A stretch of 64,000 nucleotides of DNA from Fictibacillus nanhaiensis (GTDB lineage: Bacteria > Bacillota > Bacilli > Bacillales > Fictibacillaceae), in NCBI GenBank assembly GCA_016401345.1, contig JAEACG010000005.1, positions 124,001 through 188,000 of the forward strand, given 5' to 3'. The notes beneath the pieces were generated by a model. The model saw nothing but the letters and a program-made list of their open reading frames with translations. It did no database searches and had not been told where the DNA came from. Positions 1 to 64,000 of the stretch are shown in pieces; positions within the stretch are counted from its first letter, which is position 1; each line of letters begins with the position of its first letter. The position numbers and the translations under genes are program-made.

Positions 1-693
1 AATCACTTTAACCATTGCTTCTGTAATTTTGTTAACACCACCTACAGGATGGTACACCCCGTAAGCATGTTCCATATAAGAAAGAATCGTAAACGCACCA
101 GGGCATTCCCATGGAGACATCCCTAAGTATTTTGCTTGGAACGTAAACGCGAGTCGCAGCCTTTCATCAGAAAAATACGTTGAGAGTTGATCGTGCAATG
201 AATCGGTTATCGTTAACTTTGGCAGTGCTTTAATAAACTTAAACTGCAAATAATCCAACAGAGAGTCATGCTTATTTTGTAGAATGGGCATGAGCGCTTC
301 AAATTTTTCTTTTTCTTTCTTCATAAAACGTCTATAGCCTTCGCCGTTTCCAGGAAAGACTGTCTCAATATTCTTATACATCTCGGATTGGTCTGTTGTT
401 GAATCAATCGTTGCATCTTTAAATTTCAGTTGATACATTGGTTCAAGTTTTTTTAACTCGATATAATCTTCTAAGCGTCGATCCGCAAGCTGAAACATTT
501 CTTCCAAGATGTGAGGCATATTTAAAAAGGTCGGACCCCGATCAAACGTATAACCATCTTGATGAAAAGCAGAAGTACGCCCGCCGATAAACGGTTGTTT
601 TTCGTATACTGTCACTTGATATCCCTTACTGGCTAATAGCATGCCCGCTGTTAGACCACCAGGACCCGCACCAATTACAGCTACAGATTTCAT
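1..693 (-). CDS. Phytoene/diapophytoene desaturase-family FAD oxidoreductase (partial, C-terminus off the left edge)
   Basis: Only the first 231 codons are present; the frame runs open to base 1. The N-terminus is a Rossmann dinucleotide fold (VIGAGPGGLTAG), followed by a YEKQPFIGGR stretch and a DRGPTF motif, the usual start of CrtI/CrtN-type carotenoid desaturases that oxidise phytoene or diapophytoene with FAD. The ATG at 691-693 has a GAAGGTAGG ribosome site nine bases upstream. No carotenoid partner gene is visible, so pigment synthesis is inferred from family only. The upstream region carries direct repeats (726-754) that may be a promoter or operator. Other FAD amine-oxidase-type enzymes share this fold, so the exact substrate is open. 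Confidence 0.8.
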   Translation of the reverse strand, partial: MKSVAVIGAGPGGLTAGMLLASKGYQVTVYEKQPFIGGRTSAFHQDGYTFDRGPTFLNMPHILEEMFQLADRRLEDYIELKKLEPMYQLKFKDATIDSTTDQSEMYKNIETVFPGNGEGYRRFMKKEKEKFEALMPILQNKHDSLLDYLQFKFIKALPKLTITDSLHDQLSTYFSDERLRLAFTFQAKYLGMSPWECPGAFTILSYMEHAYGVYHPVGGVNKITEAMVKVI

Positions 694-725
694 ACATACA
701 TACCTACCTTCTACTTTTACAAACT

Positions 726-754
726 TTATACAAAATATTATACAAAAATTATAC
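726..754 (-). promoter_or_regulatory. TTATACAAAA direct repeats upstream of the desaturase gene
   Basis: On the plus strand TTATACAAAA occurs at 726-735 and 738-747 and TTATAC at 749-754, a 12/11-bp spacing that places copies on one face of the helix. Read on the minus strand each copy contains GTATAA(T), so they may be overlapping -10 boxes or a regulator site 33-61 bp before the start codon. Confidence 0.35.
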
Positions 755-937
755 GATGCGTGTTCTATGATTGGCAAATTTAAAAGATATAAAAAAGCAC
801 ACTCAAAATAGTTTCGTTGATGTGTGCTTCTTCACATATGATGTGTATGTAACTTCGACGTAAGAAATAGAAAACCTTCCCAAAAGTTTAAATAAAATAA
901 ACTTTAAACATAAAACATAAAATATAACAAATTACCA

Positions 938-966
938 AAAAAGCCTGTAGATTCTACAGGCTTTCT
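938..966 (-). terminator. Intrinsic terminator after the kinase/small-protein operon
   Basis: An 11-bp perfect stem (AAAGCCTGTAG / CTACAGGCTTT) with a 3-base loop is followed on the minus strand by six T residues. It lies just after the stop codon of the 56-residue gene. Confidence 0.85.
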
Positions 967-971
967 GAACA

Positions 972-1142
972 TCATTCTTTTGAATGTTTTTCTTTATGAT
1001 TAAGATAGTCTTCTTCTTCATTTTTTGGCTTTTTCTTTCTAGCTTGACGCACGATTAATATGACAATAATGACAACTAATAATAAGCTGACATTCAAGAA
1101 GCCTCCAAAAAACTTAAAGAGTTCAGACATAAAGTTATCCAT
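972..1142 (-). CDS. 56-residue single-pass membrane protein
   Basis: The frame encodes an amphipathic N-terminus (MDNFMSELFKFFGG), one hydrophobic segment at about residues 17-31 (LNVSLLLVVIIVILIV) and a highly charged tail (RQARKKKPKNEEEDY). The AGAGGTG ribosome site seven bases before the ATG is strong, and the stop is followed at once by a terminator. It begins 43 bp after the stop of the KinB-like kinase, so the two are probably cotranscribed. It may be a small accessory or regulator of the kinase, but that is only inferred from position. I do not recognise a family. Confidence 0.7.
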   Translation of the reverse strand: MDNFMSELFKFFGGFLNVSLLLVVIIVILIVRQARKKKPKNEEEDYLNHKEKHSKE

Positions 1143-1185
1143 GCTGCTTCACCTCTTCTCAGCATTTTCCCCCTTTTTACGGTTT

Positions 1186-2454
1186 TTAAACCGTTTCTCT
1201 ACTAAGAAGGTGAGTAAGAGGCAGTGTTATACTGACTTTCGTACCTTTACCTAACTTACTCGTATAATCTACTTTTCCACCCATTGATTCTATGATTCGC
1301 GTAGATACCATCGTTCCTAAACCGGTTCCTTGCTCTTTCGTGGAAAAGAAAAGTGAACCCACACGTGCAAGCTGTTCTTTCGTCATTCCTTTACCAGTAT
1401 CCCTCACAATAATCTTTACGCTGTCATCCTCTTCTATTAATTTTATAGTGACGCGCCCTTCTTTCGGTGTTGCCTCTACAGCATTTTTCAAAATATTTAT
1501 AAGTGCTTGTTTTAACTGATTGCGGTCCGTAGTTATGACAGCGTCTGATTCAATAGTGTGTGTGAGCGAAATTCCCTCCTTTAACGCATAAGGGTTTAAT
1601 AGAATGCTTAATTCCATTACTAATAAGGGAAGAGGGAATGTCTCAATCTTTTTAAATTCAGGTTTTGCAAAATTCAAGTAATCGCTAATAATATTTTCTG
1701 CTCTTCCTAGTTCACTTAGGATGAGTGGATAGTAATGCTTATGCCTCTCGTCTTCCCCTTCCATCAACTGAAGAAACCCTTTTACAACAGTTAGCGGATT
1801 ACGGACTTCATGTGCGATGGATGCTGCGAGCTCTCCAAGCGTATGCTGCTTCTCAGAACGTCGGATCTCATCTTTCATCAAGTTTCTTTCAATGACAGAT
1901 TCATTAAGAACAGCTGCGAAAACAACTGCTAAGATCTGAATCGTACCAAACACACCTATGTATAGTAATAATTTTTGATCAAACACTAAAAAATCCTGAT
2001 TAAAAGACAGATAGATCAACAGGATGATCAACTGAACAAGCGCTGGCCATGACCCTATTATAATTGAAAGATGAACCCTCTTCTTCGGGGTGGATTTCCA
2101 GAAGTATTTATAGATGAAAAAAGGGACTGAACAAGAAATTACTGCTACGATATACGCTAAGAACAGGGTTTCGCCACCCATAGCTGTTCTAGTCAGCATA
2201 AGAGCAGCTATCGTTATGATTCCAGACATCGGACCACCATAAAAAATAGACAGGACGACTGGAACATACCTTAGATCCCAGTACAGTGAAGAATCATAAT
2301 AGGCAAAATACATACAAAGCGATGCGGCCGAACCATATAATAAGCCTAAGAAATATGGTGACCTGCCTATTTTCCGATGTTCGAACAAAAAGCTATAGCT
2401 CAATACGGGCGCAAGAACAATTAAAACATGTAAAAGCAGCTTCTCAACAATCAT
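1186..2454 (-). CDS. KinB-like sporulation/phosphorelay membrane histidine kinase
   Basis: The 422-residue protein has about six hydrophobic segments in residues 1-190, resembling the 5TM sensor part of KinB, then a cytoplasmic HisKA domain with the phospho-acceptor box SIAHEVRNPLT and an HATPase domain with N-box NILKNAVEAT, G1 box DTGKGM and GTGLG lid. Length and plan match B. subtilis KinB (about 428), which feeds phosphate to Spo0F for sporulation entry. No response regulator lies next to it, as expected for an orphan phosphorelay kinase. The ATG has AAGGAG six bases upstream. Which Kin paralog it is cannot be settled here. Confidence 0.82.
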   Translation of the reverse strand: MIVEKLLLHVLIVLAPVLSYSFLFEHRKIGRSPYFLGLLYGSAASLCMYFAYYDSSLYWDLRYVPVVLSIFYGGPMSGIITIAALMLTRTAMGGETLFLAYIVAVISCSVPFFIYKYFWKSTPKKRVHLSIIIGSWPALVQLIILLIYLSFNQDFLVFDQKLLLYIGVFGTIQILAVVFAAVLNESVIERNLMKDEIRRSEKQHTLGELAASIAHEVRNPLTVVKGFLQLMEGEDERHKHYYPLILSELGRAENIISDYLNFAKPEFKKIETFPLPLLVMELSILLNPYALKEGISLTHTIESDAVITTDRNQLKQALINILKNAVEATPKEGRVTIKLIEEDDSVKIIVRDTGKGMTKEQLARVGSLFFSTKEQGTGLGTMVSTRIIESMGGKVDYTSKLGKGTKVSITLPLTHLLSRETV

Positions 2455-2498
2455 TCTATACTCCTTAGTCCGAGTGTCTTATGTTCTATCAATACGAC

Positions 2499-2535
2499 AA
2501 AAAAAGGGCAATTCCTTCAAGAATCGCCCTTTTGT
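2499..2535 (-). terminator. Intrinsic terminator after the ABC exporter operon
   Basis: AAAAGGGCGATTC pairs with GAATTGCCCTTTT around a 6-base loop and runs into a T tract on the minus strand, 38 bp after the stop of the second exporter gene. Confidence 0.85.
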
Positions 2536-2572
2536 TATGACTAAAGTCTCATTCACCAATCATATTCACTTA

Positions 2573-4372
2573 TCATGCATCTTGTTTTAATTGACTGTGA
2601 TAGAGAGAATAATAGAATTTCTTGTTTTTTAGCAGCTCTCCGTGTGTCCCTTTTTCTAGGATACCACCATCGTAAAGGACTAAAATTTGATCAGCCTGTT
2701 GAATCGTGTTCAATCGATGTGCGATCACAAAGCTCGTTCTACCCTGCATAAGACGCTGCAGGGCTTCTTGTATCTTCATCTCAGTAATCGTATCAATGGA
2801 GCTAGTCGCTTCATCTAAAATCAGTAAAGACGGATCTGCCAATATCGCTCTTGCGATAGATAAAAGCTGTTTTTGTCCCTGACTAATGCCGCTGCCTTCT
2901 TGGTTCAGTATCGTTCGATAACCTTTAGGCAGCTTCTGAACGAAAGAATGAGCATTCGCTAGTTTTGCAGCATTCACTACTTCTTCATCCGTCGCATTCA
3001 ACCGTCCATACCGAATATTCTCAAGGATTGTTCCCTCAAACAAAAAAGAATCTTGAAGAACAAACCCCATATGACTACGGAGCGAGTTTCTTTTCACTTT
3101 TTTAATGTCATGTCCATCGATTAAGATCTGACCACTATCGCTTTCATAAAACCTAGAAAGCAGATTTACGATGGTAGTTTTTCCTGCACCAGTCGGCCCC
3201 ACCAAGGCAACCGTCTCTCCCTCTTTCACAGAAAAACTCAATCCACTCACGGTTTTTTCATCCTTTTCATAAGAGAACGAAACATCTTTAAATTCTACTT
3301 TTCCTTTTACAGAAGGCAGTTCAGCAGCCCCGTTTTCATCCTTCTCTTCTTGTGATTCATCAAGGATTTCAAAGACTCTCTCTGCTCCAGCAACCGCAGA
3401 AAGTAACGTATTAAATTGGTTGGCTAAATCATTGAGTGGTCTCGTAAATTGTCTCGAATACTCAACAAATATAACGATTACACCGATGGAAACTTTTCCC
3501 TCTAGAGCAAGCATGCCACCGATTCCAGCAATTAATGCAAAGCTTCCATTGTTGAGCACGTTCATCAATTTCGGTATAAAACCGGAGAAGGTCTGCGCCC
3601 AATAACCAGACTCTCTCAACCGCTCATTCTTAGCCATAAATTCTTCCATTACTCTTTTTTCCTGTGAGAACGATTTTACGATACGCTGACCAGAAGTGAT
3701 CTCTTCGATATATCCATTGATCTCACCCAGATTTCTTTGCTGCTCTTTAAACCGCGCACCTGTTCTTTTTGTAATCCACTTTAAACCAAAGAACATGAGT
3801 GGAACGATAGATAAAGAGATCAGCGTTAGTATGGGACTTAAATAGATCATGACACCGACTGTTCCAACAAGGGTGAGTATGCTTGAGAATACTTGAATAA
3901 ACGAACTGTTCAACGTGGAACTGACATTTTCTATATCATTCGTCACCCGGCTCATCAGTTCACCATGTTGCCGTTTATCAAAAAAGGAAATCGATAATCG
4001 ATGAAACTGGCTAAACAGATCGTTTCTCATTCTTAATACGGTATCTTGTGCGATGCCGATCATCCAATAGTTTTGCAGCCAAGTCGAAAGAGATTGACCT
4101 ACAAATACAAAGATAAGACCGAATAAAAGTTTGTTTAATCCATCTATATTTTCTTTTACGATATACGAATCTATAGCCATACCGATCAAAAAAGGACCGA
4201 GTAAGCTTAAAGCCGAGCTTATGATGACCATGAGCAACACTAGACTCAGAAGGAATTTTTGATCAGAAAAATAACTTCCGATCCGTTTGATCGTACTTGC
4301 CCAATTTTTAGGTTTTACTTTTTTTCCAAATAAATGATTATGTGGATGAGGTCTGTTTGAATCCTTTGACAT
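2573..4372 (-). CDS. yfiC: ABC exporter half-transporter, YfiC type (catalytic NBD subunit)
   Basis: This 599-residue protein has six membrane segments (about residues 40-310) fused to an ABC ATPase domain: Walker A GPTGAGKT, Walker B LLILDEATSS with the catalytic Glu, and H-loop AHRLNT. Its signature is ISQGQ rather than LSGGQ. With the upstream partner it forms a type IV heterodimeric multidrug/lipid-type exporter (B. subtilis YfiBC, LmrCD, BmrCD class). I prefer the ATG at 4372, which has GGAGG nine bases upstream; a longer TTG-initiated frame to 4393 would begin inside that ribosome site. The gene overlaps yfiB by 35 bases, implying translational coupling. Substrate unknown. Confidence 0.88.
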   Translation of the reverse strand: MSKDSNRPHPHNHLFGKKVKPKNWASTIKRIGSYFSDQKFLLSLVLLMVIISSALSLLGPFLIGMAIDSYIVKENIDGLNKLLFGLIFVFVGQSLSTWLQNYWMIGIAQDTVLRMRNDLFSQFHRLSISFFDKRQHGELMSRVTNDIENVSSTLNSSFIQVFSSILTLVGTVGVMIYLSPILTLISLSIVPLMFFGLKWITKRTGARFKEQQRNLGEINGYIEEITSGQRIVKSFSQEKRVMEEFMAKNERLRESGYWAQTFSGFIPKLMNVLNNGSFALIAGIGGMLALEGKVSIGVIVIFVEYSRQFTRPLNDLANQFNTLLSAVAGAERVFEILDESQEEKDENGAAELPSVKGKVEFKDVSFSYEKDEKTVSGLSFSVKEGETVALVGPTGAGKTTIVNLLSRFYESDSGQILIDGHDIKKVKRNSLRSHMGFVLQDSFLFEGTILENIRYGRLNATDEEVVNAAKLANAHSFVQKLPKGYRTILNQEGSGISQGQKQLLSIARAILADPSLLILDEATSSIDTITEMKIQEALQRLMQGRTSFVIAHRLNTIQQADQILVLYDGGILEKGTHGELLKNKKFYYSLYHSQLKQDA

Positions 4373-6095
4373 GCTGAAAGTCCTCCTCCCCAAACTGTGA
4401 TTGAACGATTTTTACATACAATGGTGAGGTATTCATCAATTCTGTATGTGTTCCCCATGCCTCAACTGCTCCGTCGTCTAAGAGCAGAATATGATCCGCT
4501 TCCATCGCAGTACTGATTTTTTGCGTAATAATAAATGTAGTGCACGAGTATGTTTTTAGCGCTCTTAACAGCTTTGCTTCCGTTTTCAAATCCAATGCAC
4601 TCGTACTATCATCCAGCATGAGTATCTTCGGTTTGCGAAGTAGTGCTCTTGCGATAGACAAACGCTGTTTCTGTCCACCAGAGAGGTTGACACCACGCTG
4701 ACCCACTCGGGTATCATACTGATTCGGCAATTTTTCTACAGTCTCATGAATTTGTGCATCGACAGCCGCTGATACAACTTCATCAAAAGTGGCTCCCTCT
4801 TTTCCCCAGCCAATATTCTCTGAGATAGACCCAGTAAAAAGAACGGCTTCTTGAGGGACAACACCGATTGCTTTTCGAAGCGTTTCAATCGGATAGTTCT
4901 TTACATTTATCCCATCAACAAGTACTTCACCTTCTGTTACATCATAAAGCCTAGGTACGAGTTGAAAGAGTGAAGTCTTACCAGAACCTGTTGAACCAAG
5001 AATCGCTAACGTCTGTCCTGGATTTACAGAAAAAGTGAGATTTCGAAGAACAGGTATATCACTTTCTGGATAGTGGAAAGAAACATTCTTAAATTCGACT
5101 AATCCGTCACTTATCGCTAAAGATTGGTCTGTATCCTGAGATTCAACTAAGTCAATCTCTGTATCAAGCACTTCTCCTATTCGCTGTGCAGATGCTTTTG
5201 CACGGGAGAAAGCCATAATAATAAACGATATAATCGTCAGTACAGAGGAAATACGGAATGAGTAGTTTACGATCGCTACCACTTCTCCTACCTCAATTGA
5301 CCCCATACTAACCTGTCTGCTGCCGAACCAAAGGATGAACAAAATCCCAATATTCATGACAAACAATAAGACAGGAATTGATACCTCAATTAAGCGAAGA
5401 GATGAGACTGTCTTTTCCTTCAATTCTCCGCTCGCTTGTTCAAAGCGATTTTTCTCGAAATCTCTTCGTAAAAAAGCTTTGATCAGACGCATTCCCATCA
5501 GATTTTCACGCATCACACGATTCACGCCATCTAGCTTGTCTTGAACATCCCTAAACATACTGCCCGCAGTCTGGAGAACCCATTTTAAGAAAAATAACAA
5601 GAACGGTAATAAAACAACTAGCACTAGAGCCAGTTTCCAGTTCACGATTAAAGACATGATCACGCCCCCTGCTAGTAACAGAGGTGCTCTAAGCATGATC
5701 CGCAAGCTCATAAATACTGTATTCTGAAGTTGTGTCACATCATTTGTCATTCGTGTTATTAACGATGAGGCAGGGAACTTATTGAAATTCACAAAAGAAA
5801 AAGACTGCACCTTCTCAAAAACACGCCGTCTAATATCAAAACCATAGTTCTGACTAACATGTGCTGAGAAGAATGAATTCGCAATGCCGGCTGCAAATGC
5901 TACTAGAGCAAGCCCAAACATGACAGCTCCCCAATACTTAACAACGCTTAAATCACTTTTTAAGATACCGTCATCAATAATTTTCGCCATAATTAACGGC
6001 TGCAGAAGTTCAACTCCAAGTTCAGTTAACGTTAAAAAAAGAGCAACACCTATCGCGACACGGTACGCTTTTAAATACGAAAATACTTTCCACAT
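4338..6095 (-). CDS. yfiB: ABC exporter half-transporter, YfiB type (degenerate NBD subunit)
   Basis: The 585-residue protein has six membrane segments and an ABC domain with Walker A GSTGSGKT and an intact LSGGQ signature, but Walker B ends ILMLDDS, with Asp where the catalytic Glu should be, and the H-loop His is Gln (IITQKIS). Paired with the ISQGQ signature of YfiC this gives one degenerate and one consensus ATP site, the hallmark of heterodimeric exporters. It is the first gene of a two-gene operon. The ATG at 6095 follows a GGGGGAT ribosome site. Role as a drug or metabolite exporter is inferred from family. Confidence 0.88.
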   Translation of the reverse strand: MWKVFSYLKAYRVAIGVALFLTLTELGVELLQPLIMAKIIDDGILKSDLSVVKYWGAVMFGLALVAFAAGIANSFFSAHVSQNYGFDIRRRVFEKVQSFSFVNFNKFPASSLITRMTNDVTQLQNTVFMSLRIMLRAPLLLAGGVIMSLIVNWKLALVLVVLLPFLLFFLKWVLQTAGSMFRDVQDKLDGVNRVMRENLMGMRLIKAFLRRDFEKNRFEQASGELKEKTVSSLRLIEVSIPVLLFVMNIGILFILWFGSRQVSMGSIEVGEVVAIVNYSFRISSVLTIISFIIMAFSRAKASAQRIGEVLDTEIDLVESQDTDQSLAISDGLVEFKNVSFHYPESDIPVLRNLTFSVNPGQTLAILGSTGSGKTSLFQLVPRLYDVTEGEVLVDGINVKNYPIETLRKAIGVVPQEAVLFTGSISENIGWGKEGATFDEVVSAAVDAQIHETVEKLPNQYDTRVGQRGVNLSGGQKQRLSIARALLRKPKILMLDDSTSALDLKTEAKLLRALKTYSCTTFIITQKISTAMEADHILLLDDGAVEAWGTHTELMNTSPLYVKIVQSQFGEEDFQHVKGFKQTSST

Positions 6096-6215
6096 AATTT
6101 ATCCCCCGAACATTACCGATGTTTAACAAACTTAACCATCTATCATTATATTATCCTTTTTCTTAAAAATATTTAACTATTTCGACTTCTTATCCTATTT
6201 TTTTCTAAATGAAAA

Positions 6216-6240
6216 ACCCGCCAATATGCTTAGCGAGTCT
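6216..6240 (-). terminator. Terminator overlapping the CDF stop codon
   Basis: ACTCGC and GCGGGT pair across an 11-base loop containing the TAA stop, followed by a T run on the minus strand. Confidence 0.6.
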
Positions 6241-7228
6241 TCTCCACCTTATCTTCTTTTCCGTTCACTTCAATTTCTGCTTTCTTTGGCCATGTTTTTA
6301 CATGGTCAGTTTCTAAAATCCCCATTGTAACATCACCAATGTCGGTATCTTCTAAAAGCTTATCTCTCACCCGATACTTAATATCATCAGCATCAGCCAA
6401 AGTAAATCCTTCTTTTAATTCAATATAGCTTTCTACGTGATACCTTCTACCTTCTTGTAGGATTCTTAGCTCTTTTATGTCCACGACATCTTGGTCTGAA
6501 AGAATCACATTCGCAATTCGATCTTCAACGACTTTTGGTGCAGCAACACCAATCAGCCCTCGTGTGTTTTCAATCCCTAACTTAAAAGCTACAACAACGA
6601 GCAGAATTCCAATCAATAATGTTCCGATACCATCCAATATATACGCGCCTGTTAAGTCTGCCAACACGATAGATATGAGAGCTAACAAAGCACCAGAAGT
6701 TGCGATTAAATCTTCATAAAATACTAAGCGGGTTGGTGGTGCGGCTAAACCAACATTCTTAAAAGATTCCTTTACGATCCCGAATCCTTTTGCATCACTT
6801 CTTGTCTCGTGAACAATCTCCTTCATCGCCTTTATGAGGATAAAGCCATCAACTAAGATCGCTAGTATCATAATTGATATATTCAATAATAGATTCGTTG
6901 AAGACTGTGGATTCTGTATGAGTTTCCAACCTTTTAATATCGTTTCATATGCCATGATCGAAACTACGATAACAGCTACCAGTACGAACAAATTCACAAC
7001 ACGGCCAAACCCTGCTGGAAATCGTTTAGTCGGTTCTTTTTCAGAAAGAGCACTTCCGAAAAATACAAATGCCTGGTTTAATGCATCTGCAGCCGAGTGC
7101 AGAGTTGTTGCAAACATAGCACCACTTCCACTGACTGCGGCAGCAATCCCTTTTGCAATAGCAAGTACTGTGTTTCCTAATGCGGCAATGCCAGACGACT
7201 TATTTCCTTTTTTAAGTAGTTCAATCAA
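6230..7228 (-). CDS. Cation diffusion facilitator (CDF) family metal transporter
   Basis: The protein has the CDF plan: six hydrophobic segments, an HSAAD (HxxxD) metal-site motif in the second membrane helix, and a C-terminal cytoplasmic domain (about residues 225-310) of the kind that senses metal. CDF proteins exchange Zn2+, Co2+, Fe2+ or Mn2+ for protons. I chose the TTG at 7226-7228 because GGAGG lies seven bases upstream; a GTG at 7261 gives 11 more residues but has no ribosome site. It stands alone. The upstream gap contains a structured repeat (7294-7405) in opposite orientation. Metal specificity cannot be read from the sequence. Confidence 0.82.
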   Translation of the reverse strand: MIELLKKGNKSSGIAALGNTVLAIAKGIAAAVSGSGAMFATTLHSAADALNQAFVFFGSALSEKEPTKRFPAGFGRVVNLFVLVAVIVVSIMAYETILKGWKLIQNPQSSTNLLLNISIMILAILVDGFILIKAMKEIVHETRSDAKGFGIVKESFKNVGLAAPPTRLVFYEDLIATSGALLALISIVLADLTGAYILDGIGTLLIGILLVVVAFKLGIENTRGLIGVAAPKVVEDRIANVILSDQDVVDIKELRILQEGRRYHVESYIELKEGFTLADADDIKYRVRDKLLEDTDIGDVTMGILETDHVKTWPKKAEIEVNGKEDKVEKTR

Positions 7229-7293
7229 AGGTCTGCCTCCACTCTTGTTTTGTTTTTTCACATAAAAAAATAGTCAGGTATTTCATTTATCCT

Positions 7294-7405
7294 TATTGAC
7301 TACGTGAGCGAAACGTATTGCGTGTCCACATCAATAGCTAATTGGGTTAGGAAGCTTTTGCCTCTCCTTAGAAAGCAAGTATCTGGATACGGGAACAATA
7401 CTTCC
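7294..7405 (+). repeat. Structured repeat unit C, related to the tandem units at 52.0-52.3 kb
   Basis: Read on the plus strand, the unit opens with a hairpin TACGT-GAGCGAA-ACGTA (7301-7317), whose seven-base loop is identical to that of unit B near 52.13 kb while the stem differs by compensating changes. It then shares a CGTGT..CA.AT..AATAGC stretch with unit B and ends with a GGGAAC motif like that of unit A, flanked by an AAGTAT/ATACTT stem (7377-7403). A 43-codon frame on the minus strand (7300-7431) and an open plus-strand frame also cross it; neither has a convincing ribosome site. I interpret it as a dispersed DNA/RNA element rather than a gene. Confidence 0.5.
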
Positions 7406-7477
7406 AAAAACAACAAAGGATATGAAAACATCTTTTTAATAAGAATTCCTGTAATGCTTCTTATTTAAACCACAATA

Positions 7478-7508
7478 AAAAAACAGGCTGCTATAAACAG
7501 CCTGTTCA
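7478..7508 (-). terminator. Intrinsic terminator after the AlsT-type symporter
   Basis: AACAGGCTG / CAGCCTGTT with a 7-base loop and a T run on the minus strand, directly after the symporter stop codon. Confidence 0.88.
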
Positions 7509-7518
7509 TAATTGTTCA

Positions 7519-8997
7519 CTATGATACTTTTTCTTCGTTATTACCTTGTGACTCTTTATATCCGCCTTCCCAATACTCAGCATTCTTAATGCCCAGTTTG
7601 GTTGAATCAAAAACTGGATCAAGCCCAGCTTTCTTTTGCTCCTCGTAATCTTTTAATACACGAAGTGCTGGCTTAGCTAAAATCAGGATAGCGATCAAGT
7701 TCAGCCAAACCATGATACCTAGGCCGAGGTCTCCTAGTGCCCAAGCTAAGTCTGCTGTTTTCACTGCTCCGTAATACGTCGTTCCTAACAATACAATTTT
7801 AAGCAAGAACATAGGAATTTTGTTGTTACGGCCTCTCATAAGGTATGCGATATTCGTTTCTGCAATATAGTAGTACGCCATAATCGTTGTGAATGCGAAG
7901 AAAAATAATGATACAGCGACAAAGCCAGAACCGAACCCAGGAAGAACAGATTCAATAGCCTCTTGAGTAAAAGCAGTCCCCGCTTCTACGTTAGGAAGGT
8001 TCTCAACAATAAACGAGTTGTCTGCTTCATTTTGAACATTGTACATTCCCGTAAAAAGAATCATGAACGCTGTTGCTGTACATACAAGCCATGTATCAAT
8101 ATATACAGAGAACGCTTGTACAAGTCCTTGTTTAGCAGGATGCGATACTTCAGCTGCTGCAGCTGGATGAGGCCCTGTACCTTGCCCCGCTTCGTTTGAA
8201 TAGATTCCACGCTTAACGCCCCACATGATCGCAGAACCTACAATTCCACCAAATGCAGAATCAAAAGAAAACGCACTCCTGAAAATTAAAGAAAGTACTT
8301 CAGGAATCTGAGGGATATGGAAAGCAACAATGATTAATGAAACAAGCACATAGCCAATTGCCATAAAAGGAACCACATATTGCGCTACATTGGCAATCCT
8401 TTTAACACCACCAAAAATGATAGCGGCTAAAATAACAATTAAGAAAATACCCGTTACGGACGGATTGATGTTAAAAGCATTATCAAGTCCAGCAGCAATC
8501 GAGTTAGACTGGATACCCGGCATCAGTAGTGCCATAGCAGCTAAAGCTGATATGGCGAAAATAATCCCGTACCATTTCCAACCTATACCCTTTTCAATAT
8601 AATACGCAGGGCCACCACGATATTCCCCGTCCTGTTTCACTTTATACACTTGAGCAAGTGCTGATTCAACAAAAGCACTAGAAGCACCGATAAATGCGAT
8701 CATCCACATCCAGAAAACCGCACCAGGGCCACCAAATCCGATCGCAGTTGCTGTTCCTGCGATGTTACCCGTTCCTACTCGGCCTGATAACGCAATCGCC
8801 AAAGCTTGGAAAGAGGAGACTCCAGCTTTCGAACTTTTTCCTTCTAACATGAGTTTGATCATTTCTTTAAAGTGACGAACTTGCAAAAATCTCGTTAAAA
8901 TTGAGAATAATAGCCCTACGCCTAAACAAAAATAAATCATCGGCTGACTCCACAGAATCGCCACTGCATCTCCTACAAACGTTTCAAAGCTGTTCAA
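7519..8997 (-). CDS. alsT: Sodium:alanine/glycine (glutamine) symporter, AGCS/AlsT family
   Basis: The 492-residue protein has about ten to eleven hydrophobic segments and the family motifs ALSGRVGTGNIAGTATAI near residue 70 and GGPAYYIEKG near residue 125, plus SNEAGQGTGPHPAAAA around residue 270. AGCS carriers take up small neutral amino acids with Na+; B. subtilis AlsT transports glutamine, so the exact substrate is uncertain. The TTG start at 8995-8997 is preceded by GGGGG eight bases upstream. It is a single-gene unit with a clear sigma-A promoter overlain by a large dyad (9039-9070), suggesting repressor control. Confidence 0.9.
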   Translation of the reverse strand: MNSFETFVGDAVAILWSQPMIYFCLGVGLLFSILTRFLQVRHFKEMIKLMLEGKSSKAGVSSFQALAIALSGRVGTGNIAGTATAIGFGGPGAVFWMWMIAFIGASSAFVESALAQVYKVKQDGEYRGGPAYYIEKGIGWKWYGIIFAISALAAMALLMPGIQSNSIAAGLDNAFNINPSVTGIFLIVILAAIIFGGVKRIANVAQYVVPFMAIGYVLVSLIIVAFHIPQIPEVLSLIFRSAFSFDSAFGGIVGSAIMWGVKRGIYSNEAGQGTGPHPAAAAEVSHPAKQGLVQAFSVYIDTWLVCTATAFMILFTGMYNVQNEADNSFIVENLPNVEAGTAFTQEAIESVLPGFGSGFVAVSLFFFAFTTIMAYYYIAETNIAYLMRGRNNKIPMFLLKIVLLGTTYYGAVKTADLAWALGDLGLGIMVWLNLIAILILAKPALRVLKDYEEQKKAGLDPVFDSTKLGIKNAEYWEGGYKESQGNNEEKVS

Positions 8998-9038
8998 AAA
9001 CTTTACCCCCTTGTATTTGACTGAAAATTTTCTCTATT

Positions 9039-9071
9039 TGTAATTATATGATAAATCATATATGATTACAA
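9039..9071 (-). promoter_or_regulatory. Symporter promoter embedded in an operator-like dyad
   Basis: On the minus strand TTGTAA (9066-9071) and TATAAT (9043-9048) are separated by 17 bp. The same bases form a dyad: TGTAAT/ATTACA outer arms (9039-9070) and a perfect ATATGAT-AA-ATCATAT core (9046-9061). A dimeric repressor bound there would block RNA polymerase. The arms do not fit the 17-bp TnrA consensus. Confidence 0.6.
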
Positions 9072-9256
9072 ATTGTGACTAGAAACGCCAAAATTATTTA
9101 CGGTTTTTACCTATTATGAAGTTAGTCATGGTAAGAAAACAAGATAAAATTCTTTCCAGTATGGACATTTGTATCTTTTGTCGTGTACAGTTCCTAGTTG
9201 AATCTCAAATATTCAGAAAAAAATAGTAAAATATAAGCATGATTAAATGGGCAATA
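9072..9256. other. Non-coding gap upstream of the symporter promoter
   Basis: I see no open frame with a ribosome site and no further hairpin in this AT-rich stretch between the symporter promoter and the exporter terminator. Confidence 0.5.
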
Positions 9257-9286
9257 AAAAAACCACCTGATCATCAGATGGTTTTA
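9257..9286 (-). terminator. Intrinsic terminator after the ThrE-type exporter pair
   Basis: AAACCATCTGA / TCAGGTGGTTT hairpin followed by a T run on the minus strand, 17 bp after the stop codon. Confidence 0.88.
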
Positions 9287-9303
9287 CATAACTATTATTA
9301 GGG

Positions 9304-9759
9304 TTAGTGCGTTTTGTTTACAATCGTCTTAAGCTTTGATTTCCGAATAATCTGGTTGATGACTTCAGAGAAAACAAGACCGATCGCAATAGAACCTGAA
9401 ATCATAAAGGCTTTAGCAGCTAGATTAATTGCAAGATTATAATCATTCTCCACGAAGCTTCTCATTGCATTGTATGCAATACCGCCCGGTACTAACGGAA
9501 TGATGCCAGCTACGCTATATATGATAACGGGTGTCTTGTACTTTTTGGCAAAGTATTGTGAAGCGATAGCGATGGTAAACGATGCGATAACCGTTGCTAA
9601 CACCATATCTACACCATTAGTTTCTAATAAAAAATAGAATATCCACCCGATCATTCCTACTAAGCCACAGTGAAACAGGGAGCGCTTCGGACCGTTAAAA
9701 ATGATAACAAACGCTGCTGACGCTATAAAACTTGTAATGATCTGTTCAACAATTGTCAT
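9304..9759 (-). CDS. ThrE-family exporter small subunit (YjjB/DUF3815-like)
   Basis: This 151-residue protein has about five hydrophobic segments and the conserved GIIPLVPGGIAYNAMRSF motif, which corresponds to the C-terminal half of the single-chain threonine/serine exporter ThrE. It lies 15 bp after its partner (9775-10536), which supplies the N-terminal half. In Enterobacteria the equivalent YjjP/YjjB pair exports succinate, while in Corynebacterium the fused protein exports threonine and serine, so the substrate here is open. Cotranscription is likely, with a terminator just after this gene. Confidence 0.8.
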   Translation of the reverse strand: MTIVEQIITSFIASAAFVIIFNGPKRSLFHCGLVGMIGWIFYFLLETNGVDMVLATVIASFTIAIASQYFAKKYKTPVIIYSVAGIIPLVPGGIAYNAMRSFVENDYNLAINLAAKAFMISGSIAIGLVFSEVINQIIRKSKLKTIVNKTH

Positions 9760-9774
9760 CGTGAACGCTCCTTC

Positions 9775-10536
9775 TTAAAAAAATGAAAAGATAACAGCGA
9801 TTCCTGCACCTATTGCAAAAGCTGTTAAAAAAGCATCTGCGCCTTTAGCCAGGCCCGAGATAAGGTGTCCTGCCATTAAATCACGAACAGCATTCGTAAT
9901 CAGCAAACCCGGTACCAAAGGCATAACGGACCCAATAATAATTTTGTCCAGCTCACCACCAATTCCTGTCGAAACAAAGAAGAGAGCTTGTAATCCAATT
10001 AAAAGGGAAGCAGAAAACTCCGAGAAAAATTTTATAGGAACTAGCTGGTGAAAATAAAGCAGGGACAAGAACCCTAGTCCACCTGTGATAAAAGCGGGCA
10101 AAAAGTCTCTCCATTCCCCTTGAAACATGATTAGAAAACAGCCTGAAGAGACAGCTGCTGCTAATACGTGAATCCACAAAGAATAAGGAGAACCTGATGC
10201 ACTAATCATTTTTAGCTCTTTATATGCTTCTTCGATCGTAAATTCACCAGCGCTGATTCTACGCGATATACCATTCACTTGTGCGACCTTCTCTAGATCT
10301 GTTGTTCGTTCGACAATTCGAATCAGCTTCGTCTTTGTAGGCTCATCACCTTCTACAGAAAAAAGAATTCCTGTTGGTGTTACGTAAGGGTGCGACTGAT
10401 AAGCACCAAAAGAAGAAGCGATACGCATCATCGTATCCTCCACACGGTACGTTTCAGCTCCGCTTTGCAGCATAATTTTGCCTGCTAGTAGACAAACTGC
10501 CATTATGTCGTAGGTTTCTTGTTTCTCCATTTCCAT
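9775..10536 (-). CDS. ThrE-family exporter large subunit (YjjP/DUF1212-like)
   Basis: The 253-residue protein begins with a soluble part (about 1-115) holding LQSGAETYRVEDTM, the YjjP/ThrE signature, then five membrane segments with a PLVPGLLITNAVRDLM motif. It is the first gene of the two-gene exporter unit. The ATG at 10536 is preceded by GGAGAG ten bases upstream; an ATG two codons later is also possible. The two-protein arrangement is the common bacterial alternative to fused ThrE. Role as exporter of small amino acids or dicarboxylates is inferred from family. Confidence 0.8.
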   Translation of the reverse strand: MEMEKQETYDIMAVCLLAGKIMLQSGAETYRVEDTMMRIASSFGAYQSHPYVTPTGILFSVEGDEPTKTKLIRIVERTTDLEKVAQVNGISRRISAGEFTIEEAYKELKMISASGSPYSLWIHVLAAAVSSGCFLIMFQGEWRDFLPAFITGGLGFLSLLYFHQLVPIKFFSEFSASLLIGLQALFFVSTGIGGELDKIIIGSVMPLVPGLLITNAVRDLMAGHLISGLAKGADAFLTAFAIGAGIAVIFSFF

Positions 10537-10678
10537 TTAGCATACTCTCCAATTAATTACTTACCTTCATTCTACCCAAAAGTAGAGCGTTAATATTTTT
10601 ACAGTTTAACTGATTGTGACTAATTTCGGCAATGGAGTTGAACAAGTTTACAGATGTTACTACAATAAATTTAATAGG

Positions 10679-10840
10679 TTAGTCACCATACACATCAAAC
10701 AAATAACTGAACTGATCCTTTTTATCCCTTTTCTTTTGGGGCAGTCCGCTTTTTTCCTGAAGTGAAACTGTAAACGAAGACAGGTACAGGACTGAGAAGC
10801 ACATAAAACTTAGACTAACAATGCCAGTTAAAATCACCAT
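10679..10840 (-). CDS. 53-residue single-pass membrane protein, divergent from the LacI-type regulator
   Basis: The frame has an excellent AAAGGAGG ribosome site eight bases before the ATG at 10838-10840. It encodes one hydrophobic helix (about residues 2-24, VILTGIVSLSFMCFSVLYL) followed by a polar, lysine-rich tail (PQKKRDKKDQ). It shares a 91-bp divergent promoter region, containing a perfect 14-bp palindrome, with the LacI-family gene, so it may be a regulatory target. I do not recognise the family, and the reading frame is too short for composition to prove it. Confidence 0.65.
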   Translation of the reverse strand: MVILTGIVSLSFMCFSVLYLSSFTVSLQEKSGLPQKKRDKKDQFSYLFDVYGD

Positions 10841-10880
10841 ACGGCATACCTCCTTTTGGATATATACAAAGGGTATGGTA

Positions 10881-10894
10881 TGAAACGCGTTTCA
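10881..10894. promoter_or_regulatory. Perfect 14-bp palindrome, candidate LacI-family operator
   Basis: TGAAACGCGTTTCA is a perfect palindrome 38 bp before the LacI-family start and 41 bp before the divergent small gene. It resembles a catabolite-responsive element in its arms, but the central dinucleotide is GC rather than CG, so a private operator for the adjacent regulator is more likely. Confidence 0.6.
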
Positions 10895-10931
10895 GAGCAA
10901 GAAAAACTTTTTTAAAAGAAAAGGTGAAGGC

Positions 10932-11894
10932 ATGACCAATATAAGAGATATCGCAAAGATGGCCGGTGTTTCTGTTACGACAGTCTCCCGTGTGATCAAT
11001 AATCATCCGTATGTAAGTGAGGATAAAGTATCAGCCGTTAAAGCTGCTATGAAAAAGTTCAATTATCACCGTAACATTAACGCCGTTCATCTGAGCAGAG
11101 GAAAGACGCACTTGATAGGTGTAGTCGTTCCTTTCTCTAACCACCCTTATTTTGGTTTATTGATCGAGGGAATCGCGAACGCAGCATTGAACCACAACTA
11201 TAAGCTTGCTCTTATTCAAACCAACTATGAAGAAGCGAAAGAAATGGAAGCTTTAAGGATGCTTGAAGATAAGCAGATTGATGCACTGATCATCTGCTCT
11301 AGGATCTGTGAGTGGGACGTCATTGAAAGTTACAGAAAGTATGGACCAATCGTCCTTTGTGAAGATTCAAGAAACGATAAGATCTCTACTACATTTATTG
11401 ATCACTATAAAACATTTACAATGGCTCTAGATTATCTGTACAAAAAAGGGCATCACCATATTGGCTACACGATTGGGAGACAGACTGGAACTAACAGCAA
11501 GCAACGAGATGCTGCTTATAAAGAATTTCTAACAAGGTATTCCTTACGTTATGAACCAAATTATATTTTCACAAGCCGTTTCGATGTAGAAGATGGGGTC
11601 AGTGTGGTAGAGAATTTATTGGATATGAAAAATCGTCCGACCGCTTTACTTGTCACGAGTGATCAAGTAGCTGCAGGAATCTTAACAGCATGCAGAGAAA
11701 ACGGTTTGTTTGTACCTGACGACGTCGCAATCATGAGCTTTGATAATCAACCCATCTCAAAAGTAATGCATATTACAACACTTGAAATACCTTTTGTTGA
11801 AGTCGGCAAAAAACTTTTTCAGCAAGCATTGAACGATCATGAAGTTTCGCATGAAGAGATCCAGGTACGATTGATCGAGAGGAAGACGGTTTAA
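10932..11894 (+). CDS. LacI/GalR-family transcriptional regulator
   Basis: The 320-residue protein starts with a LacI helix-turn-helix (IRDIAKMAGVSVTTVSRVIN, residues 4-23) and hinge region (LSRGKTHLIGVVVP), followed by a periplasmic-binding-protein-like effector domain with a TALLVTSDQVAAGIL segment near residue 235. Members bind a sugar or nucleotide-type effector and usually repress nearby transport or catabolic genes. No sugar operon is adjacent; the only divergent neighbour is a 53-residue membrane protein, and a palindromic operator candidate lies between them. AAAGGTGAAGGC precedes the ATG. B. subtilis DegA is of similar length, but I cannot claim orthology. Confidence 0.88.
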   Translation: MTNIRDIAKMAGVSVTTVSRVINNHPYVSEDKVSAVKAAMKKFNYHRNINAVHLSRGKTHLIGVVVPFSNHPYFGLLIEGIANAALNHNYKLALIQTNYEEAKEMEALRMLEDKQIDALIICSRICEWDVIESYRKYGPIVLCEDSRNDKISTTFIDHYKTFTMALDYLYKKGHHHIGYTIGRQTGTNSKQRDAAYKEFLTRYSLRYEPNYIFTSRFDVEDGVSVVENLLDMKNRPTALLVTSDQVAAGILTACRENGLFVPDDVAIMSFDNQPISKVMHITTLEIPFVEVGKKLFQQALNDHEVSHEEIQVRLIERKTV

Positions 11895-11907
11895 ATAAAA
11901 AATAAAG

Positions 11908-11952
11908 AAAGCTAGCTCTTAGAAGGTAAATAACCTCATAAGAACTAGCTTT
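11908..11952. terminator. Bidirectional terminator between the LacI-type gene and essA
   Basis: AAAGCTAG..TCTTA arms pair with TAAGA..CTAGCTTT around a 15-base region, with T-rich tails on both strands, separating two convergent genes. Confidence 0.8.
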
Positions 11953-11956
11953 TTTG

Positions 11957-12457
11957 TTAAGGATGACTGTTTGCTCCTGATCTGTTTTTTCTCATACCAG
12001 GTATCAGTAGTGCTAATAAAACAGCGACACCTAGAATAATTAATGCAGAATAAATCACCGAAATAGAAAATCCCGATTTATTAACATTCTGCTCTTCATC
12101 ATCTACAGAGTTAGAGAGAGTATCTTCACTTCCTGCGGAGAAAAGTCCCATCGTTTTAGCTTTTGATGCAGTACTATTATCCATCTTAGCAGATTGATCA
12201 AACAAACCACCTTGCAAATCTTCCAATTGGTTATCCGCCGTCTTCGTAAACGTTAAATCTTTCTGCTCTTCTGGAAGCCGCTCTTTCTTATCAGACAGTG
12301 ATTCCTCTTGAAGATATTCCGTACTCTCTTTAATCTGGTTTTCTTCATATAGATTTGGCGCTAAATCTCTAATGGTTGCACCTGCAAATACTGTTTCTGG
12401 TCCAATGCATATGAGAAACAGTATCATGACCGATAAAATCTTTTTAATATGCTTCAT
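11957..12457 (-). CDS. essA: Type VII secretion protein EssA (YueC)
   Basis: I place the start at the ATG 12455-12457, giving 166 residues that begin MKHIKKILSVMILFLICI, a signal-anchor-like helix; a longer frame adds 18 basic residues without support. After an acidic, Glu/Lys-rich extracellular region (about 25-125) comes a second membrane helix (SALIILGVAVLLALLIP). EssA is a small membrane component of the Firmicutes type VIIb machine and is required for substrate export. It is the last gene of the yuk-type operon, overlapping esaA by 14 bases, and is followed by a terminator. Size and position match B. subtilis yueC. Confidence 0.85.
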   Translation of the reverse strand: MKHIKKILSVMILFLICIGPETVFAGATIRDLAPNLYEENQIKESTEYLQEESLSDKKERLPEEQKDLTFTKTADNQLEDLQGGLFDQSAKMDNSTASKAKTMGLFSAGSEDTLSNSVDDEEQNVNKSGFSISVIYSALIILGVAVLLALLIPGMRKNRSGANSHP

Positions 12458-15218
12458 GCGTCTGATCCGTATTTGCTTTCTTAGATGGTTTTTTCCATAA
12501 TCGAACGGCATATGGAATTAATGACAATATAATTATCAATCCAACTAAGAAAAAGCAGCCTATTAAATAATCATTATCTGCACCGTATTGTATGGACAGA
12601 TATACAGCAGACATTGGATCTTCATATTGGAAGTTAGGTGCTGCTAGAGCAAGTAAAGGACTAACAAAGAATAAGATTAAACCTACACTAGCAATCCATC
12701 CAATGAATTGACCAACATTAAATGCTGAGCGCACTAAGGTTGATGCAGCTGTCAGCAATAATATGGTGAATACGGAAAACTGAATCGAATTTGTATTTGA
12801 TAATGAATAGATCTCTAATCCAAATAAACTAATAACAAGACCTACGATCAAGTTCAGCAATCCGAAAACAGAATTTTTCACTAAAAACGGAAGTGGGCTA
12901 AAGTAGTAACTAAAATAGCCAATTAGTAAACTACTAATTAAAATGACGATAAGAATTGCCACTGGCGGTACAGCTTTAACAGCTTGTGAATCTACCTGTG
13001 GATTATCTCCCGAAACTTTTAATGGATTAGCTAAGTAATCATATACGTACCCATTACTTTGCCCATCTAAGTAAGTATTGCCGAGTACATCAAATACATC
13101 ATCTCTTACCAACTTTGTAGATTCTACATTCGTTGTCCATTTTTCATTTAATACAGTTGCATCATTCTGAACACTGCTTACTTTTGTTTGTATATCACCC
13201 GTATAATTCACGACTGAATTTTGTCTTTCGCTTAACGAGTCCATTAAAGTATCGATCATACTGATCTCTTGGCTGATACTTTGCTGATTTGTTACTAACA
13301 GTGATCCTTCTCCAGCTTGTTCAGGTTCACTCATTTGCATCTCTTGTAACTTTACTAAAACAGTATTTGCACTTTCCTCAATAGAACCTATGTCAGTCAT
13401 TAATGCTTCCTGCTGGCCTTCAAGGGTAAATTGATAATTCTCTTTAAACTGAGAAAACGAATTCCCTAATCCTTTCATCTCCTCTTGTGTAGCTGGAAAT
13501 GAACCATTTACAGCATCCCATTTCTCTTGTTCTTCTCCATTTACACCCAGAGTCTGTTCTACTCTCTTATTAAATTCTTCATTAGCTAGTACAGTGTCCT
13601 TATTATCATTCTCAGCCCCCACTAAGGTCGTGTGATACTCAGAAAGTAAAGCATAATACGCAAGGGTACCATCGAAAGAGTTAATCGTAAGAGGGGTACT
13701 AAACAGACCTGTAAGACTATCGTTTAAATCTAATATTTCTTGTTCTTTTTTACGAATTTGATTATATAGATTGAAAAACTCATCATTCAAAGTGGTTGTG
13801 TTAATCACATTCTGATAGTTAGAAAGAAGTTGATCGTAAGCAACTTTTAACTTATCATACTCCTGCTTCCAACCAGATTGATTGGATTTTGACTCAATCT
13901 TTCCTTTGACAGCAATAACCCGGTTATTTAAGTTCGTTAATTCATTTATGGCTTTATTAACATTTTCTGGTTTAGGATCAGGGACAAGCTTTAACATCTC
14001 AATGATTTCTGAAATTTTTTGGCTAATTGATTGTAATTCGCCTAATTCTTCAGTAAAATCTGTTGGATTCGGCTGACCAGGAGTTCCAGGTGTTCCAGGT
14101 TGTCCACCACCACCAGGATTACCTCCACCTACTTGACCACGAGTTGCTTTTATCTTCTCTTCTAACGTAGCTAGCGTTGATTGTTTCTGCTGAAGGATAA
14201 AGGCATCTAATAAATCGTTGTGGAGGACCTTCATATCCGTTATTTGTCGTTCAACTTGTTTCATTCTTTCGTCGTTCAGACTAGCAATAGACTGATTATT
14301 TCCTTCCAGTAAATCGTTCATAGAATTCATACTCGATACAAAATAATCACCTTGTTCACGGAAGTACTGGTTGGTTTCAGCTTGTTTATTTACTAAACTT
14401 TCCTTACCTGCCTGAATAGATTGTAGATTTGTTTGCTGAGCTTCTCCTAATAGCAGCTGCTGCTCAGATTGATAGTTTTTATATTGTTCCACATAAGTAA
14501 CAAAGGAAGTTAAATTTTGTTCGAATTGCTTTAAATTATTACTTCCTTGCGCAGACGAATCGTCCGCTTGCTTCATACTTGATTGAAGCTGAACCAGCAT
14601 ATCTTTCTGCCTCTCCAGTTCGCCGGCAAGTTCACCGGAACTAGGCTTATAAAAACTAATCATCGTCGTTTGGAACTCAATCTCTTTCTCAAGTATACGG
14701 TCAAACTCTGTTCTGACCTTTTTCATGTCCTGAGAAACATAATTCCAATAAAGTGAAGTCATCTGTTTATTTAAGCGATTACCTGCATAATCCAATTCAC
14801 GTAATATTTTTTCTTTATTCACAGCCGTTAACTGCGATTGAACCGTATATTGAAAATCTGCTTTAGTCGGCTGCTTTTCATCATATGTCATAACATTAGA
14901 TGTAAAGTTTGAAGGAATATAAACTACAGCATCGTACTTCTTGTTTTTAAGACCGCTATCTGCTGCACTTCTGCTGATAACTGTATACTTATAGTCGGAT
15001 CCATCTTTTAGAATAGCTGGAACTTCCCTGCCTAACTGTAATTGATTCTCCTCTTCTTCTGAACCGAGATCTTCATTTACAATTGCTATGGAACGGGTAC
15101 CGTTAGCTTTTACTTCCATAGGATTCTCTCCCAAAAAGTTCATAAACAGTTGGGGGAATACTAGAATAATAGCCACAGCCAAAAGCATCTTTATCCTATA
15201 TTTCCATGAGTTCATCAT
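12444..15218 (-). CDS. esaA: Type VII secretion protein EsaA (YueB)
   Basis: This 924-residue protein has one N-terminal membrane helix (about residues 9-30), a long extracellular domain to about residue 745 rich in Gln/Asn coiled-coil, and roughly six C-terminal membrane helices. This is the EsaA/YueB plan; YueB is the surface receptor of phage SPP1 and part of the type VIIb translocon. The ectodomain includes a Gly/Pro-rich linker (near residues 365-390, GGGNPGGGGQPGTPGTPGQP). The ATG pair at 15213-15218 overlaps the essC stop (ATGA), indicating coupling. The ectodomain is expected to vary fast between strains. Confidence 0.9.
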   Translation of the reverse strand: MMNSWKYRIKMLLAVAIILVFPQLFMNFLGENPMEVKANGTRSIAIVNEDLGSEEEENQLQLGREVPAILKDGSDYKYTVISRSAADSGLKNKKYDAVVYIPSNFTSNVMTYDEKQPTKADFQYTVQSQLTAVNKEKILRELDYAGNRLNKQMTSLYWNYVSQDMKKVRTEFDRILEKEIEFQTTMISFYKPSSGELAGELERQKDMLVQLQSSMKQADDSSAQGSNNLKQFEQNLTSFVTYVEQYKNYQSEQQLLLGEAQQTNLQSIQAGKESLVNKQAETNQYFREQGDYFVSSMNSMNDLLEGNNQSIASLNDERMKQVERQITDMKVLHNDLLDAFILQQKQSTLATLEEKIKATRGQVGGGNPGGGGQPGTPGTPGQPNPTDFTEELGELQSISQKISEIIEMLKLVPDPKPENVNKAINELTNLNNRVIAVKGKIESKSNQSGWKQEYDKLKVAYDQLLSNYQNVINTTTLNDEFFNLYNQIRKKEQEILDLNDSLTGLFSTPLTINSFDGTLAYYALLSEYHTTLVGAENDNKDTVLANEEFNKRVEQTLGVNGEEQEKWDAVNGSFPATQEEMKGLGNSFSQFKENYQFTLEGQQEALMTDIGSIEESANTVLVKLQEMQMSEPEQAGEGSLLVTNQQSISQEISMIDTLMDSLSERQNSVVNYTGDIQTKVSSVQNDATVLNEKWTTNVESTKLVRDDVFDVLGNTYLDGQSNGYVYDYLANPLKVSGDNPQVDSQAVKAVPPVAILIVILISSLLIGYFSYYFSPLPFLVKNSVFGLLNLIVGLVISLFGLEIYSLSNTNSIQFSVFTILLLTAASTLVRSAFNVGQFIGWIASVGLILFFVSPLLALAAPNFQYEDPMSAVYLSIQYGADNDYLIGCFFLVGLIIILSLIPYAVRLWKKPSKKANTDQTHEAY

Positions 15219-18200
15219 GTGTATATCTTCCTTTCGATGACACTTAGAGGAATTTGAATTTTTGTTTCTTTTCCATTTTCTACGTAATAACCGTACCCTG
15301 CATGAACATCTTCTTCTTTCCTGTTATACGGTAAGGTAAACAGGCTTTGTTCTGATTTTTTCATCAAAACGAGTGCTTGACGTATTTGTTTGATCTCATT
15401 CGTAAACAAGTCAAAGCCTTTTGTGATTTCGTTGTTATTTCCTGAGACAATAACATTGAACCCAAGATGACTATAATTCTTCATGTACTTAGATAACCGA
15501 TCTTGAAGCAGACTGTCAGTAGATTGAAGGAATCTTGAATATCCATCAACAACAAAGTATAAAGGTGCGAAAGATTGATTCAATGTTGTACCATTGGATA
15601 AAGCTTCTACATATTCCCTCTCTCTTTGCTTAAGTACTTCTTCTGTTTGATCTAGCCACGCAGAAATATTTTCTTTCGTTTCGAGATACACGACTTTTTC
15701 CTCTCCAACATAATTCGAAAGTCCACGATCCACTGAATCGAACATACCTATCGTTTCTGTATCTTGAAGCAAAATGGTATTTAGCATAACCCTTAACGCA
15801 TTTGTTTTTCCTTTTTGCGTTTGTCCAACAATTAAACAATGCTTATTCTTAAGGAAGTTCATGTAGACTGGCTGCACAAATTCCTCATCAAGCCCAATCG
15901 GTATGATACCTGGTCTTTGTTTTCCTTCGGTATATTGCGTGAAGTTCACCATCGTAAGTTCAGATGGCAGCATTGGAATTGGTTCTGGACTCGCACTATC
16001 TTTGTACTTTTCAACAATTCCCATAATATCTTGTTTCATATTTTCTAATAGTTCATAATCGTCATCGCCACGGGTAGGCAGATAAACTTGTGAGAAATAT
16101 GCTTCTTCTCGCTTGATAATCGCTCTTCCTGGGATAGGTTCTAATGAAAAAGGCACCTTACCGAGAACAGTATACGATTCTGAATGATCCATTAAATAAT
16201 GAACAATTTTTGTTTTTAAGTTGTTCATGAGAGACTGTCTAATTGAATTGATTCTTGTAGCAGTAAAGATCATATAGATTCCTAGTGCTTGTCCATCACG
16301 TGCAAACTGAGTCATCTGCATTTCTAAGTCTGGCATCTCTTCTTTAACTAAATCAAAGTTATCAATCGTTAAAAAAATTACCGGCAATTTTTCCTGGTGA
16401 AGTTTGTTATACATTTTAATGCTGCTTACTTCACTCTTTTGGAATTGCTGCTTACGTTCTGCTATTTCATCTTTTAAAAATCTCATGAACTTTTCTATCT
16501 TTCTTTCTTCGTCCATCAGGAAGTAATCTGCTGTATGAGGAAGCTGTTTTAAAGGAAGAAGAGCCCCATTTCCAAAGTCAAAAAGATAATAGTGTAACTC
16601 TTCAGGACTTAACTTTGTTGCCATAGACATCAAAATTGTCATGACAGAATGCGACTTACCGTACCCAGAAGAACCAAAAATCCCAATGTTTCCATCATCC
16701 ATTAATTTGTATACATAAGGAGTTTGTGACTGTTTCTCAGGCTCGTCAACTAAACCTAAATAAATATCTGAGTCTTTTTCCTCAAACTCTATTTTATGTA
16801 TTAAACGATTGTTTAATGGAGGTAGCCAAGGACTGTTGAGCTTTTTAATCCCCATTTCTTTCTGCAGCTCTTCAATTCGGTCAACAATGACATCTATTTC
16901 TGCTTCTGCATCCTTTTTCTTTTTAGAATCTGATGATAGTCCAGATAAAGGTACCAGACCTAAATCTGTTACAAGCGCGACTTCATCTTCACTTACAACG
17001 TTCTCTTCCAAGTATGGTGCGCCACTCCAAGCCGATTGGAATAATTCGTATACTTCATTATTACCGACCTGAAGGTACCCTCTGCCCGTTACTGTTATGG
17101 ATGAAGCATCAGCATTTTTTAAAATTTCTCTACTGTCTGCGGCATCTTGAACCTTTAAAGCTATTTTAAATCTGGCGTTACTCCAAATCTGATCATCAAT
17201 GACTCCGCCTGGTTTTTGTGTGGCAAGTATGAGATGCACACCTAAACTTCTTCCGATCCTCGCCGCACTAACTAATTCCTTAATGAATTCTGGTTCTTCA
17301 CTTTTCAACTCAGCAAATTCATCAGAAATCAAAAACAAATGCGGCATAGGCTCGTTGGTTTCACCACGTTTATACAGATTTGTATATTCATTAATGTGGT
17401 TAACTTCGTATTTATCAAATAATCTCTGTCGTCTTTTTAACTCACTTTTGATTGAAGCAAGTGCCCTTGCAGTAAAGTTACGACTTCCCTCAATATTAGT
17501 AATCGTACCTAACAGATGGGGCATATTCTTAAAAGGTTGGGCCATTCCTCCACCTTTATAATCAATTAATAAAAAGGCAACTTCATGAGGATGGAAATTT
17601 ACAGCTAAAGATAAAATGTAAGTTTGTAAGAATTCACTTTTACCAGACCCCGTCGTTCCTGCTAAAAGACCATGTGGACCATGTGCTTTTTCGTGCAAAT
17701 TAAGTTCAACAAGATCTTCTTTACCTTTTAACCCTATTGGGACTGCAAGTGATTTAGAAGATTCTCTCGTTGTCCAATTGTGCTGAATCGGCAGATCAAC
17801 AACTTCTTTTGCGCCAAATAGCTCGAGGAATGAAACACTATTTGGTATTGAATTCGTCATTCCAACAAGGTGATTCAAGGTCCTTAAGGTTCTTGCATAT
17901 CTTTCATTTCCGTTTTGCTTATGTGCATCGAGTTTGAAGGGTATTTGTACAGCTTTTTTATCCTCGATTAATATGTCGCCTTCTGATTCATTAATATAGC
18001 GGACAAGAGTGTGAATATTATCAGTTAAACTTTCTTTTGTTTCTGCTGCAAATACTACCGAAATGCCTAAATGAGAGTATTCTCCTTCTAAATATTCAAG
18101 CAAAACATGTTCTGAAAGCAACTGTTGATCGAGTATGATAAAAACCAAGTGAGGGGAAAACCTCATTTTTTCTTTTTGACTACCAGTATCTAAATCACGT

Positions 18201-19699
18201 TCTCGAATCAACTCGTAAACAGAAGATAGTAACTGATCTCTCGTCTGCTCATTATAGATCAGACCTTTTGCATGAGAGTTAGGCAGCTGAAAATGCGGTA
18301 ACCATTTTACCCATTCCCATTGGCTGTAGTCTTTTTCATTAAAAATAAAAATTAACCTTACGTCATGATAGCTATGGAAAAATGCCAATTGGCCAATGAG
18401 TTGATGAAGTTCATTCTTCATCACCGATTCTTTCCCAATAAGACCCATTGCTCCATTTGATAAATTAACTGTTATCGGAACATTTTTAACTTCTTGGTAT
18501 ACTTTTTCCATCTTTTGTGATTGTTCTAGCAGATCATCAATTTCTCTATTCGCCATATCTCCACTGTTTAAAGATAATGTATAGCTTGAAGGAACGTTCC
18601 CTAACCCTATTCTTATTTGAAGAAGATCATGGCTTTCAAGTGTTCTTTCCCAGATTCGATCAGATATTTCTTCTGTGTAATATTTCATTTGTTCAAACGA
18701 TGGATAATGATACTGAAGCACGTTCCTCTGCTTTTCCGCTAACTCTTCAAGTTCTTTTCTCTTGTTATCGAGATACAAGTTGTAAACTTTCTGGCGTTTA
18801 ATTTTTCTTTTCTTGAAGTTTCCACGTTCTTTAAAATACTGAACCGAAGAAGTAACAAGTGTAGTAGCAAACATCACCATTGAAACAATAATAAAAATCC
18901 CTCTAGGTTGTATGATTGCAACAATACCCATAACAAGCATCATTAATAGAGGAGGCATGATAATTAACCAAAGACCTCTATTGGGGTTTTCACCCTCTTG
19001 TGATGGAAATGACAGCGTTACTTTATCTTTGGGTAGATCAAAAACCATTCGTGGTGTTCTTCGATAATTAGGATATTTCTTGCTCATTTCTGAAACGGGC
19101 TTCTTTGCTGCTGGGAGTTTGGTTATGAAGTCTTTTCTACTAATAACCTGAATCAAGTCTGTATCCAATAACTTAATCGACATAAATGGCCAAAATAGAA
19201 GATCCCCTACCTCAAATTTAGTAGGACCAGCTATCTTATGACCGTTCAGATAAAGCTCTCCTTTATTCGGTGAGATCATCCATCTCTCTCTAGCTTTTAT
19301 TAGAACGAATGAAACTTCTTCAGAACCAAAGCTCTCTATAGATTGATAAGTGAGATCAGCCTCCGAGCCTGTTGCAGAAAACGTGTACTCTTTTTCAAAG
19401 CCAATATAATAAGACTGTTGAACCTCACTATCATTTGTAAGATAGATTCGTAATGTTTGATCTCCATCTGATACCTGAAATAGGTTATCTACCATTACAT
19501 GACCGATGACTTTATCATCTTGGTAAACCTCTATCTTTTCCTTATCTCGACTGATCGTCAAAATACCTTTGCTAAATGGAAAGTTTCTAACCGTAACGGA
19601 ATCTGAAATGTTCGGACCTATCGTTATAGATTTAAGAGACTCGTTATCCAGGTTGATCTGCTGATAGTTCCTATTAAAAAACACCCATAGTGTGCTCAT
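15215..19699 (-). CDS. essC: Type VII secretion motor ATPase EssC (YukB)
   Basis: The 1494-residue FtsK/SpoIIIE-type protein has tandem FHA-like domains (about 1-190), two membrane helices (about 228-270), and three ATPase domains. Walker A motifs are GTTGSGKS, GSSGYGKS and GQTQKGKT; matching Walker B strands are FLLIDYKGGG, VIFLTIDNFD and LYFVVDG. It drives substrate translocation across the membrane. The third P-loop and B strand are divergent, as in known EssC proteins where domain 3 is catalytically weak. Start ATG at 19699 has AAAGGGGG close upstream. It is encoded 12 bp after essB. B. subtilis YukB is of the same length. Confidence 0.95.
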   Translation of the reverse strand: MSTLWVFFNRNYQQINLDNESLKSITIGPNISDSVTVRNFPFSKGILTISRDKEKIEVYQDDKVIGHVMVDNLFQVSDGDQTLRIYLTNDSEVQQSYYIGFEKEYTFSATGSEADLTYQSIESFGSEEVSFVLIKARERWMISPNKGELYLNGHKIAGPTKFEVGDLLFWPFMSIKLLDTDLIQVISRKDFITKLPAAKKPVSEMSKKYPNYRRTPRMVFDLPKDKVTLSFPSQEGENPNRGLWLIIMPPLLMMLVMGIVAIIQPRGIFIIVSMVMFATTLVTSSVQYFKERGNFKKRKIKRQKVYNLYLDNKRKELEELAEKQRNVLQYHYPSFEQMKYYTEEISDRIWERTLESHDLLQIRIGLGNVPSSYTLSLNSGDMANREIDDLLEQSQKMEKVYQEVKNVPITVNLSNGAMGLIGKESVMKNELHQLIGQLAFFHSYHDVRLIFIFNEKDYSQWEWVKWLPHFQLPNSHAKGLIYNEQTRDQLLSSVYELIRERDLDTGSQKEKMRFSPHLVFIILDQQLLSEHVLLEYLEGEYSHLGISVVFAAETKESLTDNIHTLVRYINESEGDILIEDKKAVQIPFKLDAHKQNGNERYARTLRTLNHLVGMTNSIPNSVSFLELFGAKEVVDLPIQHNWTTRESSKSLAVPIGLKGKEDLVELNLHEKAHGPHGLLAGTTGSGKSEFLQTYILSLAVNFHPHEVAFLLIDYKGGGMAQPFKNMPHLLGTITNIEGSRNFTARALASIKSELKRRQRLFDKYEVNHINEYTNLYKRGETNEPMPHLFLISDEFAELKSEEPEFIKELVSAARIGRSLGVHLILATQKPGGVIDDQIWSNARFKIALKVQDAADSREILKNADASSITVTGRGYLQVGNNEVYELFQSAWSGAPYLEENVVSEDEVALVTDLGLVPLSGLSSDSKKKKDAEAEIDVIVDRIEELQKEMGIKKLNSPWLPPLNNRLIHKIEFEEKDSDIYLGLVDEPEKQSQTPYVYKLMDDGNIGIFGSSGYGKSHSVMTILMSMATKLSPEELHYYLFDFGNGALLPLKQLPHTADYFLMDEERKIEKFMRFLKDEIAERKQQFQKSEVSSIKMYNKLHQEKLPVIFLTIDNFDLVKEEMPDLEMQMTQFARDGQALGIYMIFTATRINSIRQSLMNNLKTKIVHYLMDHSESYTVLGKVPFSLEPIPGRAIIKREEAYFSQVYLPTRGDDDYELLENMKQDIMGIVEKYKDSASPEPIPMLPSELTMVNFTQYTEGKQRPGIIPIGLDEEFVQPVYMNFLKNKHCLIVGQTQKGKTNALRVMLNTILLQDTETIGMFDSVDRGLSNYVGEEKVVYLETKENISAWLDQTEEVLKQREREYVEALSNGTTLNQSFAPLYFVVDGYSRFLQSTDSLLQDRLSKYMKNYSHLGFNVIVSGNNNEITKGFDLFTNEIKQIRQALVLMKKSEQSLFTLPYNRKEEDVHAGYGYYVENGKETKIQIPLSVIERKIYT

Positions 19700-19711
19700 A
19701 CTTCACCCCCT

Positions 19712-21025
19712 TTAATTCGCATTGGCCGGTTTCGGTGGTGATGCTGGCTTTTGCTTTTCAGCAGCTGCTGCTTCTTCCTTAGCCTTTTGCTCCATTGCTT
19801 CTTGTTCTTTTTGCTTTTCTTCTTCAGCTTTTCTCTCTTCTTCTTTAAGTCGCTCTTCTTCTTCTTTAATTGCTTCTTGCTCTTCGAGATACTCATCTAT
19901 TTCTGCTTGTACTTCTTTAATTTTTTGCTGTTTTTCCTCACTGCTTAATTTATCATCAGACTTTAATTCTTCACGATATTTAATAAGTGCGAACATAATA
20001 AGATCCTTGTCTTCTAACGAACGTGCAATATCGAGGGCTTCCTTCGCATTACCTCTTCCGATATGTATCCAATATTGAAAATAGAGAGGTTCTGATTGTA
20101 GGGAAACGGTGTTTTGAATATTTTCCTTTTGTTCTTCAGTAAGTGATTCATTGATTATGTAAGATGATGCTAACTGGTATTGAACCACATTTGGCATATC
20201 CTCGACATCATAATCGGACATCACTTCAACGACTTCACTGTATTCCTTACCTAGAAAATGTTCGTTGCTGCTAACAAATGCTTCTTGTCTAGGCTGTAAA
20301 AAAAACAGGGAATAAATCGTATATATAATGGCTGGGATGAAACATATCAATAATCCCAAGGAAGCATATTGTGTAATCTTCCATTTCTTTTGTGGAATAT
20401 TTAGCATCAATTTATCTTTTTCATCTATGTCATTTAATTTTTTTTGTATGAAAAGTAACAGTCCATTCAAATCGTCAACTTCTAATACCTCTTTAGCAGT
20501 GGTTGATAATTCAATGGTTTCATGAAGCTTTAAGTAATCATGAAAGGAATGTTTACCGTCCACTAAGAAAACAATCGTAGCTTTAAGCTCTTTCCAAACT
20601 CTTTCATGCTCTGCTTCGTAAGGAGGAATACTTTCTTTCACTCCATAATGTAGGAAAGCTGGTGATAGACTTTGATCAAATACTATATTTTCAGGACATA
20701 CCACCAAATGTAAACGATTCAATGTATGTTCTTTTACTTTTTTTGTGAGTTGAAACGCAAACATCCATTTACTTCTATCATTTTGGTTTGTTAATTCAGG
20801 AAAATACCGGTAATTAGAATGGGGGAGGATGGTAATCTTAAGCTCGTTTTCATCAACGATAATGGATCGTTGGATATCTGTATCCAATTCCTTTAATAGT
20901 TCTACTTCAATAACGTCATCTAGCTTAATTTTTTCTTTTTGGAATGCAAAAGTAATAGAATCCACATCTCTACTAATCTGGGATTCTAAGATTTGTTCCA
21001 AATATGTTTTGTTTTTTTCGGTCAT
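19712..21025 (-). CDS. essB: Type VII secretion protein EssB (YukC)
   Basis: The 437-residue protein has an N-terminal pseudokinase-like cytoplasmic domain (1-215), one membrane helix (about 220-242, ASLGLLICFIPAIIYTIYSL), and an extracellular helical domain ending in a very charged Glu/Lys coiled coil (about 360-420) and a PPKPANAN tail. EssB/YukC is an essential membrane component of the type VIIb translocon that contacts EsaA and EssC. GAGGGGGT precedes the ATG. It lies between esaB and essC with gaps of only 13 and 12 bp. Confidence 0.92.
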   Translation of the reverse strand: MTEKNKTYLEQILESQISRDVDSITFAFQKEKIKLDDVIEVELLKELDTDIQRSIIVDENELKITILPHSNYRYFPELTNQNDRSKWMFAFQLTKKVKEHTLNRLHLVVCPENIVFDQSLSPAFLHYGVKESIPPYEAEHERVWKELKATIVFLVDGKHSFHDYLKLHETIELSTTAKEVLEVDDLNGLLLFIQKKLNDIDEKDKLMLNIPQKKWKITQYASLGLLICFIPAIIYTIYSLFFLQPRQEAFVSSNEHFLGKEYSEVVEVMSDYDVEDMPNVVQYQLASSYIINESLTEEQKENIQNTVSLQSEPLYFQYWIHIGRGNAKEALDIARSLEDKDLIMFALIKYREELKSDDKLSSEEKQQKIKEVQAEIDEYLEEQEAIKEEEERLKEEERKAEEEKQKEQEAMEQKAKEEAAAAEKQKPASPPKPANAN

Positions 21026-21038
21026 TGCTTAGACCCCC

Positions 21039-21278
21039 TCAAAGAATTTCAAAACGATCACCTGTCAATATTCCACTCTCTATTAGTTTTTGGTTTCCCG
21101 AGAGTATAATATTTTTATTTGGCACACGTACCCAGTAACCGTCTCTAGGCGGAGAGTCAATTTCTTTTGTTTGCCAAACGATATCTATCACTTTTTTTAC
21201 AGTATGGAAGTTTGAAAGTCGAAGATCAAACGATTCCCCTGTATAATTTTTCAAATCAACAGTAACTTCAATGTACAT
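21039..21278 (-). CDS. esaB: Ubiquitin-like type VII secretion protein EsaB (YukD)
   Basis: I choose the ATG at 21276-21278 (79 residues, MYIEVTVDLKNYTG), which has GAGGTG six bases upstream and matches the length of B. subtilis YukD; upstream ATGs lack a ribosome site. The protein has a ubiquitin-like beta-grasp pattern and ends GILTGDRFEIL like its homologs, without a C-terminal di-glycine. It is a cytosolic regulator or assembly factor of the secretion system. A hairpin (21303-21324) in the 78-bp gap from esxA could lower its expression relative to the substrate. Confidence 0.93.
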   Translation of the reverse strand: MYIEVTVDLKNYTGESFDLRLSNFHTVKKVIDIVWQTKEIDSPPRDGYWVRVPNKNIILSGNQKLIESGILTGDRFEIL

Positions 21279-21302
21279 AATCATCACCTCAAAAAATGAA
21301 GA

Positions 21303-21324
21303 GCGCCTTTAACAAAGAAGGCGC
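21303..21324 (-). terminator. Intercistronic hairpin between esxA and esaB
   Basis: A perfect 7-bp GC-rich stem (GCGCCTT / AAGGCGC, 8-base loop) lies between the esxA stop and the esaB ribosome site. A T6 run begins about eight bases beyond it. It may be a partial terminator or a 3' RNA stabiliser letting esxA exceed the machine genes in amount. Confidence 0.55.
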
Positions 21325-21356
21325 CCCCATGAAACAATAAAACCCAAAATAAAAGC

Positions 21357-21650
21357 TTACCCTCTAATTTGGCTTGCGATTTGGTTATCAGCGTCTTCTA
21401 GAGCTTTAGATGTATTGTTAAGTTGAGCAGAGATATCTTCAAGCAACTGTTGCATTTGAAGGAAAGATGGCTTTAATGCCTCATATTGTTGGCTGAAAGC
21501 TCTACTTGCTTCCCCTTCCCACATACCTTCTAATTGGCTAATCATTGCATTTAGACGTGAAACTTGTTCCCCGACTTGGCTACTTTCATTGGAGTAACGA
21601 CCTGACATATCTACTAGTTCTGCTGGTGTAACGCGAATAATTCCTGACAT
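21357..21650 (-). CDS. esxA: WXG100 secreted protein EsxA (YukE)
   Basis: This 97-residue, Cys-free helical-hairpin protein carries the WEG form of the WXG motif at about residues 43-45 (EGMWEGEAS), between two amphipathic helices. It is the hallmark substrate and partner of type VII secretion and is exported as a dimer. It is the first gene of the operon, with a GGGAG ribosome site. A C-terminal YxxxD/E export signal is not obvious in the final helix, as in YukE-type proteins. Placement and length match B. subtilis yukE. Confidence 0.96.
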   Translation of the reverse strand: MSGIIRVTPAELVDMSGRYSNESSQVGEQVSRLNAMISQLEGMWEGEASRAFSQQYEALKPSFLQMQQLLEDISAQLNNTSKALEDADNQIASQIRG

Positions 21651-21687
21651 TTTCTTCTCTCCCTTATCTTTTAAAATTTATAAACAA

Positions 21688-21702
21688 CGATCTTTAAGAT
21701 CG
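21688..21702 (-). promoter_or_regulatory. 15-bp palindrome in the esxA leader
   Basis: CGATCTT-T-AAGATCG is a perfect inverted repeat 38-52 bp before the esxA start. It could be a repressor site or a weak 5' mRNA hairpin. In B. subtilis yukE is activated by phosphorylated DegU, but this sequence alone does not show a DegU site. Confidence 0.4.
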
Positions 21703-22083
21703 GTTGCTTCTAAGTGGAAATGGATAAATACACCTATATTTGCCCTATTATGGAAATAACAAAACCATAAATTTGTAAATTTTTGATACTATTTACTTAT
21801 CACTACCAAAACCCTTGATATGAGTGATGTTAGAGCAACGGAATATTTTCTACCCAAACCAATTACTACCATATTTTTACACGATATTTCAATAACTATC
21901 TTATCTTTTATCGAATTTTGAATCCTTATAACCATGATTAAAGTCCCGAAGTATTTTATCGCGTGTATTTTCCCCTCTCTTTTATACTACAAAATTACCT
22001 TTAATTTAAAACGTTGAATTGTATTCTCAAATAATATTAGATGAGATTAATTCCCCATATTTTAATAGAATTGTAAATAAAAA
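21703..22083. other. AT-rich non-coding region upstream of esxA
   Basis: About 380 bp without a plausible frame on either strand. It must hold the promoter of the secretion operon, but no TTGACA/TATAAT pair with good spacing stands out. Confidence 0.5.
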
Positions 22084-22109
22084 GACGCAGAGGCTTTAAC
22101 CCCTGCATC
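22084..22109 (-). terminator. Intrinsic terminator after the ArsR/ABC operon
   Basis: GATGCAGGGG pairs with CCTCTGCGTC (two G-U pairs) and is followed by a T run on the minus strand. Confidence 0.85.
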
Positions 22110-22116
22110 CTTTTGT

Positions 22117-22539
22117 TTAGATTCTATAATGATCCGCTTTCCAGTTCGTAATCGCTTCTTTTATTTCCTTTGGTTTCATGTTCTCAGCTGCTGCTTTCTC
22201 AGCCAGAAGTGGAAGTTCCTCGTCTGGTGCGAATCGGAGGGCTACGATCTGCCCTGCAGTAAGTCTTCCATCCAACAACTTTCCTGTTAAAACATAATAG
22301 CGCAAGTTCTCTTCTGCACGGATTGCTCGATCTTGAGCTTTTAATGGGTACATGCGAAGTAAAGCAAACGTCACTAACAGGCTGAGAGACATCACGATTA
22401 ATATTACGCCTAGTAACTTATCTTCTGCTTTAAACACATAAACAATGCTTGCGATGAGACCTCCAAGCACAAGCAATGAAAGTACATAATGATAGATGGG
22501 ATGCATCCGTGCATGATTGTTATAATTTTGTGTATTCAT
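22117..22539 (-). CDS. DUF6526-type small membrane protein
   Basis: The 140-residue protein starts MNTQNYNNHARMHPIYHYV, a signature of a family seen widely in Bacillales, then has two membrane helices (about 18-60) and a soluble C-terminus with a FAPDEELPLLAEKA segment. Function is unknown. It lies 24 bp after the permease gene and immediately before the operon terminator, so it is the last of four cotranscribed genes (arsR, ATPase, permease, this one) and may support or be coexpressed with the exporter. Confidence 0.75.
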   Translation of the reverse strand: MNTQNYNNHARMHPIYHYVLSLLVLGGLIASIVYVFKAEDKLLGVILIVMSLSLLVTFALLRMYPLKAQDRAIRAEENLRYYVLTGKLLDGRLTAGQIVALRFAPDEELPLLAEKAAAENMKPKEIKEAITNWKADHYRI

Positions 22540-22563
22540 TTCGTTCTCCTCTTTGTGCTTATT

Positions 22564-23661
22564 CTATTCCCACTTAAACGTAAAACTTGCTACGATAAAC
22601 GCTCCGATTAACCAGCCTCCTAAAATCAGCGCTTCCATACCGAGATCTAAGAACGAAGCACCAACGTTCATCGTCTCACGAAGAGCATGGCTTAAGTGAG
22701 CGATCGGTAAAATTTGTACAAACGGCTGTAAAAACTCAGGCATGTCTCGTATCGGAAAGAATACGCCTCCTAAAAACAGCATTGGGAACGATAGAAAACC
22801 TGCAATCGGTCCAGCACTCTCTGGAGTTTTTGCAATGCCCGCAATAATGAAGCCGATTGCCATAAAGGCTAACGTCCCAAGCGTGACAAACGCGATTACG
22901 GTTAACCATGACCCTCTGACTTCAATGCCGAATGCAGCCCAAGCGACAGCTAGTACGATCATCGCTTGCAAACCGTTCAGCATAAAACGAGCAGTAATTT
23001 GCGCAGCAATAAATGTAGATGCTTTTAGTGTTGTTCCTTGCATACGCCGTAAGATTCCTCGTTCACGCCATGACGAGATCTGGCCTGCCACGCCATTCAT
23101 GTTGTTGCTCATGATCATCATCGCCACGATTCCCGGTACTAGGAAGTCGATGTAACGAAGGTTCAGTGCTTCTACACCTTTTGACTCTGTTACAACAACA
23201 GGCTCGTAATTCACAGATTTTTTACTGATCGTGTCAACCGCATTATTGACAAGCTGAAGACCAACTTGGGACATCGCCATGTTCGTTTCATTATAGTAAA
23301 CAGGCAGTTTGAACGGATCTGCTTTATTTCCAGCAGAAAGATTTTCACCATAGCCTTTTGGAATAGTAACTACGAGTGTTAAATCACCTTGTTTTAGCTG
23401 ACTTAACACATCTTTTTCGTTTGAACTTTTTTCAAGAGATACCGCTTCGTTTTTTTCTATTTCTTTTACTAAGTTCTTAGACTGTTCACTCTTATCCTGA
23501 TCAACAACAGCTGCCGTAATGGAAACCCCATTACCGTTTCCTAAGAATGAACCTAACATGACCATTAGAACGATCGGAAATGCAAGGGTCCAGAACAGTA
23601 CTTGTCTGTTTCTAAGGAAGATTCGAAGCTGCGCGAGTGTTAGTAGGTAGTATGATCTCAT
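22564..23661 (-). CDS. ABC-2 type exporter permease
   Basis: The 365-residue protein has the ABC2_membrane_3 plan: one N-terminal helix (about 20-40), a large extracellular region (about 45-170), then five helices, with the WRERGILRRMQGTTLKAS cytoplasmic motif near residue 200. It works with the ATPase encoded upstream, overlapping it by four bases (ATGA). Such pairs export drugs, antimicrobial lipids or peptides; the LnrN-type linearmycin exporter is a relative in plan. The ArsR-family first gene suggests induction by a stress or toxic compound. Substrate unknown. Confidence 0.85.
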   Translation of the reverse strand: MRSYYLLTLAQLRIFLRNRQVLFWTLAFPIVLMVMLGSFLGNGNGVSITAAVVDQDKSEQSKNLVKEIEKNEAVSLEKSSNEKDVLSQLKQGDLTLVVTIPKGYGENLSAGNKADPFKLPVYYNETNMAMSQVGLQLVNNAVDTISKKSVNYEPVVVTESKGVEALNLRYIDFLVPGIVAMMIMSNNMNGVAGQISSWRERGILRRMQGTTLKASTFIAAQITARFMLNGLQAMIVLAVAWAAFGIEVRGSWLTVIAFVTLGTLAFMAIGFIIAGIAKTPESAGPIAGFLSFPMLFLGGVFFPIRDMPEFLQPFVQILPIAHLSHALRETMNVGASFLDLGMEALILGGWLIGAFIVASFTFKWE

Positions 23662-24584
23662 CCTTCTCTTAACCTTCTTCCTGTCATGTGAATAAACACA
23701 TCTTCAAGTGTTGCCGTTCTCGTTTGTAGATCGACAAGCTTCAGCTCTTTTTCAGAAGCGATAGCGATTAAACTCGTTAAAGTCTTCTGTAGATCATCCG
23801 TATATAGAACATGTATATCTTTCTGACTGCCCACTTGTTTCACTCCGTCAATCTCTGATAAAGCTATATCTACTTCATCGTTAAACTTAAATTCAACTGC
23901 GCTATCCGACTGAAGATTTCTCACAAGTTCACTAGGCGTATCGAGAGCTATTAGCTTTCCTTGGTCCATAATGGCGATACGATCGCATAGTACGTGTGCC
24001 TCATCCATGTAATGAGTCGTCAGTACAACGGTTTTGCCACGTTCCTTCAAGCGTAAAATAATGTCCCATAACGTACGGCGTGCTTGTGGATCGAGTCCAG
24101 TCGTAGGTTCGTCCAAGAAAATAATCTGCGGATCGTGCACGAGTGCAAGCGCGATCGCAAGTCTCTGCTTTTGACCACCAGACAAACCTTTTATTCTGCT
24201 ATTCTTTTTCTCTGTTAAAAGCATGTCATCAATTAGTTCAGGAATCGAAATATGTTCGCGGTAAAAACTGCCGTAAAGATGAAGGATCTCATCTACAGTC
24301 AATAGCTCAAAAAGAGTAGTAGATTGGAGCTGTACACCAATTACTTCTTTTACTTTATCAAGCTCTTTTGTAATATCGAATCCACCAACGATGGCAGTTC
24401 CTTCATCCGGCTTGCGAAGACCAACCAACATCTCAAGTGTAGTCGTCTTCCCCGCTCCGTTTGGCCCCAGCAGACCAAACACCTCTCCATTATGTACAGA
24501 GAATTCACTTCCATCCACGGCAGTGAAATCTCCATATCGTTTCACAATCTTTTGCACCTTTATTATTTCATCCTGCGTTTCCAT
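23658..24584 (-). CDS. ABC exporter ATPase subunit
   Basis: The 308-residue cytoplasmic ATPase has Walker A GPNGAGKT, signature LSGGQKQRL, Walker B IIFLDEPTTGLD, and H-loop TTHYMDEA. A C-terminal extension (about 225-305) ending ATLEDVFIHMTGRRL is typical of DrrA-type ATPases of ABC-2 drug exporters. It lies 23 bp after the ArsR gene, and its stop overlaps the permease start. A GGAGAG site precedes the ATG. Confidence 0.92.
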   Translation of the reverse strand: METQDEIIKVQKIVKRYGDFTAVDGSEFSVHNGEVFGLLGPNGAGKTTTLEMLVGLRKPDEGTAIVGGFDITKELDKVKEVIGVQLQSTTLFELLTVDEILHLYGSFYREHISIPELIDDMLLTEKKNSRIKGLSGGQKQRLAIALALVHDPQIIFLDEPTTGLDPQARRTLWDIILRLKERGKTVVLTTHYMDEAHVLCDRIAIMDQGKLIALDTPSELVRNLQSDSAVEFKFNDEVDIALSEIDGVKQVGSQKDIHVLYTDDLQKTLTSLIAIASEKELKLVDLQTRTATLEDVFIHMTGRRLREG

Positions 24585-24607
24585 TGTTCACTCTCCAAGC
24601 ATACGTT

Positions 24608-24937
24608 TCACTGCTTTTTTTGCTTACTGCAGCAAAACATACCTTCAAATTTTGTCCAAAGCTCTTTAAGCGTCGAAATCCATTCACATGCTTCATCCAT
24701 TGAATCCGGTTTTATCGCGTAATAGCGAAAACGTCCCTCTTTTCGGTGTGTGACAAGACCTGCATTCTCTAAAACTTTCAAATGCTTTGAGATCGCAGGC
24801 AGCGACATATCAAAAGGCTGGGCTAACTCTTGCACACTCCTTTCTCCTTTTGATAGCTGCTCGATGATCGTACGCCGAGTCGGATCAGATAGAACTGAAA
24901 ATACATCATTTAAATGTTCCGCGTTATATTTAACCAT
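24608..24937 (-). CDS. ArsR-family winged-helix repressor, probably autoregulatory and leaderless
   Basis: From the ATG at 24935-24937 the protein is 109 residues, a winged helix with recognition segment MSLPAISKHLKVLENAGLV. It lacks the ELCVCD metal box but ends with a CC pair (GMFCCSKQKKQ). There is no ribosome site before this ATG; instead a promoter TTGACA-18 bp-TATACT places +1 on or next to the A of ATG. A longer TTG-started frame (24958) would lie inside the promoter. An inverted repeat TTAACCA/TGGTTAA covers the start. It likely represses its own operon, which encodes the ABC-2 exporter. Confidence 0.85.
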   Translation of the reverse strand: MVKYNAEHLNDVFSVLSDPTRRTIIEQLSKGERSVQELAQPFDMSLPAISKHLKVLENAGLVTHRKEGRFRYYAIKPDSMDEACEWISTLKELWTKFEGMFCCSKQKKQ

Positions 24938-24974
24938 TTGGTTAAGTATAATGCGCAACCTATCAGACTGTCAA
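24930..24974 (-). promoter_or_regulatory. Sigma-A promoter and operator of the ArsR/ABC operon
   Basis: On the minus strand the -35 TTGACA is at 24969-24974 and the -10 TATACT at 24945-24950, separated by 18 bp. The inverted repeat TTAACCA-AA-TGGTTAA (24930-24945) spans from the edge of the -10 over the transcription start and the ATG, a typical place for ArsR-type autorepression. Confidence 0.75.
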
Positions 24975-24990
24975 TTTGCACCTGTCCTTT

Positions 24991-25674
24991 CTAACTATAC
25001 GTATACTGAATTTTTACAGAGGCTGTAATCTTATTCTCGCCTGGCTGTATAGGGGTTTCCGCACTTTGTGCATACATTACGGCTTGAAACGGAACAGGTC
25101 TAGGAGGTAAGGATTGAGATACCTCTTGAACGTTGAGAGGTACCGGGCGAAGTGTAACTTGTAATGCCCTTGCCATCGAAATAGCTTTTTGTTGAGCATT
25201 TTGAATTGCTAGTGACAACGCTTGATTATAAAAGGCATCTGGGTTTGAAACTGTGAATTGAATGGACGATACAGAGTTTGCTCCGTTCGCTACCGCTTGA
25301 TCGATTGCCTGCCCTGTTTGCCGAATATCTTTTACCGTGACCTGCAGCTGGTGCTCTACACGATATCCTCTAAATTGTTGCTGTCCATTTTCATAGTTAT
25401 ATTGAGGTTCAATGCGAAAACTAGCTGTTTGAATATCACTTTGAGGAATACCTAATGACATAAGCGTTTGAATAACAGAAGCCGTTTTATCAGCGTTATC
25501 CTTTTGAGCCACACTTAAATTTTGGTTTTCTGTGATGACTCCGATTGTAAGCAGAGCTCGATCTGGCACAGCAGAAACAGAGCCTTCACCCGATACAATT
25601 AGGCGATTCATCATTGTGAGGTCGTCTTGTTGCCTCATTCCTACATTTTGAAAACCTGGATGATTGTAATACAT
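24991..25674 (-). CDS. SIMPL-domain (DUF541) protein
   Basis: The 227-residue protein is one SIMPL domain (about residues 23-225), with the typical RLIVSGEGSVSAVPDRALLTIGV start and a TASFRIEPQYNYENG segment. There is no signal peptide: the N-terminus MYYNHPGFQN is polar, so unlike many family members it looks cytoplasmic. Family function is unclear; members are linked to stress and signalling, and some to oligomeric periplasmic rings. AAAGGAG precedes the ATG by seven bases. It stops 17 bp before the -35 of the downstream ArsR operon and appears to be a separate unit. Confidence 0.82.
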   Translation of the reverse strand: MYYNHPGFQNVGMRQQDDLTMMNRLIVSGEGSVSAVPDRALLTIGVITENQNLSVAQKDNADKTASVIQTLMSLGIPQSDIQTASFRIEPQYNYENGQQQFRGYRVEHQLQVTVKDIRQTGQAIDQAVANGANSVSSIQFTVSNPDAFYNQALSLAIQNAQQKAISMARALQVTLRPVPLNVQEVSQSLPPRPVPFQAVMYAQSAETPIQPGENKITASVKIQYTYS

Positions 25675-25779
25675 ATACAGACTCCTTTCGCTTACTTTTT
25701 ATATTTAAGCTATGAGAGTATATAGGAGAAAAGAAGAGAATATGAAGTGGGCTTTTGTGGAAGTTTTGCTAGGTAAAGA

Positions 25780-25912
25780 TGACTTATGCTCGGTCGTGTG
25801 GTTTTATGATCGTTCACGGGACGGTTATGCTCGGTGACGGACTTTTAAGATCGTTCCCGAAGACTTATGCTCGCTTATAAATCGTTCGCGGCAATTACGC
25901 TCGTTCGCAGCT
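25780..25912. repeat. Degenerate ~20-bp tandem array
   Basis: The motif TTATG(C/A)TCG recurs at 25784, 25804, 25825, 25845 (TTAAGATCG), 25865 and 25895 (TTACGCTCG), alternating with CGTTC-containing stretches; the spacing is mostly 20-21 bp, with one half-unit. It fills the gap between the SIMPL and dipeptidase genes. It is too degenerate and too short-period for CRISPR, and no gene crosses it. Confidence 0.65.
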
Positions 25913-25935
25913 AGCACTACTATCCTTCTCCATAG

Positions 25936-25970
25936 AAAAAAGCTGACATCCCAGGAGAAAGCCAGCCTTT
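25936..25970 (-). terminator. Intrinsic terminator after the dipeptidase gene
   Basis: AAAGGCTGGC pairs with GTCAGCTTTT (two G-U pairs) around a 13-base loop, then a short T run on the minus strand. Confidence 0.75.
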
Positions 25971-25979
25971 CCTTTCAAA

Positions 25980-26909
25980 CTATATTTTAGAAATAAAATT
26001 CATGAAGTTCTGAGAAGCAAATCCTCGGACCTCTTCTTCTGAATAATGTTTTAATAGTTCATTGATTAAGTTTTGAGTCATAGATGCATCTTCTAAACCT
26101 GTAATAAGTTGCGAGATGCCGTCAAAATCAGAGCCGAGCCCAATTTGTTTTACCCCGCCAAGTCCACAAAAATGGTCGATGTGTTTAATTAAGTCACCAA
26201 TACTTGCTGAACCCTCATTCTTCGTAAATGGCGGGTTATACACAACGTGCACGACTCCACCTTTACCGAACATCTCTTTTGCCATCTCATCCGTCAGGTT
26301 ACGCGGGTGGTCACACAGTACGCGTGAATTAGAATGGCTGGCAAGCGGATAATCAGCTATCTCCATCACATCCCAAAATGCGCGATCACATAAATGAGAC
26401 ACATCCGTTAAAATTTTATTTTTATTATTAAATGCTACAATTTCTTTTCCAAACACCGTCAGACCAGCACCACGTGGTTCCTGAGCACCATCCGCTGCAA
26501 GATTTGCGTGATTCCATGTTAGACCGATCAAAAGAACACCGAGTTGATGCAGAATGCTTAACTTCGTAAGATCGTCCCCGATCGCGTCCACTCCTTCAAG
26601 CGTAAGCACTGCTCCAATTTCTCCATCCTTCAATGCTTGAAAGTCATTCCAATTCTTCAAATGCTTCATCTCTGGATTTTTACCAAGAACCTCTTTATAA
26701 AAATAATCCACTTGTTGAAGAGCAGATTGGAACTTTTGATCACTAGGAATAAAGGGCTCAATAAAAACCGCAAAGAACTGAACGTTCACTTTTCCTTTTT
26801 GCAGTCGTTTCTTATTTGTAGCAAGCTGTGGCGCATCCGCATAACTGAGCCTGCCGTCCGTTTCCCATAGTTTCAATAATGCATCGCAATGCAAGTCAAT
26901 GACATTCAT
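25980..26909 (-). CDS. M19-family membrane-type dipeptidase (renal dipeptidase-like)
   Basis: The 309-residue protein shows the binuclear-zinc amidohydrolase set of peptidase M19: HCD (residues 7-9), LEGVD near residue 120, SHLCD and SHSNSR His ligands near 190 and 215, and GSDFDG near 280. It hydrolyses dipeptides, often including D-residue or dehydro forms. No signal peptide is present, so it is cytoplasmic despite the family name. It is transcribed divergently from glnS and has its own terminator. Upstream of the start no strong AGGAGG is visible (GGTGGGATCAAC precedes the ATG). Confidence 0.9.
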   Translation of the reverse strand: MNVIDLHCDALLKLWETDGRLSYADAPQLATNKKRLQKGKVNVQFFAVFIEPFIPSDQKFQSALQQVDYFYKEVLGKNPEMKHLKNWNDFQALKDGEIGAVLTLEGVDAIGDDLTKLSILHQLGVLLIGLTWNHANLAADGAQEPRGAGLTVFGKEIVAFNNKNKILTDVSHLCDRAFWDVMEIADYPLASHSNSRVLCDHPRNLTDEMAKEMFGKGGVVHVVYNPPFTKNEGSASIGDLIKHIDHFCGLGGVKQIGLGSDFDGISQLITGLEDASMTQNLINELLKHYSEEEVRGFASQNFMNFISKI

Positions 26910-26961
26910 GTTGATCCCACCATTTCTTTGATAAATAATCTCCGTATCCCTAAAAGAATAC

Positions 26962-27012
26962 GTTTAGTTGAAATTTATTTTTGTTATAATGTAAAGTATA
27001 TCTTAGTTTACA
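26962..27012 (+). promoter_or_regulatory. glnS promoter with overlapping inverted repeat
   Basis: TATAAT at 26985-26990 is a perfect -10, with only a weak -35 (GTTTAG at 26962-26967, 17-bp spacer). TGTAAA and TTTACA (26990-27012) form an inverted repeat with an 11-base spacer over the start site. The leader before glnS is only about 40 nt, too short for a T-box. Confidence 0.55.
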
Positions 27013-27035
27013 TATAAGGAAAGGCTTGATACGGG

Positions 27036-28697
27036 ATGGAGAATAGTTCTTCTAATTTTATTAAAACAATCATCCAAAACGATCTGGAATCCGGAAAGCA
27101 TAAGAAAATCGTTACTCGTTTTCCTCCAGAACCAAATGGATATCTTCATATTGGACATGCAAAATCAATCGTAATCAATTTTGGACTTGCGGACGAGTTT
27201 GGCGGAGAAACAAATCTGCGCTTTGATGATACGAACCCATTAAAAGAAGACCAAGAATACGTTGATGCGATTAAGAAAGACGTTGAGTGGCTTGGGTTTG
27301 AATGGGAGAACCTTCGCTTTGCTTCCGATTACTTTGAAGAAATGTATGCGCGCGCTGTGCTTTTAATTAAAAAAGGAAAAGCGTATGTGGATGACCTGAC
27401 TGCTGATGAGATTCGTGAGTATCGCGGAACGTTGACAGAGCCAGGTAAAGAAAGTCCTTATCGCAACCGTTCTGTTGAAGAGAACTTAGATCTATTCGAT
27501 CGCATGCGTAAAGGCGAGTTCGAGAACGGTCAAAAAGTACTTCGTGCGAAGATCGACATGAGTTCACCTAACATTAACTTACGTGACCCAGTCATCTATC
27601 GTGTCTCTCACGCAACTCATCACAATACAGGTGATACGTGGTGCATCTATCCGATGTATGCATTTGCTCATCCGATCGAGGATGCGATCGAAGGCGTTAC
27701 ACATTCGCTTTGTACAACAGAATTCGAAGACCAACGTCCTCTTTACAACTGGGTTGTGGAAGAGTGTGAGATGGAAAGCCAACCACAGCAAATCGAATTC
27801 GGCCGCTTAGGATTGACGAATACGGTAATGAGTAAACGTAAGCTTAAGCAGCTTGTTGATGAAGGTTATGTGGATGGATGGGATGATCCACGCATGCCGA
27901 CAATCTCTGGACTGCGCCGTAAAGGGTACACACCTGAGTCAATCGTTGAGTTTGTAAAAGCTGCTGGGGTTTCTAAAGGTTCTGGTGTAACGGACACAGC
28001 GATGCTTGAGCACTTCATCCGTGAAGATCTTAAGGTAAAAGCACCTCGTACGATGGGTATTGTTGATCCATTAAAAGTGGTAATCACAAACTACCCTGAA
28101 GGACAGGTAGAAATGTTAGATGCTGAGATCAACCCAGAAAACCCTGAAATGGGATCACGTCAGATTCCGTTCTCGCGTGAAATTTATATCGAGCGTGAGG
28201 ATTTTATGGAAGATCCTCCGAAAAAGTATTTCCGTCTCTTCCCTGGAAACGAAGTTCGCTTAAAGCATGCTTACTTCATTAAATGCGAAGATTTCATAAA
28301 AGATGAAAACGGTAATGTCGTCGAACTACATTGTACGTATGATGTGGAGACGAAATCCGGCTCAGGTTTTACAGGCCGTAAAGTAAAAGGTACACTTCAC
28401 TGGGTTGAAGCGACACAAGCCGTACCTGCAGAATTCCGTATTTATGAGCCACTCATCTCTGATGAAGATATGGAAAAGGAAGAAGATAGCGAAGGCAAGA
28501 CATTCTTGGATTACGTGAACAAAGATTCTCTTATCGTAAAACAAGGATTTATTGAAGCAAACATGAAGGATGCGAAACCTCAAGATAAGTTCCAGTTCTT
28601 CCGTCATGGCTACTTCAACGTTGATCCGAAGCATACAACTGATGAAAAAATTGTATTTAACGAAATTGTTTCTCTGAAAAGTTCGTTTAAATTATAG
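27036..28697 (+). CDS. glnS: Glutaminyl-tRNA synthetase (GlnRS)
   Basis: The 553-residue class I synthetase charges tRNA-Gln with glutamine. It has the [13 protein letters not shown] form of HIGH (near residue 33), an RFDDTNP motif, and VMSKRKLK as the KMSKS loop near residue 270, then the C-terminal beta-barrel anticodon-binding domains. Length matches E. coli GlnRS (554). Most Bacillaceae lack GlnRS and make Gln-tRNA by misacylation and the GatCAB amidotransferase, so this suggests acquisition by transfer. It is a single-gene unit with its own promoter and terminator. AAGGAAAGG lies 11 bases before the ATG. Confidence 0.96.
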
Positions 28698-28703
28698 ACA
28701 CAA

Positions 28704-28736
28704 AAAGAAGGATCCGGCTGGATCCTTCTTTTTTGT
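28704..28736. terminator. Bidirectional terminator between glnS and the convergent gene
   Basis: Perfect 11-bp stem AAGAAGGATCC / GGATCCTTCTT with a GGCT loop; T run on the plus strand and A-rich flank on the other. Confidence 0.9.
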
Positions 28737-28743
28737 TTGTACA

Positions 28744-29547
28744 TTATCTCTTTTTGACTTTGTCTCTTTTTCGAGCTAAAAAGAATCCAACGATAAAAAT
28801 AATTATGCCGAACCAAAGATAGAAAGCAATAAGCCATTCATTAAGATTACCGATAAAGGAATTAATAAAAAGTCCTAAAAAAGCCCCTGCAAACCAAAGC
28901 TTCATAGCCCAACTTGCCGCGGTATACGGCCAACTCTTACCTTCTAACTGATCTAAATAAGAATAATTAAGGCCAATTTGTTCTTCATGACCCATTTGGA
29001 GAAAAGCAGCTTCAACGTTGTATTTTTTACAATTCACAACGATATCATGCCAGCTAAGGGGCAAACAATGATCCTCTGGGTATACCTGTTTCCCATCTGC
29101 TTCACTTAGATAGACAGGCAAGACCTTAGCTCCATCGGGCAATTCAATAAATCTCAGCTGTCCTTCCACTGTTAAAAGGATATTAGCTCCTCCACGCTTT
29201 TTTAATTCTCTAATAGCATATTCTCTCATAAGAAGCTTCATATCATCTTTACGAAGAACTACCATAGATTCATGATTAGGATTGATTAGAAGTAGTTGCT
29301 GTTTATTTCGCAACGTGGTCTTCAACACAGTCAATACATCTGTTCTCTTTGTATTCAAATGAGTTTGAAATGCATGTACCGCTTCCACATCTGTAAAAAC
29401 AACGAGCCCCTCTCCTTCATCTGTTTTTATACGAAGTTCAGATTCAGGAAGTAGAAGATATTTCACTTTTGAAGCTAACTGAGGAAAGGCATGCTTCGGC
29501 TCTAGAGTTCCATCTTTTAACTGGTTAAGTAATAATGCTGGTTCCAT
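28744..29547 (-). CDS. Uncharacterised membrane-anchored protein with SseB-like N-terminus
   Basis: From the ATG at 29545-29547 (AAAGGAT upstream) the protein is 267 residues; a TTG nine codons earlier lies beyond the ribosome site and is less likely. Residues 1-200 are soluble, with two similar alpha/beta segments each resembling an SseB-type fold (LLLPESELRI..GLVVFTDVEAVHAF and LPDGAKVLPVYLSEADGKQV). Two membrane helices follow (about 205-255), and a basic tail ends it. Function unknown; SseB-type domains often occur near specialised secretion genes, but this is weak evidence. Convergent with glnS. Confidence 0.65.
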   Translation of the reverse strand: MEPALLLNQLKDGTLEPKHAFPQLASKVKYLLLPESELRIKTDEGEGLVVFTDVEAVHAFQTHLNTKRTDVLTVLKTTLRNKQQLLLINPNHESMVVLRKDDMKLLMREYAIRELKKRGGANILLTVEGQLRFIELPDGAKVLPVYLSEADGKQVYPEDHCLPLSWHDIVVNCKKYNVEAAFLQMGHEEQIGLNYSYLDQLEGKSWPYTAASWAMKLWFAGAFLGLFINSFIGNLNEWLIAFYLWFGIIIFIVGFFLARKRDKVKKR

Positions 29548-29714
29548 GTAAACCCCATCCTTTAAAATATCCAATTTAATCTTCAGTAATCATAAAAAGG
29601 TCTTCGATTATTATTCAGACTTGAGCTCTAGTTATAATATAATTTAGAACTTTTCATAAGGAATAATGCCGGACTATTAAAAATCTAAGTAACTCTAATA
29701 AAAAATCTTTAAAC

Positions 29715-30125
29715 CTAATTATTATAGAGTATATTAATTTGTGTCTGGCGAGACCTGAAATCTTCCCATTGAATAATTTTTCCCCAATTAAATAAATTCT
29801 CATCTAGCAAACCTTGAGGGTATCCTAACTGTTCACACAACCACTCACCGTGTAAATCTGCATTTGGTTCAACATCCCATTCATTTAAAGCAGGGTCAAA
29901 AACAACCAAATTTACAGAAGTTATTAAACTATTAGCTGATGCTAATCTGACATAAAAATTTTTATTACCCAGCATAACAGGCTTTATAAATCTAACTGAT
30001 TCACCATTAGCAAAGATTTTTATTTCTTCATTCGGAAAGTAATTTATTACCTCAGTAATTTTAGTACTAGGTGAAATTTCAAAACCGTCAATAATAATTA
30101 TTCCATCATTCAAACTTCCTATCAT
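29715..30125 (-). CDS. Hypothetical 136-residue protein, possible second immunity protein
   Basis: A beta-rich soluble protein with a C-terminal segment HGEWLCEQLGYPQGLLDENLF and no signal or membrane helix. GAGG lies nine bases before the ATG. It follows the LXG toxin and its small neighbour after a 182-bp gap, in an AT-rich tract like the toxin tail, and is in the same direction. Polymorphic toxin loci commonly carry extra immunity genes downstream, so an immunity role is plausible. No family is recognised with certainty. Confidence 0.55.
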   Translation of the reverse strand: MIGSLNDGIIIIDGFEISPSTKITEVINYFPNEEIKIFANGESVRFIKPVMLGNKNFYVRLASANSLITSVNLVVFDPALNEWDVEPNADLHGEWLCEQLGYPQGLLDENLFNWGKIIQWEDFRSRQTQINILYNN

Positions 30126-30307
30126 GGCAAATATCCTCTATTTTTCCAAGCTGTATACTTACTAATTTCACTGCTAAATAAAAAGATGGCCTCTAGCAGA
30201 TATCATCTGGTAGAATAAATTTCTTAGAATTCTTTAATTATATATTTCAAAGCTTAAACGGTTCCTTCTTTTCAAAAATATCTCTTGAAATTTTTTTAAG
30301 TTAAGGC

Positions 30308-30559
30308 TTATCTATTTCTTTCTTTTCTATTTTTTCTCATCACTAAGTATTTTAATAATAATTCACATGCATCACTTTCATTTTCAAAGGAATCTATAAT
30401 ATTTATTTCCCCTCTTTCCAAAGATTGATATACCTGCCACTGGTTAGTATCTTTTATTAACCCCATTTCTAATTCACGAATAGGTTTTTCTCCTAAATTA
30501 TAATCATTTTCCTCAATTCCCAAAATTTCAAGTTTGGCTTTTAAATCATTTATATTCAT
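30308..30559 (-). CDS. Small acidic protein, likely immunity to the LXG-TNT toxin
   Basis: The 83-residue protein starts 16 bp after the toxin stop, with GGAGG before its ATG, the classic immunity position. It contains a W-x-VY-x-x-x-ERG pattern (QWQVYQSLERGE) and an F-x-x-E-x-x-AC segment (FENESDACELLLKYL), resembling small proteins that often neighbour polymorphic toxins. It has no signal peptide, consistent with cytosolic neutralisation of an NAD-degrading enzyme. The family match is from memory; the immunity role is inferred from position. Confidence 0.65.
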   Translation of the reverse strand: MNINDLKAKLEILGIEENDYNLGEKPIRELEMGLIKDTNQWQVYQSLERGEINIIDSFENESDACELLLKYLVMRKNRKERNR

Positions 30560-30575
30560 TTCCTATTATCCTCCA

Positions 30576-32702
30576 TTATCTTAACTCTCTTAGAAATCCA
30601 AAATCTTTTAAATACTCTACTGAAATTGGCAAGTTCCATTGTGTTCCTCCTCCTGGTGCACCGAATGCAGAAGCTATTCGTCCTCCAAAAGTCCTGAAAT
30701 TTTCAATATCATATCCATATGCTTTAGCATCCATGTAAAACTCTTCTTTTAATAGCTGATCTGGCCAATTTTCAATTGTACTTTTCAACTCACTAAAGTC
30801 TTTTATTACCTCATATTGATGATATGCATAAGGATTTTCGATATATGGCAATGCTCTCTGTTCAAAGGAATAGCTTTTCCCATTATTTATTGGAGAGGTA
30901 TAAGTTCCATACTCACTTCCATACCTATCAATCTTGTCTCCAACTTTTGGCCCTATTATTTGTTTAATTGCATTACCAAGTTCATCTACTTCATATCCTT
31001 CAGCAGGTGGCCATTTAACTTTCCCAGTATCACTATCAATAATTTTGACATCAGCCAAAACTTGTACGTCTGTTTTTATACCTGCATTGAGTGCTTTATA
31101 AAAAACTTGGATATTAGCTTGAACCTTATCCCTAGGTGTAAGACTAGATTTATTAATATCATTGATTAATGCCTTTACACTTGTGTCATCTAAGGTAGAA
31201 AAATCTATATTCTTTAAAATATCATCTATTTTATTACTACCTGTCCCTGTTTTCTTAGAAGACTGTTGCACCGATTCTCTTACTGTCTTCGTTTCAGAAA
31301 TCACTCTTCTTACTGTATGACCGGTTGATGTTACTAGCTTCTCCACTCGAAAATTTATTGGCATTCTTGTATTTCCAACATTTGTACGAATGGTTTTAAA
31401 AAGATTCTGCGCTTTGCCTACTTGCTGCTTAGTATATTGAGTACTATACGGAAACTTATTTTGCAGCACCTTACCAATATCCATACGATCCAACGCATAC
31501 CCAGCACTACCCACACCTGCAATTGCAAACGCATTAAATAAACTTTGATTTCTTTGCTCTTCTGACAACTCATTTCCGAACATATCTTTACCTGTAAAAT
31601 ACTCGCCGAATCCATTTGCAGATACAAGGCCATAGATACCGTATTCTGCTTTTTGAAGTCTCGTAAGACCTTGAGCTGTTTTATATGAATCGAGCATGTG
31701 ATCGGCAGTATTTGCGGCTTTTACTGTTTTATAAATAGCGGATCCGCCCTTAACCGCTCTTCCAGCCCAACCGATGACCGGTATAAATCCAGCTGCCGCC
31801 ATAGCACCTGCTGTAATACGTTCGGCTTCCGAAAGCTTTCTTCCTGTCACTGGGTCAACACCTGTTGATGCACGGATGGAATCATAATACCCTGTGACTT
31901 CTCCCGTAAAGGTAGAGACCGTATCCCATGCTTTTTCATACCATGGACGGTTCTCCATCTCTTCCATTTCTTTTTGTATCTCTCTTGCTTCTTTTTGTTC
32001 TTTCTTAAAGTTTATGTACTTATCGTTCTCATCTTTTACTTTAGTGATAGCTTTGTATACTTCGCTGTTATGGTAAGCTTCCGCATTAAAATATAAAGGT
32101 GAAATGGTTTCACCTTTACGTGTCGCTTCCATTAATTGAGCAAATAGTGCATAAATATATTGTTCTTGTCCTTGAGACACAGCATATTCATCGGTTAATC
32201 TTTGATCTAACTCATTAACCTTTTCAACCGTTTCTGACCGACGCTTTTCAGCTTTATCCATTTGGTCTTCAAAAGCATCCTTTGAGAACACAGAAAGAGA
32301 GACCAGATCACTGATGTCGCTAAAAATGCGTTGTAGTTCATCCTGTTGATCTGCAACTATATCTTTTGCCATTCTCCCCGCTCGTTCTACGTTCTCTTCT
32401 AAAAATGGAACCTGAACAACCGTATCCCCCGAAAGATCAGCTTCCTCTGTATCACCTGGAATTCCTTTAAAAAATAACAAATTTATATCAATCAATTGTA
32501 TCCATGCATCTACTACATCAATTTGTCCCTGAAAAAAGCCTTTAATGGCTTCAGCTCCTTTACCTTGAAAGTCGCTGTCTTCTGCAATCTTAGCAAGCTC
32601 TGTTCTTAAGGATTGGAACTGCTCTCTTAGTCTTTCATATTGATGGGCTCTTTCTCCAGTTGCAGCATTTAAAGTTGAAGCTTCAAGTACATGACTTCCC
32701 AT
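30576..32702 (-). CDS. LXG polymorphic toxin with C-terminal TNT (NAD+ glycohydrolase-type) domain
   Basis: With the start at the ATG 32700-32702 (GAGGG upstream; the longer frame to 32747 has no usable ribosome site) the protein has 708 residues. Residues 1-220 are an LXG domain (GSHVLEASTLNAATGERAHQY), the type VII export region. A middle part has a pre-toxin-like segment (DSIRASTGVDPVTGRKLS) and GFIPVIGW. Residues 590-708 match the TNT fold: DRYG (R593), QRALP (R616), H628 and PGGGTQW (Q688), the positions used by tuberculosis necrotizing toxin and TelB to hydrolyse NAD+. The operon supplies two helical partners and an immunity candidate. Confidence 0.88.
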   Translation of the reverse strand: MGSHVLEASTLNAATGERAHQYERLREQFQSLRTELAKIAEDSDFQGKGAEAIKGFFQGQIDVVDAWIQLIDINLLFFKGIPGDTEEADLSGDTVVQVPFLEENVERAGRMAKDIVADQQDELQRIFSDISDLVSLSVFSKDAFEDQMDKAEKRRSETVEKVNELDQRLTDEYAVSQGQEQYIYALFAQLMEATRKGETISPLYFNAEAYHNSEVYKAITKVKDENDKYINFKKEQKEAREIQKEMEEMENRPWYEKAWDTVSTFTGEVTGYYDSIRASTGVDPVTGRKLSEAERITAGAMAAAGFIPVIGWAGRAVKGGSAIYKTVKAANTADHMLDSYKTAQGLTRLQKAEYGIYGLVSANGFGEYFTGKDMFGNELSEEQRNQSLFNAFAIAGVGSAGYALDRMDIGKVLQNKFPYSTQYTKQQVGKAQNLFKTIRTNVGNTRMPINFRVEKLVTSTGHTVRRVISETKTVRESVQQSSKKTGTGSNKIDDILKNIDFSTLDDTSVKALINDINKSSLTPRDKVQANIQVFYKALNAGIKTDVQVLADVKIIDSDTGKVKWPPAEGYEVDELGNAIKQIIGPKVGDKIDRYGSEYGTYTSPINNGKSYSFEQRALPYIENPYAYHQYEVIKDFSELKSTIENWPDQLLKEEFYMDAKAYGYDIENFRTFGGRIASAFGAPGGGTQWNLPISVEYLKDFGFLRELR

Positions 32703-32721
32703 TTTCCAGATGCCCTCTTTT

Positions 32722-32991
32722 CTATTTATTTCTAAAGATCGCTTCATCCTGATTCTTTAGAATCTCAATATTTGCTTTTGTATCCTCGATATTTTTTGTT
32801 ACCACATTCATATACTCTAGTATCATCTTATGAAGATTTTCTTCACGCTGCAGAAATTCCTTCGTAAACTGAAGTTCGTTCTTTCCAAGTGCCCCAGCTG
32901 AAGGGCTTGGAAGAGTTAGAGCGTCAAGCGCTTTCTGTGTTTCACCCAATTGTTGAGTAACATCATGAAATTGTAGCTTTATGGTCTGCAT
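32722..32991 (-). CDS. Small helical LXG-partner protein (YwqI/DUF5344-like)
   Basis: This 89-residue, Cys-free, all-helical protein has the look of a WXG100-related partner: two amphipathic helices around a TLPSPSAGALGKNELQF turn. AAAGGAGG lies eight bases before the ATG, which overlaps the previous stop (TAATG). The order partner-partner-LXG toxin matches ywqH-ywqI-ywqJ of B. subtilis and the Lap1/Lap2 chaperone pairs that form a targeting complex with LXG domains. It probably binds the LXG helices for export. Confidence 0.78.
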   Translation of the reverse strand: MQTIKLQFHDVTQQLGETQKALDALTLPSPSAGALGKNELQFTKEFLQREENLHKMILEYMNVVTKNIEDTKANIEILKNQDEAIFRNK

Positions 32992-33419
32992 TAAAAGATC
33001 CTCCTTTTCAGATCATCAATTCGACTTCCTAGTTCCTCAAGAGCATCTTCTCCCTTGTCTAGCAATTGACTCGCCTCATTTGCTAAGCCGCCAATAACAC
33101 TCAAAGATTCTCTCTCTACTTTTAATAGACCAATTACAACACCAATCTTCTGTTGGTAATCCTCATAGTCGTCGTTTACTATTTCTTGCATAATCTTATA
33201 TGCTTCTTCTCTCGATTGATCAAAGGCGTTCGCTCGATTTCCCATCCACAAACTACCAAGCTCTGGTTCTAGTATCTTGCGAATTTCTTGCATACTCGTG
33301 TTCTGTTCTTGATTAATCTCACCTTTAGCTCGCTGCAGCCTAGAGATTTTTTCATCTATGGCCGCGGTGCGACTTGATAAGCTACTATAGATAGCACTTA
33401 AATCATCTGAAAATCCCAC
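32991..33419 (-). CDS. DUF5082/YwqH-like helical LXG-partner protein
   Basis: The GTG at 33417-33419 is the better start (142 residues), because a TTG five codons upstream lies within the GGGAGG ribosome site itself. The protein is helical and coiled-coil rich (IDEKISRLQRAKGEINQEQ), with GSLWMGNRANAFDQSREEA at about residue 60, a WxG-like turn, and a C-terminal ALEELGSRIDDLKRRI helix. B. subtilis YwqH (about 140 residues) is the nearest model. It is the first gene of the toxin operon and likely part of the secretion complex. Confidence 0.8.
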   Translation of the reverse strand: MGFSDDLSAIYSSLSSRTAAIDEKISRLQRAKGEINQEQNTSMQEIRKILEPELGSLWMGNRANAFDQSREEAYKIMQEIVNDDYEDYQQKIGVVIGLLKVERESLSVIGGLANEASQLLDKGEDALEELGSRIDDLKRRIF

Positions 33420-33585
33420 ACCTATACCTCCCAAATAGTCCAGTTACTTATTCATCAGGTCAAAATCCCTATCATTATATAAAAATACCATTAATAGTTA
33501 TAATTTTCCACGTAAAATATACCCTCTTTTCTCCTAAAATAAACCAGTTAAAATAGTACTTTATTCACCTTATTTTATCTCCAAC

Positions 33586-33616
33586 AAAAAAGGAACTAAG
33601 GTTTCCCCTAATTCCT
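33586..33616 (-). terminator. Intrinsic terminator overlapping the peptidase stop
   Basis: AGGAATTAGG pairs with CTTAGTTCCT across a short loop, followed by six T on the minus strand. Confidence 0.75.
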
Positions 33617-34141
33617 AATATTCGTTGGAGGTCTTTCCCCATACCTCAACTCCCGAATACTCAACCCAAAGTCCATCTCGAGGTGCGGGTAATCCTTAAA
33701 ACCAGCCCAATCTCCACCCCACTCGAAACCTAAATCTTTGGCAATCGCAACCACTTCCATCCAATCCGACTGCCCATTCTCATTGTCATCTCGTTCAAGG
33801 TCCCAGACGACAGAATCATCATCCAGCTTAAGTGCAAAATCAATCGCTAGACCGTAGTTATGATAAGATTCGCCACCTTCTACATGAGTCACAATGGTTC
33901 CTTCTCTTGAACGGCCTTGTTCATACAGCCGATCCTGTTCTGCTGCGGATCGAAAATCATCGGTTATTACAATATTAATTCCTTTTTCGGACGCTTTTTG
34001 TATTAAAAGATCACGGTTCTCTGCCACGATCGGATGCAATTCAGTAGGCATTGGTGTGTTCCTCTTTTTCCATTCCAATGTGATCAGATAAAAGATAGAT
34101 GCAAGGATCGCGAGAAACAGTATACTTTTGAATATTTTCAA
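33608..34141 (-). CDS. cwlK: M15-family peptidoglycan peptidase, CwlK-like
   Basis: The 177-residue protein has an N-terminal membrane anchor or signal helix (residues 5-22) and a zinc peptidase domain with FRSAAEQDRLYEQGR, SYHNYGLAIDF (His and Asp ligands) and DYPHLEM (final His). CwlK of B. subtilis cleaves the L-Ala-D-Glu bond in peptidoglycan; VanY-type D,D-carboxypeptidases share the fold, so bond specificity is inferred. The TTG start is supported by AAAAGGAG nine bases upstream. It lies 46 bp after the flavin oxidase gene in the same direction. Confidence 0.85.
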   Translation of the reverse strand: MKIFKSILFLAILASIFYLITLEWKKRNTPMPTELHPIVAENRDLLIQKASEKGINIVITDDFRSAAEQDRLYEQGRSREGTIVTHVEGGESYHNYGLAIDFALKLDDDSVVWDLERDDNENGQSDWMEVVAIAKDLGFEWGGDWAGFKDYPHLEMDFGLSIRELRYGERPPTNIRN

Positions 34142-34187
34142 TGAAACAAACTCCTTTTGTCATGCAGCACTCTACCTACATTTTATA

Positions 34188-35528
34188 TCAACGAATGGAT
34201 TGCGGAAAAGCAAACACTCTTTTAGGATCGTATTTTTGATTGATTCGCTGAAGTCTCTCCACATTTCTGCCAAAATACTCTTTTTCATAGTCATTCAGTT
34301 CGCTGTATGGAAAATTAACAAATGACCCTTTCGTGATTGTCTTCAAATATCTGAACCTTTTTTCCACCCATCTTCTATTTTCTTCTGCGAGGGCCGGATC
34401 TTCCCATACGGATTGAATGCCTAAGATATAACGTGCTTTTCGGTAATAAAAAGCAGACTCTGTTTTACCAACATTTCGAATCTGACCTCCCATCGCATAC
34501 ACAGTGAGTGCTGCAAACACGGAACCTTCCGCACGCTTTTTCACAAGATTCACGATTGCTTCCACTTCTTCTCGATCGTATTCCTTGTATACGAAGCGTC
34601 CGGTCGATTTAAACTTTTCATATGGCGGATAGGTAGACTGTACCTCCGTGACAGCTTCTAAAAATGTTAAAGATTTAGCATTGATTTGAAATCCGTCTAT
34701 TTTTCTATATACATCTAACAGTTTCAATGCTTCTTCCTTCGTTCCATAAAAAAATCCCCTACCAAAGATAGCAAGTCCCTCAGACACAGCGTTATACATG
34801 CTAGCATTCAAACACATTCGTTCATCTAAATTTACAAGCCACTTCTGCCATATTCGCAAGAACTTGCCTAGCTCTTTTGTTGTGGCACTGGGCTTATATA
34901 GCTCAAACAATGTCACTTGTTCAATTTTAGGTGGCAGTTTGAACGTCATAGAAACGACAACTCCAAAGTTACCTCCGCCTGCACCTTTGCATGCCCAAAA
35001 CAGATCACTATTTTCTGTTTCATTCACTTTTAAAATTTCACCTCTGTAGTTGATTAACTCTAGTTCCACCAAGCTGTCACAACCTAAACCGAATAATCGA
35101 CTAGAAAAACCCCATCCTGCACCAAGTACAAAACCACTTACACCTACAGTCGGACACGTCCCTCCTGGAAAAGGGTATCCTCTAGAACCTACCGCTTGAT
35201 AGAGATCTTTGTTCTGAATCCCTCCTTGAACGGTAACAATTCCTTCCTCTTCATTAAAAGCCACACCATTTAATCGACTGATATCTATGACCAAAACACC
35301 ATTACCCGTCGAATAGCCTTCGTAATGATGACCTCCTGATCGAATTCGTATATCCTTACCATACTTTTGTGCCCACAGAATGGCACGGCTTACATCTCCA
35401 TATTCAGAACAATAGACAATAACACTAGGGAATTTTTGAATGGCTCTGTTCCATTCTTGACGTGCAGCGTCATATTGCGGATCATTCGGTAAAATTATTT
35501 CCCCCGTTAAACCTTGAAAGATATCCAT
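34188..35528 (-). CDS. Berberine-bridge-type FAD-linked oxidoreductase (CotQ/YgaK-like)
   Basis: The 446-residue protein (ATG at 35526-35528) has a PCMH FAD domain with RSGGHHYEGYS, whose His is the usual 8-alpha linkage site, and GGTCPTVGVSG, whose Cys can give the second (6-S) flavin bond, followed by a C-terminal BBE segment (NFPYSELNDYEKEYFG). It is therefore probably bicovalently flavinylated and oxidises a sugar, alcohol or phenolic using O2. Relatives in B. subtilis include CotQ (YvdP), a spore coat enzyme of 447 residues. No signal peptide. Substrate unknown. Confidence 0.88.
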   Translation of the reverse strand: MDIFQGLTGEIILPNDPQYDAARQEWNRAIQKFPSVIVYCSEYGDVSRAILWAQKYGKDIRIRSGGHHYEGYSTGNGVLVIDISRLNGVAFNEEEGIVTVQGGIQNKDLYQAVGSRGYPFPGGTCPTVGVSGFVLGAGWGFSSRLFGLGCDSLVELELINYRGEILKVNETENSDLFWACKGAGGGNFGVVVSMTFKLPPKIEQVTLFELYKPSATTKELGKFLRIWQKWLVNLDERMCLNASMYNAVSEGLAIFGRGFFYGTKEEALKLLDVYRKIDGFQINAKSLTFLEAVTEVQSTYPPYEKFKSTGRFVYKEYDREEVEAIVNLVKKRAEGSVFAALTVYAMGGQIRNVGKTESAFYYRKARYILGIQSVWEDPALAEENRRWVEKRFRYLKTITKGSFVNFPYSELNDYEKEYFGRNVERLQRINQKYDPKRVFAFPQSIR

Positions 35529-35613
35529 CCTCAACACCCTTTTAAGAAAATGAATTACACTTTAAAGTTTATGAGGAGCTGGCATGGCCACATTCTGATA
35601 TACGAAAATAATA

Positions 35614-35637
35614 AAAGACCAGGTTCCCCTGGTCTTA
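35614..35637 (-). terminator. Intrinsic terminator after the RsbR-type gene
   Basis: AAGACCAGG / CCTGGTCTT with a 4-base loop and TTTTATT tail on the minus strand. Confidence 0.85.
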
Positions 35638-35653
35638 AGATCATTTATTAGAG

Positions 35654-36487
35654 TTATTGCTGTGAACCGATCGCTTGAGCGAGGTTCGATTTAATGGAAA
35701 CTTTCTCAAAGGATAAACCTAATTGAATAGCGGTCATAGCAATTTCAGGTCGGATGCCAGACAAGGTTGACTTTACTCCGATAAGGCCAAGCGTTTCAAT
35801 AAGAGAGAAAATCTGCTGAGCGACCATCGTATCAATAATTAGTACACCAGAGAGATCGATAAAAAGATGTGTAATCTCTTTTTCGGTACATTGTTCTAAT
35901 GTGTTTTCAACTATATACTTGGCTCTTTGAGTATCAATCACACCGATCAATGGAAGAAGTCCCATATGATTATTCAGTGCGATGACAGGTGAGCTTAGCT
36001 CGTTGATCATCTCTTGCTGCGCGATTAATTTCTCTTCGCTATACTTTTGGTTTTCTTCAACAAACCATGTCACAATTTTATTAAATGTTTCAATAATAAT
36101 CTCGTTCCAAACATCGATGATGGTTTGAGGATATTCACCTTGATGAATATTAACAAATTCTTGAACCAGATTTAAATACTGTTTTTGTACATTGAAGAAT
36201 TCTTTCATGATCACTGTAACAGGTGTATTTAAGTGCTCTTCGTCTTGAGCGATCATTAACACCCATCTTTCAAAGTCTTTTAGAAATTTATTCTCCTCAG
36301 TTACAAAAACCTCACAAAAATGTTCGTGAAATTCATGATTTTGGTTTTTTAGCGTTTCGATCGTCTTGGGATTTGTGGAAGCATATACCCCCGTGGCCTT
36401 TGATTTATCAATGGATTGGTACCAATCTTCCGTCAACTGCCATGTTTTTTCAATTAAAAAAGAATGCAGTGCCTTATCTCTATGCAT
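35654..36487 (-). CDS. RsbR-family stressosome protein with STAS domain
   Basis: The 277-residue protein has a helical non-haem globin-like RsbR N-domain (1-140), a linker helix (EEKLIAQQEMINELSSPVIAL) and a STAS domain (165-270). Two Thr residues in GVIDTQRAKYI and LSGVLIIDTMVAQQ fit the sites phosphorylated by RsbT in RsbRA. Such proteins form the stressosome that releases RsbT to turn on SigB. Length fits RsbRB/RsbRD of B. subtilis. It stands alone; rsbS and rsbT are not in the window, which is normal for the paralogs. Confidence 0.9.
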   Translation of the reverse strand: MHRDKALHSFLIEKTWQLTEDWYQSIDKSKATGVYASTNPKTIETLKNQNHEFHEHFCEVFVTEENKFLKDFERWVLMIAQDEEHLNTPVTVIMKEFFNVQKQYLNLVQEFVNIHQGEYPQTIIDVWNEIIIETFNKIVTWFVEENQKYSEEKLIAQQEMINELSSPVIALNNHMGLLPLIGVIDTQRAKYIVENTLEQCTEKEITHLFIDLSGVLIIDTMVAQQIFSLIETLGLIGVKSTLSGIRPEIAMTAIQLGLSFEKVSIKSNLAQAIGSQQ

Positions 36488-36528
36488 CTCTTTTCCACTC
36501 TCCCCATCTACCCTAATTTATCATTGCT

Positions 36529-36765
36529 CTAATCTTCGTCTTTTGCATCCCAATCTTCTGGAATGGGTTCACTCAAGTACTCCTCAACCATTTTCTTATA
36601 TTTTTCTAACTGTTCAAAATGAGTATTGAACTGTTCTTTGTTAATAAGATGCTGGTTACCGTCAAAAATGGTACGGATTTTATTCTGCTGAACTAAGCTT
36701 TCAACTGCCGCTTCAGGCATTGATAAGTATTCAGCCGTTTCTTTTATTGTAAGATACATACTCAT
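36529..36765 (-). CDS. Small helix-turn-helix (excisionase-type) DNA-binding protein
   Basis: The 78-residue protein begins YLTIKETAEYLSMPEAAVESLVQQNKI, the MerR/excisionase-like winged-helix pattern that reads a short site, then has an acidic tail (SEPIPEDWDAKDED). No integrase or phage gene is adjacent, so it is probably a stand-alone chromosomal regulator rather than a true excisionase. It lies 41 bp upstream of the RsbR-type gene in the same direction and may be cotranscribed. Target unknown. Confidence 0.75.
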   Translation of the reverse strand: MSMYLTIKETAEYLSMPEAAVESLVQQNKIRTIFDGNQHLINKEQFNTHFEQLEKYKKMVEEYLSEPIPEDWDAKDED

Positions 36766-36849
36766 ACATCCTGTCTAACTTTTGTTTAATCTTAGCTTAC
36801 AGCAAGTACGGTATGGATTCAATATACCCTAAATAATAGCTTCTAAAAT

Positions 36850-38022
36850 CTAATTGAAGGATTTTTTATTTTGTATTAAATGTTTTCTCATTAAAATGAC
36901 AAAAAGGAGTAGGAGTACATCTACAAATCCATATACCAAACTGTAACTACCAAGATGATAGAGAAAACTGCCTAACAGGGGTCCGATCGACATCCCCATG
37001 TATCTGAAAAAGTTATAAGCACCAATTGCTGTAGCACGATTGGCTTGGAACTCTTGTGTAAGGAGAGCTGTCTGAACGGGTAATGACATACCTAAGAATA
37101 GACCAAAGAATGAGATCGAAATGATCAATAAGATGAGCGAGACGTTTGAGACTAGGATAAACAACAATAAAGAAATGACGTTTAAAAAGGCAGAGTATAC
37201 GATCACTTTTCGTTCATTGTATTTTCTCATTTTGCCGCCAATAAAGCTGCCCACTACGATACCGAGTGATAATGGAAGAAATACTAGACCTTTTTGTTCT
37301 ACAGACAATTCGTACCTTTCACTCATAATAGCAGGTAAGAACACTAGGAAGTTATACAGAGCGTAATACTGAATGAATCCTAAGCCGATTACAGTGTAAC
37401 CGATACGGTTTTGCAAAATAGTAAGGAAATCTGAAAACCTAAAGTTCTGTTTTTTTGTTGTCCTTGGTTTTGTTTCATGCAAAAAGATAAAATTTCCTGC
37501 AAAGATAATAAATCCAACACACATTAACGCAACAAAAATCATATAAAAATCAAATGAAGCACTTAAAAAACCACCAACTACAGGACCTAAAACAGGGCCA
37601 AGCGAAACCATCATCTGAAATGTTCCCATAGGCTGAATCCGATCTTTTCCTTCGAACAGATCACCAATAACAGTTACTGCTACAACAGAACCCGCAGCAA
37701 TTCCAATGGCTTGCATAGAGCGAAACACTAAAAGAAATTCAATGGATGAAGAAAAATAACATCCGATCGTAGCCGCTAAGTAAATCAGGATACCTGTTAG
37801 CATCACTTTACGCCGTCCGATCGAATCCGTAAGTGGTCCATAGACCATCTGCATCAAAGCCAGGAAAATCGTATAGATCGAGATCGAAAAATTAACCAAG
37901 AAAGATGTTGTATGAAGTTCTTTCGTCACTTCAGGAATAAGAGGTACGTAGATCGTTTGAGAAAAAGGACCGAGAAACGCAGCAAGTGCAACAAGGTAGA
38001 TTAACAATCTGCGGTGCTTCAC
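36850..38022 (-). CDS. MFS drug/metabolite efflux transporter
   Basis: The 390-residue protein has twelve hydrophobic segments and the MFS motif A MVYGPLTDSIGRRKVML between helices 2 and 3, plus a motif C-like GPVLGPVVGG in helix 5, the antiporter signature of 12-TM drug:H+ exporters (Bcr/CflA-like). GTG start at 38022 with TTAGGAG nine bases upstream. A strong terminator-shaped hairpin lies only 35-65 bp before the start, with a TATAAT farther upstream, so the mRNA may carry an attenuator. Substrate unknown. Confidence 0.85.
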   Translation of the reverse strand: MKHRRLLIYLVALAAFLGPFSQTIYVPLIPEVTKELHTTSFLVNFSISIYTIFLALMQMVYGPLTDSIGRRKVMLTGILIYLAATIGCYFSSSIEFLLVFRSMQAIGIAAGSVVAVTVIGDLFEGKDRIQPMGTFQMMVSLGPVLGPVVGGFLSASFDFYMIFVALMCVGFIIFAGNFIFLHETKPRTTKKQNFRFSDFLTILQNRIGYTVIGLGFIQYYALYNFLVFLPAIMSERYELSVEQKGLVFLPLSLGIVVGSFIGGKMRKYNERKVIVYSAFLNVISLLLFILVSNVSLILLIISISFFGLFLGMSLPVQTALLTQEFQANRATAIGAYNFFRYMGMSIGPLLGSFLYHLGSYSLVYGFVDVLLLLFVILMRKHLIQNKKSFN

Positions 38023-38056
38023 AAATAAAAACTCCTAACATTTATAAAATAAAAAA

Positions 38057-38087
38057 AAAGTCTGCTAAAAAAATTCAGTCAGACTTC
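38057..38087 (-). terminator. Terminator hairpin, possibly an attenuator in the MFS leader
   Basis: AAGTCTG / CAGACTT stem with 15-base loop and nine T residues on the minus strand. It lies 53 bp after the upstream membrane-protein gene but also downstream of a TATAAT (38107-38112), so it could end the upstream transcript or control the MFS gene. Confidence 0.75.
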
Positions 38088-38139
38088 CCTTACATTAACT
38101 TTTTAAATTATACACCTTGTGAAGCACTTTTAATAAGAT

Positions 38140-39306
38140 TTAGCTTGCAGCGGTATCTTTCCCTCGATTTAACTTTTCAAGATCATTGCGATATTTTTCG
38201 TGGTAGAGTGCTGGTCTTATCGCTCTAGCCAAGATAGCAACTATACTTATAATAGGAGAATAAAATACAAAACGAAAGATATCAAAAAATATACTAGCGA
38301 TAAATGGTTCAGCTAAGCTTTGTATGATTAAATCTACTAAAAGCAGAGCTATAATCCATTGAAGAACAAAAATGCCTGCGAATTTTAGAAAAGCCAAAAA
38401 TTTTATTTTTGGTACTCCGTATAAATAAAGTATGAAAAAAATAGAAAATGAAATGTAAAATATGATTTGCGCTGGTAACTTTAATGTTTCATCACTGTTA
38501 TATTCTTTGTAAAAGAGACTTAGAAAAACAATCATTGCTAAAAATTGCACCGTGAAAATCTTTTTGTTTGCTAATTTATTTTTTACGAACTTATTAGCAT
38601 CTAACAATCTTTTGGTCATATGCAGCGTGTAATCGTTTGGTTTATTTGTTGTAACAGTCATTAACCCAAAATCTTTTAATGTATCCCCTAAAATATATGG
38701 TATGCGCTCAACCTCATGTTGAACAACTGGTAAAAGGTCAACTGCTGGTACCTTTGACAATTCATAATCTGTAATTTCTAGTGGAACATTGTGTTGCCTT
38801 AACTTTACTAACCATGGATAAAGTTCCGCTTCGTCATAATGAGAAAATTGGTATACATCAAGTACTCCATCATTTTTCCGATAAACAATGTTTAGCAAGA
38901 TATATTTATTATAGCGTGTCTTCGCAGTGGAGTTTGCTCTGTAAACGCTGACGGATAAAGGAGAGATCAGACATTGTACGGCTTGTGAAAATAGAAACTC
39001 CGAACTGGTTGTCTCCTTTGTCTTTAGATCAGTTTGTGTGGTCTTATACCCCTTTTCGTTTAGTTCCCAGTCTGTTACTTTACGAAATCCAAAGAATAAA
39101 TGGTATGTTAGATATATCACTAAAGGTGTGATTAGTAAAATTGAAAAAGCGGTTAGGAGAGTCAGCCCAAAGTCCCTGTCATTTGAATCAACAAAAGCTT
39201 TCACTAAATAATACAAAACACTAGAAAGAAAAAGAATGAAAGCAATCATAATCAAATATGAATACCATTTTGGTCTATCCGTATACTTACCATTTTTTCC
39301 GTACAT
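38140..39306 (-). CDS. Uncharacterised multi-pass membrane protein
   Basis: The 388-residue protein has two N-terminal membrane helices (about 15-75), a cytoplasmic domain (about 80-240) with a PH-like beta-rich start (KVTDWELNEKGYKTTQTD), and four to five C-terminal helices (about 245-365) with an RPALYHEKYRNDLEKL tail. GGAGAGG precedes the ATG. It begins 21 bp after the stop of the reductase gene, so it is probably the last gene of the DUF3445 cluster transcript, yet it has no family link to amine oxidation that I recognise. Confidence 0.7.
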   Translation of the reverse strand: MYGKNGKYTDRPKWYSYLIMIAFILFLSSVLYYLVKAFVDSNDRDFGLTLLTAFSILLITPLVIYLTYHLFFGFRKVTDWELNEKGYKTTQTDLKTKETTSSEFLFSQAVQCLISPLSVSVYRANSTAKTRYNKYILLNIVYRKNDGVLDVYQFSHYDEAELYPWLVKLRQHNVPLEITDYELSKVPAVDLLPVVQHEVERIPYILGDTLKDFGLMTVTTNKPNDYTLHMTKRLLDANKFVKNKLANKKIFTVQFLAMIVFLSLFYKEYNSDETLKLPAQIIFYISFSIFFILYLYGVPKIKFLAFLKFAGIFVLQWIIALLLVDLIIQSLAEPFIASIFFDIFRFVFYSPIISIVAILARAIRPALYHEKYRNDLEKLNRGKDTAAS

Positions 39307-39327
39307 AGCAACCTCTCCAACGCTAAC

Positions 39328-40287
39328 TTATTTTATCTCCATCACTAGTTTATCTGACTTTGCTCGTGAAACACAGGGCAAAATACAATTTTGCGCATTC
39401 TGTTGATCCTCACTAAGAAAGAAATCAAAGTGATCAATATCACCTGTTATGACCGGTAGCTCACATGTTCCGCATCGTCCTACTTTGCATGAATATGGAA
39501 CATTTAAGCCATGCTGCAGTAAAGCATCTAACATGGATTGCTTTTCATCTACCCATATTTCATTCCCGCTTTTGAGTGAGACCTTAAAGGGTTTTACACG
39601 TTTTAGTTGAGGTGGTGAAAAACGTTCTTGGTGTACAGACTTTTTAGGATAGCCTAAATCTTTTGCCGCCTTTACAAAATGCTCTATAAAAGTTTCAGGG
39701 CCACAAAAATACACATGCGTACCGACGAGGTGGTTTTCTAAAAATAAAGTAGGAATTCGGTGGTTATCTTCTGAAAAATAAAAATGACTTTGCTCAGAAT
39801 AATGCTGGGTTATAAACTCATAAAAAGAACAATATTGTTTTGATTTGGAAGCGTAATGAAGTTCAAACGTTTGCCCTTTATCCCTTAGCTCTTGCATCAT
39901 GGAAATAAAGGGCGTAATTCCGATTCCAGCAGCGTAAAATACGTGATGCCGCGCTTTAAAGCTTAATGGGAAATGGTTTTTCGGATAACTAATCTGCAGA
40001 TGATCTCCTACTTTCATTGATTGATGCCAGATTCGCGAACCGCCTTTAGAAGCTTCACTTAACCGTACAGCAATCTCATAGTGTGAACAGTCGTCAGGAT
40101 GACTGGTTAAAGAGTATTGCCTCACGAGTAACCCTTTCGGCGTTTCAAGGTAAGTTGAGATATGCGAACCTCCACTAAACCGCGGAAGTTGTTTTCCCTT
40201 TGCTATCTCTAGGGTAAATCTCTTAACATGCTCCGTCTCTTGAACAATAGAGGAGATTTGAACTGATAATGTAGATTCTTTATACAA
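39328..40287 (-). CDS. PDR/VanB-type oxidoreductase (FAD/FMN, NAD(P)H and 2Fe-2S), DmmB-like
   Basis: The 319-residue protein has a flavin domain with RQYSLTS (residues 56-62), a nucleotide domain with GIGITPFISMMQEL and YFCGPETF, and a C-terminal plant-type ferredoxin domain with C-x4-C-x2-C (SCKVGRCGTC) and a last Cys in NCILPCVSRA. It should pass electrons from NAD(P)H through flavin to the 2Fe-2S cluster and on to the haem oxygenase encoded upstream. The TTG start has AGGAGGTG seven bases upstream. It follows the DmmA-like gene after 13 bp. Confidence 0.85.
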   Translation of the reverse strand: MYKESTLSVQISSIVQETEHVKRFTLEIAKGKQLPRFSGGSHISTYLETPKGLLVRQYSLTSHPDDCSHYEIAVRLSEASKGGSRIWHQSMKVGDHLQISYPKNHFPLSFKARHHVFYAAGIGITPFISMMQELRDKGQTFELHYASKSKQYCSFYEFITQHYSEQSHFYFSEDNHRIPTLFLENHLVGTHVYFCGPETFIEHFVKAAKDLGYPKKSVHQERFSPPQLKRVKPFKVSLKSGNEIWVDEKQSMLDALLQHGLNVPYSCKVGRCGTCELPVITGDIDHFDFFLSEDQQNAQNCILPCVSRAKSDKLVMEIK

Positions 40288-40300
40288 TTAAGTCCACCTC

Positions 40301-40756
40301 CTATAGTTTTGCAACATAACCTAGGAATGCATTGTGCATAGCAGAATAATGGTCTGATACTTCAAGTTCTAAAGAACAGCGATTACAAAACAGTCTGTTT
40401 TGCTCCTGATTGGACATATTGATTTCATGACAACGACAGCAAAAGACAGGAATTTTTCTTTCTCCATATCCAATGTATTGGACGTCTTCCTCTAAATAAC
40501 CGATATCCTCTAGAGCTTTACGAAATTGTTGAAGTACTAAGAACGGGATAGCCAAATAAACAAAGGTGCCCATCTTTTGAGACTTCAAGAAATCTTGCAA
40601 CAAGGTCATTTTAAGATCTGACAGTAGATACCGGTCATAAGTAAGTCCTTCTTCTTTTCCCTTTTCCAACACATTGCTTAACAGTTTTAAACCTTGCTCA
40701 TCTCCACAAAAAATATACTTTCTTTTCCCATTTATAAAGACAGCTTTATTTTTCAT
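40301..40756 (-). CDS. Dimethylamine monooxygenase DmmA-like subunit
   Basis: The 151-residue soluble protein has an N-terminal alpha/beta part starting KAVFINGKRKYIFCGDEQG and a C-terminal zinc-ribbon-like region with two pairs of Cys (FCCRCHE and FCNRCSLE) and an HYSAMHNAFLGYV ending. This pattern and its place between a DUF3445 gene and a PDR-type reductase match the DmmA subunit family. Its ATG overlaps the DUF3445 stop by four bases. It probably holds the oxygenase and reductase together; that role is inferred. Confidence 0.72.
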   Translation of the reverse strand: MKNKAVFINGKRKYIFCGDEQGLKLLSNVLEKGKEEGLTYDRYLLSDLKMTLLQDFLKSQKMGTFVYLAIPFLVLQQFRKALEDIGYLEEDVQYIGYGERKIPVFCCRCHEINMSNQEQNRLFCNRCSLELEVSDHYSAMHNAFLGYVAKL

Positions 40757-41709
40757 GTGGCCTTCACTCGTTCCAGCTGTTCCTCCAAGTAATGCATCAG
40801 CGAAGCTTTATAATGAGAGATTCCTTTGTATTCAACTATATGCGCGTGAAGTTCGGACAGGATTTCGTAAAATTGCTGCAGCCATTCTCTGTTTGTTGAT
40901 AGTTGTTCAAGGGACAGCAAATGTGTGTGAATGGAAAAGAGGATGCTATTCGTTCTTGGCAGTCTGAATAACTTCTGCACCTCTACTCGTATATGAACAA
41001 GCTCACCTGCGTTCTCCCTCGTTACGTGTTTGCGCAGCTTACCCCACTGATCAAAGGTTTCAAGAGATGTATCAAGTCGATCACCTGCCATAAGCGACCA
41101 ATTCAAACGTTCCCAAGGTGTTCCGGCTTCAAGCCTCATTAGAAATTGTAGAATTCGTTGATCTAGCCCCTCTTCCTTAAACCCAGGGATAGGATGATGA
41201 ATGTTTTTAAATTTCATTCCTATGTTAAAAGCGAGAGACCAGTTAGCAGGAAAACAAAGCTGTCCTGCATCCAAATACAGATCATCGTCACGCTGTCTCA
41301 TATAAATAAGATCTTCTTGCACATGATGACTAATAAAGAATAACGGTTCACATGAAAGAGAGTTTTCATCACCAAAGATAAATTCTACTTTTTCGTCCAA
41401 TATCTTATTGAAAAAAATCCAACTATTATTCTCTTTCTCTACTGAAAAATGTTGTGGGTATTGTGAAATTAAGTGATCGATCAAGAGCTCTACAATCTCC
41501 CACTGCCCTGTAATAGAATGTGGCAGCGATTGATAACAACGCTCGGGGTGATCACTTAATAATTTCCGCTTTAATAGCATCTCTTTTTTGTAGCTCGGGG
41601 TAACTTCTATGCAAAAAGGCTGTTTCATGGGGATTGAATTGTTGGAATAACGATACGTTGAATCTTTAAACGGATAAGGAAAATGTGCAAGATCACCTGT
41701 CCATTTCAT
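40753..41709 (-). CDS. DUF3445 haem-dependent oxidative N-demethylase-like protein
   Basis: The 318-residue protein has the DUF3445 motifs: DLYLDAGQLCFPANWSLAFNIG, KNIHHPIPG, and ERLNWSLMAGD, with the conserved His pair of the haem pocket. In Pseudomonas and marine bacteria this family (DmmD, HODM) oxidises dimethylamine to methylamine and formaldehyde using electrons from a PDR-type reductase. It leads a three- or four-gene operon here. AAAGGGTGAAGG precedes the ATG. Substrate may be dimethylamine or another secondary amine; no formaldehyde-handling gene is adjacent. Confidence 0.8.
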   Translation of the reverse strand: MKWTGDLAHFPYPFKDSTYRYSNNSIPMKQPFCIEVTPSYKKEMLLKRKLLSDHPERCYQSLPHSITGQWEIVELLIDHLISQYPQHFSVEKENNSWIFFNKILDEKVEFIFGDENSLSCEPLFFISHHVQEDLIYMRQRDDDLYLDAGQLCFPANWSLAFNIGMKFKNIHHPIPGFKEEGLDQRILQFLMRLEAGTPWERLNWSLMAGDRLDTSLETFDQWGKLRKHVTRENAGELVHIRVEVQKLFRLPRTNSILFSIHTHLLSLEQLSTNREWLQQFYEILSELHAHIVEYKGISHYKASLMHYLEEQLERVKAT

Positions 41710-41782
41710 ACCTTCACCCTTTACAGAATATTCTTATAATTAATTGTAAAGAAAATCTATTGTTTTGGAAAGACAAAAAATA

Positions 41783-41806
41783 GAACCGACTTTTAACAAG
41801 TCAGCT
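41783..41806 (-). terminator. Intrinsic terminator after the VOC gene
   Basis: GAGCTGACTT pairs with AAGTCGGTTC, then ATTTTTT on the minus strand; it overlaps the VOC gene stop. Confidence 0.75.
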
Positions 41807-42220
41807 CTCCTTCTTCTTTTCCGGATAATCACACAGCTCAATAATCTGCCCTTGTGAATGTGCGGGGTTCATATAAATTAACCTTCTGCCAAAAGGATTT
41901 GTCCGATACGTATCTTTTAAAAAGGTATACCCTCTAGCTTCAAAGTCATCAATCGTTTGAAGAAGATCGTCCACTTCATAAGCCAGGTGATGCACACCCT
42001 TTCCCTTCTGCCTAATGAACCGCTCGATTGGAGATGTCTTACTCGTAGGTTCAAGAAGTTCAATTACCTGATTTTCAAGCTCAATCACGGCAATGTGGGT
42101 TTCTACTCCAGGCTTCTCACTTGTATATCGTTCAGTTAGCTTTCCGCCTAGTACATTCGTATAAAATTCAATGGCTTCATCTATTCGCCTCACGGCAATT
42201 CCGGTATGGTCTAGTCTCAT
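41801..42220 (-). CDS. VOC-family protein, methylmalonyl-CoA epimerase-like
   Basis: The 139-residue protein (ATG at 42218-42220 with GAGGTG six bases upstream; a GTG three codons earlier overlaps that site) is two glyoxalase-type beta-alpha-beta repeats. Metal ligands are visible as the His in LDHTGIAV, VHHLAYEV and the Glu in GQIIELCDYP, the set of methylmalonyl-CoA epimerases (B. subtilis YqjC). No mutase gene is next to it, so the assignment rests on similarity in plan. Glyoxalase I-like activity is the alternative. Confidence 0.72.
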   Translation of the reverse strand: MRLDHTGIAVRRIDEAIEFYTNVLGGKLTERYTSEKPGVETHIAVIELENQVIELLEPTSKTSPIERFIRQKGKGVHHLAYEVDDLLQTIDDFEARGYTFLKDTYRTNPFGRRLIYMNPAHSQGQIIELCDYPEKKKES

Positions 42221-42269
42221 CACGTTCACCTCATTTAACTAGCATTATAGAGGGTAGTAGGGATTTAAG

Positions 42270-42297
42270 CAAAAAGATAGCCCTTTATTGAAAGGAC
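42270..42297 (-). terminator. Intrinsic terminator after the anti-sigma gene
   Basis: TCCTTT-CAAT-AAAGGG stem followed by TATCTTTTTG on the minus strand. Confidence 0.65.
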
Positions 42298-42309
42298 CAC
42301 CTTCATAGA

Positions 42310-43617
42310 TTATTTAATTCTAATTTTTTCGTTACCTTTGATCCACTCTGGATAAAAACTTAAGTCAATAGTTAGAGGATTTTGTGAGCGATCTATTGGA
42401 GGCAGCTCTATTCCTAGGCGGGTTGTGCCTTTTTCTTCTTCAGTACCCATGGACTGTGAGCTCACTTCAATTTCTTTACCTTGTGCATCAGTTATTGTGC
42501 TAAAGATCGCCGAACGGAAAGGTTTTTTCGTATGCAGATCAAAGACGAGCTGACCATCTTCTTTTCTTAGATTTCTTAACTTGTTTCCATTAGGCTGTTT
42601 TAGAATCTTCATTTTTTCTGTATCCACCACAATGACTGCATTCTCTTTATCTATAGCTTGAGCACTATTTAAGACCAGATACAATTCTTTTGGTTCTTTA
42701 AAATAGTTACTTTGCAAATAAACTTCTCGCTCAGTGTCTTTATCACCTGACCCTGTTATACCATTTGCTATATTACCCCACACTTCATTATTTTCATCAA
42801 CTAATCGTAGGTCATCAAGCTGCAGGATGTATTTTTCATTTTCATCGTTCATCTTTAATTTCACAACAGCTCGTAATGGATAAATGGTTACCTTCTCAAT
42901 ATTGATTTTTTGACCTTCTAAGTCCATCGTTTGTTGGACTGCATATTCTTTTTTCTTCTTAAATTCATTAAGTTTTAAATTGATTGTAAAATTCATATCC
43001 TTTATTTTGAGATCTACGATATATTCTTTTGCTTCAATAGGAACTTCAAAGAAATATTCAATTTCGCCGCTAAACTTAGTCTCGCCTTTATCTGATGAAT
43101 GGGCATCACCGAATGAATTATATGCCTCATCCAATGCCGTACCGTCTTTCGCTCTGATCTTTACATCATCAAACATAACCTCTTTTAATACTTCTTTGGA
43201 TTCAATCGAATAAAAAAGCACCATGCCCATCTCATCAGCAATCGTTCCATCAATGGTAACTTTCAACCCATCTTTTTCATCTGATACGCCTTGTTTTTGA
43301 TAATATTTTTTCTCAACAGCTGCCATTCTTCCTTTATCATCACGGATCATACTCACTATTTTTTCCATGCCTGGTATTTCAGAAATGTAATTAGCTAAAG
43401 CCGGTGAAATCTTAATAGAAGAAAATAATCCAATGAGTAAAAGAGCTGCCGCTATAAAACCAAAAGCACTTCTCTTCTTAATTCTAGATTTTCGTTCTTC
43501 TGTTTTTGCCTTCTGAAATCCACTTAATATCGCCTGATCAATTGAATCTAGTGAAATCGGTATATTTTCATATTCTTTCTTCAAATCGTTTAGTTGTGCT
43601 TTCTCTCTTTCAAACAT
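42310..43617 (-). CDS. Membrane anti-sigma-like protein (DUF4179/DUF5643)
   Basis: With the ATG at 43615-43617 (AAAGGAGG eight bases upstream) the protein has 435 residues: a short cytoplasmic N-terminus (about 1-45), one membrane helix (about 48-66, FGFIAAALLLIGLFSS), and a large extracellular beta-rich part typical of DUF4179 followed by DUF5643. It overlaps the sigma factor gene by eight bases, so it is almost certainly its cognate anti-sigma factor, sequestering it until an envelope signal acts. The N-terminus is short for a zinc-type anti-sigma domain and shows no HxxxCxxC. Confidence 0.82.
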   Translation of the reverse strand: MFEREKAQLNDLKKEYENIPISLDSIDQAILSGFQKAKTEERKSRIKKRSAFGFIAAALLLIGLFSSIKISPALANYISEIPGMEKIVSMIRDDKGRMAAVEKKYYQKQGVSDEKDGLKVTIDGTIADEMGMVLFYSIESKEVLKEVMFDDVKIRAKDGTALDEAYNSFGDAHSSDKGETKFSGEIEYFFEVPIEAKEYIVDLKIKDMNFTINLKLNEFKKKKEYAVQQTMDLEGQKINIEKVTIYPLRAVVKLKMNDENEKYILQLDDLRLVDENNEVWGNIANGITGSGDKDTEREVYLQSNYFKEPKELYLVLNSAQAIDKENAVIVVDTEKMKILKQPNGNKLRNLRKEDGQLVFDLHTKKPFRSAIFSTITDAQGKEIEVSSQSMGTEEEKGTTRLGIELPPIDRSQNPLTIDLSFYPEWIKGNEKIRIK

Positions 43618-44131
43618 GTAGATTACCTCCTTTCTCATCTAGCTTTTCTCTTAATGCTCGTAATGCCTTATTCAGCCACGTTTTAACTGTACCTTCTGGA
43701 CACTGCATCATGATCGCTATATCTTTAATCTTTACGTCATTAAAATATTTCAAGGTAAGGATTTCGCGTGACCTGTCGTCTAAATCTAACATCGCGTCCT
43801 TCAGCTCTAATTGTGTATGGTCCTCTGAAACACCTAACGAATTCAACATTTCGTCATTCATGAAGACTCGCTTTTTTAGTTTCAACTGATCATTACAATA
43901 GTTGATCATAATTCGAATCAGCCACGTTTTAAAATAGAACTCGTTCTTTAACTTTTTTATGTTTTTGTAAGCACGGTACGTAACTTCTTGAATTGCCTCG
44001 AGTGCTTCTTCTTCATTACGCAAAAAAGATAGAGCTGTCTTATATAAATCGACTTTATACGTTTGAATCAATTTCAAAAACGCCTCGTCGTTTCCTTTTA
44101 TCGCTTCCTTCACTAGCTGTTCTGTCTCCAA
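43610..44131 (-). CDS. ECF-type RNA polymerase sigma factor
   Basis: The 173-residue protein has region 2 (about 10-75, with ALEAIQEVTYRAYKNIKKL) and region 4 (about 110-165, MQCPEGTVKTWLNKALRALREKL) of group IV sigma factors, with no region 3. TTG start with AGGAGG seven bases upstream. It is cotranscribed with the membrane anti-sigma-like gene. It probably reads its own promoter (candidate at 44164-44188). Its specificity group cannot be named from the sequence. Confidence 0.9.
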   Translation of the reverse strand: METEQLVKEAIKGNDEAFLKLIQTYKVDLYKTALSFLRNEEEALEAIQEVTYRAYKNIKKLKNEFYFKTWLIRIMINYCNDQLKLKKRVFMNDEMLNSLGVSEDHTQLELKDAMLDLDDRSREILTLKYFNDVKIKDIAIMMQCPEGTVKTWLNKALRALREKLDEKGGNLHV

Positions 44132-44163
44132 ATTCTAGCCTCCTGACCCTTACCTATATATTA

Positions 44164-44188
44164 GACCGTGGAAAGTAAAAAAAGTTTT
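44164..44188 (-). promoter_or_regulatory. Candidate autoregulated ECF promoter
   Basis: On the minus strand AAAAC (44184-44188) and CGGTC (44164-44168) are 15 bp apart with a T-rich spacer, similar to the GAAAC/CGTC layout of ECF promoters, 33-57 bp before the sigma gene. Spacing is slightly short. Confidence 0.4.
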
Positions 44189-44198
44189 ATAAAAAATA

Positions 44199-44232
44199 AA
44201 AAAATCAGCCTTTTTAACAAAGACTGATTTCG
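44199..44232 (-). terminator. Intrinsic terminator after the siderophore permease genes
   Basis: AAATCAGTC / GGCTGATTT stem with 11-base loop and a seven-T tail on the minus strand. Confidence 0.85.
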
Positions 44233-44236
44233 TGAG

Positions 44237-45244
44237 CTATTTTTTTGCAAGCAGGTACATAAAGTAAGGGGCACCAATGATGGTCACAATGATTCCTGCT
44301 GGTATCCCACCGGGGTCTAATACTACTCTTCCGATCGTGTCTGCTGCCAGGAGTAAGATGCCTCCGATTAATGCTGCAACGGGAAGGAAGACTTGGTGTC
44401 TCGGGCCGACTAGTGAGCGTGCTATATGAGGAGCCATCAATCCTACAAAAGCAATTCCTCCACTGACTGCAACAGAGGCTGACGCAAGTGCTACCGAGAT
44501 CATGATCAAAGAAATTCGTTCTCTACTTACATTCACACCTACACCGACAGATACGTTCTCGTGCAAATTCAACGTATTTAATACATTGGATTTAAACATC
44601 GTATAAGGGATAAGCAGCAAGATCCATGGCAGCAATGATAAAACAAACGTCCAATCATCGCCCCAAATCCTTCCTGCCATCCAGTTCGCCATGAACGAAT
44701 AATCTTCCATATCTAGTCTCGTAGATAGTGTCAAAGTTGCTCCATACAAGGCGGCTGCTAAACCTACACCGACTAAGACGAGCCGGGTCGGTTCAACACC
44801 TTCACCTTTGATGTAAGACATGATGTAGATCACAAACGCTGTTAGCATACCGCCAAATAGGGCAAATAACGGCAGTACGTATAAAAAGCTTGTGGTTTCC
44901 ACTGTAAAAAACATGATATACACCACAACCATCAGACCAGCACCAGCATTTATTCCTAAAATACCAGGGTCTGAAAGCGGGTTCTTCGTGATACTTTGGA
45001 GGATGGCACCAGATACAGCGAGCCCCATCCCCGCAAGAATAGCAACGATGATACGAGGTAAGCGGAACTCAAAAAGAATAAGATTCTCTCTCGATGTTCC
45101 TTGCCCCATCATGGTTCGAAATAATTCTGATGGTGTTAATGAAGCAAAACCAGTTGCAACACTTATAATAAAAACGGCTATTAATAAAAAGATCGCCGCA
45201 ATCGTCGTCACTCTTACTCTCTTCATCTGGTGTGCATTCATCAT
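44237..45244 (-). CDS. FecCD-family siderophore ABC permease (second subunit)
   Basis: The 335-residue protein has about nine to ten membrane helices and FecCD motifs: GLAVSGAILQSITKNPLSDPGILGINAGA near residue 75, and GGIAFVGLMAPHIARSLVG near residue 265. It pairs with the permease encoded just upstream, overlapping it by four bases. In B. subtilis the equivalent pair YfiZ/YfhA imports schizokinen and arthrobactin; hydroxamate uptake is therefore likely but not proven. Last gene of the unit, followed by a terminator. Confidence 0.9.
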   Translation of the reverse strand: MMNAHQMKRVRVTTIAAIFLLIAVFIISVATGFASLTPSELFRTMMGQGTSRENLILFEFRLPRIIVAILAGMGLAVSGAILQSITKNPLSDPGILGINAGAGLMVVVYIMFFTVETTSFLYVLPLFALFGGMLTAFVIYIMSYIKGEGVEPTRLVLVGVGLAAALYGATLTLSTRLDMEDYSFMANWMAGRIWGDDWTFVLSLLPWILLLIPYTMFKSNVLNTLNLHENVSVGVGVNVSRERISLIMISVALASASVAVSGGIAFVGLMAPHIARSLVGPRHQVFLPVAALIGGILLLAADTIGRVVLDPGGIPAGIIVTIIGAPYFMYLLAKK

Positions 45245-46284
45245 GATAGTTTTCTCCCTCCCTTTCTTGCAAGGTAGAGGAAGAACGGTACCCCGATCAT
45301 AGCGACTACTGCACCAACTGGTGTTTCATAAGGAGCGTTTACCGTTCGGGCAAACGTATCTGCTAGCACCATGAGCACACTCCCGAATATCGCGGAACAT
45401 GGAATGATCCACCGATAGTCCGTTCCAACTAAGAACCGCACGATATGCGGAACCATAAGACCTACAAATGCAATAGCACCAACGAGTGAAACGGCAGCAC
45501 CCGCTAAGATCAACACCACCGTCATGAGAACGATTTTCGTAAATAGAGTTCGTTGACCAAGGCCGCGTGCTACTTCTTCACCAAAGCTTAATATAGTTAA
45601 CTGCCTTGAGAACATGACAGCTACAATGATTCCAATCAAAACAACAGGTACGATAATTTTCAGCTGTGCCCAGTTTGTGCCTGATACACCACCTGCCGTC
45701 CAAAACGCAAGGTCCTGAGAAAGCTTAAAATATAACGCAATGCCTTCTCCTAAGGAAGAAAGCAGTGCAGAAACCGCTGCACCTGCTAACGTAATCCGGA
45801 TTGGAGTCAATCCACCTCGGCTCATAGAGCCAAGCCCGAATACTAGCATCGCACCTATTCCTGCACCTATAAAAGATAGAATCATCACGGTAAGATAGTT
45901 CGCTCCTGTATTAAAAGCGAACACACAAGCAAGAGCAAGGCTTGCTCCCGCGTTCAAACCAAGTAGACCAGGGTCTGCTAACGGGTTTCTAGTCATCCCT
46001 TGCATGATTGCTCCACTTACAGCAAACGCCGCACCGACGATTGCTGCACCAAGCTCTCTCGGTAATCGTAGACTCATAATGATACGGTCAGCTTCCCTAG
46101 TAGGATCATAGTTGATCACAGCGTTCCAAACTGTCAGAAACTGAATCTTAGCGGCTCCCACAGATATCGCAAGAACGATACTCAACAAAAGAAGTGCGAA
46201 CCCTAGCAATAAAATCGCTGTCCCTACCGCTGGCCTAGAATACACTTTATTCTCTTTTATAAGCTTGGTTTTTGTTTTGAACAT
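45241..46284 (-). CDS. FecCD-family siderophore ABC permease (first subunit)
   Basis: A 347-residue FecCD permease with SGAIMQGMTRNPLADPGLLG and AIAFVGLMVPHIVRFLVG motifs and about nine helices. It is encoded 29 bp after the binding-protein gene and overlaps the second permease, so the two form the heterodimeric channel. AAAGGGACAAACGCT precedes the ATG. Expression is expected to be iron-repressed through the Fur-like site before the binding-protein gene. Confidence 0.9.
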   Translation of the reverse strand: MFKTKTKLIKENKVYSRPAVGTAILLLGFALLLLSIVLAISVGAAKIQFLTVWNAVINYDPTREADRIIMSLRLPRELGAAIVGAAFAVSGAIMQGMTRNPLADPGLLGLNAGASLALACVFAFNTGANYLTVMILSFIGAGIGAMLVFGLGSMSRGGLTPIRITLAGAAVSALLSSLGEGIALYFKLSQDLAFWTAGGVSGTNWAQLKIIVPVVLIGIIVAVMFSRQLTILSFGEEVARGLGQRTLFTKIVLMTVVLILAGAAVSLVGAIAFVGLMVPHIVRFLVGTDYRWIIPCSAIFGSVLMVLADTFARTVNAPYETPVGAVVAMIGVPFFLYLARKGGRKLS

Positions 46285-46313
46285 AGCGTTTGTCCCTTTT
46301 TATAAAGTGCTTA

Positions 46314-47264
46314 TTATTTCTTTTTCGTTAACTCTTCAACGATAATATCTAATTCTTTTTCTAGTGAAATCGGGTCATTGAAATAGAATGACTCTGAATC
46401 AAACTTAATTGCGTTACCGTTCTTCACAGCCGGCAATTCTTTCCACACATCTGACTCCATGAATGAGTTATCTGGATTTCCTGCTCCTGTTCCTACAAAG
46501 ATGTAATCTCCAGCGTATGTTGGGATTACTTCGGTTGAAATGGCTTTCCAGCCTGGGCCAAATACATCTTCTTCTAACTTCTTAGGAGCTTTAAGTTCTA
46601 GCGCTTGATAGATTACTTCTGTACCACGGCCCCAGTTCTTACCGTAAACATACATGTCTTTTCCGTATGCTTCCATAACCATGAACGTCTTGTCTTCACC
46701 AATTGCTGATTTTACTTTTTCACGTGCATCAGCAGCTTTCTTCTTCCACTCTTCTACCCATGATTTTGCTTCTTTTTCTTTATTAACCATCTTTCCGATC
46801 TCTACGTGTTGTTCCATGTAGTCATACTTGTCATACGTCATTGTAACGGTCGGTGCGATTTCTTCGTATTTCTTAATATTTTTGTCATCAGAGTACGTAA
46901 TGATAAGGTCCGGATCTAATTCTAGTAGCTTTTCATAAGAATCAGCAGTTACAACTTCAGCTTTGTCCAATTTGTTTCCGTAGAATTTATTTTGTTTCGG
47001 ATATTCATTTACTGCTACTGGTGTGATGCCTAAGTCTAGTAGGTTACCTGCATACGTTGCAGCCATCATCGCAACACGTTTCGGTTCAGCTGGCACTTCA
47101 ATCTCTTTACCTTTTTCGTCTTTATAGATTCTCGTTTCTTTTTTCGACGATTCCTTCTCACCAGTGCTTGCGCCTTCTTCTGATTTATTTCCGCATGCCG
47201 CTAGTACAAACACTAAAAGTAATGTCATAAAGCTAACGAGTAATTGTTTTGATGTTCTTTTCAT
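46314..47264 (-). CDS. Iron-siderophore binding lipoprotein
   Basis: The 316-residue precursor has a lipoprotein signal (KRTSKQLLVSFMTLLLVFVLAACG; lipobox LAAC with Cys near residue 24), a short Gly/Ser/Glu linker, and a type III periplasmic-binding fold starting RIYKDEKGKEIEVPAEPKRVA. It captures ferric siderophore outside the membrane and hands it to the FecCD pair. YfiY of B. subtilis is the closest model. GGGGG precedes the ATG, and a Fur-like site (47290-47304) lies 26 bp upstream. Confidence 0.92.
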   Translation of the reverse strand: MKRTSKQLLVSFMTLLLVFVLAACGNKSEEGASTGEKESSKKETRIYKDEKGKEIEVPAEPKRVAMMAATYAGNLLDLGITPVAVNEYPKQNKFYGNKLDKAEVVTADSYEKLLELDPDLIITYSDDKNIKKYEEIAPTVTMTYDKYDYMEQHVEIGKMVNKEKEAKSWVEEWKKKAADAREKVKSAIGEDKTFMVMEAYGKDMYVYGKNWGRGTEVIYQALELKAPKKLEEDVFGPGWKAISTEVIPTYAGDYIFVGTGAGNPDNSFMESDVWKELPAVKNGNAIKFDSESFYFNDPISLEKELDIIVEELTKKK

Positions 47265-47289
47265 TTTGTTATCCCCCTATATTTGACAA

Positions 47290-47304
47290 TAAAAATCATT
47301 CTCA
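47290..47304 (-). promoter_or_regulatory. Fur box before the siderophore-binding lipoprotein gene
   Basis: Minus-strand TGAGAATGATTTTTA matches the 7-1-7 Fur consensus TGATAATNATTATCA at most positions, directly upstream of the lipoprotein gene. Confidence 0.65.
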
Positions 47305-47314
47305 ATTATCTGTA

Positions 47315-47337
47315 AAAAAGAAAGGCGAATTTACGCC
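47315..47337 (-). terminator. Terminator between the siderophore ATPase and lipoprotein genes
   Basis: TTGGCG-TAAATT-CGCC with a T-rich tail (TTTCTTTTTT) overlaps the ATPase stop codon, splitting the locus into two transcripts. Confidence 0.65.
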
Positions 47338-48143
47338 AAGTTCTCAACTAACTTTACATTCTTAATTAGATCATACGTAAGACAAACAGGTTTTCTCGTC
47401 CTCGGGTCAACACCGATCTCTGCATCAATATGAAATACATTGCGTAGGACCGTACGTGTCATTACCTCTTCAGCCGTACCCTCTTTTAAGATGGATCCGT
47501 CTTTCATCGCGACCATATGGTGAGCAAAGCGAGCCGCATGGTTTAAATCATGAATGACCATTACGATCGTTCTCTTCTCATCCCGGTTCAACTGGTATAA
47601 CAACTCTAGGACTTCCAATTGATGAGACAGATCTAAGTATGTAGTCGGTTCATCCAACAAGATAATATCCGTTTCTTGAGCCAATGCCATCGCGATCCAT
47701 ACCCGCTGGCGTTGCCCACCTGAAAGCGCATCTACAGAACGATCTTTGAACTCAAGGACACCTGTAACGTCTAATGCCCAATCTATTACTTCAAAATCTT
47801 TTTTCGTAAGCTTTCCGAAGCCTTTTTGATAAGGAAATCTTCCGTAAGAAACAAGTTCACCGACCGTAAGTCCTTCTGGTGAATCTGGTGACTGAGGAAG
47901 AATCGCCATCTTTTGAGCAATCTTTTTCGTAGATTCTTTGCTGACGGCTTTACCATCTAGATAAACCACACCGGATTTAGGATTTAGAATGCGCGACAAT
48001 GTTTTTAGAACCGTTGACTTCCCACACCCGTTAGGTCCAATGATTGTCGTGATCTTACCGTCTGGAATGGAAATGTTAAGATCTTTAACGATGTCTCGTT
48101 CACCATATGAGATTTGCAAATGCTCAGCATACAGTCTAGACAC
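47331..48143 (-). CDS. Siderophore ABC importer ATPase (YusV/FecE-like)
   Basis: The 270-residue ATPase has Walker A GPNGCGKST, signature ALSGGQRQRVW, Walker B IILLDEPTTYLDL and H-loop VIHDLNHA, the FecE/FhuC class. The GTG start has AGGAGG upstream. In B. subtilis a single ATPase, YusV, energises several siderophore permeases; here it sits beside one of them but in its own Fur-controlled transcript, so it may also serve others. The near-perfect Fur box at 48202-48216 indicates iron repression. Confidence 0.92.
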   Translation of the reverse strand: MSRLYAEHLQISYGERDIVKDLNISIPDGKITTIIGPNGCGKSTVLKTLSRILNPKSGVVYLDGKAVSKESTKKIAQKMAILPQSPDSPEGLTVGELVSYGRFPYQKGFGKLTKKDFEVIDWALDVTGVLEFKDRSVDALSGGQRQRVWIAMALAQETDIILLDEPTTYLDLSHQLEVLELLYQLNRDEKRTIVMVIHDLNHAARFAHHMVAMKDGSILKEGTAEEVMTRTVLRNVFHIDAEIGVDPRTRKPVCLTYDLIKNVKLVENLA

Positions 48144-48201
48144 TTTATTCGACCTCCTCTATAACAGTAATTTGAAATATATTTAAAACATTGAACTTAA
48201 T

Positions 48202-48216
48202 TGAAAATGATTATCA
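48202..48216 (-). promoter_or_regulatory. Fur box before the siderophore ATPase gene
   Basis: Minus-strand TGATAATCATTTTCA matches the 7-1-7 Fur consensus at 14 of 15 positions, 59 bp before the GTG start. Confidence 0.85.
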
Positions 48217-48276
48217 ATCTCGTTACTCATTTTATTGGATATCGATGAGTGTGTCAACGGGAATTTTATTTTAATA

Positions 48277-48311
48277 AAAAAATCAGCCCTTTGTCTTTCA
48301 AGGCTGATCTC
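48277..48311 (-). terminator. Intrinsic terminator after the L,D-transpeptidase gene
   Basis: ATCAGCC / GGGCTGAT stem with a 12-base loop and T run on the minus strand. Confidence 0.85.
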
Positions 48312-48317
48312 CCATTA

Positions 48318-49064
48318 TTAAAACATCCCGAGCGCTTTCTTTGTCGCTGGACCTACTACACCATCAACTGTGAGCTTCTTAGCTTTTTGAAATTTACGAA
48401 CGGCAGCATCAGTGTTGGCGCCAAATATACCGTCGATTCCTTTTGAGCTGTACCCTAGATTCGTAAGCCTACGTTGAAGCTCCATGACTTCAGCTCCACG
48501 GCTACCCTTTTTCAGATTAACGACTGAGAATACAGGCACCGTCGAACTGTTTGTTACCTTGTATCCATTCGCTGCTGCAAGAGCAGGGAATGATTTACCT
48601 GAAGTTGTGATCACAACAGGGGTATTAACCGAAATCCTAGCATATAACCACTGCACCTCGTTGTTGTACATACGGATACAGCCTGCACTTACATACTTAC
48701 CTATGGAACTTGCATTATTGTTTCCATGGATGGCATACGTTGTGCCCCATGTTCCGTTTGCGTTTAAGCCTAACCATCTGTTTCCTAAGGGATTGCGCGG
48801 ATCTCCACCTGGGATATTACCTGTATAATAAGGCCGATTTGTGATCTTGTTTACAATTTTAAACTTACCTTCTGGTGTGTAAGATGGCAGTTTACCTGTA
48901 GCCACTTTGAAAACCTTCGATAATTTATTATTTTCAAAATACGCTAACTGGTTTGTCGATTTGTTTATGACGATAAATGATGAAGCTGCTGCCTTTGCTG
49001 GTTGAACGAGTAAGAACATGAAACCAAACATCAGTAATGCAATTAGTATCTTTTTCGTTTTCAT
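48318..49064 (-). CDS. Secreted L,D-transpeptidase with C-terminal peptidoglycan-binding domain
   Basis: The 248-residue precursor has a signal peptide (cleavage after VQPAKA-A, near residue 26), a YkuD domain (about 28-155) with the catalytic motif HGNNNASSIGKYVSAGCIRM (His and Cys), and a PG_binding_1 domain (about 180-246, GSRGAEVMELQRRLTNLGY). It makes 3-3 cross-links or attaches proteins to the wall. The LysM version in B. subtilis YkuD has its binding domain at the other end, so this is a different architecture. AGGAG precedes the ATG. Confidence 0.92.
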   Translation of the reverse strand: MKTKKILIALLMFGFMFLLVQPAKAAASSFIVINKSTNQLAYFENNKLSKVFKVATGKLPSYTPEGKFKIVNKITNRPYYTGNIPGGDPRNPLGNRWLGLNANGTWGTTYAIHGNNNASSIGKYVSAGCIRMYNNEVQWLYARISVNTPVVITTSGKSFPALAAANGYKVTNSSTVPVFSVVNLKKGSRGAEVMELQRRLTNLGYSSKGIDGIFGANTDAAVRKFQKAKKLTVDGVVGPATKKALGMF

Positions 49065-49241
49065 TCCTTCTCTCCTATTCTTTATTGAAATAACAAATCC
49101 TCATATTCTATGCGAGGGTATAGGAGATGCATTACTACTTTTGTTAAAAATTTAATCAAAAAAACATGAATAATAAGCTTGCACGATGAATAGACTGGTA
49201 GGTTATATTTGTCTTATACATATGAACAGAAAGAAGATGGA

Positions 49242-49778
49242 ATGATGCGAAATGTTATGTTAAAGAACACTCATAGAGTAGAAATTCGCGAAGCTGTAAG
49301 TGATGATGCAGTGAACATCATCGATTTTTATAATGTGGTTGGCGGTGAAAGTGATTTTTTATCCTTTGGAGCTGGTGAATTCAAACGAGAAATAGAAGAT
49401 TATAGTAATTACATTGTCTCTGTCTCAAATGAATCGAACTCGATCATGCTGCTTGCGACAATCGGTTCAGAGATTATTGCAATTGCAACCATTAACTCAT
49501 CTCAGAAGGAAAGAACCAAACATGTTGGAACTTTGGGGATTGTTGTTTCTAAAAACTATGCGGGGTTGGGTTTAGGCAAAGCATTGATGAATGAACTTAT
49601 AGAGTGGGCAAGACAAAATGGAATCACTCGAAAGATTAGTCTCGTAACAAACGAGCATAATACGAAGGCAATCGACCTTTATAAAAAGTTCGGTTTTGAC
49701 GAGGAAGGTTTGCTGAAGCAAGATAACTTTATTAATGGAACCTATCAGAACACGGTAATGATGGGGTTGATTTTATAG
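49242..49778 (+). CDS. GNAT-family N-acetyltransferase
   Basis: From the ATG at 49242 the protein has 178 residues (an adjacent ATG at 49245 is possible; an upstream TTG frame to 49209 lacks a ribosome site). It has the GNAT core with the acetyl-CoA loop VVSKNYAGLGLGKALMNELI near residue 115 and the NEHNTKAIDLYKKFGF C-terminal motif typical of RimI/PhnO-like enzymes. Acceptor unknown. It is a single-gene unit ended by a strong terminator and convergent with yaaN. Confidence 0.85.
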   Translation: MMRNVMLKNTHRVEIREAVSDDAVNIIDFYNVVGGESDFLSFGAGEFKREIEDYSNYIVSVSNESNSIMLLATIGSEIIAIATINSSQKERTKHVGTLGIVVSKNYAGLGLGKALMNELIEWARQNGITRKISLVTNEHNTKAIDLYKKFGFDEEGLLKQDNFINGTYQNTVMMGLIL

Positions 49779-49780
49779 TA

Positions 49781-49812
49781 AAAGGTACCTGCATTTAAAC
49801 AGGTACCTTCTT
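49781..49812. terminator. Bidirectional terminator between the GNAT gene and yaaN
   Basis: AAAGGTACCTG / CAGGTACCTT stem with 7-base loop; T-rich on the plus side and an A/T flank on the other. Confidence 0.88.
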
Positions 49813-49816
49813 TTGT

Positions 49817-50989
49817 TTATTCACCTTTAATCTCAAGCAGCTTCTGCCTTAAACCGATTTCCATCGTAGCCAGCTCTTCTTCTGCAAGACGTCGCTTTAC
49901 TCGTCCCTCTTCTTGAATACGGAGTGTCTCTTCCAATGTTGAAAGAAGATTCTCCTGCGTTTTCTTTAGCGTTTCAATATCAATCAAACCGCGTTCGTTT
50001 TCTTTTGCAGTTTCGATCGTATTCGTTTTTAGCATCTCAGCATTTTTTAGTAAAAGCTCGTTCGTCGTTTTGGAAACTTGTTTTTGAGCTTCTACCGCAT
50101 TACGCTGTCTGATTAACGTTAATGCAATAGCGACTTGGTTCTTCCATAATGGAATAGCTGTCATGATGGACGACTGAATTTTTTCTACCAGCGCTTGGTT
50201 CGTGTTTTGAATAAGGCGAATTTGTGGTGCACTCTGAATCGTAATCTCACGACTTAGTTTTAAGTCATGTACACGTTTATCGAGTCGATCGGCAAACTGA
50301 ACCATATCATTTACTTCTTGAAACTTCATCTGATCGTTCGTCTGTTCAGCTACTCTTCTCATCTCAGGTATCGTAACCTGGTTTAGCTCATCCAGCTTGA
50401 GTTCTCCCGCTGCTATATATACGTTCAACGCTTGAAAGTACTCTTTGTTGTTTTCGTACAATTTTTCAAGCATGACGATATCGGACATAAGAACATTCTT
50501 GCTGCCGTCTAGCTTTACCGAAATACGATCAATCTGAGCCCCTGTTTTTTGATATTTTGATAGGACCTCCTGAACAGAGCCCGAGATCTTTCCGAACATG
50601 CGGCCGATCAATGTAGGTTTGTTGGACTTTAATTCTTCAGGATTGACATCTTGAAGCTTTCTCATCAAATCTCCAATGATCTCACCGATTTGCCCTGTGT
50701 CTTTCTTTTTCACATGATCGAGCATCGTGTTCGAAAAAGAATGAAGCTTTGCCTGTGCAGGTGCCCCGTACGTGATCATCGTCTGGTGATTCGTCGGATC
50801 AATCTGTTTCGCCAGCTGATACGCTTTTTCTTTATTTTCTTCTGGCAGAACATCGATTAATCGTACCTGCTTGTTGTCACTAGAAGGCACAGCAGATTCT
50901 TGCTGTTCGCCAAAAGGGTTCGCCAACAAATCATCCATTAGATTTGTCGGTTCATCTGAATGGTTAAGTGGTGCATTATTTTCTTTCAT
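49817..50989 (-). CDS. yaaN: TelA-family protein YaaN (toxic anion resistance)
   Basis: The 390-residue soluble, coiled-coil-rich protein matches the TelA family in length and in motifs such as [20 protein letters not shown] and [14 protein letters not shown] near residue 280. Members are linked to tellurite and antibiotic tolerance; the mechanism is unclear. It overlaps xpaC by 14 bases, the same pairing as xpaC-yaaN in B. subtilis, and AGGAG precedes its ATG. Confidence 0.9.
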
Positions 50990-51641
50990 TTATATCTCCT
51001 GCCTTTTTTATGGATTGGGAGTCATTTTGAGATTTAATTGAGTACTTCGCTACATCGATCTCATAATGTAGGTCATCTATATCATTTGACAATACTTGGT
51101 ATAAATCCTTTTCGATCTGAACGATCAGTTCGTCTAGAGTTCTTCTCGTTTCTACTAATGAATGTGTCAATTCCCTCGATTTTCTTGGCTGTGAGGATAG
51201 AAACATATATTTTTCGGTGAGCTCTACGGCTGAATCCAAATGAGAAAAATAGAACTGTTCTGCTTGATAAAAACGTCTTGGCTCTTTTTGGGTTAAACTC
51301 TGGATCTTTCTAACTACACGTACAAGATCCGCTCTTTGTTTTAAAGTTGGCAGGTCACGGACTGAAAACATTGCTTTTTGTAGTCTGTAAATTTTAGGTT
51401 TTGCTTCATCTAAATTTTTTCTGATGTATTTATACTCTCTTCTAGATAAGTGATGTTCACTTAGAAATCTCTGTTTTTGAAGAAGTCCTGTTGCTGTGTA
51501 TGCGGCAGCTCCTCCGGCTACTGCGATTCCTGACGACAAAAGGTAGGTCTGGTCATACCCGATAATACTTGCCAGCCATACTCCTACTGAAGCTGGGATA
51601 GCAACAAACATGCGGATAAAAAAAGCTAAAAATCCGTTCAT
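50976..51641 (-). CDS. xpaC: XpaC-family membrane protein
   Basis: The 221-residue protein has two N-terminal membrane helices (about 5-55) and a helical cytoplasmic part with [18 protein letters not shown]. It is named for activity on 5-bromo-4-chloroindolyl phosphate, which is not a proven role. First gene of the xpaC-yaaN operon, with AGGAG upstream of the ATG. It probably anchors or works with YaaN at the membrane; this is inferred from the conserved pairing. Confidence 0.88.
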
Positions 51642-51859
51642 TGTAATCGACTCCTGACATAAACTCTTTACTATTCATACGGATGTAACGGTTTCTGAGT
51701 TTCGTTTAAATAAAAAAAGTTCATCTATACTATGTTTCTATTATTACCTTATCGAAACCTTCCTAAAATCACCATGGCTTTAAGAAGTAATGTGTTCTAG
51801 GACTTGAGGCGTATATATAAAAACTCATAATGGAGCTGACTATTCAAATTTAGGATATA

Positions 51860-51908
51860 AACAAAACAAAGACGCTGAATATGCATACATCACATAAACA
51901 GCGCCTTT
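51860..51908 (-). terminator. Strand-specific terminator of the candidate non-coding RNA
   Basis: On the minus strand AAAGGCGCTG pairs with CAGCGTCTTT over all ten positions (one G-U), followed by TTTGTTTTGTTT. On the plus strand the same position is an A-C mismatch and there is no T tail, so it is built for a minus-strand transcript arriving from 52 kb. Confidence 0.65.
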
Positions 51909-52328
51909 AGCTTAAAATCACTTTATTCACTTAAACGTTCTTTCCTTTCTTACTAATACACAAATGCTAGTTATTGTCCCTAACTAGACTTCAATTAATT
52001 GTTCGTTCAATCAATTGCCTTGCATTAGATCTTATTTTTCCTCTACTTCTGGTAAATTCCCACACGCCCACATGCTGCGAAAATAGTTTTCACCGGCTAT
52101 TTCCATCTGCAACACGATCTTAGCATGCTTCGCTCACATACGTCATTGGAATCATCCTCTTTCGTTATGTGTATTTGCGCGTTCCCACATACCCACACAT
52201 CTCGAAATCAGTTTTCACTGGCTGATCTCTAACTGGATGTGATTTGATATGTTTCGCTTCCTTATTTCATTGGAATCACGCCTTCCTTTATTTGAAGTAG
52301 TGTTTCTTTGTTAACTACATATTAACCC
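51865..52328 (-). ncRNA. Candidate structured non-coding RNA with two tandem repeat units
   Basis: A promoter-like TTGATT-16-TAAAAT (52336-52363), two ~125-nt units (A near 52166-52290, B near 52040-52165), stem-loops at 51993-52016 and 51967-51987, and a minus-strand terminator define a possible ~460-nt RNA. Unit A has inner hairpin ATCAG-loop-CTGAT (52207-52226) and outer stem CACATC/GATGTG (52196-52241); unit B has AATAG-loop-CTATT (52082-52101) and CGTGTTGC/GCAGCATG (52071-52116). The inner loop CC(A/G)GTGAAAA is conserved while the stems covary. B also has hairpin GTATGT-GAGCGAA-GCATGC (52123-52141). No convincing protein frame crosses it. Confidence 0.5.
52040..52290 (-). repeat. Tandem ~125-bp imperfect direct repeat (units A and B)
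   Basis: Two copies are aligned by TTCCCACA(C/T) at 52057 and 52182 (offset 125) and by CATTGGAATCA at 52144 and 52268 (offset 124). Identity is moderate and concentrated in loops and unit ends. A related single unit lies at 7294-7405 in the opposite orientation. Confidence 0.7.
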
Positions 52329-52341
52329 ATTCTAAATTTTA

Positions 52342-52555
52342 TTTAAATATTCAGAATAATCAATATTATGTGATTTAGGGTGTATTTATTCCACTTTTTT
52401 AAGCCATACTCCTTCATTCGTAAAATTTCTTTTTATTTCATCATATTTCAACAATTTAAATAATAAATGTGTTTTTTAGGCTTTCACCTATTCCAACTTC
52501 CCTACATAACATGCATGTAGAAACACAACTACAAAAAAGAGGAGTGTTTTGAACC
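52342..52555. other. AT-rich non-coding gap before the tandem P-loop ATPase gene
   Basis: About 210 bp with no plausible frame. It should hold the promoter of the plus-strand ATPase gene and the minus-strand candidate RNA promoter (52336-52363). Confidence 0.5.
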
Positions 52556-53659
52556 TTGACTGGAAAAATTCTGAATTATTATGCTGGCGGCAATACAGCT
52601 AGAGGTTTTCACAACTTATTTCCATCAAATCTTAATGGTCTTGATCGCCTCTTTATTTTAAAAGGCGGACCTGGTACTGGTAAGTCGACACTCATGAAAG
52701 CGGTCGGGGAAAAGTGGAACAACGAAGGCTACGATATCGAATACATCCATTGCGCTTCAGACAACGGTTCGATTGATGGTGTAATTATCAGAGAACTCGG
52801 AATCGGAATTGTCGATGGCACTTCTCCACATGTTATTGAACCAAAAGCTCCAGGAGCGATTGAGGAATATGTAAATTTAGGTGAAGCGTGGGATTCTAAA
52901 AAGCTGGCCAACAAAAAGGCGGAAATTTTAAAGATTACTGATTCCATTTCTGCTGATTATCAAAAAGCATATGCAACTTTCCATGAAGCGCTCCTTATCC
53001 ATGATGAATGGGAAGAAATTTATATTATGAACATGAATTATGAAAAAGCAAACGACCTTACGGATGAACTGATGCATCAATTTTTTTCTAAGAAAGTAAA
53101 TAAAGCCGCGAACGTTTATCACCGTTTTCTAGGCGCAGCTACCCCTAAAGGTGCTGTCGATTTTGTGCCTAACTTAACTGAAGGTCTGGAAAAGAGATAT
53201 TTTATTAAGGGAAGACCTGGGTCTGGAAAATCAACTTTATTAAAAAAGCTGGCCGCAAATGCAGAAGCTTCAGGTTATGATGTTGAGATTTATCATTGTG
53301 GGTTCGATCCCAACAGCTTGGATATGGTGATCGTGAGAGAGCTCGGCTTTGCGATTTTTGACAGTACAGCACCTCATGAGTATTTCCCTGAACGTAAAGG
53401 TGACTCCATCATAGACATGTATGAAAAGACGATCAAAAAGGGTACGGATGAAAAATTCTTTGATAATTTAAAAGAGATCAGTGGGCGTTATTCAAAAAAG
53501 ATGAAAGAAGCGATCGGATATCTAGCAGACGCAAAAAGTAAGCACGATGATTTAGAAAAGATTTATATTGCCGCGATGAATTTTTCAAGAATCGACAAAA
53601 TTCATAAGAAGATTGATCTAGAAATTGAAAAACTAACCGCTGCACAACAACAAAAATAA
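52556..53659 (+). CDS. Tandem-duplicated P-loop ATPase (PRK06851-like)
   Basis: The 367-residue protein is two similar halves. Each has a Walker A loop: GGPGTGKSTLMKA near residue 38 and GRPGSGKSTLLKK near 223. Each is followed by an EYIHCASDNGSIDGVIIREL or EIYHCGFDPNSLDMVIVREL block and a helical EIYIMNMNY or KIYIAAMNF segment. The close internal match shows gene duplication. It is cytoplasmic, with no signal. Family function is unknown to me. The TTG start has GAGGAG 11 bases upstream. It is a single-gene unit ended by a terminator. Confidence 0.8.
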   Translation: MTGKILNYYAGGNTARGFHNLFPSNLNGLDRLFILKGGPGTGKSTLMKAVGEKWNNEGYDIEYIHCASDNGSIDGVIIRELGIGIVDGTSPHVIEPKAPGAIEEYVNLGEAWDSKKLANKKAEILKITDSISADYQKAYATFHEALLIHDEWEEIYIMNMNYEKANDLTDELMHQFFSKKVNKAANVYHRFLGAATPKGAVDFVPNLTEGLEKRYFIKGRPGSGKSTLLKKLAANAEASGYDVEIYHCGFDPNSLDMVIVRELGFAIFDSTAPHEYFPERKGDSIIDMYEKTIKKGTDEKFFDNLKEISGRYSKKMKEAIGYLADAKSKHDDLEKIYIAAMNFSRIDKIHKKIDLEIEKLTAAQQQK

Positions 53660-53667
53660 TATTTGAT

Positions 53668-53702
53668 GCAGCCACTATTTTGAGGATGGTGGCTGTTTTG
53701 TT
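53668..53702 (+). terminator. Intrinsic terminator after the tandem ATPase gene
   Basis: GCAGCCAC..GTGGCTGT stem with TTTTG tail on the plus strand. Confidence 0.8.
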
Positions 53703-53747
53703 ATGATGAACATAAGACAATTTTACATATGGAGGACAGGTTTAGTG

Positions 53748-54200
53748 ATGGAAACAGAACATACAAAAGCTGTTGAAGATTTATATTTTAACTTCTTACA
53801 TGCGTGGAACGAACGGAATTCACGTGCTATGGCTGATTATTTTACCGAAGACGGTGAGATGGTTGGATATGATGGCAGTCAGGCATTCGGTCCTGAAGAG
53901 ATTCATGCTCATCTCGAGCCCATTTTTAGCAGCTTCCCAACTCCACCTTATTACGCAAAAGTGAAGAACGTATCTTTCTTAAGCGATGATGCTGTTATGG
54001 TTCGCGCTATTGCCGGGATGATACCCGTTGGAAAAACAGAACTGTCTCAAGAACTGAACACGCATCATACGGTAATTGCCGTTAGAGATGAAGAAAAATG
54101 GTTCATAAAACTGTTTCAAAACACACCTGCTCAATTTCACGGACGTCCTGAGCTTTTAGATCAGATGACAGAAGAGCTTCGTGCATTGCTTCCTGAATAA
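53748..54200 (+). CDS. SnoaL/NTF2-like domain protein (SgcJ/EcaC type)
   Basis: The ~150-residue protein (ATG at 53748, or the GTG one codon earlier, with GGAGG 9-12 bases upstream) is a single NTF2-like cone: AVEDLYFNFLHAWNERNSRAMADYFTEDG at its start, then beta strands with HHTVIAVRDEEKWFIKLFQNTP near the end. Members are small hydrolases, isomerases or binding proteins of unknown substrate. It stands alone and converges on a small membrane-protein gene across a bidirectional terminator. Confidence 0.78.
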   Translation: METEHTKAVEDLYFNFLHAWNERNSRAMADYFTEDGEMVGYDGSQAFGPEEIHAHLEPIFSSFPTPPYYAKVKNVSFLSDDAVMVRAIAGMIPVGKTELSQELNTHHTVIAVRDEEKWFIKLFQNTPAQFHGRPELLDQMTEELRALLPE

Positions 54201-54208
54201 AAACAAAG

Positions 54209-54236
54209 AAACCCGCTTAAGTTACAGCGGGTTTCT
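54209..54236. terminator. Bidirectional terminator
   Basis: GAAACCCGC / GCGGGTTTC perfect 9-bp stem with 10-base loop between convergent genes. Confidence 0.88.
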
Positions 54237-54245
54237 TCATGTCTA

Positions 54246-54434
54246 TTATTTTCTTAATATTTCCTTGAGCCCTTTATAAATTAATACAGCTCCAAAAACA
54301 AGAACCGTTAAAATCGCGATAATTTTTACAGCTGGACCGAATGCGGCTAAAAACGTGCCGCCTAGTGGAAGTGCAAGTAGAAAATAACCAGCTAACAAAG
54401 CCCCAATGAGTGTTAATACATTTGTATTAGACAT
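54246..54434 (-). CDS. 62-residue two-helix membrane protein
   Basis: The protein has two hydrophobic helices (about residues 6-28 and 33-54) and a short basic tail (YKGLKEILRK). AAGGAGG lies seven bases before the ATG and the stop is followed by a strong terminator, so it is a real gene. Function is unknown; no family recognised. Confidence 0.72.
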   Translation of the reverse strand: MSNTNVLTLIGALLAGYFLLALPLGGTFLAAFGPAVKIIAILTVLVFGAVLIYKGLKEILRK

Positions 54435-54516
54435 TTTGCGCCTCCTTATAACAGTTTTTTTTCTCGTTATAAGGTATGCGCTGATGTTGAGAGTGGTTAA
54501 TTCCTGATAAAATCAG

Positions 54517-54616
54517 TTTACTGTCGACTTTTTATCTTTTACTGTCCACTTTGCTATATTTACTGTCCACTTTCGAACTTTTACTGTCCACTTTCTGGCT
54601 TTTACTGTCCACTTAC
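54517..54616. repeat. Five-copy 21-bp tandem array
   Basis: Units start at 54517, 54538, 54559, 54580 and 54601, each beginning TTTACTGTC(C/G)ACTT followed by a variable six-base spacer; the last copy runs into the mqnD stop codon at 54613. The period is exactly 21 bp. Read on the minus strand directly after the mqnD stop it gives an open VDSK(S/Y)xK heptad, but no start with a ribosome site. Confidence 0.9.
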
Positions 54617-55461
54617 ATTTTCAATAGTTTCGTATAATCCTTCTTCGGTACGATGCCTTCTTCTCCAGCCCGGTTCAATAGAGTTGTAATAGCCTCAAAG
54701 CCCTTGGCACCAAGATCCGCAGTAAAATCATTCACATACAGATCGATATGAGATTTCGCAACGTCTTCTGAGAGTTCGCTCGCGTGCTGCATCACATAAT
54801 CTCTTGATGCCTCAGGATTTCGCCATGCATACTCTACTGATTCACGTATCCATGCTGTAATAGACTCTAAATCTAGTGAACGGCGCGCGATGATCGCTCC
54901 AAGGGGAATGGGCAGTCCCGTATCTTCTTCCCACCAGCTTCCCATATCCGCCAACAGATTTAACCCGTAATTTTGATACGTAAAGCGAGCTTCATGGATA
55001 ACAAGACCTGCATCAATCTTGCCGTCTTTTACAGCAGGCATGATTTCATTAAACGGCATAACGATGATCTCGCCCACTCCGCCTGGTACATTTTGAGCCG
55101 CCCATAAACGGAATAGCATGTAGGCTGTAGAGCGTTCACTTGGAACAGCCACCTTTGCTCCTGATAGCATGTCAGGCGTAACATCACCTGGCTGCTTCAC
55201 AAGAACTAACGGACCACATCCACGACCAAGTGCACCTCCGCATGGAAGCAGAGCATATTTATCCAAAACATAAGGAAGCGCTGCGTATGAGATCTTTAAT
55301 ATATCAAGTTCATCTGACTCAGCAGCTAATCCGTTTGTGATATCTATATCTGCATATGTAACATCAAGTTCTGGAGCACCAGTAACAAGCCCATGAACCA
55401 ATGCATGAAAAACAAACGTATCATTGGGACAAGGTGAAAACGCAATACTCATTTTACTCAT
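54613..55461 (-). CDS. mqnD: 1,4-dihydroxy-6-naphthoate synthase (futalosine pathway)
   Basis: The 282-residue enzyme has a periplasmic-binding-protein-like fold with the diagnostic start AFSPCPNDTFVFHALVHG and the ADIDITNGLAAESDELDILKISYAALPYV segment. MqnD converts cyclic dehypoxanthine futalosine to 1,4-dihydroxy-6-naphthoate in menaquinone synthesis. Its ATG overlaps the mqnB stop by four bases, with GGAGG upstream. B. subtilis uses the other (men) route. mqnA, mqnC and mqnE are not in the window. Its stop falls inside a 21-bp tandem array. Confidence 0.92.
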   Translation of the reverse strand: MSKMSIAFSPCPNDTFVFHALVHGLVTGAPELDVTYADIDITNGLAAESDELDILKISYAALPYVLDKYALLPCGGALGRGCGPLVLVKQPGDVTPDMLSGAKVAVPSERSTAYMLFRLWAAQNVPGGVGEIIVMPFNEIMPAVKDGKIDAGLVIHEARFTYQNYGLNLLADMGSWWEEDTGLPIPLGAIIARRSLDLESITAWIRESVEYAWRNPEASRDYVMQHASELSEDVAKSHIDLYVNDFTADLGAKGFEAITTLLNRAGEEGIVPKKDYTKLLKM

Positions 55462-56120
55462 AACAAAACCTCCGCGATAACTTTACTAGCTCTCTCTAGT
55501 GTATCGAACGCTTCCTTCATACGCCAAGCAGAACGATCTCGCGGACCAATCGGATTTGATATGGAACGTATCTCAAGTACCGGCTTTCCAAATTCTTGTG
55601 CCGCAAGCGCTACACCATAGCCTTCCATCGCTTCTGCTACAGCATCAGGCTCACGATCCTGAAGATTCTTCGTTGTTTCAGAAGTTCCTGTCACAGTAGA
55701 TAGCGTTAGAACGTGACCGAGTTGAACAGCTACACCTGCGAGCTTTAATGACGTTAAACAGTGCATGACCAGTTCGCTGTCTGCTTTTATGCGCGTTGAA
55801 GCACCAAAGCCAAGTTCATCCAATGTGATGAATCCATCAGGAGATTCTGCTCCAAGATCTCCTGAAATCATCTCATCTGCAATGACCAGTGTTCCAACAT
55901 CTGCTTTTCCCTGAAAGCCTCCAGCAATCCCCATGTTAATGACAAGGTCGTAGTCTTTTGTTAAAAGTGCTTTTGTTGTTTGGATACCCGCTGAGATCGG
56001 ACCAACTCCAGCTAATACGACATCAATGGAAGATGTTTGGCTAATTCCTTTTAAGATTGCCTCTTTTTCAGCAGCTACAGAAGTCATAATTAAAATACGG
56101 TGTTCGTTATTCATCGACAT
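55458..56120 (-). CDS. mqnB: Futalosine hydrolase
   Basis: The 220-residue protein is a PNP/UDP-phosphorylase-fold nucleosidase: VLAGVGPISAGIQTTKAL, LVINMGIAGGFQG, and MEGYGVALAAQEFGKPVLEIRSISNPIG. This set, together with mqnD immediately downstream, identifies futalosine hydrolase, which releases hypoxanthine. AAAGGGG precedes the ATG at 56120. Alone it could be confused with an MTA/SAH nucleosidase, but context and the RSISNPIGPRDRSAW ending favour MqnB. Confidence 0.9.
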   Translation of the reverse strand: MSMNNEHRILIMTSVAAEKEAILKGISQTSSIDVVLAGVGPISAGIQTTKALLTKDYDLVINMGIAGGFQGKADVGTLVIADEMISGDLGAESPDGFITLDELGFGASTRIKADSELVMHCLTSLKLAGVAVQLGHVLTLSTVTGTSETTKNLQDREPDAVAEAMEGYGVALAAQEFGKPVLEIRSISNPIGPRDRSAWRMKEAFDTLERASKVIAEVLL

Positions 56121-56139
56121 GAAGATCCCCTTTCGCCGG

Positions 56140-57336
56140 TTAGCTTAATTTTTCAATGAACACTACTTTTAAATAGTTACCCTCTTTGAACTCTTTGTGT
56201 GTTTTAAAATCTTGTGGAAGCTTAAACTCTTCTAAAATGTTATACGTGCCGCCTGTTTGTTTAAATGCTGATGATATCATCTCTTTAAACTTTTTCATCC
56301 CAAACGTTGAGCAGTTAGAAGAAGCTACGATTACACCATTTCTTTCTGTAATCTGGATCGCTTGTGCTAATAAATCAGGATAATCTTTCCCAGCACTGAA
56401 CGTATTTTTCTTAGATCGCGCAAAGCTAGGGGGGTCTAGAATAACAAGGTCAAATGATAGCTCTTTACGAACGGCATATTTAAAATAGTTGAACACATCT
56501 TCTACAATGATGTCGTGGTCTTCATAGTTCAGACCGTTCACACTGAACTGTTCTTGCGTCTTGCTTCGACTTCTATTCGCTAAATCAACGCTTGTCGTTT
56601 TCAGAGCACCACCAAGAGCAGCCGCAACTGAGAACGCACCTGTATAAGAGAACGTATTCAGAACAGTTTTCCCTTTCGCATATTGATCACGAATGGTTCT
56701 GCGCACATCACGCTGATCCAAGAACACACCGACCATTGCACCATCATTTAGATAAACGGCAAAGTGGATTCCGTTCTCTCTTACGATTAGTGGACTAGGC
56801 GCTTGTTCACCTTCTACAAAATCGTCATCATCAATATATTTTCCTTTTACAGCAAAACGCTTCTTCTCGTAGATGCCTTTTACTTTAACAAGCTCTTTAA
56901 GAGAGGCAATCACTTCATCTTTAAAAGAGTAGATGCCTTCACTATACCAAGTTAGAACGTAGTAGCCGTTATAGTGGTCGATCGTCAGTCCACCGATTCC
57001 GTCTCCCTCACCGTTAAAAACGCGGAAAGCTGTTGTTTCATAATTGTTAAATAGATCTTGGCGATGGTTGATCGCTTTTTTCAGTTTCTTCTCAAAGAAT
57101 TCTTGATCGATGAGTTCTTGTGAATTTTGCGTGAGTACCCATCCACGGCCTTTGTTCTGTTTACCGTAGTATCCCTTACCCAGGAACACATTCTTTTCAT
57201 CAAACAGTTCAATGATCGTTCCTTCTTCTTTTACGTTGCTTATATTTTGTACAGTATCCTCCGTAATCAATGGAAAACCTGTTTTTAACCCCTTCACATA
57301 AGAAGGTTTTACTTTTAATCGGACATTCTTCTTCAT
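56140..57336 (-). CDS. ywbD: RlmI-like class I SAM-dependent rRNA methyltransferase (YwbD type)
   Basis: The 398-residue protein has a PUA-type N-terminus (1-75), an EEHD/RlmI middle part, and a methyltransferase domain with VLNTFSYTGAFSVAAALGGA (SAM site), SVDLANRSR, and FDLVILDPPSFARSK (catalytic DPPSF). RlmI methylates 23S rRNA C1962 in E. coli; the Bacillus homolog YwbD of the same length is assumed to be similar. Its ATG overlaps the recQ stop (ATGA), so the pair is coupled. Confidence 0.88.
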   Translation of the reverse strand: MKKNVRLKVKPSYVKGLKTGFPLITEDTVQNISNVKEEGTIIELFDEKNVFLGKGYYGKQNKGRGWVLTQNSQELIDQEFFEKKLKKAINHRQDLFNNYETTAFRVFNGEGDGIGGLTIDHYNGYYVLTWYSEGIYSFKDEVIASLKELVKVKGIYEKKRFAVKGKYIDDDDFVEGEQAPSPLIVRENGIHFAVYLNDGAMVGVFLDQRDVRRTIRDQYAKGKTVLNTFSYTGAFSVAAALGGALKTTSVDLANRSRSKTQEQFSVNGLNYEDHDIIVEDVFNYFKYAVRKELSFDLVILDPPSFARSKKNTFSAGKDYPDLLAQAIQITERNGVIVASSNCSTFGMKKFKEMISSAFKQTGGTYNILEEFKLPQDFKTHKEFKEGNYLKVVFIEKLS

Positions 57337-59474
57337 CTTGTCACCCGTTTCTTATTTTCGTTTTGCAGCAAGTAAACTTTAATCATAAAGTAACTTACTT
57401 CTTCAGGAAGTAATTCTTTGATCGGCTTTAACTTTTCTCCGCCAGCTTGTTGAATGGCATGTTCAATTTCTGAGACATGTTCATTTGGAATGAGATCCTC
57501 CATATAAACGTCCATTCCATCTTGTATGCATTGAACGAGGTGACTCTCCACTGTACTCACGGCTAGATTGCGATGTTCAGCAATCTCATCCACTGACATC
57601 TTCTCTTTATAGAGAGTGTATGTTTCAAGATGAGAATCAGGCGTTGTCTTTTTGGCAGGCTCTTTTGCAACGGTGCTCTGACCCGTACTTTCTCTTCGCT
57701 CTGGATGCTCAGCCAAATAAGAAGAAATAGCAGAGATAAACCGCTCTCCGTACTTCTCAAGCTTATTTTGACCAACACCCGTCACACTCAAAAATTCAGT
57801 TCTTGACTCAGGCAGCTTCACACACATATCTTTTAACGCGGTATCTGCGAAAATAACGAACGGTGGAACGTTCTCTTGTTCAGCTATCGTCTTACGCACG
57901 ATTCGAAGCTCTTCAAATAACGGATCATCTGCAGCCACTTGTTTCGTTACGACCGCTTCTTTGCGCATGATCTGTTCTTTTCCGAGCAGGATGTCTTTCC
58001 CTTTTTCTTTTATATAAAGAGTTGGGAACGTACCGTGCTCAACAGCGATGATCTCTTGTGAGATAAAAAACTCGATGAGATCTGTTATTTCTTTCGTACT
58101 TTTATCTTTCAGCATGCCGTAAGTTGGCAGCTTATTAAATCGCATCTCTAAAACCTTTTTATTCTTGGACCCGGTCAGTACTTGCGCAATCAACGTCTTA
58201 CCGAACCTCTTCTGTCCCATCCTCACGATACAGGACAACACGATCTGCGCTTCTCTTGTTACATCGATGCTATCGCGATTATCCGTACAGTTGCCGCACC
58301 GGCCGCATGGTGGTATTTCTTCATCACTAAAATAACGGACGATTGATTGTTGCAAACAGCTTTCTGTGTAGCAATAGTCCACCATGAGCTGAAGCTTCTC
58401 CAGCTCTTGCGCCATACGATCCTGTTCACTAGACTGATCGATCAGAAAACGCTGTACCTGAACGTCTTGTGATGAATATAGCAGGATACATTCACTTGGA
58501 AGTCCATCACGGCCAGCACGACCGGCTTCTTGATAATAACTCTCCATGTTTTTAGGAAGCTGAAAATGGATAACATATCTGATATTCGATTTATCGATAC
58601 CCATCCCAAACGCAGAAGTAGCCACCATGACTGATGACTCATCTTGAAGAAATTGTTCTTGTTGTTCCATACGCTCGTTGTCATTCATTCCTGCATGATA
58701 ACGAGATACGTTGATACCATTTTTTTGGAGTGTTTCATAAAGCTGATCAACCGTTTTACGTGTTGCTGCGTATATGATTCCCGCTTCTTTCTCGTTCTTT
58801 TTGAGAAAGTCTTTTAAGTAAGAAAGACGGTCTTGTCCCTTAATCACAGAAAAGGATAAGTTTTCACGTTCAAATCCTGTTAATACCGTCTTGTTCTCAT
58901 CAATATCAAGTGACCAGCAGATGTCTTGGCGAACACGCGGTGTAGCTGTTGCCGTTAACGCGAGCACTACCGGACGATTCGGCAGATTCCCGATCATTCT
59001 TTGAATACGTTGGTAGCTCGGTCTGAAGTCGTGTCCCCATTGCGAGATACAGTGGGCTTCGTCTACCGCGATTAAAGGTATATCGATCTGTCTCAAATGA
59101 TCCATAAAGTCATAGGATTCTAGGCGTTCTGGTGCAATATATAAAAGTTTATACTCACCGCTTTTCGCCTTTTCAATTCGTTCTCTCGCCTCTGCTGCTG
59201 TAAGTGAACTATTGATGAAGGCCGCGGAAATACCCAACTGCAATAATGTATCAACCTGATCTTTCATTAATGAAATTAAAGGAGAAATAACAATTGTTGT
59301 TCCTTCAAAAACAAGGGCAGGTATTTGATAGCAGATCGATTTTCCGCCACCAGTAGGCATAACACAGAGTGTATCGTCACCCGCTAAAACCGATTGAATC
59401 GCTTGCTCTTGTCCGTTCCGGAATGAAGAATAACCGTAATGCAAATTCAGCATTTGCTTTGCTTTTTCTATCAA
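57333..59474 (-). CDS. recQ: ATP-dependent DNA helicase RecQ
   Basis: The 713-residue protein has the RecQ helicase core (motif I MPTGGGKSICYQ, motif II VDEAHCISQWGHDFR, motif VI QEAGRAGRDG), a zinc-binding RQC region (CYTESC..CGRCGNC), an RQC winged helix, an HRDC domain (about 530-600) and a C-terminal HTH_40-like part (about 620-700). It unwinds recombination and repair intermediates. The TTG start at 59474 has GGAGG about 12 bases upstream; an ATG seven codons later is less well supported. First gene of a two-gene unit with ywbD. Confidence 0.95.
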   Translation of the reverse strand: MIEKAKQMLNLHYGYSSFRNGQEQAIQSVLAGDDTLCVMPTGGGKSICYQIPALVFEGTTIVISPLISLMKDQVDTLLQLGISAAFINSSLTAAEARERIEKAKSGEYKLLYIAPERLESYDFMDHLRQIDIPLIAVDEAHCISQWGHDFRPSYQRIQRMIGNLPNRPVVLALTATATPRVRQDICWSLDIDENKTVLTGFERENLSFSVIKGQDRLSYLKDFLKKNEKEAGIIYAATRKTVDQLYETLQKNGINVSRYHAGMNDNERMEQQEQFLQDESSVMVATSAFGMGIDKSNIRYVIHFQLPKNMESYYQEAGRAGRDGLPSECILLYSSQDVQVQRFLIDQSSEQDRMAQELEKLQLMVDYCYTESCLQQSIVRYFSDEEIPPCGRCGNCTDNRDSIDVTREAQIVLSCIVRMGQKRFGKTLIAQVLTGSKNKKVLEMRFNKLPTYGMLKDKSTKEITDLIEFFISQEIIAVEHGTFPTLYIKEKGKDILLGKEQIMRKEAVVTKQVAADDPLFEELRIVRKTIAEQENVPPFVIFADTALKDMCVKLPESRTEFLSVTGVGQNKLEKYGERFISAISSYLAEHPERRESTGQSTVAKEPAKKTTPDSHLETYTLYKEKMSVDEIAEHRNLAVSTVESHLVQCIQDGMDVYMEDLIPNEHVSEIEHAIQQAGGEKLKPIKELLPEEVSYFMIKVYLLQNENKKRVTR

Positions 59475-59639
59475 AACTTAAATTAGCCTCCCTCAGGTAG
59501 AGTCATCTCTTGATTATAAAGGTACTGACTCAACATAGCAAAGACACATCTTACCGTTTTCTTCCGATAAAAATAGACAGACTACTTAATAAAGTGTGAT
59601 ACATTAGGAATTGGAGAAATGGAAAAGGAGTTTTTACAT

Positions 59640-59987
59640 ATGACAAATCAAGAAAACAACAATTTACCACCAAAAACATGTTCAATTGAAAGACTCGTAA
59701 CGATGCCAGCTGATGTTGCTAAAGTTCTAGAAGGCAAGAAAACAGCAACTCGCCGAAACGGACGCTATGCAGATATTGGTGAGATCATGGAATTAGAAGG
59801 TCATTCGTTCGTAGTGAACAACGTATACCGACAATCTCTTGGTGAACTAACTGACCAACACGCCGAAGACGAAGGCTTTGCAACGGTTGAAGAGTATAAG
59901 AACGCGATTCTTTCATACCACCCTGGTATGCCGTGGCTTCCTCATATGCAAGTATGGGTTCACGAATTCAGTCCTGCTAAAGGCTAA
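59640..59987 (+). CDS. ASCH-domain protein
   Basis: From the ATG at 59640 (AAAAGGAG nine bases upstream; an earlier frame to 59619 lies on top of that site) it has 115 residues. It is one ASCH domain: SIERLVTMPADVAKVLEGKKTATRRNGRYADIGEI and a central LGELTDQHAEDEGF segment, with the conserved GKKT..R start. The ASCH fold is PUA-related and proposed to bind RNA; one branch has amidohydrolase activity. No partner is known. It lies 11 bp upstream of a membrane-protein gene in the same direction. Confidence 0.82.
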   Translation: MTNQENNNLPPKTCSIERLVTMPADVAKVLEGKKTATRRNGRYADIGEIMELEGHSFVVNNVYRQSLGELTDQHAEDEGFATVEEYKNAILSYHPGMPWLPHMQVWVHEFSPAKG

Positions 59988-59998
59988 ATCGTAACTCC

Positions 59999-60445
59999 AT
60001 GGATGTTTTGTATCCTATTTTCTTGTATATCCATATTTTAAGCGTGATTATTTCAGTTGGACCCTTCTTTATCTTGTTCCCACTGATTAAAAAGCTGCGA
60101 ACCGCTAGTGGAGATGAGATGCAGGCTCACCTCGGCACGTTTCGGTTTGTCGTTTGGCTGGCTAAACACGCGGGTCACGTCTTAGTATTGTCAGGTTTAT
60201 TGCTCGTGTTCACAGGACCTTGGACGTGGGACACACCATGGATTCTCATGACTTTAATCATCTTGTTCTGCTCGCTGTTCTTTTTAGCTCGCGCCTTTTC
60301 ACCGACGCTTCGAAAGTTTGATGATGAAACACATGATAAAACGGCGCTAGCTCAGAACCTACACCGTGCCGTTTGGATATACCTCGGATTATTGTTGATT
60401 ATGCTTTGGTTTATGGTCGGAAAACCATATTTGTGGTTTGGATAG
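59999..60445 (+). CDS. Four-helix membrane protein (DUF2269-like)
   Basis: The 148-residue protein has four hydrophobic helices (about 7-30, 48-72, 78-98 and 125-145) with conserved-looking HILSVIISVGPFF and KHAGHVLVLSGLLLV segments, a plan like the DUF2269 family of small integral membrane proteins. There is no good ribosome site (the nearest AAAGG is 14 bases away), so translation may depend on the ASCH gene ending 11 bp upstream. Function unknown. Confidence 0.7.
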   Translation: MDVLYPIFLYIHILSVIISVGPFFILFPLIKKLRTASGDEMQAHLGTFRFVVWLAKHAGHVLVLSGLLLVFTGPWTWDTPWILMTLIILFCSLFFLARAFSPTLRKFDDETHDKTALAQNLHRAVWIYLGLLLIMLWFMVGKPYLWFG

Positions 60446-60453
60446 GTTGGCGG

Positions 60454-60490
60454 AAGCTGCTCCCTTGTGTTGCGAGGGTGCGGCTTTTTT
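60454..60490 (+). terminator. Intrinsic terminator after the ASCH/membrane-protein operon
   Basis: AAGCTGC..CCCT pairs with AGGG..GCGGCTT and is followed by TTTT on the plus strand. Confidence 0.82.
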
Positions 60491-60517
60491 CGTTGCGTCC
60501 ATATGGAGTGGACAAAT

Positions 60518-60643
60518 TTAACTTGGTATACAAAAATTGTGGATTGGAGCCTAAAACTCGTGGATTAAACAGTGAAACTTTTGGATTAAGCATGCAAATT
60601 TCTGGATTCAGAAGCTATTTTTGTGGATTCATTATCTTGGTGT
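60518..60643. repeat. Second 21-bp tandem array
   Basis: NTGGATT recurs exactly every 21 bp at 60539, 60560, 60581, 60602 and 60623; the other 14 bases of each unit are poorly conserved. The array fills the gap between the terminator at 60490 and the next gene. Sequence differs from the array at 54.5 kb but the period is the same. Confidence 0.8.
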
Positions 60644-60746
60644 CCAGCTGGCATAGAAATGGCCGCCTATGTAAGAAGAAATTCGCCTATCTATATAGAA
60701 TAAACTATGTATGAAACTCTATTTTCTGAACAGGGGGCACATACTC

Positions 60747-61178
60747 ATGGATTTGCATCCGATCACAGTCATTGAAATTATATTCACCGTAACTTTGATC
60801 AACACACTTTTCATTATTGCTTTCTTAATACCAAAAACAAAGCGAAAAACCGGCTTATATACAGCTACTAGCATTACAGCTCTCATTTTACTATTTTTCA
60901 TCATACGTCCTTTTTGGATTAACTATCACTTTTCCGTAAAAAAAGAACAGCTCACCTTTTATTTAGAGAAACAATTTCCTAATGAAAAGTGGCAGATTAC
61001 ACAAAACATCGGACGGCAATACAATCCTTATATTTTTTTAGTAGAGTTTCATAACGAAAAGGGTTGGAAGTATCACTTTTATGTAAAGAATGCAGACCAC
61101 ATTAGGCAAAATGGCTTTTCCCAACCCGATGGAACAGAAATAAAGAACGGAAAGCATATGCAACGAGAAGATTGGTAA
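60747..61178 (+). CDS. Uncharacterised protein with two N-terminal membrane helices
   Basis: From the ATG at 60747 (AGGGGGC eight bases upstream) the protein has 143 residues: two membrane helices (about 8-27 and 36-56) joined by KTKRKTGLYT, then a soluble domain with YFLEKQFP-like polarity (TFYLEKQFPNEKWQI) and NPYIFLVEFHNEKGWKYHFYV strands. The C-terminal part looks like the small DUF3139-type fold found in Bacillus membrane proteins, but the match is weak. Function unknown. Confidence 0.68.
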   Translation: MDLHPITVIEIIFTVTLINTLFIIAFLIPKTKRKTGLYTATSITALILLFFIIRPFWINYHFSVKKEQLTFYLEKQFPNEKWQITQNIGRQYNPYIFLVEFHNEKGWKYHFYVKNADHIRQNGFSQPDGTEIKNGKHMQREDW

Positions 61179-61183
61179 CAAAA

Positions 61184-61207
61184 AAAACCTCCTTTGGTTG
61201 GAGGCTT
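61184..61207 (-). terminator. Terminator after the P-domain gene
   Basis: AAGCCTCC / GGAGGTTTTTTTT on the minus strand; a weaker version serves the convergent plus-strand gene. Confidence 0.85.
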
Positions 61208-61212
61208 TACGG

Positions 61213-61920
61213 TTACAATGAATCTCTTGTTGTTATAGTCAGTTCCCAACCCCTATTGATGGCTCCTACGTCTTGAGCAAATTGATCATATACATACAGT
61301 TGCCATGCACCATTCGGATTCGTACCATTAAAAACGCTAAGTACCGTTCCATAAGGTAGTCCTGGGGCACCTGGTAATGCTGTAACTGGAGGAGTAATAC
61401 TTGGTTTATAAATGCCTGGTGGAGGAATTGTATTTTCTGTCATAGAATTTACTGCTGCATCATTGAACGTATAAGTAGCATTCACAACTCCAGGACTAAA
61501 GCCTCCAACTGTAGACATTAAGATGACATTCTGTCCTTGAGGACCTACAAGTAGCACCTGCAGATCTGATAGATATGAATGTGTAAGGTTACGAAGAGTT
61601 ACCGTTACATTTGTAATTGTCCCAAATAAACCTGATACATTAATAAACGATGGATACGGTGCTGCTGCTCCGCTATCAGGAATTGTAATGACGTTAGGAT
61701 TAGCAAAGCGATTTGTGTTTACTGCTGTCCTACCACAGATAATGGCTGTTATGCATCCGCAGTCTAAAGCTAGCACTTGGTTCCCACTTGTAATTCCAAC
61801 AACGCAATTCCCTCTAATCCCTTGAAAAATAAAAGGAACTTGTCTACCCCCTACTACTAATACAACAACTTGTCCGTAATTCAAACATTTTACCGTGTGA
61901 CAAACACATGAATGAATCAT
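61213..61920 (-). CDS. Cys-rich N-terminal domain fused to a proprotein-convertase P-type domain
   Basis: The 235-residue protein has no signal peptide. Residues 1-65 hold paired Cys residues (HSCVCHTVKC, GNCVVGIT, LDCGCITAIICG) reminiscent of exosporium or spore-coat proteins. Residues 75-232 form a beta-sandwich P-domain: IPDSGAAAPYPSFINVSG, LRNLTHSYLSDLQVLLVGPQG and WQLYVYDQFAQDVGAINRGWELTI, the pattern usually attached to subtilases. Here no protease is present. GGGAGGTG precedes the ATG. I infer a structural role, perhaps in the spore surface; nothing in the sequence proves it. Confidence 0.75.
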   Translation of the reverse strand: MIHSCVCHTVKCLNYGQVVVLVVGGRQVPFIFQGIRGNCVVGITSGNQVLALDCGCITAIICGRTAVNTNRFANPNVITIPDSGAAAPYPSFINVSGLFGTITNVTVTLRNLTHSYLSDLQVLLVGPQGQNVILMSTVGGFSPGVVNATYTFNDAAVNSMTENTIPPPGIYKPSITPPVTALPGAPGLPYGTVLSVFNGTNPNGAWQLYVYDQFAQDVGAINRGWELTITTRDSL

Positions 61921-62145
61921 TGTTTCCCACCTCCCTCTTATACGGTTACTTCTACTATATGCAAGTCTCCAATTTTCGCTTAGGTAACACAGTATTTAAT
62001 TTCACAGCTAATGAAAACCCTTTCTTTGTCTAATAATATTAAATATTTTAAAAATTTATATAATTCCCCTTGTCCCTATCTTTTTAAGCTGTTATGATTG
62101 TGAACATTATCTTTCTAAAAACACCACAGAAGGGACACATGCAGC

Positions 62146-62346
62146 ATGAAGAAATTATTATTGATCGTATTGATCTCCGCTCCATTTATCGCACAACTGG
62201 TCGTTCTACCGTTCGTAAACAGGATCGATCCTATCATTTTCGGACTACCGTTTCTTCAGTTTTGGTTGTTTTTGTGGATTGTGCTAACTCCTTTTTGCAC
62301 ATTAGGAATCTATCAACTTCAGAAATCAGAAGGGAGCCTGGACTAA
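62146..62346 (+). CDS. yhjC: DUF3311 small membrane protein (YhjC-like)
   Basis: The 66-residue protein has two membrane helices (about 3-22 and 32-57) with the DUF3311 pattern VNRIDPIIFGLPFLQFWLFLWI. Its stop codon directly abuts the ATG of the symporter gene, and B. subtilis yhjC-yhjB has the same sizes and order. It is probably a small subunit or assembly partner of the symporter, as in other DUF3311/SSS pairs. GAAGGG lies 11 bases upstream of the ATG. Confidence 0.88.
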   Translation: MKKLLLIVLISAPFIAQLVVLPFVNRIDPIIFGLPFLQFWLFLWIVLTPFCTLGIYQLQKSEGSLD

Positions 62347-63849
62347 ATGCAGCAAGGTAATCTTACAGCACTATCTATCACGATTTTTATTATCTTAACA
62401 GTCGTTCTGATCGGCTTTCTTGCCGGAAGGGACAAAGCTACCCGAAGCTCAGTTGAAGAATGGTCTGTTGGCGGAAGACGCTTTGGCGGCTTACTCGTTT
62501 GGTTTCTAGTGGGTGCAGATCTTTACACAGCTTATACGTTCCTAGGTTTAACGAGTACCGCTTACACAGCAGGAAGTCTCGCCTTCTTCGCGATTCCCTA
62601 CTCGGTTCTGGCGTATTTTATCTCTTATTTTTTCCTTCCGAAGTTATGGAAAGTGGCGAATGAGCATAAGTTAACCACTCTAGCAGACTATGCTCGCGAA
62701 CGTTTTGACTCTAAGTTATTATCTTCACTCATCGCCATCGTCGGCGTACTTATGCTGATTCCGTATATCTGTTTGCAGCTGAGTGGTATTCAAGATACGC
62801 TTCAGGTTGCTGGGACAGGCTTTATCAATGTAAAAGTGGTCGTGATCACCTCTTTCTTGCTTGTTGCACTTTATACATTTTTCAGTGGGATCAAAGGACC
62901 GACTTATACAGCGATTATTAAGGATGTTTTAGTGTGGGCAATCATGTTATTCATGGTCGTGTCTCTTCCAATCATGCACTTTGGCGGCTGGAATCCTATG
63001 GTTGATAAAATCGTAACGGAAGCTCCTCACCTCTTAACGATTCCAGACTCTGGACCAAAAGGTGTTACATGGTTCATTACAGCAGCTTTTGTATCATCAC
63101 TCGCTCTTTTTATGTGGGCACATGCGGCAACAGGCGTTTTCACAGCAAAAAGTGCAGATGCCATTCGAAAAAATGCACTGTTTCTGCCGCTTTATAATAT
63201 CGTTTTAATTCTTGTTGTTTTCCTTGGATTCATCGCTTTTCTTGTTTTACCAGATGGGACGGATCCTAGGTTTGCTCTTCTTGCGTTGATTCAAACGTCT
63301 TATGGTGGAATCGGTCAGGGTTTAGCGTACTCAACAATCGCACTGGCTTCACTCATTCCTTGTTCCATCATGGCGATTGGTGCATCGAACCTATTTGCAA
63401 ACAACATCTATCGTGACCTCATCAATCCGAAAGTAAAAGGACCGAAACTAACGATGATCACTCGCGGCATGGTTTTCGTTGTTATCGGACTTGCGTTATT
63501 GTTCGGTCTTGTGTTTCCACAAGCGCTCGTTTCCCTACAGTTGCTTGGTGTATCAGGAATGGTGCAGATTTTCCCTGCAATCGTTATCAGCTTGTTCTGG
63601 AGAAGTCAATCTAGAGAAGCTACCATTATTGGCCTGATTGTCGGACTTGTCGTTACCTTCACAGTCTACTCAACAGGTACAAGCCTTGGAATCTATGAAG
63701 GTTTCTGGGGATTGATGGCTAACTTTATAACGGTAGTTGGGTTGAACCCTTTCTTCGTTAAAAAAGCGAAGCATTCCTCAAACGCTGTAAAGAAATACTT
63801 GTTTGATCAGTCATCAAAAGAAGAACAACTTGTACGAAAAGGAGCATAA
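62347..63849 (+). CDS. yhjB: Sodium:solute symporter (SSS family, YhjB-like)
   Basis: The 500-residue protein has about 13 membrane helices, an SSS N-terminus (EEWSVGGRRFGGLLVWFLVGADLYTAYTFLG) and LLIPCSIMAIGASNLFANNIYRDL-type segment near residue 340 (SLIPCSIMAIGASNLFANN). It takes up an organic solute with Na+ or H+; relatives move monocarboxylates such as acetate or pyruvate, or other small acids. It is translated from an ATG immediately after the yhjC stop, with GGAG ten bases upstream. Substrate not determined. Confidence 0.9.
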   Translation: MQQGNLTALSITIFIILTVVLIGFLAGRDKATRSSVEEWSVGGRRFGGLLVWFLVGADLYTAYTFLGLTSTAYTAGSLAFFAIPYSVLAYFISYFFLPKLWKVANEHKLTTLADYARERFDSKLLSSLIAIVGVLMLIPYICLQLSGIQDTLQVAGTGFINVKVVVITSFLLVALYTFFSGIKGPTYTAIIKDVLVWAIMLFMVVSLPIMHFGGWNPMVDKIVTEAPHLLTIPDSGPKGVTWFITAAFVSSLALFMWAHAATGVFTAKSADAIRKNALFLPLYNIVLILVVFLGFIAFLVLPDGTDPRFALLALIQTSYGGIGQGLAYSTIALASLIPCSIMAIGASNLFANNIYRDLINPKVKGPKLTMITRGMVFVVIGLALLFGLVFPQALVSLQLLGVSGMVQIFPAIVISLFWRSQSREATIIGLIVGLVVTFTVYSTGTSLGIYEGFWGLMANFITVVGLNPFFVKKAKHSSNAVKKYLFDQSSKEEQLVRKGA

Positions 63850-63861
63850 CTTTTACTCCAC

Positions 63862-63904
63862 AAAAAAAGCTTGAGTCCAAAAATCTTCGGACTCAAGCTT
63901 TTTT
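63862..63904. terminator. Bidirectional terminator after yhjB
   Basis: AAAAAAGCTTGAGTCC / GGACTCAAGCTTTTTT perfect 16-bp stem with a 10-base loop between convergent genes. Confidence 0.93.
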
Positions 63905-63914
63905 AATGAACAAA

Positions 63915-64000
63915 TCATAAAGAACTCGAAGCTTCTTTGACAAAAGAAACCAGTTGTTCAGAATCAATCGTGTCACCTTTCCGCAGCTTAATGGTTTTAC
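63915..64000 (-). CDS. C-terminal fragment of an unidentified protein (cut by the right edge)
   Basis: The minus strand reads open from base 64000 to a TGA at 63915-63917, giving KTIKLRKGDTIDSEQLVSFV and eight more residues ending SSSL. The charged, structured look and the convergent terminator support a real gene end. The family cannot be named from 28 residues. Confidence 0.6.
   Translation of the reverse strand, partial: KTIKLRKGDTIDSEQLVSFVKEASSSL

Follow-up and report, generated by a model that had tools for sequence, protein, structure and literature searches.

The lambda bar minigenes are two-codon minigenes, the yrzI/S1025 transcript is a candidate for cleavage on the ribosome by Rae1, a ribosome-associated nuclease, and the bcr-type repeats of the B. 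cereus group are structured repeats of Bacillales that occur as several dispersed copies per genome. According to the consulted part of a study of axe-txe, a two-codon minigene raises txe expression, possibly through protection of the mRNA from endonuclease attack (PMC8708949). The small ORFs yrzI and S1024-S1026 are named as candidates for Rae1 degradation in the portion of PMC10632193 consulted here, and RNA-seq of P. riograndensis, as excerpted from the report, gave 27 small RNAs from intergenic regions, almost none of them with a known function (PMC5670726).

The window analysed here, a 64,000-nucleotide stretch of Fictibacillus DNA, carries on its minus strand, at 52363-51860, a member of a Bacilli RNA family that has no Rfam entry and is built from hairpin modules in tandem (1 to 12 seen), followed by a short ORF and, at the end, an intrinsic terminator. 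We are close to certain that this anatomy is that of a structured RNA family with selected micro-ORFs. The family unites two things that are usually separate: an RNA fold that covaries, and a series of translation starts from which almost no peptide would result.

Layout, promoter and neighbours of the RNA gene

A sequence-only reading of this DNA had set a structured RNA at these coordinates and on this strand, and both were found to be right when the sequence was re-read. The inner hairpins that it named (ATCAG/CTGAT and AATAG/CTATT around CC(A/G)GTGAAAA) are present, as are its outer stems, two downstream stem-loops and terminator; its account of the helices in the modules stood, but it had missed their outermost helix, TTCC/GGAA, and the micro-ORFs. 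The features are as follows.

52344..52356, minus strand: conserved promoter box TTCTGAATATTTA, overlapping the upstream side of the -35 (conservation among loci)
52319..52347, minus strand: sigma-A-type promoter, TTTAAA (52347-52342), 17 nt, TAATAT (52324-52319) (sequence reading and fixed spacing to the box)
52170..52289, minus strand: module A, three stacked helices and an outer TTCC/GGAA (R1 match in the own genome, 115.3 bits, E 2.1e-29)
52281..52288, minus strand: Shine-Dalgarno-like AAGGAAGG of module A (sequence reading)
52262..52270, minus strand: micro-ORF A, ATG AAA TAA (MK*) (recurrent start-stop class)
52045..52165, minus strand: module B (R1 match in the own genome, 113.0 bits, E 9.4e-29)
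52156..52163, minus strand: Shine-Dalgarno-like GAAAGAGG of module B (sequence reading)
52120..52146, minus strand: micro-ORF B, MTYVSEAC* (module ORF scan)
51992..52017, minus strand: spacer stem-loop CAATTGATTG...CAATTAATTG (sequence and fold prediction)
51967..51987, minus strand: spacer stem-loop CTAGTTA...TAACTAG (sequence and fold prediction)
51943..51948, minus strand: Shine-Dalgarno-like AAAGGA of the terminal ORF (sequence reading)
51907..51930, minus strand: terminal 7-codon ORF, GTG...TAA (MNKVILS*), with its stop at the terminator base (same arrangement in relatives)
51861..51909, minus strand: intrinsic terminator hairpin and T-rich tail (-20.5 kcal/mol)
52556-53659, plus strand: ORF upstream of the RNA gene, directed away from it (window ORFs)
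Start at 51641, minus strand, the same strand as the RNA gene: xpaC-like gene by reading of its translation, about 220 nt past the terminator

The promoter had earlier been placed at TTGATT-16-TAAAAT; conservation better supports TTTAAA-17-TAATAT together with the box TTCTGAATATTTA. With up to 3 mismatches allowed, the box was found at 62 of 84 distinct loci, compared with 20 of 1680 shuffles, and at 11 of 17 later, more divergent loci. When TGAATATTT or a near form was sought 19-21 nt before TANNNT, the spacing was exactly 20 nt in 38/38 distinct matching loci, and 19 loci gave no match in this strict-form search of box and spacing. The 22 of 84 loci that lacked the box at up to 3 mismatches were Paenibacillus- or Saccharibacillus-type in 18 cases, and they included L068 and L088, which are pieces beginning inside an array. 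The core of the box, TTCTGAA, varies between families and resembles what we take to be the CodY motif. At L117, L118 and L119, which are box-less and Paenibacillus-type, a leader with a possible stem, CATCACCA...AGGTGAT, was seen upstream of the first module; the stem of L119 reads CAACACCA...AGGTGTT, a paired change, and the leader is perhaps a 5' protecting hairpin.

Among 14 loci with a downstream ORF of at least 90 codons, that ORF was convergent in 8 and ran on the same strand in 5, with 1 unclear, and by eye the neighbouring genes differed between genera. As the neighbours differ in this way and the downstream ORF is mostly convergent, the minus strand of 52363-51860 most likely holds an RNA gene that stands on its own, about 450 nt long and with a sigma-A-type promoter. 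These data bear equally on the reading of the RNA as a leader (attenuator or riboswitch) of the gene downstream, here the xpaC-like gene. A leader would suit the same-strand gene that begins about 220 nt past the terminator in the window, and structured uORF motifs of leader type are described in the consulted part of PMC8632094, but a conserved same-strand downstream gene, as would mark a riboswitch or attenuator, was not found in the 14 loci, and the convergent and genus-variable downstream ORFs weaken this candidate to the point that we hold it to be highly improbable. The description of the RNA as a dedicated one, made in the sequence-only reading, is borne out by covariation, by a conserved promoter box and a terminator of its own, by the lack of a neighbour common to the genera and by the lack of an Rfam match.

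Elsewhere in the window, the genes at 12444-21025 read, by translation, like a type VII secretion cluster (an EssC-like 1494-aa protein and its neighbours), and a WXG/LXG-type pair was seen at 30576-33434 by reading of translations. In L018, an F. aquaticus-type locus, GGTACCGTACCCC-like repeats flank the RNA gene on both sides (about 1410-1425 and 2045-2115).

Distribution of the family and covariation of its modules

Rfam 15 gave zero matches to the window at gathering cut-offs, and zero at E <= 5 in 51500-52700. By DNA search, matches were found in 27 of 60 genomes, counting the own one; each of the 17 other genomes of the genus was matched, and the locus of one relative, G013, was 99% identical to that of the window; in g3, a genus of the window's own family, 0 of 8 genomes matched. 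The pattern GATTCCAATGA-N8-AGCGAA was present in 32 of 397 genomes of the order, compared with 0 for a backward control pattern. When the pattern was tightened by one step, 49 named stretches of the GTDB collection matched, including Fictibacillus, Rossellomorea, Metabacillus, Peribacillus, Paenibacillus and Saccharibacillus, and 48 of these were confirmed by the covariance model R1; the one that was not, a Gemmatimonadetes match (L086), was set down to chance.

In covariance searches over 40 genomes stricter filters were applied, by which weak matches are lost. R1 matched 21 genomes in a set of 398 from Bacilli, spread over 10 of 145 genera. With R2, matches were found in 101 of 197 sampled genomes (10 of 19 genera) of the family f50, which from loci resembling the named Paenibacillus loci is taken as Paenibacillaceae, and in 53 of 397 sampled genomes (18 of 135 genera) of the window's order; the covariance-model search of related genomes that had been put forward as a check on the sequence-only reading did, in this way, return structured homologues. 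Two genomes matched in the order search, G085 (7%) and G403 (8%), are flagged as contaminated and their lineages are less sure, and in the family f58 the 2 matched genomes of 11 were both 8% contaminated, with 0 of 9 clean genomes matched. Across the phylum 5 of 398 genomes matched R2, four of them Bacilli and one weak; the sole match outside the class, G1187 (E = 7.5e-5, genome 63% complete), gave the same weak match when re-examined and had no start, promoter box or terminal ORF. The genus g47, presumably Bacillus in the narrow sense from its yrzI loci, was absent from the matched genomes of the R1 Bacilli, R2 order and R2 phylum searches, and four of its genomes were seen to be unmatched by R1.

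A covariance search of the whole own genome at E <= 1 returned modules A and B and, beyond these, two places with E values of 0.62 and 0.77; a unit at 7.3 kb, earlier suggested as a homologue, was absent from these results and is rejected as one. A likeness to mobile bcr-type elements, also suggested earlier, found no backing, with one locus in the own genome, the locus present in all 17 other genus genomes searched, and no phage or plasmid match. The phage and plasmid collections gave no match at E <= 1e-5, and a phage or plasmid origin was rejected on this ground, the lone viral-contig match (L157) holding no module by eye and being attributed to chance. Many genomes had one or two modules, and arrays reached 9 (L205) and 12 modules (L206). 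The repeats of L206 (595-1562) and L205 (328-1085) are near-alike, which looks like recent tandem expansion.

The minus-strand RNA was predicted to fold at -128.6 kcal/mol (z = -5.1), with 0 of 100 shuffles as low, and the plus strand gave z = -1.8, with 7 of 100 shuffles as low. Covariation was assessed on two alignments, A2, comprising 46 modules aligned by plain MAFFT, and A3, comprising 82 modules fitted to the covariance model. In A2, RNAalifold predicted 21 pairs, 18 of them with compensating changes; with the outer helix P1 added by hand there were 25 pairs and 174 double-change cells, against a shuffled mean of 51 (reached by 0 of 500 shuffles), and P1 itself had zero both-side changes. 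In A3, in which the fitting favours the structure, both-side changes were present in 24 of 25 pairs, including 3 of the 4 P1 pairs, 94.7% of pair cells were paired, and there were 361 double-change cells against 104 in shuffles (0 of 500 as high) and against a maximum of 47 when partners were slid. The covariation first seen between the two units of the window thus holds in relatives.

P2 varies freely with pairing kept (CATGC/GCGTG, CATAT/GTATG, CGTAC/GTACG), and is rich in G-U pairs in A3; as these could not be formed by the opposite strand, they fit the minus strand as the RNA. Little variation was found in A2 in GTNAGCGAAG, which precedes P2, and in CCNGTGAAAA, the inner loop, both of them unpaired. 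The inner hairpin is missing in several lineages, in which P1, the internal loop and P2 remain.

Apparent start sites in the modules and before the terminator

Micro-ORFs were scanned in 122 distinct modules, kept from the covariance-confirmed pattern matches and a few pattern loci. In all 122 an NTG stood no more than 3 bases from the aligned ATG of ATTCCAATG, in a scan that sought just this and could favour a start. After two modules had been set aside (L034, wrongly placed, and L130, weak), the start codons of the remaining 120 were ATG in 108, TTG in 9 and GTG in 3, and a Shine-Dalgarno-like stretch lay upstream of most module starts by eye.

Two classes of micro-ORF were distinguished: class I, mostly M-x-x-V-S-E-A-(C/Y), with the stop immediate or later and a total of 8 to 25 codons (8 codons in 23 of 43 distinct), and class II, ATG-NNN-stop, with two cases one codon longer. 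Of the 76 distinct 5' parts, 31 had a stop triplet at codon 3, compared with 0-2 for each of the offsets 0-2 and 4-6; the stop triplets at offsets 7 and 8 (22 and 33) are frequent because the GTNAGC motif itself holds out-of-frame stop triplets. Class I was in frame with AGCGAAG in 43/43, whereas class II had 19 in frame and 12 out (12/31), with 2 more lacking a findable motif (Fisher p = 6e-6 for frame kept against lost by class), and the triplet before AGC was GTN, with T second, in 37 of 43 ORF-bearing modules, where all four third bases occurred, and in 17 of 31 post-stop modules (p = 0.004), p values that overstate independence as the module rows are related sequences. The frame rule is contradicted by L182, in which the frame is open despite a motif shifted by one base, and L206 and L220 have the peptide MENRKAKA instead of the VSEA type. 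The commonest module order was II-I, in 13 of 35 arrays with at least two retained modules, some of which may be shortened by dropped duplicates, and last modules were often of the 8-codon class.

Both R1 and R2 exclude the terminal part of the RNA, so the terminal ORF was not selected for in the search. Of the 69 distinct loci in which a terminator was detected (6 loci without one being left out), 64 had an ORF of 6-9 codons that bears a Shine-Dalgarno-like sequence and ends between -6 and +9 nt from the hairpin, compared with 172 of 3450 shuffled flanks (5%), and of the 5 misses at least L181 has the ORF by eye. It was of 7 codons in 51 of the 64, with a choice rule that leaned to about 7 where several fitted. 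Such an ORF of 6-9 codons was also present in 12 of 15 terminator-bearing loci among the later 17, which were drawn from the more divergent R2 matches in the order and phylum. The terminal peptides were MNKVILS in the window, MNSxxxx in many Paenibacillus-type loci and MLEESIV-like elsewhere; because they differ between lineages, it is length and place that are kept, not sequence.

These counts bear on whether the RNA is purely non-coding, its Shine-Dalgarno-like stretches, starts and frames being by-products of a conserved RNA sequence. Such an RNA would accommodate the constraint on AGCGAAG and ATTCCAATGA as RNA, the 3 of 9 modules of L205 that have no start codon (GAAG replaces GATG) and the 19 of 31 early-stop modules that are in frame too. 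It fits poorly with the ATG, GTG or TTG present at the start position, with a frame kept in 43/43 modules without an early stop but lost in 12/31 with one, with stops at codon 3 and not at the surrounding offsets, and with a separate terminal ORF of narrow length, and we give it very little credence. The strict sense of "non-coding", the term under which the locus was first noted, is probably wrong in view of the conserved apparent initiation sites and the 6-9-codon ORF abutting the terminator. Comparison of the loci shows the helices, the conservation of the unpaired GTNAGCGAAG and CCNGTGAAAA, and selection that keeps a start codon with a short frame in the majority of modules and ahead of the terminator; the data show selection on RNA structure and on short frames within one molecule.

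Proposed function and comparison with known systems

As the peptides vary, down to two codons, while the starts, their spacing and the terminal length persist, ribosome loading would seem to be the point. In the explanation that we consider the best overall, and to which we give an even chance, the RNA would toggle between ribosome-bound and folded states, and the initiating ribosome, not the peptide, would be its working part. P1 (TTCC/GGAA) is predicted between the Shine-Dalgarno sequence and the start codon, and the 8-codon frame would run into P2, which should make ribosome loading and module folding mutually exclusive. The cost of opening the initiation region (24 of 120 modules) did not differ clearly from that of shuffles (10.5 vs 11.0 kcal/mol), so that occlusion by P1 is argued from geometry only. 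The RNA would pass from an open form, occupied by ribosomes, to a folded one and back; when folded it would present its conserved loops to a partner, either protein or RNA, and the toggling would signal or buffer how many initiating ribosomes are available. The switch between folded and ribosome-bound forms as the mechanism is offered tentatively, at somewhat less than an even chance.

The recurring ATG-NNN-stop class (31/76 distinct), the two arrays of 9 and 12 modules and the conserved promoter box would also suit a translation brake, in which an array of start-stop minigenes ties up initiating ribosomes or releases peptidyl-tRNA when the promoter is on, and for which the lambda bar minigenes are a precedent. 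We consider such a brake unlikely, as covariation and conserved loops would be superfluous to it, many genomes have one or two modules, and the last modules are often of the 8-codon class. Somewhat less doubtful, and still improbable in our estimate, is a ribosome-protected sponge, in which the micro-ORFs would keep ribosomes on the RNA as a guard against nucleases and the modules would bind a protein or mRNAs in trans through CCNGTGAAAA and GTNAGCGAAG. The repeated module, its very conserved unpaired nucleotides and the variable copy number speak for a sponge, as does the axe-txe minigene, which raises txe expression possibly by mRNA protection in the consulted part of PMC8708949, but the retention of frame in the 8-codon class and the terminal ORF of 6-9 codons that ends at the terminator would be left unexplained.

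On the preferred reading, that of an RNA toggled by initiating ribosomes, members of the family may be widespread Bacilli RNA devices for which ribosome initiation is itself the input or output, and which sense or throttle translation without a protein product; we judge this equally apt to prove right or wrong. The same balance of probability attaches to the make-up of such devices, which would comprise tandem covarying modules, most with a start site of 2 or about 8 codons, a closing ORF of 6-9 codons at the terminator and usually one promoter element. If ribosome loading is the function, this RNA family, unmatched in Rfam and found in over half of the sampled Paenibacillus-family genomes (101/197) and in 18/135 genera of the window's order, would open a direct way to study how translation is gauged or restrained in these bacteria.

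Among known systems, a Shine-Dalgarno-like sequence followed by start-codon-stop, the mark of a two-codon minigene, is present here (module A, ATG AAA TAA; 31/76 distinct modules) and is shared with the mg2 minigene of axe-txe, the effect of which comes via translation and not via its product, according to the consulted part of PMC8708949. In axe-txe, by contrast, a single minigene stands ahead of a gene affected in cis, and the abstract mentions no covarying tandem module, stand-alone RNA or terminator ORF (PMC8708949).

The B. subtilis yrzI / S1024-S1026 transcript likewise has several very small ORFs in the source as consulted, a likeness by layout only; the yrzI loci have different peptides and no GATTCCAATGA-AGCGAAG module (12 loci, by eye), the four g47 genomes with yrzI gave no R1 match, and the own genome gave no TIGR02413 (yrzI-like) match. 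Kinship with the yrzI/S1025 operon was rejected from 12 of 15 TIGR02413 places read, which had other peptides and no module (B. subtilis itself lay outside the genomes searched with R1 and R2). In 8 of the 12 loci yrzI is preceded by another small frame, which has a conserved SLWKS(S/P)CPS stretch and a strong Shine-Dalgarno-like site (L142, L143, L146-L148, L150, L151 and L153, at about 1230-1400 on the sense strand).

The bcr-type repeats are dispersed copies, whereas the RNA gene here is one locus with two tandem modules and no sign of dispersal. The odc1 and uORFC-6-1 (hflX) motifs likewise place a short ORF in a covarying structure, in the consulted part of PMC8632094, but they precede particular genes, whereas the RNA of the Fictibacillus window is stand-alone, tandem and without a fixed neighbour (PMC8632094); of the two marks of a structured uORF, the short ORF inside a covarying structure is found here and the position upstream of a fixed main ORF is not. 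A literature search, of mostly non-subscription papers and including the consulted parts of PMC10632193, PMC8632094 and PMC5670726, found no description of the modules or peptides, an absence that is not proven. As far as the sources were compared, none of the nearest known kinds has a free-standing RNA in which covarying modules that carry start sites are repeated in tandem.
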